Shown here in pieces: positions 1-34,815 of a DNA stretch of 34,815 bases. This DNA is from Myxococcaceae bacterium (GTDB taxonomy: Bacteria; Myxococcota; Myxococcia; Myxococcales; Myxococcaceae): contig JALHOS010000028.1 in the NCBI GenBank assembly GCA_022842905.1, forward strand, positions 1-34,815, given 5' to 3'. The notes under the pieces are model-generated. The model was not told where the DNA came from. It ran no database searches and saw nothing but the letters and a program-made list of their open reading frames with translations. Position numbers and translations under genes: made by a program. The stretch's first letter is position 1; each line of letters opens with the position of its first letter.

Positions 1-2
1 AC

Positions 3-1712
3 GCCGGGCCACGGCGAGCGCTGCACCGCGCGCTGGCGGCGGCGATCGAAGCCAGCCCTTCGCCGACGCCGCGTGAAGTCGAAGCGCTGGTGCGACACTG
101 GGGGCACGCGCAGGACGCCACGCAGAGCCGGCGCTCAGCGCTGCGGGCCGGGGCCCTGGCGGCGCAGCGGCTGTCCTTCGTGCACGCCGCGCAGCTCTTC
201 GAGTTCGGGCTCACGCAGGACGTCGGGGCGCCGGCCGAGGTGCTCGCCGAGGCGGCGCTCTGGGAGCGCACGGGCGATCTGTACGGCTACGGGTCCAAGT
301 TCGGCGCGGCGGCGAAGGCGTACGGGCGCGCGCTGGCGTTGGTCGATTCCCTCGCGGCGGAGCTGCGCCCCAAGTCGACGGTGCTGCGGCTGTTGGCGCG
401 CGTGGCGCTGCGGCACACCGGCCGAGGGGCGCTGGAAGAAGGGGCGGCGGCGCTGGCGCGGGGGTTGGCGTTGCTCGGGCTGCCGCTGGAGCGCTCGCGG
501 GCCGCGCGGCTGGGCACGCTGGCGGTGCTCGAGGTCAAGCGCCGGCTCAGGAGTCCGGGGCGCGCACCGGCTTCCTCGGAGGAGCGGCAGTGGCTCGCGG
601 AGCAGGTCCGCTTCTTCGACGTCGCCACGCAGGCGGCGCAGCCGTTCTGGCCCTACGTCGCGGCGGAGACGGCGCTGCGGTGTGAGCTGCTCAGCCGGCA
701 GCTCGACGACTTTCGCACGCTGCAGCGCTCGCTCGCGTTCTCCGCCGGGGTGCCCGTCATCATTCGGCAGATGACGCCCCAGCAGCTCGAGGCCGCGCAG
801 CGCACGTTGGACCGCGCCGACGCGCTGGCGGTGGAGCACGCGATCCCCATGGGGCGGGAGATCGTGCTGATGAACCGCGGGCTCGCCTGGAGCGCGGCGT
901 CGCCGTCGAGGGCGCGGGACTGCATGGAAGCGGCGCTCGCGGGCTTCGCGCGGCAGGGCATGCTCGAGACCTACGAAGGGAAGATCGCCCGCGCGTACTA
1001 CGTGCTGGTGCTGCTCTTCACCGGGGCGTCGTCGGCCTTGGAAGCGTGGATCGACGCCAACTGGCAGGAGGACACCGACAACTCCGTGGAGCGGCAGCTC
1101 TTCGCGTGGGCGCGGGTGTGGGTGCTGGCGCGGCGTGGGGAGCTCGACGCGCTGCGCCCCTGGCTGCGTCGCCTCGAAGCCGCGACGCCGAGCGACCGGG
1201 GGACCCGCGCCCAATTCGCGCTGCGGCGGGTGCAGGGGCGGGTGGCGTTGATCGAAGGGCGAGCCGCGCAGTTGTTGGAATCGGCCGCGCCCGCCGAGGC
1301 GGAAGCGCAGCTCAACGGCGTGTGGGACGTGGGGGCGGATCGCTCGGACTGGACGGCGATCCTGTTGGACGCGGCGATCGTCCAAGCAAGGGCGGGGCGG
1401 CTGACCCCGACGCAGCGGAAGCAGGCCGTGGGCTGGGCGCGGTGGCTCTCGGCGCGGGGCGTGCTCGACTTTCCGGTGTTGGGGCTGCGCGCGCTGGCCG
1501 AGCTGACCCAGGGCGCGGCGGCGGAGCGCGCGCTGCGTGAAGCCCTGCGCCGCTCGAACACCAACACCACGCCGTATCACCGGTGGTCGTGCCTGGGGAC
1601 GGCGCGGCGGCTCGAGCAGGCGAGCGTCGCGGAGCGGGAGGAGTACGAGCGAATCGGCGCGGCGGAGCGCTTCGTCGAGGTCGACGCGGACGGCCTCGCG
1701 ACGCGGGCGTGA
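3..1712 (+). CDS. C-terminal part of a large helical-repeat (TPR-like) protein, 5' truncated
   Basis: The reading frame is open to the left edge, so only the C-terminal ~569 residues are present; the GTG near 90 is internal. What is visible is a long run of Ala/Leu/Arg-rich amphipathic helices resembling degenerate tetratricopeptide repeats. The first visible residues, R-A-L-H-R-A-L-A with a downstream H-W, resemble the start of the helical region that follows the AAA/NACHT-type ATPase module in large bacterial Ser/Thr kinases and LuxR-type regulators (PknK-like). No kinase, ATPase or DNA-binding motif lies inside the window, so the identity of the full protein is inference. It ends 51 bases before the E1-alpha frame on the same strand. 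Confidence 0.6.
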   Translation, partial: AGPRRALHRALAAAIEASPSPTPREVEALVRHWGHAQDATQSRRSALRAGALAAQRLSFVHAAQLFEFGLTQDVGAPAEVLAEAALWERTGDLYGYGSKFGAAAKAYGRALALVDSLAAELRPKSTVLRLLARVALRHTGRGALEEGAAALARGLALLGLPLERSRAARLGTLAVLEVKRRLRSPGRAPASSEERQWLAEQVRFFDVATQAAQPFWPYVAAETALRCELLSRQLDDFRTLQRSLAFSAGVPVIIRQMTPQQLEAAQRTLDRADALAVEHAIPMGREIVLMNRGLAWSAASPSRARDCMEAALAGFARQGMLETYEGKIARAYYVLVLLFTGASSALEAWIDANWQEDTDNSVERQLFAWARVWVLARRGELDALRPWLRRLEAATPSDRGTRAQFALRRVQGRVALIEGRAAQLLESAAPAEAEAQLNGVWDVGADRSDWTAILLDAAIVQARAGRLTPTQRKQAVGWARWLSARGVLDFPVLGLRALAELTQGAAAERALREALRRSNTNTTPYHRWSCLGTARRLEQASVAEREEYERIGAAERFVEVDADGLATRA

Positions 1713-1763
1713 CGGGGTGGTTTTCACTCGGGGGGCTCGTCTCGCGCGGCCGCGCACAACGCC

Positions 1764-2903
1764 ATGGCGCCACCGTTCCCTTGGGTGTACACGCCGCCCG
1801 CCATGGCGCGTGAAGGAAAGAACCCCTCTCCTAGCTCCCCGACCAAGCCGCCGAAGCCGTCGTCGCCGAGCAAGTTCAAGCCGAAGATCACCCAGTCCGA
1901 CGACCTGCCGCTGGAGAAGGACCTGCTCCTGCGCATGCACGACGTCATGGTCAAGGCGCGCTGCCTCGAGGAGCGCCTGATCGCCATGTACAAGTCCGGC
2001 CACGGCTACTTCTGGATCGGCGGGCCCGGCGAAGAGGCGTTCAACACCGCGCTCGGCCTGCTCATCAAGAAGGGCGAAGGCCCGGCGTACGACTACCTGC
2101 ACTTCCACTACCGGCAGTCGGCCACGCTGCTCGCCATGGGCGAAGAGCCGCTGGGCGCCATTCGGCAGATGAAGAACACGGCCACCGACCCCTACTCGGG
2201 CGGCCGCAACTTCGCCGGCCACTTCGCCAAGAAGGCGTGGAACGTCGCCCCGGTCTCGAGCCCCATCGAAGTGCAGTACTCCATGGCGCCGGGCACCGCC
2301 TGGGTCCAGAAGCGCTTCGGCGGCGACGGCATCAGCATCGTCACCGGGGGCGACGCGGGCACCGCTGAAGGTGACTTCGCCACGTGCCTGGTCTGGGCGA
2401 GCCGGCCGGGCAAAGAAGTGCCGTTGTTGATCCTGGTGACCAACAACCGCTGGGGCATCTCCACGCCGTACACCGACGTGCAAGGCGTCGAGAAGATCTC
2501 CGACCGCGGCGTCGCCTTCGGCATGCGCACCAAGACGATCGACGGGAACGACCCCATCAGCGCCTACTTGGAGCTCAAAGAAGCGTTCGAGTACGTCCGC
2601 ACCGAGCGAAAGCCGTACCTCGTCGAGGCGCGCGTCTCCCGGCTCTACGGCCACTCGTCGGCGTCCGGCGCCAACTTCGTCACCAACGAAGCCGACTGCA
2701 TCGCGCAGTTCGAGGACCGGCTGATCAAGAAGGGCCTCCTCACCCGCCAGAGCGCCGACGCGCTGCGCGCGAAGTACGCCGAGGAGCTCGCCGAGCTCGC
2801 CCGCCAGGCCAAAGAGGAGCCGTTCCCCGAGGGCAGCACCATCTGGGAGCACGTCTTCAAAGGTGAGCCGGCGCGGGACCCGCTGGCCACGGAGGAGGGC
2901 TGA
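1764..2903 (+). CDS. 2-oxoacid dehydrogenase E1 component, alpha subunit (branched-chain type)
   Basis: This is the thiamine-diphosphate-dependent E1-alpha chain that, with E1-beta, decarboxylates branched-chain 2-oxoacids and passes the acyl group to the lipoyl E2 protein. Counting from 1764, residues 196-205 (GDAGTAEGDF) and 227-233 (NNRWGIS) form the ThDP/Mg motif. Residues 84-92 (WIGGPGEEA) and the S-G-G-R-N-F segment near 145 are typical of the family. The first ~45 residues are a Pro/Ser/Lys-rich extension before the conserved L-L-L-R-M-H-D. No Shine-Dalgarno sequence favours 1764; ATG 1803 is an equally good start. It is co-transcribed with E1-beta, three bases downstream. In myxobacteria this step supplies branched acyl-CoA primers for iso-fatty acids (family knowledge). 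No E2 gene is in the window. Confidence 0.93.
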   Translation: MAPPFPWVYTPPAMAREGKNPSPSSPTKPPKPSSPSKFKPKITQSDDLPLEKDLLLRMHDVMVKARCLEERLIAMYKSGHGYFWIGGPGEEAFNTALGLLIKKGEGPAYDYLHFHYRQSATLLAMGEEPLGAIRQMKNTATDPYSGGRNFAGHFAKKAWNVAPVSSPIEVQYSMAPGTAWVQKRFGGDGISIVTGGDAGTAEGDFATCLVWASRPGKEVPLLILVTNNRWGISTPYTDVQGVEKISDRGVAFGMRTKTIDGNDPISAYLELKEAFEYVRTERKPYLVEARVSRLYGHSSASGANFVTNEADCIAQFEDRLIKKGLLTRQSADALRAKYAEELAELARQAKEEPFPEGSTIWEHVFKGEPARDPLATEEG

Positions 2904-2906
2904 CCC

Positions 2907-3962
2907 ATGGCGAACATGGCGCAAGCAGTCCGGCTGGCCCTGCACTACGCGGAAGAGCACCTGGGCGTGACCGACATCTTCGGGGAGGACGTCGGCCCGC
3001 CGCTCGGCGGCGTCTTCACCTGCACGCAGGGGCTCAAGACGACCTGGAACAGCCCGCTCGACGAGCGCGGCATCATCGGCATGGCCATGGGCATCGCCAT
3101 GGCTGGCGGGCGGCCCGTCGCGGAGATCCAGTTCTGCGACTACATCTACAACACCATCGACTTGCTCAAGCTGGCCGGGAACACGCTGTGGAGTTCCAAC
3201 GGCCAGTGGAACCTGCCCATGGTGGTGATGACGCCGGTGGGCAGCGGCATTCGCGGCAGCATCTACCATTCACACTCCTTCGACGCGTCGGCCACCCACA
3301 TTCCGGGGTGGAAGATCGTCATGCCGTCGACGCCGCTCGACGCGTACGGCCTGCTCTTGTCCGCCTGCCAGGAGCAGAACCCCGTCCTCTTCCTCATTCC
3401 CAAGGCGCTCATGCGCATCAAGGGTGAGGAGCTGATCCCCGGGGAGCCGAGCGAAGACAAGGCGCTGTCCAAGCTCATCGACGCGCCCTTGGGCGATCGC
3501 ACGCAGTGGAAGGCGCAGTGGCCGGCGGTGCAGCCGGTGTCCATTCCGCTGGGCCAGGCGAAGACCGTGCGCGCCGGCAGCCAGCTCACCGTCGTCAGCT
3601 ACGGCCGCACGCTGCCCATGTGCCTGCTCGCCGCGAACGCGCTCGCGAGCGAAGGGGTCGACGCCGAGGTGATCGACCTGCGCACGCTCTGGCCGTACGA
3701 CTGGGCCACCATCAAGGCCAGCGTCGCGAAGACGGGGCGGGTGCTCTACGTGAACGAAGACACCGAGGTGACCAACTTCGGCGAGCACCTCATTCGCCGG
3801 ACGACGGACGAGCTCTTCTACAAGCTCCTCGCGCCGCCCAAGCTGCTCGCCGGCAAGTTCGTCCCCGGCATCGGCCTGGCCGACACGCTCGAAGCGGCGT
3901 CCGTCCCCCAGCAGTCCGACATTCACGCCGCGATGAAGAAGCTCGCGGCCATGGAGCCGTAG
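2907..3962 (+). CDS. 2-oxoacid dehydrogenase E1 component, beta subunit
   Basis: This is the beta chain of the heterotetrameric E1. It has the transketolase pyrimidine-binding domain (about residues 1-180, with F-G-E-D-V-G at 25-30 and the E-I-Q-F-C-D-Y segment) and the C-terminal transketolase domain (about 210-340, with V-V-S-Y-G-R and E-V-I-D-L-R-T-L-W-P). The length of 351 residues is normal. An AGGAGG-type ribosome site sits just upstream of ATG 2907 and overlaps the end of the alpha gene, indicating co-translation. An in-frame ATG at 2916 is less well placed. The gene converges on the giant lipoprotein, with only 10 bases between the two stop codons. Confidence 0.95.
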   Translation: MANMAQAVRLALHYAEEHLGVTDIFGEDVGPPLGGVFTCTQGLKTTWNSPLDERGIIGMAMGIAMAGGRPVAEIQFCDYIYNTIDLLKLAGNTLWSSNGQWNLPMVVMTPVGSGIRGSIYHSHSFDASATHIPGWKIVMPSTPLDAYGLLLSACQEQNPVLFLIPKALMRIKGEELIPGEPSEDKALSKLIDAPLGDRTQWKAQWPAVQPVSIPLGQAKTVRAGSQLTVVSYGRTLPMCLLAANALASEGVDAEVIDLRTLWPYDWATIKASVAKTGRVLYVNEDTEVTNFGEHLIRRTTDELFYKLLAPPKLLAGKFVPGIGLADTLEAASVPQQSDIHAAMKKLAAMEP

Positions 3963-3972
3963 CGCCGTCGCT

Positions 3973-6900
3973 TCAGGGCGTGACCGTCACCGTCACTTGG
4001 GCGGTGACGCCATTGGGCGCCGTGGCCCGGACGGTGGTCGTCCCGTCAGCCAGGCCGGTGACCGTCCCTTCGCTGCCCAGCGCGTTGGACACCTGCGCCA
4101 CCAAAGGGGTGGTCGAGCTCCACGTCACCTCGCTGGTGAGCGCGCGAGCCGTGCCGTCGGAGAAGTCTCCGGTGGCGACGAGCGGCGCGCTCTGGCCCAC
4201 CTGCACCGTCAGCGTCGCGGGAGAGATGCGGAGCGCGACGAGCGACGCCGGCGTGACGGTGTGGGGCGTCGACTCGCTGACGGCACCGAGCGACGCGGTG
4301 ACGGTGAGCGCGCCGGGGGCCAGCGTGCTGAGCAGCCCGCGGACCGGCGACGCGTTGCTGATGACGGCCTTCGTCACGTCCGACGTGCTCCACGTCACCA
4401 GGTCCGTCACCAGCTGCGTCGAGCCGTCCGTGTAGACGCCGATGGCGATGAACTGGCGCGTGAAGCCGACGGCAGTGGAGCCCGAGGAAGGCGTCAGCAG
4501 CAGCGACTGCAGGCTGGACTGATTGACGGTGAGCGTCCGGCTCACGGTGAAGGTGAGGTACGTGGCGGTGACCGTCGTCGTCCCCAGGCTCAGCGCCGTG
4601 AGCAGCCCCTGCGTCCCGTCGGCGTTCGACACCACCGCGACGCTCGGGGTCGACGACTGCCAGAGCGTGTCCTGCGTCAGCGTCCGCGTGGTCGCGTCGG
4701 TGAACGTGCCGACGAGCTGGAGCTGCCGGACCGAGGCGACGGGCACGGTGGTCAGCGCAGGGGTCATCGCCACGCTGACGAGGCGCGCGGCCGTCACCTC
4801 GACGGTCGCCGTGCTGCTGTGGCCGTCGAAGGTGGCCGTCACGGTCGCCGTGCCCACGTTCAGCGCCTGCGCTTCACCGGCGCCGCTCCCCGTGGCGACG
4901 ACGCCGACGAGGCTGGGGGCCGCCGAGCTCCACACCGCCTGGCTCGTCACGTCTTGGTGAGAGTCGTCGGTGAAGACCGCCGTCGCCGTCAGCTGCACGC
5001 TCGTCCCGCGCGGGTTGCGCGAGGTCGGCGGCGTCACCTGGATCTCACGGACGAGCGCCGGGGTCACCGTCACGGTGGTGCTGCCGGTGATGCCGCCCAG
5101 CTGCATTCGGACCTGGGCGGAGCCGACGCTCCCGCCGGTGACGAGGCCGGCGCTCGTTCCGTTGCCCACGCTGGCGTGCGGGCCGACGACGCTCCAGAAG
5201 CCGTCCGCCGTCACGTCTCGGGTGCTGCCGTCGGAATAGGTGCCCGTCGCGGTGAGCTGTCGAGACAGCCCCGCGGCCAGGCTCGGGTTCGGCGGCGTCA
5301 GCGCGAGCTGCCGCAGCGCTGCGGGGACGATCTGCACCACGAGCGTGCCCTGCACGGCGCCGACGCTGCCGGTGACCGTCACTGGGCCGGCTTGCAGCGC
5401 TCGAACCAGGCCTTCTTCGCCTTGCGCGTTGGACACGGTGGCCGACGAAGGGCTCGACGACGACCAGGTGGTGACGTCCGTCATCGCGCGGCTGCTCCCG
5501 TCCGAGAAGATGCCCGTCGCGGTCAGCTGCTGCGTGAGCCCCACGGGGACTGCCGCCGCCGCCGGCCCCAGCTCGAGGCTGCGCAGCACCGCCGCCGTCA
5601 CCGTCACGCGAGCGGACGCCGACTGTCCGTCGAAGCTCACCTGCAGGTCAGCGCTGCCCAGCGCCGCGCCGCGCACCCGCCCTGCCGATACGACTTGGAC
5701 GGCGGCCGCGGAGCTCGTCCACTGCGCGCTGGCGGTGACGTCCTGGGTGCTGCCGTCCGAGTACAGGGCCACCACGCTCAAGCTCGCTTCCAGGCCCTGA
5801 GGGACGCTGACGGAGGCCGGCGTGATGGCGAGGCTGCTCACCGTCGCTGGCGTCACCGTCACCGGCACCGGCGCCGACAGCGCGCCCCAGCTCGCCGTCA
5901 CCGTCGCTTGGCCCAACGCGCGCCCCGTCACCTCGCCGGCGACGACGGTGGCCGTGCCCGCGGCGCTGGTGCTCCAGGTGACGGGCGCGGTGACGGTGGC
6001 CTGGCTCCCGTCGGACAGCCGCGCCGTGGCCACCAGGCTCCGGCTCAGCCCGACCGGCACGCGCAGCGACGTGGGGCTGACGGCGAGCGACTGAGGGACG
6101 GCGCTTGTCACGGTGACGGGCACCACCGTCGTCTGGCCCAGGAACGTCACGCGGGCGCTGGTGCTGCCCTGGGTGAGCGCTTCGAGCAGGCCCGGCTGCT
6201 GCGCCGAGAAGCGCGCGCGCTGCGGGTCGTCCACGGCCCAGCTGACCTGCTCCGTGAGCGGCTGGGTGCTCCCGTCCGAGAAGACGCCGGTCGCGGTCAG
6301 CGCTCGGGTCAGCCCCGCGGCGACGGACAGGGGCGCCGGCGTCACCTCGAGCTGGCTGAGCGTGGCGTCCGTCACCGTGACCGTCGTGCTGCCGGTGACG
6401 CCGTCCAAGCTCGCTTCGACCGTCACTGCGCCCGGCGCGATCGCCTGGACTTCACCTGCCGGGCTCACGCCCACCTGGGTCGCCGCCGTCGAGCGCCAGG
6501 TGACCTGCGTCGTCACGTCACGCACCGCGCCGTCGGTCCAGGTGCCGCTCGCGGTCAGCCGGCCGGCGGTGTGCTGGGCCAGGCGCAGGCCTGCGGGGCT
6601 CAGGGAAATGGTGGACAGCGCCGCCGCCGACACGCGCACCGTCACCTGGCTGGCGACGCCGCCGCAGTCCGCGCGGACGATCGTCGTGCCTTCGGCGACG
6701 CCGCGCAGCTGCCCCTGGGCGCCCGGGGCGTTGGAGACGGTGGCCACCTGCGGCTCGTCGCTCGACCAGCCGCAGCTCGCTGTGAGCGGCTGGCGGCTCG
6801 AGTCCGAGTACACGCCGGTCGCGCTCAGCGGCGTCGTCCCCCCGACCGGGACGGAAGGTGAAGCGGGGGACAGCTCGACGGACGACAGGCTCGCCGCCGT

Positions 6901-8826
6901 CACCGTGACGCTCGCGGTGCTCTGCTGGCCGCCGAAGCTCGCGGTCAGGCTCGCCACGCCTTCCTGCACGGCGGTGACGGTCCCTTCGGTGCCGCTGGCG
7001 TTGCTCACCGTGGCGACCGATTCGGCCGAGCTGCTCCAGGTGGCCTGCGCCGTCAGGTCGCGGGTGCTCCCGTCCGAGAAGGTCCCCGTCACCGACAGCT
7101 GGCGTTGGGTGCCGCGGGCCAAGGAAGCCGTCGCGGGGGTCACCGAGAGCTGCCGCAGCGCGGCCGGGGACACCGTCACCGTCGTGCTGGCCGAGCCCCC
7201 GGCGTGGTGGGCGGTGACTCCGGCGGTGCCGGGGGCGAAGGCGGTGACGAGGCCCTTGGAGAGCCCCGTGTCGCCCACCGAAGCAATGCTGGGCGCCGCG
7301 CTGCTCCAGGTCGCCGCGTCGGTCACGTCGCGCAGCGAGCCGTCGCTGTACTGCGCCTGGACGCGCAGCTGCTGCGTCGTGCCGGCCGGCAACGTCGGCG
7401 CCGCGGGGTCGAGCACGAGGCGGCGCAGCTCGGCCGCGGACACCTGAATCGTCACCGTGCCGGCGATCTGCCCGACCGTCAGGCTCACCGTGGCCGAGCC
7501 GAGCGCGAGGGCCACGACGAGGCCGCGCTGGCCAGCGGCGTTCGAGACGGACAACACCGTCGGCGCGCTGCTGGCCCACGTGCCCAGCTCGTCCACGGCC
7601 TGGTGCGTGCCGTCCGAGAAGGTGCCGGTCGCGACGATCGTCGCGCTGGCGCCGACGGGCAGCGACGTGGACGTGAAGGACAGCTCCACGCTGCGCAGCT
7701 CCGCGGCGCGAATGGTCACGGGCAGCTCCACGCTCTGGCCCTGCACGCTGGCGCGCACCGTGGCTTGGCCCACCGCGACGCCGCGCACGTGCACCCCCGA
7801 AGCGTCGCGCACCACCGTGGCCACCTGGGCGTTGCTCGTCGTCCACTGCGCGCTGTTGCCCACGTCGACGCGGGTGGCGTCGCTGTAATGGCCCAGGAGC
7901 GTCACGTCCGCCGGCACGCCGAGCGGCAGCTGCAAGCTCGTCGGGGCGACCTCCAGGCGCTGCAGCGTCGCCTCGGTCACCTGCACCGGCGTCCGCAGCC
8001 GCTTGCCGCCGAGGCTCGCGGTGACGTGCGTGCTGCCGGCCGCCCGACCGGACACGAGGCCGCGCTCGCCGGCGAGCGTCGAGACGAAGGCGATCGCCGC
8101 ATCGTCGCTGGTCCAGGTCGCCTGCTGGGTCACGTCGAGGCTCGTCCCGTCCGAGAACCGGCCGTTCGCCCGCAGCGGCACGCTGGTGCCCTTCGGCAAG
8201 ACGGGGTTGAACGGCGTGACGGTCAGCTCGGCGAGCTGCGCGGCGCTGACGGTCAGCTCGAGCCGCGCCGACACCCCGCCGAAGGTGGCGATGGCCGTGG
8301 CCGGGCCGGGCATGGTGCCCACGACGACGCCGCGCGCTTCACTCATGGTGGCCGTCGCGTTGGCGCCGTCCAGGGCCCAGGCCGCGGACTCGGTGACGTC
8401 GCTCGTCGTGCCGTCGCTCAACAGCGCGGTGGCGACCAGCTGGAGCTGCACGCCGACGGGGACGGTGGCTCCGCTGGGGCCCAGCTCCAGCGTGCGCACC
8501 ACCGCGTCGGTGACCGTCAACACGCGCGCCGCCTCGACGCCGCCCTTCCGGGCGCGCAGCTGCGTGGTGCCTTGGTGTTTGCCGGTCACACGCCCTTGCT
8601 CGTCCACCGACGCCACGAAGCCGTCGTCGACCGTCCAGGCGACGGCGTTGGTCAACGAGCTGGCCGACCCATCACTCATGAGGCCCGCGGCTTCGAATTG
8701 GAGCGTCAGCCCAACCGGCACCCGCGCCGCTTCCGGCGTGATGGTCAGCTGCGTCAACGTGGGACTGCTCGCCTTCAGACACCCCGCCAGCGCCAAGAGC
8801 GCCGCCACTGCCGTTCGCTTCCCCAT
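3973..8826 (-). CDS. Giant lipoprotein of 18 tandem BIg2-like Ig domains
   Basis: This 1617-residue protein begins with a short signal peptide and a lipobox (L-A-L-A-G-C, Cys 16), so it should be lipid-anchored, probably at the outer membrane. The whole remainder is 18 tandem repeats of about 86-91 residues. Each starts L-x-x-L-x-V-x-P, continues with ...G-x-x-x-x-L-x-A-x-G-x-[FY]-S-D-G-[ST]-x-x-x-V-T, then W-x-[ST], and closes T-V-T-V. This is the bacterial Ig-like group 2 pattern known from adhesins and invasins. There is no catalytic domain, C-terminal anchor or MYXO-CTERM motif. A rigid surface rod or adhesive stalk is the likely role (inference). Repeat 8 carries a Cys pair (S-C-G-W and A-D-C-G-G) that could form a disulfide. 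Confidence 0.9.
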   Translation of the reverse strand: MGKRTAVAALLALAGCLKASSPTLTQLTITPEAARVPVGLTLQFEAAGLMSDGSASSLTNAVAWTVDDGFVASVDEQGRVTGKHQGTTQLRARKGGVEAARVLTVTDAVVRTLELGPSGATVPVGVQLQLVATALLSDGTTSDVTESAAWALDGANATATMSEARGVVVGTMPGPATAIATFGGVSARLELTVSAAQLAELTVTPFNPVLPKGTSVPLRANGRFSDGTSLDVTQQATWTSDDAAIAFVSTLAGERGLVSGRAAGSTHVTASLGGKRLRTPVQVTEATLQRLEVAPTSLQLPLGVPADVTLLGHYSDATRVDVGNSAQWTTSNAQVATVVRDASGVHVRGVAVGQATVRASVQGQSVELPVTIRAAELRSVELSFTSTSLPVGASATIVATGTFSDGTHQAVDELGTWASSAPTVLSVSNAAGQRGLVVALALGSATVSLTVGQIAGTVTIQVSAAELRRLVLDPAAPTLPAGTTQQLRVQAQYSDGSLRDVTDAATWSSAAPSIASVGDTGLSKGLVTAFAPGTAGVTAHHAGGSASTTVTVSPAALRQLSVTPATASLARGTQRQLSVTGTFSDGSTRDLTAQATWSSSAESVATVSNASGTEGTVTAVQEGVASLTASFGGQQSTASVTVTAASLSSVELSPASPSVPVGGTTPLSATGVYSDSSRQPLTASCGWSSDEPQVATVSNAPGAQGQLRGVAEGTTIVRADCGGVASQVTVRVSAAALSTISLSPAGLRLAQHTAGRLTASGTWTDGAVRDVTTQVTWRSTAATQVGVSPAGEVQAIAPGAVTVEASLDGVTGSTTVTVTDATLSQLEVTPAPLSVAAGLTRALTATGVFSDGSTQPLTEQVSWAVDDPQRARFSAQQPGLLEALTQGSTSARVTFLGQTTVVPVTVTSAVPQSLAVSPTSLRVPVGLSRSLVATARLSDGSQATVTAPVTWSTSAAGTATVVAGEVTGRALGQATVTASWGALSAPVPVTVTPATVSSLAITPASVSVPQGLEASLSVVALYSDGSTQDVTASAQWTSSAAAVQVVSAGRVRGAALGSADLQVSFDGQSASARVTVTAAVLRSLELGPAAAAVPVGLTQQLTATGIFSDGSSRAMTDVTTWSSSSPSSATVSNAQGEEGLVRALQAGPVTVTGSVGAVQGTLVVQIVPAALRQLALTPPNPSLAAGLSRQLTATGTYSDGSTRDVTADGFWSVVGPHASVGNGTSAGLVTGGSVGSAQVRMQLGGITGSTTVTVTPALVREIQVTPPTSRNPRGTSVQLTATAVFTDDSHQDVTSQAVWSSAAPSLVGVVATGSGAGEAQALNVGTATVTATFDGHSSTATVEVTAARLVSVAMTPALTTVPVASVRQLQLVGTFTDATTRTLTQDTLWQSSTPSVAVVSNADGTQGLLTALSLGTTTVTATYLTFTVSRTLTVNQSSLQSLLLTPSSGSTAVGFTRQFIAIGVYTDGSTQLVTDLVTWSTSDVTKAVISNASPVRGLLSTLAPGALTVTASLGAVSESTPHTVTPASLVALRISPATLTVQVGQSAPLVATGDFSDGTARALTSEVTWSSTTPLVAQVSNALGSEGTVTGLADGTTTVRATAPNGVTAQVTVTVTP
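3976..8757 (-). repeat. 18 tandem ~265-bp coding repeats (BIg2-like modules)
   Basis: The coding sequence of the lipoprotein consists of 18 consecutive modules of roughly 258-273 bp. They are diverged from one another at the DNA level, but each keeps codons for S-D-G-S/T near its middle and T-V-T-V near its end. The divergence suggests old duplication rather than recent slippage. Confidence 0.85.
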
Positions 8827-9028
8827 GGTGGCCGCAGCTCTTCAAGTCCGGCGCCAACGGGGATCGGGCCTAGGAATCGGTTGATGAACGCGCACCAGGC
8901 TGGGTCCAAGCGCCCAGCGAGCGCACGCCTGGGACCGCCGGGCCCCTGAGTCCCAAGCGCCCGTGGGTAGACGTGGCCCCAGCCCTGGGCCAAGAAGCGC
9001 GCTCTCTCTTCAACGAAAGGGACTCACC

Positions 9029-10039
9029 ATGAAGCGCCTCCTCGTCGCCGCCGTCGTCGCCCTCAGCAGCCTCACGCTCGCTGACCCGCCGCCCCAGGCC
9101 AAGGGCGCGCCGCCCGCGAAGGCCGACGTGAAGGCCGACGTGAAGGCGGAGCCCACGCCGGCGCCGAAGGCCGACGCTGCCAAGCCCGCCGCGCCCGCAG
9201 GCCCCAAGCCGGTCATGGCGGTGACCACCGGCCTGTCCACGCCGGAGTCCGTCCTCTACGACGACAAGACGGACACCTACCTCGTCAGCAACATCAACGG
9301 CTCGCCGCTCGACAAGGACAACAACGGCTACATCACCGAGCTGTCGCCGGACGGCGCGGTGGTGAAGGCCAAGCTCGTGGCTGGCGGAGAGAACGGCGTC
9401 ACGCTCAACGCGCCGAAGGGCCTGGCGCTGAGCAACGGGCTGCTCTTCGTCGCAGACCTGGACACGGTGCGCTGGTTCGACCGCAGCACGGGCGCGCCCA
9501 AGGGTGAGCTCAAGGTGGCCGGCAGCACCTTCGTCAACGATCTCGCCGTCGGGCCCGACGGCCTCATCTACCTGTCCGACTCGGGGCTCAAGGGCGGCAA
9601 GGACGGCTTCGCTCCGACGGGCACCGACGGCGTCTACGCCATCGACGTCAGCGGCAAGAAGGCCAAGCTCAAGACGGTGAAGAAGGACAAGGCGCTGGCG
9701 CGGCCCAACGGCCTGCTCGTGCAGGGCGACACGCTCTACATGGTGCCCTTCGGCGCCAACACGCTCCACGCGTTCGATCTGAAGGCCAAAGCCAAGGCGA
9801 AGGGCGAAGCGACGAAGCTCCCGACGGGTGGGCTCGACGGGTTGGTCGCCGTGGGCGACGAGTTCCTGGTCTCGAGCTGGGAAGGGAAGGCCGTGTACCG
9901 CGGCAAGGTGGGCGGCGAGTTCAAGGAAGTGCTGGGCGGCCTCGAGGCGCCGGCCGACATCGGCTTCGACACCAAGCGCAGCCGCGTGCTGGTGCCCCGC
10001 TTCATGGGCAACGCCGTAGAGGCCTACGAGCTCAAGTGA
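9029..10039 (+). CDS. Exported SMP-30/NHL-like beta-propeller protein
   Basis: This is a 336-residue secreted protein. ATG 9029 is chosen because GAAAGGGA lies 7-13 bases upstream and because a signal peptide (MKRLLVAAVVALSSLTLA, cleavage before D-P-P-P) follows directly; the frame stays open upstream to 8963 but those residues are atypical. After the signal comes a Pro/Ala/Lys linker (about residues 19-55) with K-A-D-V repeats. Then come propeller-like blades marked by G-L-S-T-P-E-S-V, L-N-A-P-K-G-L-A-L, V-N-D-L-A-V-G-P-D-G-L-I-Y-L-S-D and A-R-P-N-G-L-L. That pattern is typical of SMP-30/gluconolactonase/strictosidine-synthase-like six-bladed propellers. The substrate is unknown. It overlaps the 3' end of the opposite-strand Nudix gene by 8 bases. 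Confidence 0.8.
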   Translation: MKRLLVAAVVALSSLTLADPPPQAKGAPPAKADVKADVKAEPTPAPKADAAKPAAPAGPKPVMAVTTGLSTPESVLYDDKTDTYLVSNINGSPLDKDNNGYITELSPDGAVVKAKLVAGGENGVTLNAPKGLALSNGLLFVADLDTVRWFDRSTGAPKGELKVAGSTFVNDLAVGPDGLIYLSDSGLKGGKDGFAPTGTDGVYAIDVSGKKAKLKTVKKDKALARPNGLLVQGDTLYMVPFGANTLHAFDLKAKAKAKGEATKLPTGGLDGLVAVGDEFLVSSWEGKAVYRGKVGGEFKEVLGGLEAPADIGFDTKRSRVLVPRFMGNAVEAYELK

Positions 10040-10529
10040 CGCCGCCGCGCGCGGCGAGGAAGTCGGCGACCGCCAGCCCGGTGCCGAACGGCCAGGGCCG
10101 CAGCTTCGAGCGCGGCACGCGCTTGTAGCCTTCGAGCTCGTCGCCCACCGTCACCTCGCCGCTGGCGCGCACGTGGTACGCGACGATGACCTCGTTGCGC
10201 AGCTCGAACGGGTAGACCCCGACGAGGCGGACCACGGTGCCTTCGAGGCCCAGCTCCTCCCGCAGCTCCCGCAGCACCCCGTCCTCGGGCTTCTCCGCGG
10301 CCTCCAGAAAGCCCGAGACGAGCCCGTACAGCTTCTCGGGCCAGCCTTTGCCTCGCACCAGCAGCACGTCGTCGCCGTGCTCGACGATCGCCGCGACCAC
10401 CGGCGTGGGGTTGCCCCACTGCACGAAGCCGCAGCTGGCCTGGGCACACGCCGGACGCGGGCGCCCGCCATGCACGGCCTGCGTCAGGGCCGCGCCGCAG
10501 CGCGGGCAGAAGCGAAACGCGTCACTCAC
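10032..10529 (-). CDS. Nudix hydrolase with N-terminal zinc ribbon
   Basis: This 165-residue protein has a complete Nudix box (G-x5-E-x7-R-E-L-R-E-E-L-G) near the middle, so it should hydrolyse a nucleoside diphosphate linked to another moiety using Mg2+. The N-terminus has a zinc-ribbon-like Cys set (C-P-R-C-G, then two more Cys about 17-22 residues later), as in NudC-type NADH pyrophosphatases, but the protein is shorter than NudC and the NudC signature is not obvious. The start is GTG 10529, which overlaps the ankyrin gene stop in a GTGA (10526-10529), so its translation is likely coupled to the ankyrin gene. The substrate cannot be predicted. Confidence 0.85.
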   Translation of the reverse strand: MSDAFRFCPRCGAALTQAVHGGRPRPACAQASCGFVQWGNPTPVVAAIVEHGDDVLLVRGKGWPEKLYGLVSGFLEAAEKPEDGVLRELREELGLEGTVVRLVGVYPFELRNEVIVAYHVRASGEVTVGDELEGYKRVPRSKLRPWPFGTGLAVADFLAARGGVT

Positions 10530-10996
10530 TTCTTCCTCGTGGCGAACGCCTCACCGCGCGCGAGGCGGTCCAGCCGTTCCTGGGGCTCGTCGTGGCCCAC
10601 GAAGCTCGCGGCGCGCGCGGCGACCTCCACGGCCTTTCGCTGAAGGCTGCTGCCGTCGTACTGGTACTCCGGCGCCAGCGGCGCCCCGCTGGCCTTCAGG
10701 AACGCCCGGGCGAGGTCCTGCTCGTCGGGCTCGGCGAGCGGCAGCAGCACGGCCACCACCGCCGCGTGCCCGTTCGCCGCGGCCTTGAGCAGCGCCGTCT
10801 CGTGCGAGGTGTCCTTCCAGCTGGGCTCGGCGCCCGCTTCGAGCAAGCGGCGGACGAGGGCGAGCTGCCCGGCCTGCGCCGCGGCGATGAGCGGCGTGCA
10901 GCCTCCTTCGCCGGTCTGGTTGACGTCGCGGGTGTGCTCGAGCGCGCGCTCGAGCGCCGGGAGGCTGCCCTGGTGGATGGCGTCGAAGAGGGACAT
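10526..10996 (-). CDS. Small ankyrin-repeat protein
   Basis: This 156-residue protein begins M-S-L-F-D-A-I, which fits an ankyrin N-cap. Repeats are visible at about residues 31-60 (G-C-T-P-L-I-A-A-A-Q-A-G, L-L-E-A-G-A) and 64-95 (E-T-A-L-L-K-A-A-A-N-G-H). The C-terminal third is charged and not recognised. No signal peptide is seen, so it is probably cytoplasmic and protein-binding. An upstream ATG at 11023 would add nine atypical residues. The gene is divergent from the MopE-like lipoprotein with 87 bases between starts, and its stop overlaps the Nudix start by four bases. Confidence 0.82.
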   Translation of the reverse strand: MSLFDAIHQGSLPALERALEHTRDVNQTGEGGCTPLIAAAQAGQLALVRRLLEAGAEPSWKDTSHETALLKAAANGHAAVVAVLLPLAEPDEQDLARAFLKASGAPLAPEYQYDGSSLQRKAVEVAARAASFVGHDEPQERLDRLARGEAFATRKK

Positions 10997-11083
10997 GGCC
11001 GGCGCAGGGTACGCCAAACCCAAGCGCCGTCACGCGCCCGCGACGTGACAGCCCAGGCCTGCCTGTGCCAAAGGCCCGCCGCC

Positions 11084-12697
11084 ATGTCCGTGGACCGAGT
11101 GCTGGGAGCGCTGTTGATCGTGGGGCTGAGCGGCTGCGACTGCGGCGGGACGAAGTTGGTCGACGCGCCGGAGCTGCCCGACGCGGGGGAGCCGATCGCC
11201 GCCCCGACGTGCGCCGAGCGGACTGAGCTCTGCAACGGCCAAGACGACGACTGCGACGGCGAAGTGGACGAAGGCCTGCCTCGGGTGAGCTGTGGCGTCG
11301 GCGCGTGTGCGCGCGAGCTGCCCGGCTGCTTCCAAGGCCAGCCCGTCACCTGCACGCCCGCCGCCGGCTCGGCCGAGCAGTGCAACGCCGTCGACGACGA
11401 CTGTGACGGCGAGGTCGACGAAGGCCTGCTCCCTCAGACTTGCGGCGTCGGCGAGTGCGCCGAGCTGCGAGCCACGTGCACGCAGGGCCAGGTGCAGGTG
11501 TGCAGCCCGCGGCAGGGCACGGACGAGGTCTGCAACGGCAAGGACGACGACTGCGACGGGACCGTCGACGAAGGCCTCCTCGCCAACACGTCGGGCGACC
11601 TTCGAATCACCAACGACGCGGCCGGCAGCGACTTCGTCTACCTGGGCGCCGGCAACGGCGGCTTTGGGCTGGCCTGGCAGGACAAGCGCGACGGCGCGGC
11701 GATGAAAGGCGAAATTTACTTCGCGGCGCTGCAGCCGGACGGCCGCCGGCGCGGGAGCGATCTGCGCGTGAGCACCAGCGCCGGGACGTCGTCGCACCCC
11801 GCGGTCGTGTGGAACGGCACGGGGTGGGGGTTGGTCTACGCGGACGACGTCGGCGGCGACACGGCGCTCTACTTTCGACCGCTCTCCGCGCAGGGCCAGC
11901 CGCAGGGCGCGGCCACCCGCATCGTCAGCTCCGCCGGTGACGCGGACTGGCCGGACATGGTGTGGACGGGGCAGGGCTATGCGCTGGCGTGGGACGACTC
12001 GCGGCTGGGCGCGAGCAAGCACGACATCTTCGTGCGTCGGCTCGACTCCCAAGGCCGACCGGTGGGCAGCGAGGTCCGCGTGACGACGGACGCCGCGCGG
12101 CAGTCGAACCCGATCCTCAAGTGGAACGGCAGCGGCTTCGGCCTGGTGTGGAACGACAGCCGCCACGGGAGCGGCCGCGAAGTGTACTTCCGCAGGCTCG
12201 ACGGAAACCTCCAGCCCGTCGGCGCCGAGGTGCGCCTGACGCAGGACGCGGCCGACTCCGCCTGGCCGGACCTGGCCTGGAACGGCGTCGATCGGGAGTG
12301 GGCCGTCGTCTGGCACGACCTGAAGACGGGCAACTCGGAGATCTTCTTCGCGCGCGTGAGCGAGCAGGGGGCGCGGCTGGGCACCGAGGTGCGCCTGTCC
12401 GACGCGGTCGGCACCTCGCAGTTCCCGAGCATCGACTGGAACGGCTTCCAGTACGGCGTGTCCTGGCAGGACGATCGCGTCGCTGGCGGAAGGCCCGCGG
12501 TGTACTTCGCGCACGTCAGCGCCCGAGGCCAGAAGACGGCGGCGGAGCTCAAGCTGTCCAACGGCAGCGGCAGCGCGAGCTTCACCACGGCGCTGTGGAA
12601 CGGCTCGACCTTCGCGTTCGCGTGGCGAGACGATCGCGACGCGCCGACGGGCAACACCGAGCTGTACTTCGCGACCGTGGGCTGCCCGACTCCGTAA
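11084..12697 (+). CDS. Lipoprotein with three MopE-type motifs and a predicted seven-bladed propeller
   Basis: This 537-residue exported lipoprotein has a signal peptide and lipobox ending L-S-G-C (Cys 18). Residues ~40-165 hold three copies of C-N-x-x-D-D-D-C-D-G-x-V-D-E-G-L, the putative metal-binding motif (MopE family) common in myxobacteria, separated by Cys-containing spacers. Residues ~175-530 contain seven repeats of about 50 residues. Each has W-N-G-x-G-[FWY]-x-[LV]-x-[WY]-x-D-x-R followed by a [LI]-Y-F-x-R strand, which suggests a seven-bladed beta-propeller. The frame is open far upstream but only ATG 11084 gives the signal peptide. A calcium- or copper-binding surface role is inferred. 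There is no MYXO-CTERM sorting tail. Confidence 0.88.
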   Translation: MSVDRVLGALLIVGLSGCDCGGTKLVDAPELPDAGEPIAAPTCAERTELCNGQDDDCDGEVDEGLPRVSCGVGACARELPGCFQGQPVTCTPAAGSAEQCNAVDDDCDGEVDEGLLPQTCGVGECAELRATCTQGQVQVCSPRQGTDEVCNGKDDDCDGTVDEGLLANTSGDLRITNDAAGSDFVYLGAGNGGFGLAWQDKRDGAAMKGEIYFAALQPDGRRRGSDLRVSTSAGTSSHPAVVWNGTGWGLVYADDVGGDTALYFRPLSAQGQPQGAATRIVSSAGDADWPDMVWTGQGYALAWDDSRLGASKHDIFVRRLDSQGRPVGSEVRVTTDAARQSNPILKWNGSGFGLVWNDSRHGSGREVYFRRLDGNLQPVGAEVRLTQDAADSAWPDLAWNGVDREWAVVWHDLKTGNSEIFFARVSEQGARLGTEVRLSDAVGTSQFPSIDWNGFQYGVSWQDDRVAGGRPAVYFAHVSARGQKTAAELKLSNGSGSASFTTALWNGSTFAFAWRDDRDAPTGNTELYFATVGCPTP

Positions 12698-12735
12698 GTC
12701 TCGACCGCGAAGTCTCGACCGCGAAGTCTCGACCG
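12696..12735. repeat. 14-bp tandem repeat, ~2.9 copies, between convergent genes
   Basis: AAGTCTCGACCGCG occurs at 12696-12709 and 12710-12723, and its first 12 bases recur at 12724-12735. The first copy starts inside the TAA of the MopE-like gene. The array fills most of the gap before the stop of the receiver gene on the other strand. No clear hairpin forms. Confidence 0.9.
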
Positions 12736-12741
12736 TGGCGG

Positions 12742-13116
12742 TCAGGCCACCCTGAGCACCGAGTCGCCCTGCAGGAAGCGGGCGATCGCCTCTGCCGTTG
12801 CGGGCTTGGCCAGCACCAGGTCCGCCCCGGCGAGCAGCGCGGGTTGGCCGATCTCCTCGAGGCTCACCGCGGTGATGATCGCCAGGCGTGGGGCGGGGCT
12901 TCGTCCGCTCGCGCGCACGGCGCGGCACACCTCGAGCCCGTCGGCGCCCGGCATGAGCCAGTCCAGCAGCGCCAGCGTGGGGCCGTTCGGCGCGCACAGC
13001 GCGGCGATGGCGGGCGGCCCGTCACTGACGAGCTCCGGCTCGAAACCCAGGCGCAGCACCAACGCACGCAACAGCTCGCGTTGGATCGCGGAGTCGTCGG
13101 CGATGAGCACGCGCAT
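12742..13116 (-). CDS. Stand-alone CheY-like response regulator receiver
   Basis: This 124-residue single receiver domain starts M-R-V-L-I-A-D-D-S. The acidic pair is D7/D8, the phospho-acceptor is D52 in L-L-D-W-L-M-P-G, the switch residue is T82 and the conserved Lys is K104 in L-A-K-P. No output domain follows. ATG 13116 is chosen because it gives the canonical receiver N-terminus; the frame is open well upstream but is not protein-like there. It lies 74 bases downstream of bioD on the same strand and could be read through from the biotin operon. No partner kinase is nearby. Confidence 0.9.
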   Translation of the reverse strand: MRVLIADDSAIQRELLRALVLRLGFEPELVSDGPPAIAALCAPNGPTLALLDWLMPGADGLEVCRAVRASGRSPAPRLAIITAVSLEEIGQPALLAGADLVLAKPATAEAIARFLQGDSVLRVA

Positions 13117-13190
13117 GAGCGACTCAAATGGTACCGAGGGCGCTCGGGAATTTCGCTTGGGTCGCAGGACACCCAGGTGGCGCGTGACGC

Positions 13191-13886
13191 TCATTCCACC
13201 AGCGAGCGCAGCGCCTGGTCGAACGCCCGCGCCCGCGCCGCAGGCCGGGCGACGTACGGCACCGGTCCAAGCACCAGGAGGTGTGGGGCGCCTCGACGCA
13301 GCTCCGCGGGGTTGGTGGCTGCGGACGGGTCGGCCCGTCGCGCACTGTGCACCAGCACGACGGCCGCGACCGGGACTCGCCGCCGCTCCAGGGCGTCCAG
13401 CGTGAGCCGGGTGTGGTTGAGCGTGCCCAAACCTGCGCGGGCGACGACGACCGCCGACATTCGGCTGATCGCGATCAAATCGAGGACCTCGTGCGTGTCG
13501 TCCAACGGGACCCGCAGGCCGCCGGCCCCCTCGACGACGCCGGACGCCCGCCGCAGCTGGCTCAGCGCCTTCGTCGCGCGGCCCCACACCTGCTGGTGGC
13601 GACGGTGCTGCGCTGGCGCCAGCGCACGCGCGGCGACTCCAGGGGCGAGCGGCGCGGCCAGGCTGGCGAGGTTCACTTGGTCGAGCGGCTGCCACGACCC
13701 GGCCGCCCGCTGCAGGGCCACCGCGTCCGCTGGCCCCATGCGCTCGTCGACGCCGGACTCGTACGGCTTGAAGGCGAAGGGGCGCAGGCCGGCCGTGGCC
13801 ATGAGCCGCAGGAGCGCGCAGGACACCTGGGTCTTGCCGACGCCCGTGTCCGTGGCGGTGACGAAGTAGCGCAGGGGCTTGCTCAC
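13191..13886 (-). CDS. bioD: Dethiobiotin synthetase
   Basis: BioD closes the ureido ring of dethiobiotin from 7,8-diaminopelargonate, CO2 and ATP. It is 231 residues long, as expected. The P-loop T-D-T-G-V-G-K-T lies at about residues 12-19, K-P is at 40-41, and V-V-E-G-A-G-G is at about 117-123. The start is GTG 13886, which overlaps the bioA stop in a GTGA (13883-13886), so expression is coupled to bioA. It is the fourth gene of the bioBFAD operon. Confidence 0.94.
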   Translation of the reverse strand: MSKPLRYFVTATDTGVGKTQVSCALLRLMATAGLRPFAFKPYESGVDERMGPADAVALQRAAGSWQPLDQVNLASLAAPLAPGVAARALAPAQHRRHQQVWGRATKALSQLRRASGVVEGAGGLRVPLDDTHEVLDLIAISRMSAVVVARAGLGTLNHTRLTLDALERRRVPVAAVVLVHSARRADPSAATNPAELRRGAPHLLVLGPVPYVARPAARARAFDQALRSLVE

Positions 13887-15229
13887 GGCGCGTTCCGCTC
13901 CACCCAGTCGACCGCGGCCTCGACGCCGGCGATCAGCTGCTTCGCCTCGGTTTCGTTCAGGCACAGCGGCGGCATCAACACGAGCACGTTCCCCAGCGGG
14001 CGGAGCAGCACCCCCGCATCGCGCGCCGCCAGACACGCGCGGAAGCCGACGCGCTGCTCGAAGGCGAACGGCTCCTTCGTCCCGCGGTCACGCACCAGCT
14101 CGACCCCCGCCATCATCCCCACGCGGCGCACGTCCCCGACGTGCCGGCGCTGCGACAGGCGCTCGAGGCCTTGGGCCAGCACCCGCATGGGTTCGGTGAG
14201 CCGCGCCAACGTCTGCTCCGTTTCGAACAGCGCCAGGCTCGCGAGCGCGGCAGCGCAGGCCAGCGGGTTCCCCGTGTACGTGTGCCCGTGGAAGAACGTC
14301 TTGGCCGCGGCGAAGGGGCCCAAGAACGCCTCGTACACGCGCTCGGACGCGAGCGTCGCGGCGAGCGGCAGGTACCCGCCGGTCAGGCCCTTGGCCAGGC
14401 AGAGTAGATCTGGGCTGACGCCTTCCTGCTCGACGGCGAACATCGTCCCGGTGCGCCCGAAGCCCGTCGCCACCTCGTCGCAAATGAGCAGCACGTCGTG
14501 CGCGCGGCACAGCTCGGCGACGCGGCGCAGGTAGCCCTTGGGCTGCACGAGCATGCCCGCCGCGCCCTGCACCACGGGCTCGATGATGAAGGCCGCCAGC
14601 GTGTCCGCGCGGGCTTCGAACAGCCGCTCCACCGCGGCCAGCGCTTCGTCGAGCACGTTCGGCGTGGGCCAGCGGTACGCGTGCGGCGTGGGCACGCGCT
14701 CCACGTCGAACAGCAGGTGCCGGAAGCGCTCGTGGAACAGCTCGATGCCGCCCAGGCTCACCGAGCCCACCGTGTCGCCGTGGTACGCCTCCGTCAGCCC
14801 GGCGAAGCGCCGCTTCTCTGGCCGGCCGGTCAGCTGCCAGTACTGGTACGCCAGCTTGGCGGCCACCTCGACGGCGGTGCTGCCGGAGTCCGAATAGAAG
14901 ACGCGGCTGAGTCCCTTGGGCGCCCGGCGCGCCAGCTCCGCGGCCAGCTCGATGCTGGGCACGTTGGCTTGGCCGAGCAGCGTGCAGTGCGCCACCTTGT
15001 CCAGCTGCGCCTTCACCGCGGCGTTGAGCACGGGGTGGTTGTGGCCGTGCACCGTCACCCACAACGACGAGATGGCGTCGAGCCAGCGCCGCCCGTCGGT
15101 GTCGAACAGGAAGCTCCCTTCACCCCGCTCGATGATGAGCGGCGCGTCGTCGGGCCAGCCCGCCATCTGCGTGAAGGGGTGCCACACGTGGCGGAGGTCC
15201 TGCTGGAGCAGCGCCTGGGTGCGCGTCAT
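13883..15229 (-). CDS. bioA: 7,8-diaminopelargonate aminotransferase
   Basis: BioA converts 7-keto-8-aminopelargonate to 7,8-diaminopelargonate, a PLP-dependent step that uses SAM as amino donor in the classical enzymes. It is 448 residues long. The N-terminal H-V-W-H-P-F-T-Q-M is the BioA signature, D-E-V-A-T-G-F-G-R-T at about 251-260 contains the PLP-pyridine Asp, and the Schiff-base Lys is K280 in L-A-K-G-L-T-G-G. Whether it uses SAM or lysine (BioK-type) cannot be decided by eye. It starts four bases after the bioF stop. Confidence 0.94.
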   Translation of the reverse strand: MTRTQALLQQDLRHVWHPFTQMAGWPDDAPLIIERGEGSFLFDTDGRRWLDAISSLWVTVHGHNHPVLNAAVKAQLDKVAHCTLLGQANVPSIELAAELARRAPKGLSRVFYSDSGSTAVEVAAKLAYQYWQLTGRPEKRRFAGLTEAYHGDTVGSVSLGGIELFHERFRHLLFDVERVPTPHAYRWPTPNVLDEALAAVERLFEARADTLAAFIIEPVVQGAAGMLVQPKGYLRRVAELCRAHDVLLICDEVATGFGRTGTMFAVEQEGVSPDLLCLAKGLTGGYLPLAATLASERVYEAFLGPFAAAKTFFHGHTYTGNPLACAAALASLALFETEQTLARLTEPMRVLAQGLERLSQRRHVGDVRRVGMMAGVELVRDRGTKEPFAFEQRVGFRACLAARDAGVLLRPLGNVLVLMPPLCLNETEAKQLIAGVEAAVDWVERNAP

Positions 15230-15233
15230 GGGG

Positions 15234-16403
15234 TTAGGCCCTCGAGTGGTTCGGCAGCACGGCGGCCAGCGCGTCGAGCAGCGCCGCCACCTGCGCTTCG
15301 GAGTGCGCCGCCGACAGCGACACCCGCAGCCGGCTGGTCCCGACTGGAACGGTGGGTGGACGAATGGGCCGCACCAACAGGCCTCGCTCGAGCAGCCGCT
15401 GCGACGCCAGCACCGCGCGCTCGGGTGAGCCCAGCACCACGCTGAAGATGTGGGAGGCGCCGTGTGCGGGGAGCCCCAGCGCGGTCAGCCCTTGAGTGAG
15501 CTGCCGCACGCGGTCCCACAGCAGCGCCCGGCGCTCCGGCTCCGCTTCGACGATGTGCAGGGCGGCGAGCGCGGCCTCACAGAGCGCCGGCGGCAGCGCG
15601 GTGGAGAACACCAGCGGCCGCGCGTCGTGCACGAGCCAGGATCGCAGCGCCGCGCTCCCCGCCACGTACGCGCCAACGCAGCCCAACGCCTTCGACAGCG
15701 TGCCCATGAGCACGTCGGGCCGCACACCCGCCGCTTCACACGCCCCAGCCCCACGAGGACCCAGCACGCCCGTCGCGTGGGCTTCGTCCACCACCAGCGC
15801 CGCGCCGCTCGCGTCGCACAGCGCCCGGAGCTCGGCCAGCGGCGCCACGTCGCCGTCCATGCTGAAGACGGTGTCCGTCAGCACTCCGCGCCTGCGGCCG
15901 GGCACCTCGGCGAGCAGGCGCGCCAGGGCCCCCATGTCGCGGTGTGGATAGATGACGACGCGCGCTTTCGACAGCCGGCAGCCGTCCACGAGCGACGCGT
16001 GGTTGAGCGCGTCGCTGAAGACGACGTCACCTTCGCCGAAGAGAACCGGGAGCAGCCCGGTGTTCGCCGCGAAGCCGCTGTTGAAGAGCAGCGCGGCCTC
16101 AGTGCGCTCGAACGTGGCGAGCGCGCGCTCCAGCGCCTGGTGCGCCTCGCTGTCCCCGACGACGAGCCGAGACGCACCCGCGCCGACGCCGTGGGTGTCG
16201 ACGCCTCGCTTCACCGCCGCTGCCAGGCGGCCATCGGCGCACAGACCCAGCGAGTCGTTCGCCGAGAAGTTCACCACCTGGCGCCCGCCGACGGACACCA
16301 CGGCCCCTTGAGGGCTCGACAGCGGCGTCAACCGGCGCGTGTGCCCGCGCGCTTCGTGGGCTGCCAGCGCGGCGTCGGCCCACGCGTCCACGAGGTTCGG
16401 CAC
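15234..16403 (-). CDS. bioF: 8-amino-7-oxononanoate synthase
   Basis: BioF condenses pimeloyl-ACP/CoA with alanine, using PLP. Starting from GTG 16403 gives 389 residues, the usual length. The PLP Lys is K238 in G-T-L-S-K-A-L-G, the cofactor-stacking Asp/His region is V-V-D-E-A-H-A-T-G at about 204-212, and F-S-A-N-D-S-L-G-L is the N-terminal signature. The GTG lies five bases after the bioB TAA, with GAAGG further upstream. The frame stays open upstream into bioB, but that part is a shadow. A decayed copy of this gene's 5' end lies at 19833-20054. Confidence 0.94.
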
Positions 16404-16408
16404 GGGCT

Positions 16409-17431
16409 TTAGCTGACCTTCGGGCGATCGACGTTCGGCTGGAGCGGCGTCGCGCCCGCGTTCTTCAGCAGCCGCATGTCGTCCTCGAACGTGGGGTTCG
16501 ACGTGGTGAGCAGCGTGTCTCCGAAGAAGATGCTGTTCGCCCCGGCCACCATGCACAGCAGCTGCGCTTCCTGCGAGAGCTGCTGCCGACCCGCCGACAT
16601 GCGCACCATGGCCGCCGGCATGAGGATGCGGGCCACCGCCATCAGGCGCACCAGCTCCAGCGGGTCCACCGGCGGTCGGTTGGCCAGCGGCGTGCCTTCG
16701 ACGGGCACCAGCGCGTTGATGGGCACCGACTCGGGGTGCGGCGTCTGGTTGGCCAGCGTGAGGAGCATGGTGCAGCGGTCGTCCACGCTCTCACCCATGC
16801 CGATGATGCCGCCCGAGCACACGTTGATGCCCTGCGCGCGGACGTGCGCCAGCGTGCGCTTGCGGTCCTCGTAGGTGCGCGTGGTGATGATCTCCCCGTA
16901 GAACGCCTCGGACGAGTCCAGATTGTGGTTGTACGCGTCGAGCCCCGCGTCCTTGAGCCGCTTGGCCTGCGACTCGCTGAGCATGCCCAGCGTGCAGCAC
17001 GCCTCCATGCCGAGCGCCTTGACGCCGCGCACCATCTCCAGCACCGACTCGAACTGGGGGCCTTCCTTCACCTCGCGCCACGCCGCTCCCATGCAGAAAC
17101 GTGTCGCGCCCGCGTCCTTGGCCTGCTTCGCGCTGTCGAGCACCGCCGGCACGCTCATCAACTTCTCGGCCTTGACGCCGGTGTCGTACCGCGCCGCTTG
17201 TGGGCAGTAGCCGCAGTTCTCCGGGCAGCCGCCAGTCTTCACCGACAGCAGGCTGCACAGCTGCACCTTGTTGTCCTTCCACACCGCGCGGTGCACCGAC
17301 TGCGCGCGGTACAGCAGGTCGAGCAGCGGCAGGTCGTGCAGCGCCCGGACCTCGGCGAGCGTCCAGTCGCTGCGAATCGGCACTTCGTTCGCGCTCGGGC
17401 TGTGCGGCGCGTGGGCGTGGGTGGCGTGCAT
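16409..17431 (-). CDS. bioB: Biotin synthase (radical SAM)
   Basis: BioB inserts sulfur into dethiobiotin. It is 340 residues from ATG 17431, which has GAGGAG about eight bases upstream. The radical SAM cluster is C69-P-E-N-C73-G-Y-C76. The [2Fe-2S] ligands are seen as F-C-M-G, A-C-C-T-L-G and N-V-C-S-G-G, plus Arg in R-M-S-A-G-R. The first ~12 residues are His-rich ([10 protein letters not shown]), which is unusual. It is the first gene of bioBFAD, directly behind a BirA-type operator. The frame extends upstream to 17503 but has no better start. Confidence 0.96.
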
Positions 17432-17474
17432 GGTGGACTCCTCGAAGAGTGGGTCGATAACCAGGAAGGTCGCG

Positions 17475-17503
17475 TGGTTACGGCCGGTCTCACGCCTTGT
17501 CAA
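17475..17503 (-). promoter_or_regulatory. Predicted bioB promoter (-35 TTGACA)
   Basis: On the minus strand a perfect TTGACA (17503-17498) is followed after 17 bases by TAACCA (17480-17475), a poor -10. This would start transcription near 17468, about 37 bases before the bioB ATG. The -35 lies inside one half of the BirA operator, so bound BirA would block RNA polymerase. Confidence 0.5.
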
Positions 17504-17529
17504 CCACCGGGCACCTGGTTGGTTGACGA
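17497..17529. promoter_or_regulatory. BirA-type biotin operator
   Basis: TTGTCAACC (17497-17505) and GGTTGACGA (17521-17529) form an inverted repeat with a 15-base spacer. The known bacterial BirA operator is TTGTAAACC, 14-15 bases, GGTTTACAA; the match here is close in both arms and exact in spacing. It sits 66-98 bases upstream of the bioB start and 31-63 upstream of the divergent radical SAM gene. It predicts biotin-dependent repression of bioBFAD by a BirA with an N-terminal winged helix encoded elsewhere. Confidence 0.8.
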
Positions 17530-17559
17530 CGCGACAGCCTGCTAGGTCACGCGCTCCGC

Positions 17560-18726
17560 GTGGCGCCCCTGTGTAGCCGGCCGTGGTTGGACTTGACCGT
17601 GGAGTCGGACGGAACGTTCGCGCCCTGCAGCGTCATGGACCGGGCGACGGAGGCGGGCCGCCACTTTCGTCAGACGACGCTCGAGGGCTACCTCGCCTCA
17701 CCCGAGCTCGCGGAGCTGAAGGCCGCGCTGAGTCGTGGGGAGCGCCCTGACGCATGTGGCGTCTGTTGGCGAGACGAGGCCGCGGGCGGGTGGTCGGTGC
17801 GCCGCGTGGGGCCCGAGGGCGTGGCCGCGTATGAAGAGGTGCACCTCAAGATCTCCAACGTCTGCAACTTGAGCTGTCGGACCTGCGCGCCGACGTCGAG
17901 CTCGAGCTGGGTGGCCGAAGAGGCGCGAGCCGACTTGAAGCTGCACGCGCCGGCCCGCGTCGTCGACCTGAAGCGGGACGGGGTGCTCGACTCGCTCTGG
18001 CCGGTGCTGGAGCGGACCCGCAAGCTCCGCGTGACGGGTGGGGAGCCGCTCCTGAGCCCCGGCTTCCTCGCGCTGCTCGACGGGCTGGAAGCGCGCGGCC
18101 TGCCGGAGCGGCTCGAGCTGTCCGTCATCACCAACTTGACGAGCCTGAGCTTCCGAGGCGTGGACTTCGTCGAGCGCTTCAGGCGCTACCCCAACTTCTT
18201 CGCGATCTTGAGCGCCGACGGCGCGGGCTCAGCGATCGAGTACGCACGCTCCGGCCTGTCCTGGCCTCGCTTCGTCGAGCACCTGGACCGCGTGCGCCAC
18301 TGGCCCGGGGTCATCCACTGCGTGGTGCACGTCTACAGCCTGCTGAGCATTCCCGACCTGGTGCTCGCCGCCTGGCGCGCCGGCAAGCGCGTGCACTACG
18401 CGGTGCCGTTCAACGATCTGCTCAGCGTTCAGCTGTTGGGCCCGCAGGAGCGCGCGCTGGTGCTGGATCGCTACGAGCCGGCGTGTGACGAGCTGCTCGC
18501 GCAGGGCGTGCCGCGCGACGCGATCTCCGACATGTGGCGCGCGACGGTGGGGCTCATGCACCGCCGCACGCTCGACCAGGCCGCGGCGGGGCGGTTCAAG
18601 CGCTACACCGAGGAGCTCGATCGTCGCCGGAAGACGCGGTTTGCCGACACCTTCCCTCAGCTCGCGAGTTGGTACGCGGGGCTCCCCGAGGTCACCGAAG
18701 GCTCACGCTCGTCGCCAGAACGGTGA
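17560..18726 (+). CDS. Radical SAM protein with N-terminal auxiliary-cluster (twitch-like) region
   Basis: This 388-residue protein has the radical SAM motif C102-N-L-S-C106-R-T-C109 and the T-G-G-E-P-L motif that binds SAM. In front of it, residues 1-75 contain C5, C23, C66 and C69 in a P-W-x-x-L-x-V-x-x-D-G-x-x-x-P-C context ending C-G-V-C-W. This matches the SPASM/twitch style of Fe-S binding, but placed N-terminal to the core. Such proteins often modify peptides, but no precursor peptide is visible nearby, so the substrate is unknown. The start is GTG 17560 with only a weak AGGT upstream; a later ATG would lose C5 and C23. It is divergent from bioB and overlaps the desaturase gene tail by 24 bases. 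Confidence 0.82.
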
Positions 18727-19467
18727 CAGCACGAGCGCGGCGTACCGCGCGGGCAGGCTCGGCGTGACGCCCAGCGGCCAATGGTCGGCTTCGGGAGGGC
18801 GGTGGTAGGTGCCGAAGAGCAGATCCGTCCACGGCGCCAGGTTGGCGAAGTTGTGCGTGGGCCCCGGCGCGTCGCGGTGGTGCCAGCGGTGCAGGGCTGG
18901 GGAGCCCAACAGCAGCTCGAGCGGCCCCAGCGACATGCGCACGTTGCTGTGAATGAAGATCGCCCACAGTCCGCGGAAGGCCACGAGCCCCGCCAGGACC
19001 GCGTAGTCGAAGCCCAGCAGCAGCCCGGGCAGGTTGATCGCCAGCTGCGTCAACAGGCCGTCGAGCGGGTGCTCGCGGTGCGCCGCCAGCCAGTCGAGCT
19101 GCGTCGTCGAGTGGTGTACGGCGTGGATCTTCCACAGCCAGGGCACGGCGTGGCTCGCGCGGTGGAACCAGTACACGCAGACGTCTCCGAGGAGGACTGC
19201 CGCCACCGCCTGCTGCCAGGCGGGCAGCGCGTGGAACGGCGCGCGAAGCGTCGTGGGGGCGAGCCGGTCGAGCGCGTCACCGACGCTGGCGAGGACCGCC
19301 AGCCACGCCGCGCTGAAGAGCAGCGCCTGGCCGAAGAAGAAGCCCAGGTCCGTGACGAAGCCCTGGCGCACGAAGCGCTGGACCCGCGCGGGGAACAGGC
19401 GCTCCAACGGAATGAAGACCGCCGCGAGCAGCCCCAGGCTGAGCAGCGCGCGTCCGAGCTCCGTCAC
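18703..19467 (-). CDS. Sterol desaturase / fatty acid hydroxylase superfamily membrane protein
   Basis: This 254-residue integral membrane di-iron enzyme has the histidine clusters H-R-A-S-H (102-106), H-A-V-H-H (115-119) and H-R-W-H-H (193-197), the H-x3-H / H-x2-H-H / H-x2-H-H pattern of the family. Hydrophobic segments lie at about 8-25, 42-62, 86-101 and 140-173. It probably hydroxylates or desaturates a lipid or sterol; the substrate is unknown. The GTG start at 19467 overlaps the stop of the small upstream gene in a GTGA. Its 3' end overlaps the convergent radical SAM gene. Confidence 0.9.
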   Translation of the reverse strand: MTELGRALLSLGLLAAVFIPLERLFPARVQRFVRQGFVTDLGFFFGQALLFSAAWLAVLASVGDALDRLAPTTLRAPFHALPAWQQAVAAVLLGDVCVYWFHRASHAVPWLWKIHAVHHSTTQLDWLAAHREHPLDGLLTQLAINLPGLLLGFDYAVLAGLVAFRGLWAIFIHSNVRMSLGPLELLLGSPALHRWHHRDAPGPTHNFANLAPWTDLLFGTYHRPPEADHWPLGVTPSLPARYAALVLSPFWRRA

Positions 19468-19718
19468 CGGTCGCCGCCCACCGGCGCCTCGTCGAGCGGG
19501 AGCAGCCCTCCGCCGGACTTGGTGGCGTTGAAGTACGTGCGCGGTCGGGTCCCGCCGTCAGCGGCAGGGCGAGGCAGGGGTAGCGGGCCGGACTTGGTCG
19601 CGGGCAGGACGACGCGGCGGGGCGTTCCGCCGTCGGCTTGGGTCTGGGCGCTCACGACGGCGGCGACGAGGAAGCAGAACGCACAGACCACGGACAGCGC
19701 GCGGAGGACGGTTCGCAT
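19464..19718 (-). CDS. Tiny secreted protein with an internal A-T-K-S-G repeat
   Basis: This is 84 residues with a clear signal peptide (basic start, then L-S-V-V-C-A-F-C-F-L-V-A-A-V-V-S-A). The mature part is a two-copy motif, P-A-T-K-S-G-P-L-P-L-P and N-A-T-K-S-G-G-G-L-L-P-L, joined by A-D-G-G-T. It is not recognised. The GTGA overlap with the desaturase start argues that the two are co-translated and that this is a real gene. AAGG lies upstream of ATG 19718. Confidence 0.65.
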   Translation of the reverse strand: MRTVLRALSVVCAFCFLVAAVVSAQTQADGGTPRRVVLPATKSGPLPLPRPAADGGTRPRTYFNATKSGGGLLPLDEAPVGGDR

Positions 19719-19832
19719 GGGGGGCGGACCTTACCAGGGCGTTGAGGCGCGCCGGGCCGAGCCCGAAGGCGGAGCTTCGAGGCCGGGAGAAAAGGGGGCG
19801 GCGCTTCGGCGCCGGGAGGGCGTAGCTCCACA

Positions 19833-20054
19833 CCGACGGAGACCACCGCCCCTTGTGAGCTCGACCGCGCGTCAGCCGGCGCGTATGCCCGTGCGCGTCG
19901 TGCGCGTCGTGTGCGTCGTGCGCGTCGTGTGCGGCGGGGGCCCACGCGTCGAACAGGCTCGGTCCGGGCTTTGAGCGGACCTTCGCGCGAGCCAGTGCGG
20001 TTGCAGCGTCGTCGCGCCCCGCGTTCTTCATCACCCGTCGCTCGTCCTCGAGCG
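19833..20054 (-). pseudogene. Decayed duplicate of the bioB 3' end / bioF 5' end junction
   Basis: This stretch aligns by eye along its length with 16288-16491. Reading the minus strand it retains L-E-D-E-R-R-V-M-K-N-A-G (bio[13 protein letters not shown]), then S-L-F-D-A-W (bioF N-L-V-D-A-W), G-H-T-R-R-L-T (identical in bioF) and, after a frameshift, Q-G-A-V-V-S-V-G (identical). The bioB stop is lost, the bioF GTG start is replaced by GGA, and a 9-bp repeat has expanded. It fills most of the 368-base gap between the small secreted gene and the metallopeptidase; the remaining 114 bases to its left hold nothing I recognise. Confidence 0.85.
19894..19929 (-). repeat. 9-bp tandem repeat, four copies, in the bioF relic
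   Basis: Plus-strand units CGCGTCGTG, CGCGTCGTG, TGCGTCGTG and CGCGTCGTG are contiguous. On the minus strand they read as His-Asp-Ala repeats. The intact bioF has A-A-H-E-A-R at the same place, so this is slippage after loss of selection. Confidence 0.9.
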
Positions 20055-20086
20055 CCGTCACCCGCGCGGCGGCCGGTCAGAGCGCT

Positions 20087-20767
20087 TCAGCGCAGGAGCG
20101 TGGTGTTGCGCTGGGCGATGCCGGCGACGGTGGCCTTCTTGGCCTGCCGCGCCTTCTGCCGCTCGAAGGCGCGTTGCATGAGCGCGACCCGCTCGTCGGC
20201 GGGGTCGTAATCGAGCGGTGGCGTCTTCTCGAACGCCTCGGCGCGCAGCAGAAACTCCGCCATGGCCGACGGGTCCGCGCCCAGCTTCGCCAGCACCGCG
20301 CCCATGAAGTCGTCGGCCTTGCGCTCTTCCACCTTGTACAGCTCGCCGAGCTGACGGCGCGTCAGCCCGCGGAGATCGTGCTGCGGCCAGTCCCACGGCT
20401 GGTGGCCGACCTCGTGCCCGACGAGGGCGACCAGGAAGTCGTCGTCTTCTTCGCGCTCCTCGAGGAGCTTGACGCCCATGCGCAGCTCTCCGTCGCGGCC
20501 GATGCTGGCGTTCTTGCCTTCGGCGAGGCTGACCGTCACCTCTCCACCGGCGACGCCGAGCAGCCCGGAGATGTCTTCGGCCAGCGCCTCGAGCTTGCGC
20601 TTGCCCTTCTTGAGGTGGGGGTACTTGCGCGGGTCGACCAGCCGCGCTGGGCGCTTGCCGAAGAGCAGCGCCTCGTACGAGACGGGGACGAACTGCGGCG
20701 CCCGCGCCAAGGAGCTGCCCTGCGCCAGGTTGGTCTGGGTGGCGACAGCGGACGAGGCGATCTTCAT
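20087..20767 (-). CDS. M48-like zinc metallopeptidase domain protein
   Basis: This 226-residue protein has H118-E-V-G-H122 and, 25 residues on, E148-R-K-A-D152, matching the H-E-x-x-H ... E-x-x-A-D layout of M48-type gluzincins. No membrane segment or signal peptide is seen: the N-terminus M-K-I-A-S-S-A-V-A-T is polar. It may be a cytoplasmic peptidase or be exported by a non-classical route. The C-terminus is rich in Lys, Arg and Gln. ATG 20767 is the only sensible start, and no strong ribosome site is visible. It lies 153 bases downstream of the BPI-like lipoprotein on the same strand. Confidence 0.72.
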   Translation of the reverse strand: MKIASSAVATQTNLAQGSSLARAPQFVPVSYEALLFGKRPARLVDPRKYPHLKKGKRKLEALAEDISGLLGVAGGEVTVSLAEGKNASIGRDGELRMGVKLLEEREEDDDFLVALVGHEVGHQPWDWPQHDLRGLTRRQLGELYKVEERKADDFMGAVLAKLGADPSAMAEFLLRAEAFEKTPPLDYDPADERVALMQRAFERQKARQAKKATVAGIAQRNTTLLR

Positions 20768-20920
20768 GCGCGGGCGTGACGGCCGGTGAGGGATCGCACG
20801 GCGGGGACGGGGCAGGGCGGGCGCATGAAGCGAGGCTGAGCATAAGCCCGTCCACGGCGCCGCGCAGGCACGCGTGCCAGGCAGCGCTTCCGGAAGACCG
20901 GGCAGGCCACCTGGCCGTGG

Positions 20921-23128
20921 CTACCGCGGGTCGATGCGGGTCCGCACGACCGCCGTCGCGCCGTCTTCGGTGCGCAGCTCGACGGCGTGCTCACCCACCA
21001 GCCACAGGCGCGGGTGTTCGATGGTCAGGCGCCCCGTCGCGTCGGTGGACTGCCAGTCCGACCAGAAGCCGCCGTTGACGCGCACCGCCACCCGCTGCGT
21101 CGGCGGCAGCTGCACCGTCGTCTGGCCGGGCTTGGACTCGAGGACGGTCAGCGGGAAGGACAGGCTCGTGCCGGTGCAGCCCGCGTCCTCCGTGAAGCTC
21201 AGGTACACGCCCAGGTGCTGGAAGGTCTGCGTCCCGGAGATGGACCCGACGCCTTTGATGGCCTCCACGCGCAGCCCGGTGCCGCCGTCCGACGCCGGCA
21301 GCGGAATGCGATCGAGCGAGCGGGACAGCGACGGCTCCGCCATGGACAGGAGCGTCGGCACGAGCGACGTCAGCACCGTGGTGTCTTCGGGGATCATCTC
21401 GTTGTTCTTCACGCGGACGTCGCTGACGGCGCTGGTGAGCGCGCCGATCGCCGGGCGCACGCCGCACGCATCCACCGCGACCCCCAAGGGCAGGGCGATG
21501 TCCGTCGAGATGGTGAAGAGGCGCGCGTAGCGATCGAACAGCAGCGCGTAGAGGTCGATCTCCAGGTCGTCCCAGGCCAACCGCAAGAGCGGCTCAGCCG
21601 GGCGCCCCATGCCGTCGACGGTGTTCGCGCCGACCGTCATCGTGGGCGGGTTCGTCGGGCGGAGCACCAAGCGCAGCGGCACCCCAGCGTCGCCGGTGGT
21701 GAGCTTCGCCACCGACGGCAACAAGACGGCGAGGGTCGACGAGTCGAGCGCCGCCACCGTCTCCTGGCCCAGCTCCAGGCACAGCGCGCCGGCCTGCTGC
21801 GCGCGGAACAGCGTGTCGGACAGGAACTGCTGCGAGAGCGACAGGGCGACGTCGTAGCCCTGGCTCGGCGCGCCCTGATCGAGGTCGGGCAGCGGCAGGG
21901 CCGGCGGCGCGGGGCGCATGATCGGTTGAACGCAGCTGGCCACCGCGAGCTCCTTGGAGCCGCCGCGGACGCCGATCGTCACGCCGGTGGCGCTGCTGGC
22001 CGCGCTCCCGCCGACCGCCACGCCGAGATCGACCGCAGCCGTCGGCGAGACGCCCACGGACTGGAGGCTCTGGCCCAACGCCAGCCGGCCTTCGACGCCG
22101 AGCAACCGCGGCACACACTTGTTGGTGGCGGGATCCACGCAGCGGCCTTGGGGCGCGCCGCCGTCCAGGGAGCCCATGCCCGCGTCGAACGGCATGCCCC
22201 CGTCGTCTTCGTCGCCCCGGCACATGGACATGCCGCCGGTCATCTGCGGGCAGTCCGCCGTGGTTTGACAGGGCGTGCAGAGCAGGCCGCCGACGGTCTT
22301 GTTCAGCGCCTTCTTCAGCGGCCCGACCATCTGCTCGAGGATGATGCCCTTGAAGAGCGCGAAGTTGGCGTTGGTGCAGAACGAACACGCACCTTCGTTG
22401 TTGAGCACCATGTCGTTCGCGTCGAGGCAGCGCGGCGGGGCTTCGGCGCCGGACCCACCGCACACCTTCGAGCCGCCGATGTCGGTGACCTCGAGCGCCA
22501 GCAGCCGGTCCCACTTCGCGTCGATGGTGAGCTTGATGTTGATGGCGAGGTTCGCTTCGGCAGGCATCGTTCGCGCCGTGTTGAAGTCGACGCCGCACTT
22601 CACCGGGCCGCCGCCGCTGAGCAGGCAGAGCAGCGAGCTGCGGCTCTGAGACGACGTGTAGATCTTCCCCGTGGAGATCCGCGCGCGCACGTTGGCGTCG
22701 ATCAGATCAGGGCCGCGGGTCGAGAAGGAGAGCGCCGACATCTGAATCGTCACTTCTTGCGGCACGTCGCGGGCGTCGCAGCGGCCGTCCATGAGCCCGC
22801 AGGACTCGCTCATGCACCCTTCGGAGCCACGGTCGGCGATGACCATGTTCTCGAGGCCGACGCCCAGCACCATGACCGGCGTGACGTTGCAGCTGATGGG
22901 CACCTTGAGCTCGCCACCCGGCGCGAGCTGCTCGAGCAGCCCGCCGTCGGCGACGACGCTCCGGTTGATGAAGTCCATGCCCCGGCTCGACACGCGCAGG
23001 GCCGCCGCGGCGTCCAGCTTGACGGCGGTGCTCTGTCCGCGAGGCAGCTCGGTGAAGCCGCCGCAGCCGCCGCCGTCACAGGCCACCCACGTTGCCAGCA
23101 CCACCATCGCGCCGATTCGCCAAACCAT
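20921..23128 (-). CDS. Large lipoprotein, predicted TULIP (BPI/LBP-like) fold
   Basis: This 735-residue lipoprotein has a signal peptide and lipobox ending W-V-A-C (Cys 17), followed by D-G-G-G-C-G-G. Residues ~30-290 and ~440-610 each look like elongated beta/helix lipid-binding halves. The second half has L-S-D-T-L-F-R-A-Q-Q-A-G, then L-L-P-S-V-A, N-P-P-T-M-T-V and L-A-W-D-D-L-E-I-D-L-Y, in the order seen in the C-terminal BPI domain. A Cys-rich linker (L-C-T-P-C ... D-C-P) with D-G-G and D-A-G spacers separates the halves. The C-terminal ~80 residues look like an Ig-like domain (F-W-S-D-W, then E-H-A-V-E-L-R). Lipoprotein and domain layout are seen; the TULIP call is inference. Confidence 0.7.
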   Translation of the reverse strand: MVWRIGAMVVLATWVACDGGGCGGFTELPRGQSTAVKLDAAAALRVSSRGMDFINRSVVADGGLLEQLAPGGELKVPISCNVTPVMVLGVGLENMVIADRGSEGCMSESCGLMDGRCDARDVPQEVTIQMSALSFSTRGPDLIDANVRARISTGKIYTSSQSRSSLLCLLSGGGPVKCGVDFNTARTMPAEANLAINIKLTIDAKWDRLLALEVTDIGGSKVCGGSGAEAPPRCLDANDMVLNNEGACSFCTNANFALFKGIILEQMVGPLKKALNKTVGGLLCTPCQTTADCPQMTGGMSMCRGDEDDGGMPFDAGMGSLDGGAPQGRCVDPATNKCVPRLLGVEGRLALGQSLQSVGVSPTAAVDLGVAVGGSAASSATGVTIGVRGGSKELAVASCVQPIMRPAPPALPLPDLDQGAPSQGYDVALSLSQQFLSDTLFRAQQAGALCLELGQETVAALDSSTLAVLLPSVAKLTTGDAGVPLRLVLRPTNPPTMTVGANTVDGMGRPAEPLLRLAWDDLEIDLYALLFDRYARLFTISTDIALPLGVAVDACGVRPAIGALTSAVSDVRVKNNEMIPEDTTVLTSLVPTLLSMAEPSLSRSLDRIPLPASDGGTGLRVEAIKGVGSISGTQTFQHLGVYLSFTEDAGCTGTSLSFPLTVLESKPGQTTVQLPPTQRVAVRVNGGFWSDWQSTDATGRLTIEHPRLWLVGEHAVELRTEDGATAVVRTRIDPR

Positions 23129-23165
23129 GTGGCCGGGCGGTGTAGCACTCCGCGAGGACTGGGGG

Positions 23166-23936
23166 TCAATGCCCGCGCCGGGGTTTGTCGCGGGCGGGGC
23201 TGGGCTTGGGCGTTGGCTGCTCGCCGCGCAGGCACGCCGGCTTGTGCCGGTAGCGGTGCTCGAACGGCACGTAGACCATGCAGGACTGCTGGCCGTCGGT
23301 CTCGTGGCAGACCTCCTGGCAGGTGTCGTACCGCTGGCTGTGCGCGCGCTTGAGCGCCTGGCCCGAGCGGGTGTCGACGACGCGGTCGTAGGCCTGGCCG
23401 CCGTCCGCGCCGCTCTCGTCGCTGGAGTGCACGCTGGTGACGACGCCGGCGACGACGCCCTTGGCCCACATGCCGAGGCCGGCCTGCTGCGCGCTGCGCT
23501 GCGCGTCGAGCAGCGTCGGGGCCGCGGGCTGCCCGTCGACGGTGTACGCCATGGCCAGTCCTCGGGAGACGAGGGCCTGCGCGGCGTCGGGGCAGGACAC
23601 GAGCAGCCGGTGGTAGCCGTCTTCGCTGCCGTCGGTCGTGCAGGTCCACGCTTCGGCGGCGAGGACGGCGGCGGCGGACTTGGCGAGGACGTAGAGCTCG
23701 TCGGGCGTCCACGTGCCCCAGCGGTGGACTGGCCCGAAGGACTCGAGCGCGTTGAAGCCGGTGAGGCGCGTGCCGCGGCCGGTGAAGGGGCCGGATTGGA
23801 TCTTGAAGCTGTCGCCGTCGCTCCAGGTCACCTGCGTCGGCTCGCCGTTGAGGGTGAGGGTCCCTCTGGCGCGCTTGCCGCCAGCCGTCGCGGTGAGCGC
23901 GAGTCCGAGGGCGAGCGTGAAGGCGAGGGTGCGCAT
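23166..23936 (-). CDS. Exported SNase-like (thermonuclease) protein with Cys-rich tail
   Basis: This 256-residue protein has a signal peptide (cleavage near T-A-T-A-G-G). The SNase domain spans about 25-165. D-G-D-S at 40-43 matches the SNase D-G-D-T, R57, E65 and R110 align with the catalytic Arg35, Glu43 and Arg87, and A-G-L-G-M-W at 152-157 is the usual C-terminal motif. The calcium ligand equivalent to Asp40 is Asn (N62), so metal use may differ. Residues ~195-256 form an added tail with several Cys and a Lys/Arg/Pro-rich end. The start lies four bases after the stop of a tiny upstream ORF. Confidence 0.85.
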   Translation of the reverse strand: MRTLAFTLALGLALTATAGGKRARGTLTLNGEPTQVTWSDGDSFKIQSGPFTGRGTRLTGFNALESFGPVHRWGTWTPDELYVLAKSAAAVLAAEAWTCTTDGSEDGYHRLLVSCPDAAQALVSRGLAMAYTVDGQPAAPTLLDAQRSAQQAGLGMWAKGVVAGVVTSVHSSDESGADGGQAYDRVVDTRSGQALKRAHSQRYDTCQEVCHETDGQQSCMVYVPFEHRYRHKPACLRGEQPTPKPSPARDKPRRGH

Positions 23937-23940
23937 GGAG

Positions 23941-24078
23941 TCAGAGGCTGCGCTGGCTGAGCGCCGCGCCGTGCGCTTCGTGGGCCGTACCGCGCCGCGG
24001 CGGCGTGGGCAGACCGTCGCTGTCGATGCTGGGGACGTTGGGCTTCGACAGAAAACCCTCGGGTTGGTCGAACGTCAC
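23941..24078 (-). CDS. Tiny ORF of 45 residues, coupled to its upstream neighbour
   Basis: Minus-strand GTG 24078 opens a 45-residue frame beginning [11 protein letters not shown] and ending S-Q-R-S-L. An alternative GTG at 24087 adds three residues. Third codon positions are about 87 percent G/C, like the neighbouring genes. Its start overlaps the stop of the preceding tiny ORF in a GTGA, and its stop lies four bases before the nuclease ATG. It has no signal peptide and is not recognised. It and the preceding ORF might also be one gene split by a frameshift. Confidence 0.5.
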   Translation of the reverse strand: MTFDQPEGFLSKPNVPSIDSDGLPTPPRRGTAHEAHGAALSQRSL

Positions 24079-24239
24079 GGCGTGCACTCGGTCCCATCGT
24101 TCGTCGGGTCGCCGTCGGGCGGCTCGCTGTCGGTGGAGTCGGCCCCGAGTGTCCTCCAGGGCTGAGGCGGACGTCTACCAAGCCGCCCGCCAATCACCGA
24201 CTTGCCGCACGAACACCCCCGCTGCCCAGCCCACTTCAC
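24075..24239 (-). CDS. Tiny ORF of 54 residues overlapping the groEL stop
   Basis: GTG 24239 overlaps the TGA of the GroEL paralogue in a GTGA (24236-24239). The 54-residue frame has a C-S-C pair near the start (C9, C11), a basic Arg/Pro middle and an acidic end with D-S-T-D-S-E, P-D-G-D and E-C-T-P. About 81 percent of third positions are G/C. Its own stop makes another GTGA with the next tiny ORF. The function is unknown. The double overlap is the main evidence that it is translated. Confidence 0.5.
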
Positions 24240-25816
24240 GCGGCCGGCCGCTCCGCGACGACGGCCTCCGTCGTCAACATGAGCGAGGCCACGGACGCGG
24301 CGTTCTGCAAGGCGACGCGCACGACCTTGGTGGCGTCGATGACGCCCGCCGCCAGCAGGTCTTCGTACACCTGGGTCGCCACGTTGAACCCGAAGGCCCC
24401 GGTCCCTGCGCGGACCCGCGCGACGACGACCGAGCCTTCCTGGCCGCCGTTCTGCGCCATCTGGCGGAGGGGCTCCTCCAGCGCCCGCCGGACGAGCTCG
24501 ACGCCGTACTGCTGATCACCCGGCAGCGACAGCCGGTCGAGCGCCGGGAGCGCCCGCAGCAGCGCTACCCCGCCGCCGGGGACGACGCCTTCTTCCACCG
24601 CGGCCCGCGTCGCGTGCAGCGCGTCTTCGACGCGGGCCCGCTTCTCCTCGAGCTCGGTCTGGGTGGCCGCGCCGAGCTTGAGCACCGCGACGCCCCCGAC
24701 GAGCTTCGCGAGCCGCTCCTCGAGCTTCTCGCGGTCATAGTCCTGCGTGGCCTCGAGGAGGTGGGCGCGCAGCTGCTCGACCCGCACCTGGACGGCGCGC
24801 TTCTGGCCCAGCCCGTCGATCAACGTCGTCGTGTCCTTGGTGACGACGACCTTCCGCACCCGGCCCAGCTCCTTGAGGCCCACCCGCTCGAGCGTGAGCC
24901 CCAGCTGCGCCGTCACGGCCTGCCCGCCCGTCATGATCGCCAGGTCCTCGAGCAGATCCTTGCGCTGCGCCCCGAAGCCCGGGCCCTTCACCGCGCACGC
25001 GCTCAGCGTGCCCTTGAGCTTGTTGACGACCAGCGTGGCCAGCGCCTCGCCGTCCACGTCCTCGGCCACGACGAGGAGCGGCGCGCCCACCTTGGCCACG
25101 GCCTCCAGCAATGGCAGGCAGTCCGCGAAGGTCGAGATGCGCCGGTCGCAGATCAACACGAAGGCGTCTTCCAGCACCGCTTCCATGCGCAGCGGATCGG
25201 TGACGAAGTAGGGCGACAGGTAGCCGCGCTCGAACTGCAGCCCCTCGGCGACCTCGAGCGAGCTCTCCATCGCCTGCGACTCTTCGATGGTGATGACGCC
25301 CTCTTTGCCCACCCGCTCCATGGCCTCCGAGATCAGCGCGCCGATCGTCTCGTCGCCGTTCGCGCTGATGGTGCCGACCTGGGCGATCTCCTTGCGGTTG
25401 GCGGCGGGCGTCGAAGCGCGCACCAGCTCCCGGACGACGACCTCCACCGCCGCGTCGATGCCCCGCTTGAGCTCCATGGGGCTCGCGCCGGCGGCGACCA
25501 GCTTGACGCCGTGCGCGTACAGCGCCTGCGCGAGCACCGTCGCGGTGGTCGTCCCGTCGCCCGCGACCTGCGCCGTCTTGGCCGCGACCTCCTTCACCAT
25601 CTGCGCGCCCAGGTTGGCGAAGTGGTCGTCGAGCTCGATCACCTTGGCCACCGTGACTCCGTCCTTGGTGATCGTCGGGCTGCCTCGGCCTCGCTCCAAC
25701 GCCACGTTCCGGCCCCGGGGCCCCAGCGTCACCTTCACGGCGTTCGCGAGCGTGTCCAAGCCGCGGGCGATCCGCTGCCGCGCGTCGCTGCCGAAGACGA
25801 TGTGTTTGGAGACCAT
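24236..25816 (-). CDS. groEL: GroEL-family chaperonin paralogue without GGM tail
   Basis: This is a 526-residue 60-kDa chaperonin. The N-terminus [13 protein letters not shown] aligns with the usual GroEL start, so ATG 25816 is preferred over GTG 25828. The ATPase signatures are present: [15 protein letters not shown] and R-V-E-D-A-L-H-A-T. So are the apical substrate-binding residues ([15 protein letters not shown]). The protein ends A-E-R-P-A-A with no Gly-Gly-Met tail, and the usual G-E-E-P near 460 is G-Q-E-G. No groES or CIRCE element is nearby. It is therefore probably an accessory chaperonin that borrows GroES from elsewhere. It follows the SPFH gene by about 70 bases. Confidence 0.93.
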
Positions 25817-25886
25817 GGGGTCGCTCACGAGTTCGACGACGGGGTGGAGGCAGGTGGGGCCCGTGCTGGGGACCTGAGGCGTGGCG

Positions 25887-26942
25887 CTACGGTGACCGCG
25901 GCGTCGACAGCGCCGCCAGGCGCTGGGCGTGGTGCTCTTCCAAGGCGCTCGGGCTCGCGCCGGCCTGGACCCGCGGCGCGGGCGCTGGCGTCGGCCTGGG
26001 GGGCACGCTGACGCGCCCGTCCGAACCCTTGACCGTCTGATCGGCCTCGATCATCGCGCTGCGCATCTGCTCGGACAGGCTGGCCAAGTGCCCCGGGGAG
26101 TGGGGAATGAGGATCGCGTTGGTGCGAGACGACGCGCCGATCTCCTTGAGCATGTCGAAGTACTGCGTCATCAGGACGAGGTTCATGACGTCCTTGGCGG
26201 TGGTGCCCGCGACGGACTTGCGAAACTCGTCCACCGAGTCGCGCAGGCCGGCGATGATCGCGCGGCGCTGGTCGGCGATGCCGCGGCCCTGCAGCGCCTT
26301 GCTCTGCGCGTCGCCCTCGGCGGACTTCACCTTGAGGATCCGCTCCGCCTCGCCCCGCTCGGTCGCCGCGACCCGCAGCCGCTGCGCGACGTTGATCTCG
26401 TTCATCGACTCCTTCACGTGCGCGTCGGGCTCGAGGTCCGTCACCAGCGCCTTCAAGATCCCGTAGCCGAAGCCGTCCATCACCTGCGCCAGCTCGCTCT
26501 TCACGATGTCGGCGATCTCGTCCTTCTTCTCGAAGACGTCGTCGAGCTTGATCTTCGGCACCCGCGCGCGCACGACGTCGAACACGAAGGACGTGATCTG
26601 TCGGGTGGCGTCTTCGAGCTTGTAGAAGGCGTCGTACACCTTCGTCGGCAGCACGTAGTACTGCACCGCCACGACGAGCTGCACGAACACGTTGTCCTCG
26701 GTCTTCGTCTCGATTCGCACGTCGAGCTGTTGGACCCGCAGGTTGATGCGCCCGACGATGCGGTCCACGAACGGGATCCGCAGGTGCAGCCCCGGCCCCG
26801 CTTCCTTCAGGAACTTCCCGAAGCGCTGGACGATGACCGCGGTCCGTTGATCGACCGTGAACACCGCCGCGCCGAACAGCGCCGCCAGACCGAGCGCGAG
26901 GCCCGCGGCGAAGGTGAGCAGAACCAGGGCGTCGTTTGGCAT
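25887..26942 (-). CDS. SPFH/band-7 membrane protein (HIR-like)
   Basis: This 351-residue protein has one N-terminal membrane segment (about 5-28) and then a band-7 domain (about 29-210) with [25 protein letters not shown] and V-Q-Q-L-D-V. It continues with a charged helical stretch rich in Glu/Ala/Arg (about 195-245) and a Pro-rich C-terminal tail (about 305-350). Such proteins make large ring or raft scaffolds in membranes, often with proteases or chaperones. GAGGAGCTCC precedes ATG 26942. The chaperonin gene follows closely on the same strand, suggesting a shared operon. Confidence 0.9.
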
Positions 26943-27088
26943 GGAGCTCCTCGAGCAGTCGGTGGGGGCGACAGCCCCTGCGAAGCACCCTGCGGGCCGC
27001 GGGTGCGACGTGCGTCATTGCGCTGGGTTGACCCCTCGGGGGGCTCGAAGGGGCCGGGCGAGTCAGTCGAGCTGATGGAGGCGCTGCG

Positions 27089-28096
27089 TCAGTTCGATTG
27101 AGTTCGCGGAGGCGCCGCCGCGCGCTCGCGCCTCGTCAGCGCGGCCAGCAGCACGTCTCGATCCGTCGTCTCCACCGGCAGGCCGAGCGCGTCCATCACC
27201 CGCCGACACACCCGCGCGGCCTCGACCGTCAGCACGTGCTTGAGCTCCTCCGCAGTCGCGACGAAGCGCACGAAGCGCAGCACCGCGTGCACCCGCAGCT
27301 TCACGTCCAGCGTGTGCCGCCCGAAGCGCTCCAGCTCGCGCCAGACGGCGGCCTCGGCGTCCGACGCCCTCGACCTGGCACGCCGGTGCTCGGCCAGGCG
27401 TTGGAGCCTCGCCGCCCTGGGGCTGCCCGTCGCGGTCAGCTGCCCCAGGTGCGCGAGGAACGTCGCCGGCTCGTGAAACGGGGTGTCCTCGACCAAGAAG
27501 CGGCTGTGGTGCGCTGCCCGTTCGATGCCGGTTTGAAGCGCGCCGGCGCGCTGCGCCTGGAGCCGTTCGGCGGCGTACAGCGAGCGGAGCTCGAACTTGA
27601 GGAAGTGGGGCAGACACCGCGGCTGCCACAGCCGCGGCAGGACTGGCCGGATGCGACTGACGGGCAGGAACTGGCCGAAGAACACCTCCAGCCCTTCGTC
27701 GCTGAGCGCTTCCTTGAAGACCCCGACGGACAGGGAGCGGGTCGTCGCCCGCAGCAGCGCGTCCACCGTCGCGCGCGTCGGCCTGCGCCGCGCTCGGCCC
27801 AGCGCCCGCAGCAGGGTCCGTCCTTCGTCCGCGAACCGCCGCTCGACGTCTCGCGCCCAGCCCGGCGTGTGCACCAGCTCGTCGAAGACGCGATCGAGCA
27901 GCGCCTCTCGCCGTCCGTGCTCCACCCACAGCACGTTCTGGAAGCGGTACTCCCCCTGCCGCGCCGACGCGCCGAACGCCGCGAAGGGCTCGAGCGCGTG
28001 GCTCTCGCAGTAGATCCACCGCAGCAGCGGGGAGCGCGTGTGGAGCAGCGACTCGTACGCGAAGACGTCGAAGTCGCCGGAGCGCAGCGCCTCCAT
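27089..28096 (-). CDS. Helical protein of unknown function, possible detached domain of a PEP-synthase-like enzyme
   Basis: This 335-residue, Arg- and Leu-rich, mostly helical protein has no signal peptide or membrane segment. I do not recognise a catalytic motif. The C-terminal part, with R-F-V-R-F-V-A-T-A-E-E-L-K-H and A-A-R-V-C-R-R-V-M-D-A-L-G, resembles the helical region found at the substrate side of PEP-synthase and rifampin-phosphotransferase-like proteins (inference from pattern only). Its ATG follows the ATP-grasp gene stop after one base, and that upstream enzyme lacks this domain. This is the last gene of a four-gene operon. Confidence 0.6.
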   Translation of the reverse strand: MEALRSGDFDVFAYESLLHTRSPLLRWIYCESHALEPFAAFGASARQGEYRFQNVLWVEHGRREALLDRVFDELVHTPGWARDVERRFADEGRTLLRALGRARRRPTRATVDALLRATTRSLSVGVFKEALSDEGLEVFFGQFLPVSRIRPVLPRLWQPRCLPHFLKFELRSLYAAERLQAQRAGALQTGIERAAHHSRFLVEDTPFHEPATFLAHLGQLTATGSPRAARLQRLAEHRRARSRASDAEAAVWRELERFGRHTLDVKLRVHAVLRFVRFVATAEELKHVLTVEAARVCRRVMDALGLPVETTDRDVLLAALTRRERAAAPPRTQSN

Positions 28097-28097
28097 G

Positions 28098-29555
28098 TCA
28101 GGCCCGCCCTTCGAAGAAGGCGCGCCAGGTCCGTTCAGCGGTCGAGTCCGTCGCCGCGCAGTCCCACGTCACGCGGCGGCGCCCGACCAGTCGGCGGGCG
28201 AGGGCGAGCTGGTCGGGCCCTGGCGTCCAGTCGCCCAGCGCGTGGGCGACCTCGGCGATGACGTGCGAGGCCGTCAGCGAGCGGCGCGGGCGCGCGGGTG
28301 GGACGCGGACCTTCGCGACCTTGGCGTGCACCACCCGCGCGTCGATCGCGTCGACGGTGACCACCGCGCCTTCGACGAACGGGCCGTCGGTGGCCTCGTC
28401 GACGCCCACCAGACACGGCAGGCCCAGCTCCCGCGCGACGATGGCGGTGTGCGTGAGCGCAGAGCCTTCGACCGAGAGAATGCCCGCGACCTTCCTGAAC
28501 ATGGGGAGGAACTCGGGATCGGTGGCCGCGACGAGCGCGATGTCGCCGTGCCGTACCTGCGCCAGGTCGTCGACGGTCCAGACGCGGCGCAGCGGGCCAG
28601 ACGCACGCCCCGGCGACGCGATCTGTGGGCCTCCGTGGGCTGCCGTGTCGGGCAGACGCGTCGGCGCCGTGGTGATCGCGCGCGCCTGCAGGACGAACAG
28701 CTCGTCGCCCACGAAGCTGAACTCGAGATCGATCGGAAAGCCGAAGGCCGCCTCCAGCGCGACCCCGAGCTGGTGAACGCGGGTGAGCTGGGCGTCGGAC
28801 AGCGCCGGCAACGCCTCGAGGCCGCGCGGGACCCGCGCCGTGGACAGCTTGGGGCCGTAGGGCAGGTGGAGCCACGACGGGCCCAGCGGCGTACGCAGCG
28901 GCTGCCCACACGGCCCCTCCGCCCGCCACACCATTTCGAACTTGTAGCCGAGGCGCCGCTCGGCGGTGCCTCCCGTCGGCTCCAGGACGAAGGTGTCGGT
29001 CGCGACGGAGCCGTCGACCACCCCATGGCACGAGCCGTAGGTGGCGACGATCATCGCGCGGCCAGGGTGGGTCGGGCTCGCGCTGAACAGCACGCCGGAG
29101 CGCTCGGCGCAGAGCGCAGGCTGGATCAACAAGCCGAGCTGGCGTCGTCCTCGGGCCAGCGCTCGAGCGCGGGACTCTCCACGGCGGCGCAGCAACGTCG
29201 GCCAGGCCTTCAAGCTCTCGGCGCGTACGGCGGCGATCGTGCGGGCCAGGGCCGCGGGGCTCGCGTCACACAGCTGCGTCTCGAAGTGCCCCGCCAGCGA
29301 CGCCGTGCGGCCGTCTTCGATCGTGGCCGTGGACCGCACGATCAGCTGCTCGTGGCCACGCAGCGCCCTGACGATTGCCCGCGCCGCCGTCGCCGCTGCT
29401 CCCCGCGGGCCGAGCCAGACTGCGGGCAGGACCGAACACCCAGGCTGCTTGGCCAGCAGCGCCGCGACGCGCGCCAGGTTCTTCGCCTTGCCGCCGGCGC
29501 GACTGCCGAGTCGAGCGATCTCCGACCAGCCAGCCGCGGAGGGTGGCTGGCTCAT
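28098..29555 (-). CDS. PEP-synthase-like ATP-grasp plus phosphohistidine domain protein
   Basis: This 485-residue enzyme of the PPDK/PEP-synthase/rifampin-phosphotransferase superfamily has a PPDK-type ATP-grasp domain over about 14-300. Visible motifs are G-G-K-A-K-N-L at 21-27, V-R-S-T-A-T-I-E-D at 73-81, S-G-V-L-F-S at 153-158 and L-E-F-S-F-V ... L-F-V-L-Q-A-R-A-I-T ending near 295. The swivelling His domain spans about 325-420, with the catalytic His at H369 in L-T-H-T-A-I-V-A-R-E-L-G. It should move phosphate from ATP through phosphohistidine to a substrate. The usual third, substrate-binding domain is missing. ATG 29555 overlaps the Sua5-like stop in an ATGA. Confidence 0.85.
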   Translation of the reverse strand: MSQPPSAAGWSEIARLGSRAGGKAKNLARVAALLAKQPGCSVLPAVWLGPRGAAATAARAIVRALRGHEQLIVRSTATIEDGRTASLAGHFETQLCDASPAALARTIAAVRAESLKAWPTLLRRRGESRARALARGRRQLGLLIQPALCAERSGVLFSASPTHPGRAMIVATYGSCHGVVDGSVATDTFVLEPTGGTAERRLGYKFEMVWRAEGPCGQPLRTPLGPSWLHLPYGPKLSTARVPRGLEALPALSDAQLTRVHQLGVALEAAFGFPIDLEFSFVGDELFVLQARAITTAPTRLPDTAAHGGPQIASPGRASGPLRRVWTVDDLAQVRHGDIALVAATDPEFLPMFRKVAGILSVEGSALTHTAIVARELGLPCLVGVDEATDGPFVEGAVVTVDAIDARVVHAKVAKVRVPPARPRRSLTASHVIAEVAHALGDWTPGPDQLALARRLVGRRRVTWDCAATDSTAERTWRAFFEGRA

Positions 29556-30121
29556 GCGCGGCGCTCCAGCCTGGGCGTCCGTCCCTCGCACCACACCAAG
29601 GTGCTCGCGGGGCCCGCCAGCGGCCCTTCGTAGACGATGAAGTCCACGCCCTGGGCGATCGCCGGATCGAGAGACTCGAGATCGCGCATGGGCGGGTGCG
29701 TGGTGCGGTTGACCGACGTCGTCACGAGCGGCGCGCCGAGCGCCTCGGCGAGGTCGGTGATCCAGTGGTGCGGAAAGCGCAGCCCGACGAAGTCAGAGCC
29801 GAGGACGCGGCGCAGCGGCCCCGGCGCGGCGGGCCACAGCGTCGTGAAGCGGCCACGAAAGCGCGGCTCGATCGCCCGGAACTTCGCTCGCAACGACTCG
29901 TCCACGGCGTCCGCGGCCCAGCGCACCGACGGCGGAATGACGCTGGGTGGCCTCCGTCGGCGCTTGAGGCGCTGAATACGACGGACGACGGCCGGCACGC
30001 TCGCGTCGCCGGACAAGCCGTACAGCGTGTCCGTCGGGAGGATGCCGACCTGTCGCAGCGTGAGACGCCGGATCAGCTCCGACCGCGCGTGCGGCAGGTC
30101 GGAGCCAGCGTAGACATCCAT
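29552..30121 (-). CDS. Sua5/YrdC/TsaC-family protein, divergent
   Basis: This 189-residue YrdC domain has G-I-L-P-T-D-T-L-Y-G-L at 26-36, the family signature. It also has V-G-L-R-F-P-H-H, T-T-S-V-N-R (usually S-T-S-A-N) and P-A-S-T-L-V. The family makes L-threonylcarbamoyladenylate for tRNA t6A, but the K-x-R substrate site is replaced by an Arg-rich run (K-R-R-R-R-P-P) and W-P-G-P is R-G-R-F. It may be a paralogue with another role rather than the housekeeping TsaC. It starts nine bases after the basic-protein gene and overlaps the next gene by four. Confidence 0.82.
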   Translation of the reverse strand: MDVYAGSDLPHARSELIRRLTLRQVGILPTDTLYGLSGDASVPAVVRRIQRLKRRRRPPSVIPPSVRWAADAVDESLRAKFRAIEPRFRGRFTTLWPAAPGPLRRVLGSDFVGLRFPHHWITDLAEALGAPLVTTSVNRTTHPPMRDLESLDPAIAQGVDFIVYEGPLAGPASTLVWCEGRTPRLERRA

Positions 30122-30130
30122 CCAGCGGTG

Positions 30131-30403
30131 TTACTTGCCGCCAGCGCCGCGCACGGCCGGCTTCGGCTTGGTGGCCGGTCGGCTCACGGCGCCCTTGCCG
30201 CCGCCGCTGGGCTTGGCCGCGGGCTTGGCGGCCGGCTTCGTGCGCGGTCGCGAGACGCTGCCACCCTTGCCGCCGACCGTGGGCTTCACCGCGGGCTTCT
30301 TCGGCTTGGTGCCCGGCCGGGACACGCCGCCGCCCTTGCCCGACTTCGTCGTGCGCGGGGTCTGCTTGGGAATCGAAACAGGAGGACGACGAACGGCGGC
30401 CAT
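30131..30403 (-). CDS. Small Lys/Pro/Gly-rich basic protein with S-R-P-x-T-K-P repeats
   Basis: This is a 90-residue low-complexity, strongly basic protein. Three copies of (V/A)-S-R-P-x-T-K-P are separated by G-G-K-G and A-A-K-P-A-A-K-P stretches. It should be disordered and may bind nucleic acid or an acidic partner, like histone H1-type tails in bacteria. AAGGAG lies eight bases upstream of ATG 30403, so translation should be good. It heads the operon with the Sua5-like gene and is divergent from radA. Confidence 0.7.
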   Translation of the reverse strand: MAAVRRPPVSIPKQTPRTTKSGKGGGVSRPGTKPKKPAVKPTVGGKGGSVSRPRTKPAAKPAAKPSGGGKGAVSRPATKPKPAVRGAGGK

Positions 30404-30522
30404 GGCGGCTCCTTGGGAATGAGGTGAGGCGCGAACCGTAGGCGTGGCCAGCGCCGGCTGTCGAGCGCTTCGCTTCCAAGCGAAGCCCGCCCGTGTCAGC
30501 CCTTCGCGCTAAGCCCCCTGCC

Positions 30523-31887
30523 ATGGCCAAACCAAAGACCCACTTCACCTGCCAGTCCTGCGGCTACCAGGCGGCGAAGTGGCTGGGGCGCTGCAGCGAC
30601 TGCGGCACGTGGGGCTCGCTGGTCGAAGAAGCCGAGGTGAACGACGCGCACAGCCGGCCCGCGTGGGGCGCCGCGAGCGGGCAGAGCAAGCCGCTCTTGC
30701 TCAAGGACGTCTCTTCGGCGGCCGAGGCGCGTCGGGCCACCGGCATCGCCGAGCTCGACCGGGTGCTGGGCGGCGGCGTCGTGCAGGGCTCCCTCGTGCT
30801 GATCGGCGGAGATCCGGGCATCGGCAAGTCGACGCTGCTGCTCATGGCGGTGGACAAGCTCGCGCGCGACCGACCCGCGCTCTACGTGTCCGGCGAAGAG
30901 TCGCTCAAGCAGACGAAGATGCGGGCGGACCGGCTGCACGTCGACGCGCCGGAGCTCCACCTGTACGCGGAGACGGACCTCGACAAGGTGCTCGGCGCTT
31001 CCGAGAAGCTGGCGCCCGGCGCGCTCATCGTCGACTCGATCCAGACCATGTACTTGAACGACCTGGGCAGCGCGCCGGGCAGCGTCAGCCAGGTCCGCGA
31101 GTGCGCCGGGCGGCTCATGGCGTACGCGAAGAAGACGGGGGTGCCGACCTTCATCGTCGGTCACGTGACGAAAGAAGGCTCCATCGCCGGGCCCCGCGTG
31201 CTCGAGCACATGGTGGACACCGTCCTCTATTTCGAAGGTGAGCGCGGCCACCCGTTTCGCCTGCTACGCGCGCACAAGAACCGCTTCGGCTCGACGAACG
31301 AGATCGGCGTGTTCGAAATGAAGGGCGCGGGGCTGGTCGAGGTGCCGGATCCGTCGGCGCTCTTCCTGTCCGAGCGGCCGCAGCACGCGTCGGGCTCCGT
31401 CGTCACGTCCACGCTCAACGGCACCCGGCCGATCCTGGTCGAAGTGCAGGCGCTGGTGGCGCCGACCGGGTACGGCACCGCGCGGCGCACGGCCATGGGC
31501 GTCGACACCAACCGCGTCGCGCTGCTCGCCGCCGTGCTCGAGAAGAAGGAAGACGTGCAGCTCGTCGGCTGCGACATCTTCGTCAACGTGGCCGGGGGCA
31601 TGGAGCTGTCGGAGCCCGCCAGCGACCTGGCCGTCTGCGTCGCGCTGGTGTCGAGCCTGCGCAACCGCCCGTTGGATCCGCAGACCCTGGTGCTCGGCGA
31701 GGTGGGCCTGGCCGGCGAGGTGCGGGCCGTCGCGCAGATCGAGCCGCGCCTGGCCGAAGCCGAGAAAATGGGCTTCCGCCGGGTGCTCCTGCCCGCGGGC
31801 AGCAAGAAGCGCCTGGAGAGCTCCAAGAAGCTCGAGCTGGTCGGCGTGGAGACGCTGGGCCAGGCCCTGGCATCGGTGTTCGACTGA
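30523..31887 (+). CDS. radA: DNA repair protein RadA (Sms)
   Basis: RadA is a RecA-like, DnaB-type helicase that processes recombination intermediates. It is 454 residues from ATG 30523; the frame is open upstream to 30493 but M-A-K-P-K-T-H-F is the usual start. The zinc finger is C10-Q-S-C13 ... C24-S-D-C27, Walker A is [10 protein letters not shown], the RadA signature K-N-R-F-G-S is present, and the C-terminal ~150 residues are the Lon-like P domain. It has its own promoter region, shared with the divergent basic-protein gene (30404-30522). Confidence 0.96.
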
Positions 31888-31918
31888 CGCGCGGCTCGCC
31901 GTTCGTTTCGAAAACACG

Positions 31919-31964
31919 ACGCCCCGGCCGCTCGTTTTCGTGCTGCACGAGCCGACCGGGGCGT
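31919..31964 (-). terminator. Rho-independent terminator for the small lipoprotein gene
   Basis: ACGCCCCGGCCGCTCG (31919-31934) pairs with CGAGCCGACCGGGGCGT (31948-31964), with one bulged base and one mismatch and a 13-base loop. Read on the minus strand it lies 33 bases after the lipoprotein stop and is followed by GTGTTTTCG. It could also act in part for radA on the plus strand, but no T tract follows on that side. Confidence 0.75.
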
Positions 31965-31996
31965 GCGTTGAGGGCGCTTGTGCTGCGTTGGGCCGC

Positions 31997-32593
31997 TTAC
32001 TTCTTCGTCACTTCGGCCTTGATGGTGCCGACGTTCACGTTGATCTCTTCGTCGAACGAGTGCGTGCCGCTCGAGGTCGTGATCGTGCCGACCAGCTTCA
32101 TCGCGACGGCACCGCTGGTGCTCGACAGCTTGCCCGCGACGATCTCCTGCGTGACGTTCGCGTCGATGAAGTCGTCGAACGCCCCCTGCAGCAGGACCTT
32201 GCCGCCGAACTTCTGCGAGACCGTGGCCGAGCCGGACGTGACCGCGAACTTCTGCGCGACGGTGAGCGCGCCGTTGTAGATCGCCGTGCCCACGTCGGAG
32301 CCGGCCAGGCCGCACTCCGCGTAGCTGATCTTCACGTTCGTCGTGCCCGCCGCCAGGCCGGACAGCGAGTTCACGTCGACCACCGCCGACAGGTTCGCCT
32401 TGCCACCCTTGGGGCAGCTCACCGACACGTTGCCGACGTCGATCCCGCTGCCGCCGCTGCCGCCCGAGTTCGACACCGACGAGGCCGCGAACAGCGCCTG
32501 CGCCGCGCCTTCTTTACCGCCACCGATCTTCGCACCCGGGCCGCAGGCCAAGAACGCCGCCGCCACGAACGGCACCACCATCAGTCGCTTCAT
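31997..32593 (-). CDS. Small lipoprotein of unknown function
   Basis: This 198-residue protein has a signal peptide and lipobox ending F-L-A-C (Cys 17), then G-P-G-A-K-I-G-G-G and a Ser/Gly linker near 40-50. The rest alternates short hydrophobic strands with Thr/Ser/Gly, suggesting a beta-sandwich or barrel. Two Cys (in V-S-C-P-K-G-G and A-E-C-G-L-A) could form a disulfide. It is not recognised as a family. It is monocistronic: a terminator follows and the metK leader lies upstream on the other strand. Confidence 0.8.
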
Positions 32594-32773
32594 GTGTTGT
32601 CTCCCGTGAGTTTGAAAAACGGCCGCACCCTAGGCCCGCCGACGGCTGTTCGTCCAATGCCGGCGCCCCAGTTGATCAGCGTCGTGTGCGCGAAAGTGCG
32701 TTCCCTTCGGGGCTTCGCTGCGGTAGAGGCGCGCCGCTTCATTCCAACTGCTTCCCTTACGAGGCTGCGCGCC

Positions 32774-33943
32774 ATGCCGAAGGATTATCTGTTCACGTCC
32801 GAGTCCGTCACCGAAGGCCACCCCGACAAGATCTGCGATCAGATCTCCGACGGCATCGTCGACGCGCTGCTCGAGAAGGACCGCTACGCCCGCATCGCCG
32901 TCGAGACGCTGGTGAAGACCGGCTTCGCCATGGTCGCCGGTGAAGTGACGACGAACGCGTGGGTCGACATCCCGAAGATCGTGCGCAGCACCATCTGCCG
33001 CATCGGCTACACGCACTCGGACATGGGCTTCGACGGCAACACCTGCGGCGTGCAGGTGGCGATCGAAGGGCAGTCCCAGGACATCGCCCGCGGCGTCGAC
33101 GAGAAGGGCAACAAAGAGCAGGGCGCCGGCGACCAGGGGATGATGTTCGGCTACGCCTGCAACGAGACGCCGGAGCTCATGCCCGCGCCGATCAGCTACG
33201 CCCACGCGCTGACCAAGAAGCTGGCCGACGTGCGCCGCAAGAAGCACGACTGGCTGCGCCCCGACGGCAAGTCGCAGGTCACCGTCGAGTACAAGGACGG
33301 CAAGCCGCTGCGCATCGACGCGGTGGTGGTGTCCACGCAGCACTCCGAAGAGGCCAGCAACAAGAAGATCCGCGACGCGGTCATGGACGAGGTGATCAAG
33401 GCCGCGCTCCCGCACAAGCTGCTCGACAAGAAGACCAAGTTCTTCATCAACCCCACCGGGCGCTTCGTCATCGGCGGGCCCATGGGCGACTCCGGCGTCA
33501 CGGGTCGGAAGATCATCGTCGACACGTACGGCGGCATGGGGCGGCACGGCGGCGGCGCGTTCTCGGGCAAGGACCCGTCGAAGGTCGACCGCTCGGCCGC
33601 GTACATGGGCCGCTACGTCGCGAAGAACGTCGTGGCCGCGGGCCTCGCCAGCCGCTGCGAGGTGCAGGTCAGCTACGCGATCGGCGTCGCCGAGCCCACG
33701 TCGGTCATGGTCGAGACGTTCGGCACCGCGGTGGTGGACGAAGAGCTGCTCGCCAAGGCGGTCCGCGCGGTGTTCGGGCTCAAGCCCCGCGAGATCATCG
33801 AGACGCTCGATCTGCTCCGGCCGATCTACCAGCGCACCGCGGCCTACGGGCACTTCGGCCGCAGTGAGTTCAGCTGGGAGAAGACGGACAAGAAGGACGA
33901 GCTGCGCGAGGCCGCGGGCCTGTCCAAGTCGAAGGCGGCCTGA
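32774..33943 (+). CDS. metK: S-adenosylmethionine synthetase
   Basis: MetK makes SAM from methionine and ATP. It is 389 residues from ATG 32774 ([12 protein letters not shown]); the frame is open far upstream but that is shadow sequence. Motifs: E-G-H-P-D-K near the N-terminus, [11 protein letters not shown] and the P-loop-like [16 protein letters not shown]. The 180-base leader (32594-32773) shows no SAM riboswitch class that I can recognise. SAM is needed by BioB, the radical SAM protein and perhaps BioA in this same window. A repeat-rich gene follows after 11 bases. Confidence 0.96.
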
Positions 33944-33954
33944 GAGGAGCCGCC

Positions 33955-34815
33955 ATGGCGGCCCGGCAGCAGAAGTCCAAGCGCGGTGAGTCGCTCACTG
34001 CGCGGGCGCGCGCGTTGGACACGGCCAAGCGGCAGCCCGCCCGGCCGGTGGGCGTCGCTGCGTCGCTTCGGCGCGACGTGTCGTCGGCCAAGTCCTCGGC
34101 GCCCTCCGCAGCCGACAAGGTCGCGGCGCGCCTGGGTTCGTTGACGCGGCAGACGGCGACCTCGACGGCGCGCGCCGCTGAGCGCTCAGCAGCGCCCAGC
34201 GCGGTGGCTTCGTCGTCGTCGCTGCCACGTCGACCGCAGGTCACCGCCGCGCCCAGCGGCGTCCCGTCCGTGACTCGGCAGAAGGTCGCTTCGGGACTGG
34301 CGTCGAAGGGCTCGGCGGACGTCACGGCTTCGAGCGCACGCACCGCGAACGGCCCGGGCCGATCGTCGACCGACGCTCGTGCGGCGTCCTCAGCTGGAGG
34401 CTCCGCAGCGTCCCGCGTCCTCGAGCGCGGGACTTCGTCGACGACGCGCGCCGGAGGAGTGGCCACGGGTGCCGGTGCGTCGCCCTCACCCGGAGGCTCC
34501 GCAGCGTCTCGCGGCGTCGAGCGCGGGACTTCGTCGGCCACGCGCGGCGGCGGAACGGCGACGGGTGCCGGCGCTTCTGCTTCGGCTGGTGGTTCGGCAG
34601 CGTCGCGAGGCTCCGAGCGTGGGACTTCCTCGGCCACGCGCCCTGGAGGATCGGCGACGGGTGCCGGCGCTTCTGCTTCGGCTGGCGGTTCGGCAGCGTC
34701 GCGCGGCTCCGAGCGTGGGACTTCGTCGGCCACGCGCGGCGGCGGAACGGCGACGGGTGCCGGCGCTTCTGGTTCGGCAGCGTCGCGAGGCTCCGAGCGG
34801 GGCTCTGAGTCGGCC
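33955..34815 (+). CDS. Basic, Ser/Ala/Gly-rich repeat protein, 3' truncated by the window edge
   Basis: ATG 33955 has GAGAGGAGC five bases upstream and starts 11 bases after the metK stop. The frame is open through the last base (287 codons so far). Residues 1-~140 are basic and helical or disordered, beginning M-A-A-R-Q-Q-K-S-K-R-G-E-S. From about residue 150 the protein is a tandem 32-residue repeat containing S-A-A-S-R-G-S-E-R-G-T-S-S-A-T-R and T-G-A-G-A-S. There is no signal peptide. The start context GGAGCCGCCATGGC is identical to that of the basic protein at 30403. Function unknown. The minus strand is also open here but overlaps metK and lacks a ribosome site. Confidence 0.75.
   Translation, partial: MAARQQKSKRGESLTARARALDTAKRQPARPVGVAASLRRDVSSAKSSAPSAADKVAARLGSLTRQTATSTARAAERSAAPSAVASSSSLPRRPQVTAAPSGVPSVTRQKVASGLASKGSADVTASSARTANGPGRSSTDARAASSAGGSAASRVLERGTSSTTRAGGVATGAGASPSPGGSAASRGVERGTSSATRGGGTATGAGASASAGGSAASRGSERGTSSATRPGGSATGAGASASAGGSAASRGSERGTSSATRGGGTATGAGASGSAASRGSERGSESA
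34402..34815 (+). repeat. 96-bp in-frame tandem repeat, at least 4.4 copies
   Basis: Units start at 34402, 34498, 34594, 34690 and 34774, each opening with codons for Ser-Ala-Ala-Ser-Arg. The first three are 96 bp, the fourth is 84 bp through a 12-bp in-frame deletion, and the fifth is cut by the window edge. Units 2-4 are nearly identical over long stretches while unit 1 is more diverged. Confidence 0.95.

Follow-up and report, generated by a model that had tools for sequence, protein, structure and literature searches.

A Rare Four-Gene Cassette of a Myxococcaceae Bacterium Combining a Sua5-Like Protein, a Putative Split Dikinase and a GKG-Repeat Protein

Introduction

What could a Sua5/YrdC-like protein, a phosphotransferase that stops short of its substrate domain, a helical protein and a small repeat-tailed protein be doing in one set of adjoining genes? 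The question is raised by a locus in the window analysed here, a stretch of 34,815 nucleotides of contig JALHOS010000028.1 from the 7.85 Mb draft genome of a Myxococcaceae bacterium. A previous sequence-only reading had described this locus as an operon encoding a disordered Lys-rich protein, a divergent Sua5/YrdC paralogue and a split phosphotransferase, and had suggested, among other roles, antibiotic or tRNA modification.

Results and Discussion

Gene Organization and Distribution

The window sequence and its ORF positions showed a cassette of four genes, g1-g2-g3-g4, all on the minus strand and extending from 30403 to 27089. The gaps of 9 nt between g1 and g2 and of 1 nt between g3 and g4, as well as the ATGA overlap joining g2 to g3 at 29555–29552, were found where the sequence-only reading had placed them. 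Neither g1 nor g4 gave a match in Pfam, NCBIfam or PADLOC, and no match to the cassette was obtained in either the phage or the plasmid collection. An anti-phage defence system was set aside, with zero matches to PADLOC models.

When about 85,000 species genomes were scanned with the g4 profile, four loci beyond the window were obtained, a lower bound since the scan relies on short patterns. They belong to a Myxococcaceae MAG of the same family as the window genome (G018, locus L007), a Deltaproteobacteria MAG (G156, L018), an unclassified MAG placed in the phylum of the window genome (G182, L017) and an Armatimonadetes MAG (G195, L019). All five cassettes found come from draft genomes, mostly MAGs. 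The genes g2, g3 and g4 are contiguous and in unchanged order in all five g4-bearing genomes, which span two phyla, and the proteins of the four other cassettes are 38–43% (g4), 33–39% (g3) and 40–47% (g2) identical to those of the window; such an arrangement, kept at about 33–47% protein identity, is not attributable to chance. Within the phylum of the window genome, g4 was present in 4 of 195 genomes, and the g3 profile scored 643–818 bits in the same four genomes and at most 224 bits in all others, which bears out the expectation that the genes are kept together. In the phylum of the Armatimonadetes MAG, g4 was found in one of 149 genomes, G195 alone. Weak g4 matches in G129 and G131 (E about 8e-4) were discarded as spurious because they overlap the frame encoding an SNF2-type helicase. 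The best g3 match outside the family (L048, 224 bits) appears to be a standard PEP synthase of full length.

No conserved flanking genes were seen around the cassettes compared, and no transporter or metabolic gene is kept alongside them. Taken with the distribution, this absence of conserved flanks indicates that the cassette is a rare, portable unit.

The Predicted Phosphotransferase Half Encoded by g3

The g3 gene (28098–29555, minus strand) encodes a protein of 485 aa with matches to PPDK_N (PF01326, E = 3e-24), the ATP-grasp domain, and to the PEP-utilizers mobile domain (PF00391, E = 7e-18), the swivel domain. As had been read from the sequence, the Pfam search found no C-terminal substrate domain after the swivel domain, which is followed by a short extension only. 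Residues K23, R74, D276, E278, Q290, R292 and H369 are invariant across the five sequences, H369 being the predicted catalytic histidine (CAC on the coding strand, 28449–28451, minus strand). The best PDB sequence match of g3 was a PEP synthase; its predicted structure was poor (pLDDT 66) and was excluded from the analysis. The missing substrate domain might suggest decaying PEP synthase fragments or a mere chance neighbourhood, an explanation that is hardly credible given that five genomes from two phyla keep the catalytic residues and the gene order at about 33–47% identity.

The Candidate Substrate Domain Encoded by g4

The g4 gene (27089–28096, minus strand) encodes a helical protein of 335 aa, for which structure prediction had been set beforehand as a check on the proposed split enzyme. 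The AlphaFold2 model was good (pLDDT 87, pTM 0.82), and no unrelated fold came out best: the top PDB fold matches were the rifampin phosphotransferase (RPH) entries 5FBT and 5FBU, with probabilities of 0.99 and 0.97, the remaining listed matches having 0.38 or below. The predicted fold resembles the rifampin-binding (substrate) domain of RPH; since the corresponding E-values were modest (0.024 and 0.092) and the TM scores were 0.43–0.47, this likeness is a topological match. The PDB sequence search with g4 gave no match.

In a second, independent test, the g4 profile was compared with the excised helical substrate domains of 21 RPH-type proteins, which gave E = 0.0025 (single comparison) over 126 collinear columns, against E ≥ 0.15 for reversed-profile controls. 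The diverse set was needed for this signal, as hhalign gave no significant result when g4 was set against close RPH homologues alone (E = 0.14). In the profile alignment, the invariant g4 motif A280-T-x-E283-E-L-K286-H287 (ATxEELKH; 27236–27259, minus strand) is aligned with R666-E667-Y-P-K670 of RPH, so that E283 and K286 fall on Glu667 and Lys670, and Arg666 is without a conserved counterpart. The RPH residue numbers were taken from PMC4844700 and positioned via the REYPK sequence; according to that paper, the second phosphotransfer of RPH-Lm requires R666 and E667, with K670 forming part of the same network. These predictions support g4 as the putative missing substrate domain of g3. Because the g4 fold best matches RPH and the ATxEELKH motif aligns with its catalytic motif, g3 and g4 probably constitute a split dikinase, in line with the split phosphotransferase of the sequence-only reading.

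Such an enzyme would share with RPH (PMC4844700) the ATP-grasp domain, the His swivel domain and a predicted helical substrate domain, the latter by the g4 fold and by the Glu and Lys aligned with the catalytic motif. It would differ in that RPH is a single polypeptide ordered ATP-substrate-His, whereas the cassette encodes an ATP-His chain (g3) and a separate substrate-domain gene (g4); g4 has no Arg666, and nothing points to rifampin as the substrate. Division of an RPH-type dikinase over two genes is known from HpeHI and its homologues CreHI and PpsAB (PMC12167813), although in HpeHI the ATP-grasp domain is on one protein and the substrate and swivel domains are on the other, while the cassette fuses ATP-grasp and swivel domains and frees the substrate domain. 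No description of the latter arrangement was found in open-access full text, and no Sua5 partner or repeat protein has been described for HpeHI, CreHI or PpsAB. The ATP-grasp and His domains of g3 are those of PEP synthase and PPDK, in the same order, but neither g3 nor g4 has a match to their C-terminal pyruvate/PEP TIM barrel.

The Sua5-Like Protein Encoded by g2

The g2 gene (29552–30121, minus strand) encodes a Sua5/YrdC/TsaC-like protein of 189 aa, a predicted acyl-adenylate-forming enzyme belonging to PF01300 (E = 4e-22). All five g2 proteins have the full KxR/SxN tetrad of TsaC/Sua5 (PMC10321239), formed in the window by K53, R55, S136 and N138, and in this and in the PF01300 fold g2 resembles these enzymes. 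It differs from them as a fourth genome copy tied to a kinase operon, which scores below the NCBIfam cut-offs (for TIGR00057 66.5 bits, far under the 123.2 bits required). The three other PF01300 copies of the window genome all score above g2, which is a divergent paralogue, in keeping with the sequence-only reading, and by score not the t6A orthologue of the genome. At least one of them (L008) has intact KxR and SxN motifs, and a paralogue in this genome (L009) reads T-S-A-T, without the Asn. With three better-scoring copies available, g2 is unlikely, judging by sequence, to be needed for t6A synthesis.

Membership of PF01300, the TIGR00057-like character of g2 and the basic nature of g1 could fit a tRNA or RNA modification unit, in which g2 would be a tRNA threonylcarbamoyl enzyme and g1 an RNA-binding protein. 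This role is very improbable: the three stronger PF01300 copies, at least one of them with intact motifs (L008), can cover t6A, the predicted fold of g4 resembles a small-substrate domain and not an RNA-binding fold, and the g1 proteins of L017 and L019 are Ser/Gly-rich instead of strongly basic.

The Repeat-Tailed Protein Encoded by g1

The g1 gene (30131–30403, minus strand) encodes a protein of 90 aa, the candidate substrate, whose tail reads ...SGKGGGVSRP...GGKGGSVSRP...GGGKGAVSRP...GAGGK-stop. Its three repeats are encoded, all on the minus strand, at 30329–30340 (GKGG), 30260–30271 (GKGG) and 30185–30196 (GKGA). In four of the five cassettes, the gene immediately upstream of g2 carries repeats of the type [S/G/T]GKG[G/S/A]: besides the window, L018 has SSGKGGS and TGKGGS, L017 five GKGG units and L019 six GKGS units. 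The four upstream proteins vary in length and also differ in their N-terminal parts, except for a common N-domain in those of L017 and L018, absent from g1 of the window and of L019. The earlier description of g1 as a disordered Lys-rich basic protein holds as to its basic character and is incomplete, since what recurs in other cassettes is the GKG[G/S/A] repeats. In each of the four proteins, residue shuffles equalled the observed [SGT]GKG[GSA] count at p ~5e-5, and amino-acid composition does not, therefore, explain the repeats.

A codon pattern of two GKG-type units 37–66 nt apart was searched for in four whole genomes (about 28 Mb). It gave nine matches, six of them within cassette g1 genes, including two in the window itself (one at 30340–30261), and the same pattern read backwards as a control gave five scattered matches. 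GKG matches in G000:C159 and in G182:C5 were discarded, the former being located in an RHS-like protein and the latter in a frame overlapping other ORFs. In G018, where g2-g3-g4 are present, both the locus and the genome pattern scan showed no GKG-repeat gene adjoining them, and the sole candidate next to the cassette, a gene about 50 nt downstream of g4, carries a Lys-rich tail of another kind.

The recurrence of the repeats points to g1 as a substrate of the cassette enzymes, a role which, from its sequence, we consider somewhat probable. Since the GKG tail suggests a protein or peptide substrate encoded in the operon itself, antibiotic or tRNA modification, offered by the sequence-only reading as possible roles, is not supported as the likely one. 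That g2, g3 and g4 instead make or modify a small molecule, e.g., a phosphorylated threonylcarbamoyl-type metabolite, with g1 serving for carriage or storage or being a structural protein without a link to them, is a less probable but serious alternative: the characterised RPH-type and two-component dikinases examined all phosphorylate small molecules, and G018 retains the three genes without an adjoining GKG-repeat gene. It accounts poorly for GKG repeats upstream in four of five cassettes whose g1 sequences are otherwise different, and for the lack of a conserved transporter or metabolic gene next to the cassette.

If g1 is the substrate, phosphorylation might be its only modification. Hydroxyls are the targets of dikinases, and most repeats have a Ser after GKG (GKGS, GKGGS), which g3/g4 could phosphorylate, with g2 being regulatory or nucleotide-acting. 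This seems improbable, as g2 keeps its full catalytic tetrad and the Lys of the GKG proteins is more constant than the Ser, given the GKGAV and GKGGGV repeats of the window and the G-K-stop that ends five of six GKG proteins (g1 of L019 does not end in GK). Over only five cassettes, the conservation of the GKG repeats could also reflect another role of the tail.

Related Tails Beside Other Adenylate-Forming Enzymes

A further codon-pattern match, in G182:C16, is a small protein ending in SSGKGS...SSGKGS...GGKGVSRPRGK, and a NadE-like gene starts 3 nt downstream. In G195, a NadE-like gene likewise starts 3 nt after the gene of a 63-aa protein with four GKGS units. Identity between the two NadE-like proteins, whose host genomes are in different phyla, is 43%, and both G182 and G195 carry a second, longer gene of the NAD-synthase family. 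The NadE-like genes of G000, G018 and G156 have no adjoining GKG gene. Two further proteins of G182 possess the N-domain of the L018 type with tails of GGGE/GGE that end in E, and these g1 paralogues adjoin PaaK-like adenylate-forming enzymes.

Proposed Function

The chances are about even that the cassette as a whole consists of a substrate protein (g1) and its modification machine (g2, g3 and g4). We infer the following order of steps, with the repeat lysine as the site. The ribosome would make g1 with a disordered tail of repeated [S/G]GKG[G/S/A] units ending in ...GK. A phosphate of ATP would be transferred to His369 of g3 in the ATP-grasp site, and the swivel domain of g3 would bring this phosphate to an acceptor bound by the separate g4, as in an RPH-like split dikinase. 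The g2 enzyme would form threonylcarbamoyl-AMP or a related acyl-carbamate adenylate, and the carbamoyl group would pass to an amine, most simply the GKG lysine, comparable to adenine N6 in t6A synthesis. The dikinase might then phosphorylate a hydroxyl, which could be that of the attached amino acid or of a repeat Ser/Thr. That g2 drives carbamoylation of the repeat lysine specifically is a tentative proposal, drawn from the sequences, and less probable than the substrate role of g1.

In RiPP pathways, a ribosomal precursor is modified by tailoring enzymes. The cassette resembles them in having a small repeat-bearing gene beside ATP-using enzymes, with a core-like repeated motif, an adjacency found in four of five cassettes and not in G018; it differs in lacking any known RiPP tailoring family, transporter or protease, and the modification of g1 is putative. 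As to a conserved leader for enzyme recognition, the N-domain common to the G156 and G182 proteins is the only shared N-terminal part seen, and g1 of the window and of L019 lack it. In open-access full text, no published description of the four-gene combination was found, nor any relevant paper on YrdC/Sua5 paired with a RiPP or precursor peptide.

Conclusions

More broadly, protein-tail modification systems of this kind might form a group not described before, with tails of repeated GKG or GGE that would be charged by adenylate-forming enzymes of the same operon (Sua5-like with a split dikinase, NadE-like or PaaK-like) to give new Lys- or Glu-linked groups. The charged residue of the G-K or GG-E unit would be the attachment site, and the neighbouring enzyme would activate the group or the carboxylate. 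We advance this idea tentatively. If true, the dikinase architecture would gain a free-standing substrate-domain protein, threonylcarbamoyl-type chemistry would move from tRNA to protein, and a GKG or GGE tail beside an adenylating enzyme would become a searchable signature for new peptide modification systems.

Gene Surroundings of the Cassettes

In the window, g4, the gene of the helical protein, is followed after a gap of 146 nt by two genes on its own strand that code for a GroEL-type chaperonin and a Band 7/HflK-like protein (24236–25828 and 25887–26942, both on the minus strand); neither was seen adjoining the other cassettes. In the Myxococcaceae genome G018, the place expected for g1 was occupied by a gene with a nucleotidyltransferase domain (PF01909; L007 10648–11622, plus strand) that is divergent from the cassette. 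In G018, too, a 213-aa gene with the tail ASSKKGAGGAGSASSKKKAAAG started about 50 nt past g4 (L006 791–1432, minus strand), and its product is a possible alternative substrate.

The N-domain of the Deltaproteobacteria L018 g1 protein (DGRIDKKDVELL...DGRGITKAE), perhaps a targeting domain, occurred weakly as the first domain of large unrelated proteins (L125–L139, for example L127, L135 and L139). The same domain was found in GGGE/GGE-tailed small proteins adjoining PaaK-like adenylate-forming enzymes (L140 6847–5036, minus strand; L141, around 5921–8896, with two such enzymes).

GKG-repeat small proteins were also followed, 3 nt on, by a NadE-like gene in the Armatimonadetes genome G195 (L036 1670–540, minus strand) and the unclassified genome G182 (L151 1189–2610, plus strand). 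Each genome carries a separate NAD-synthase-family gene elsewhere; the two NadE-like proteins are 43% identical, and the pair is kept across two phyla.
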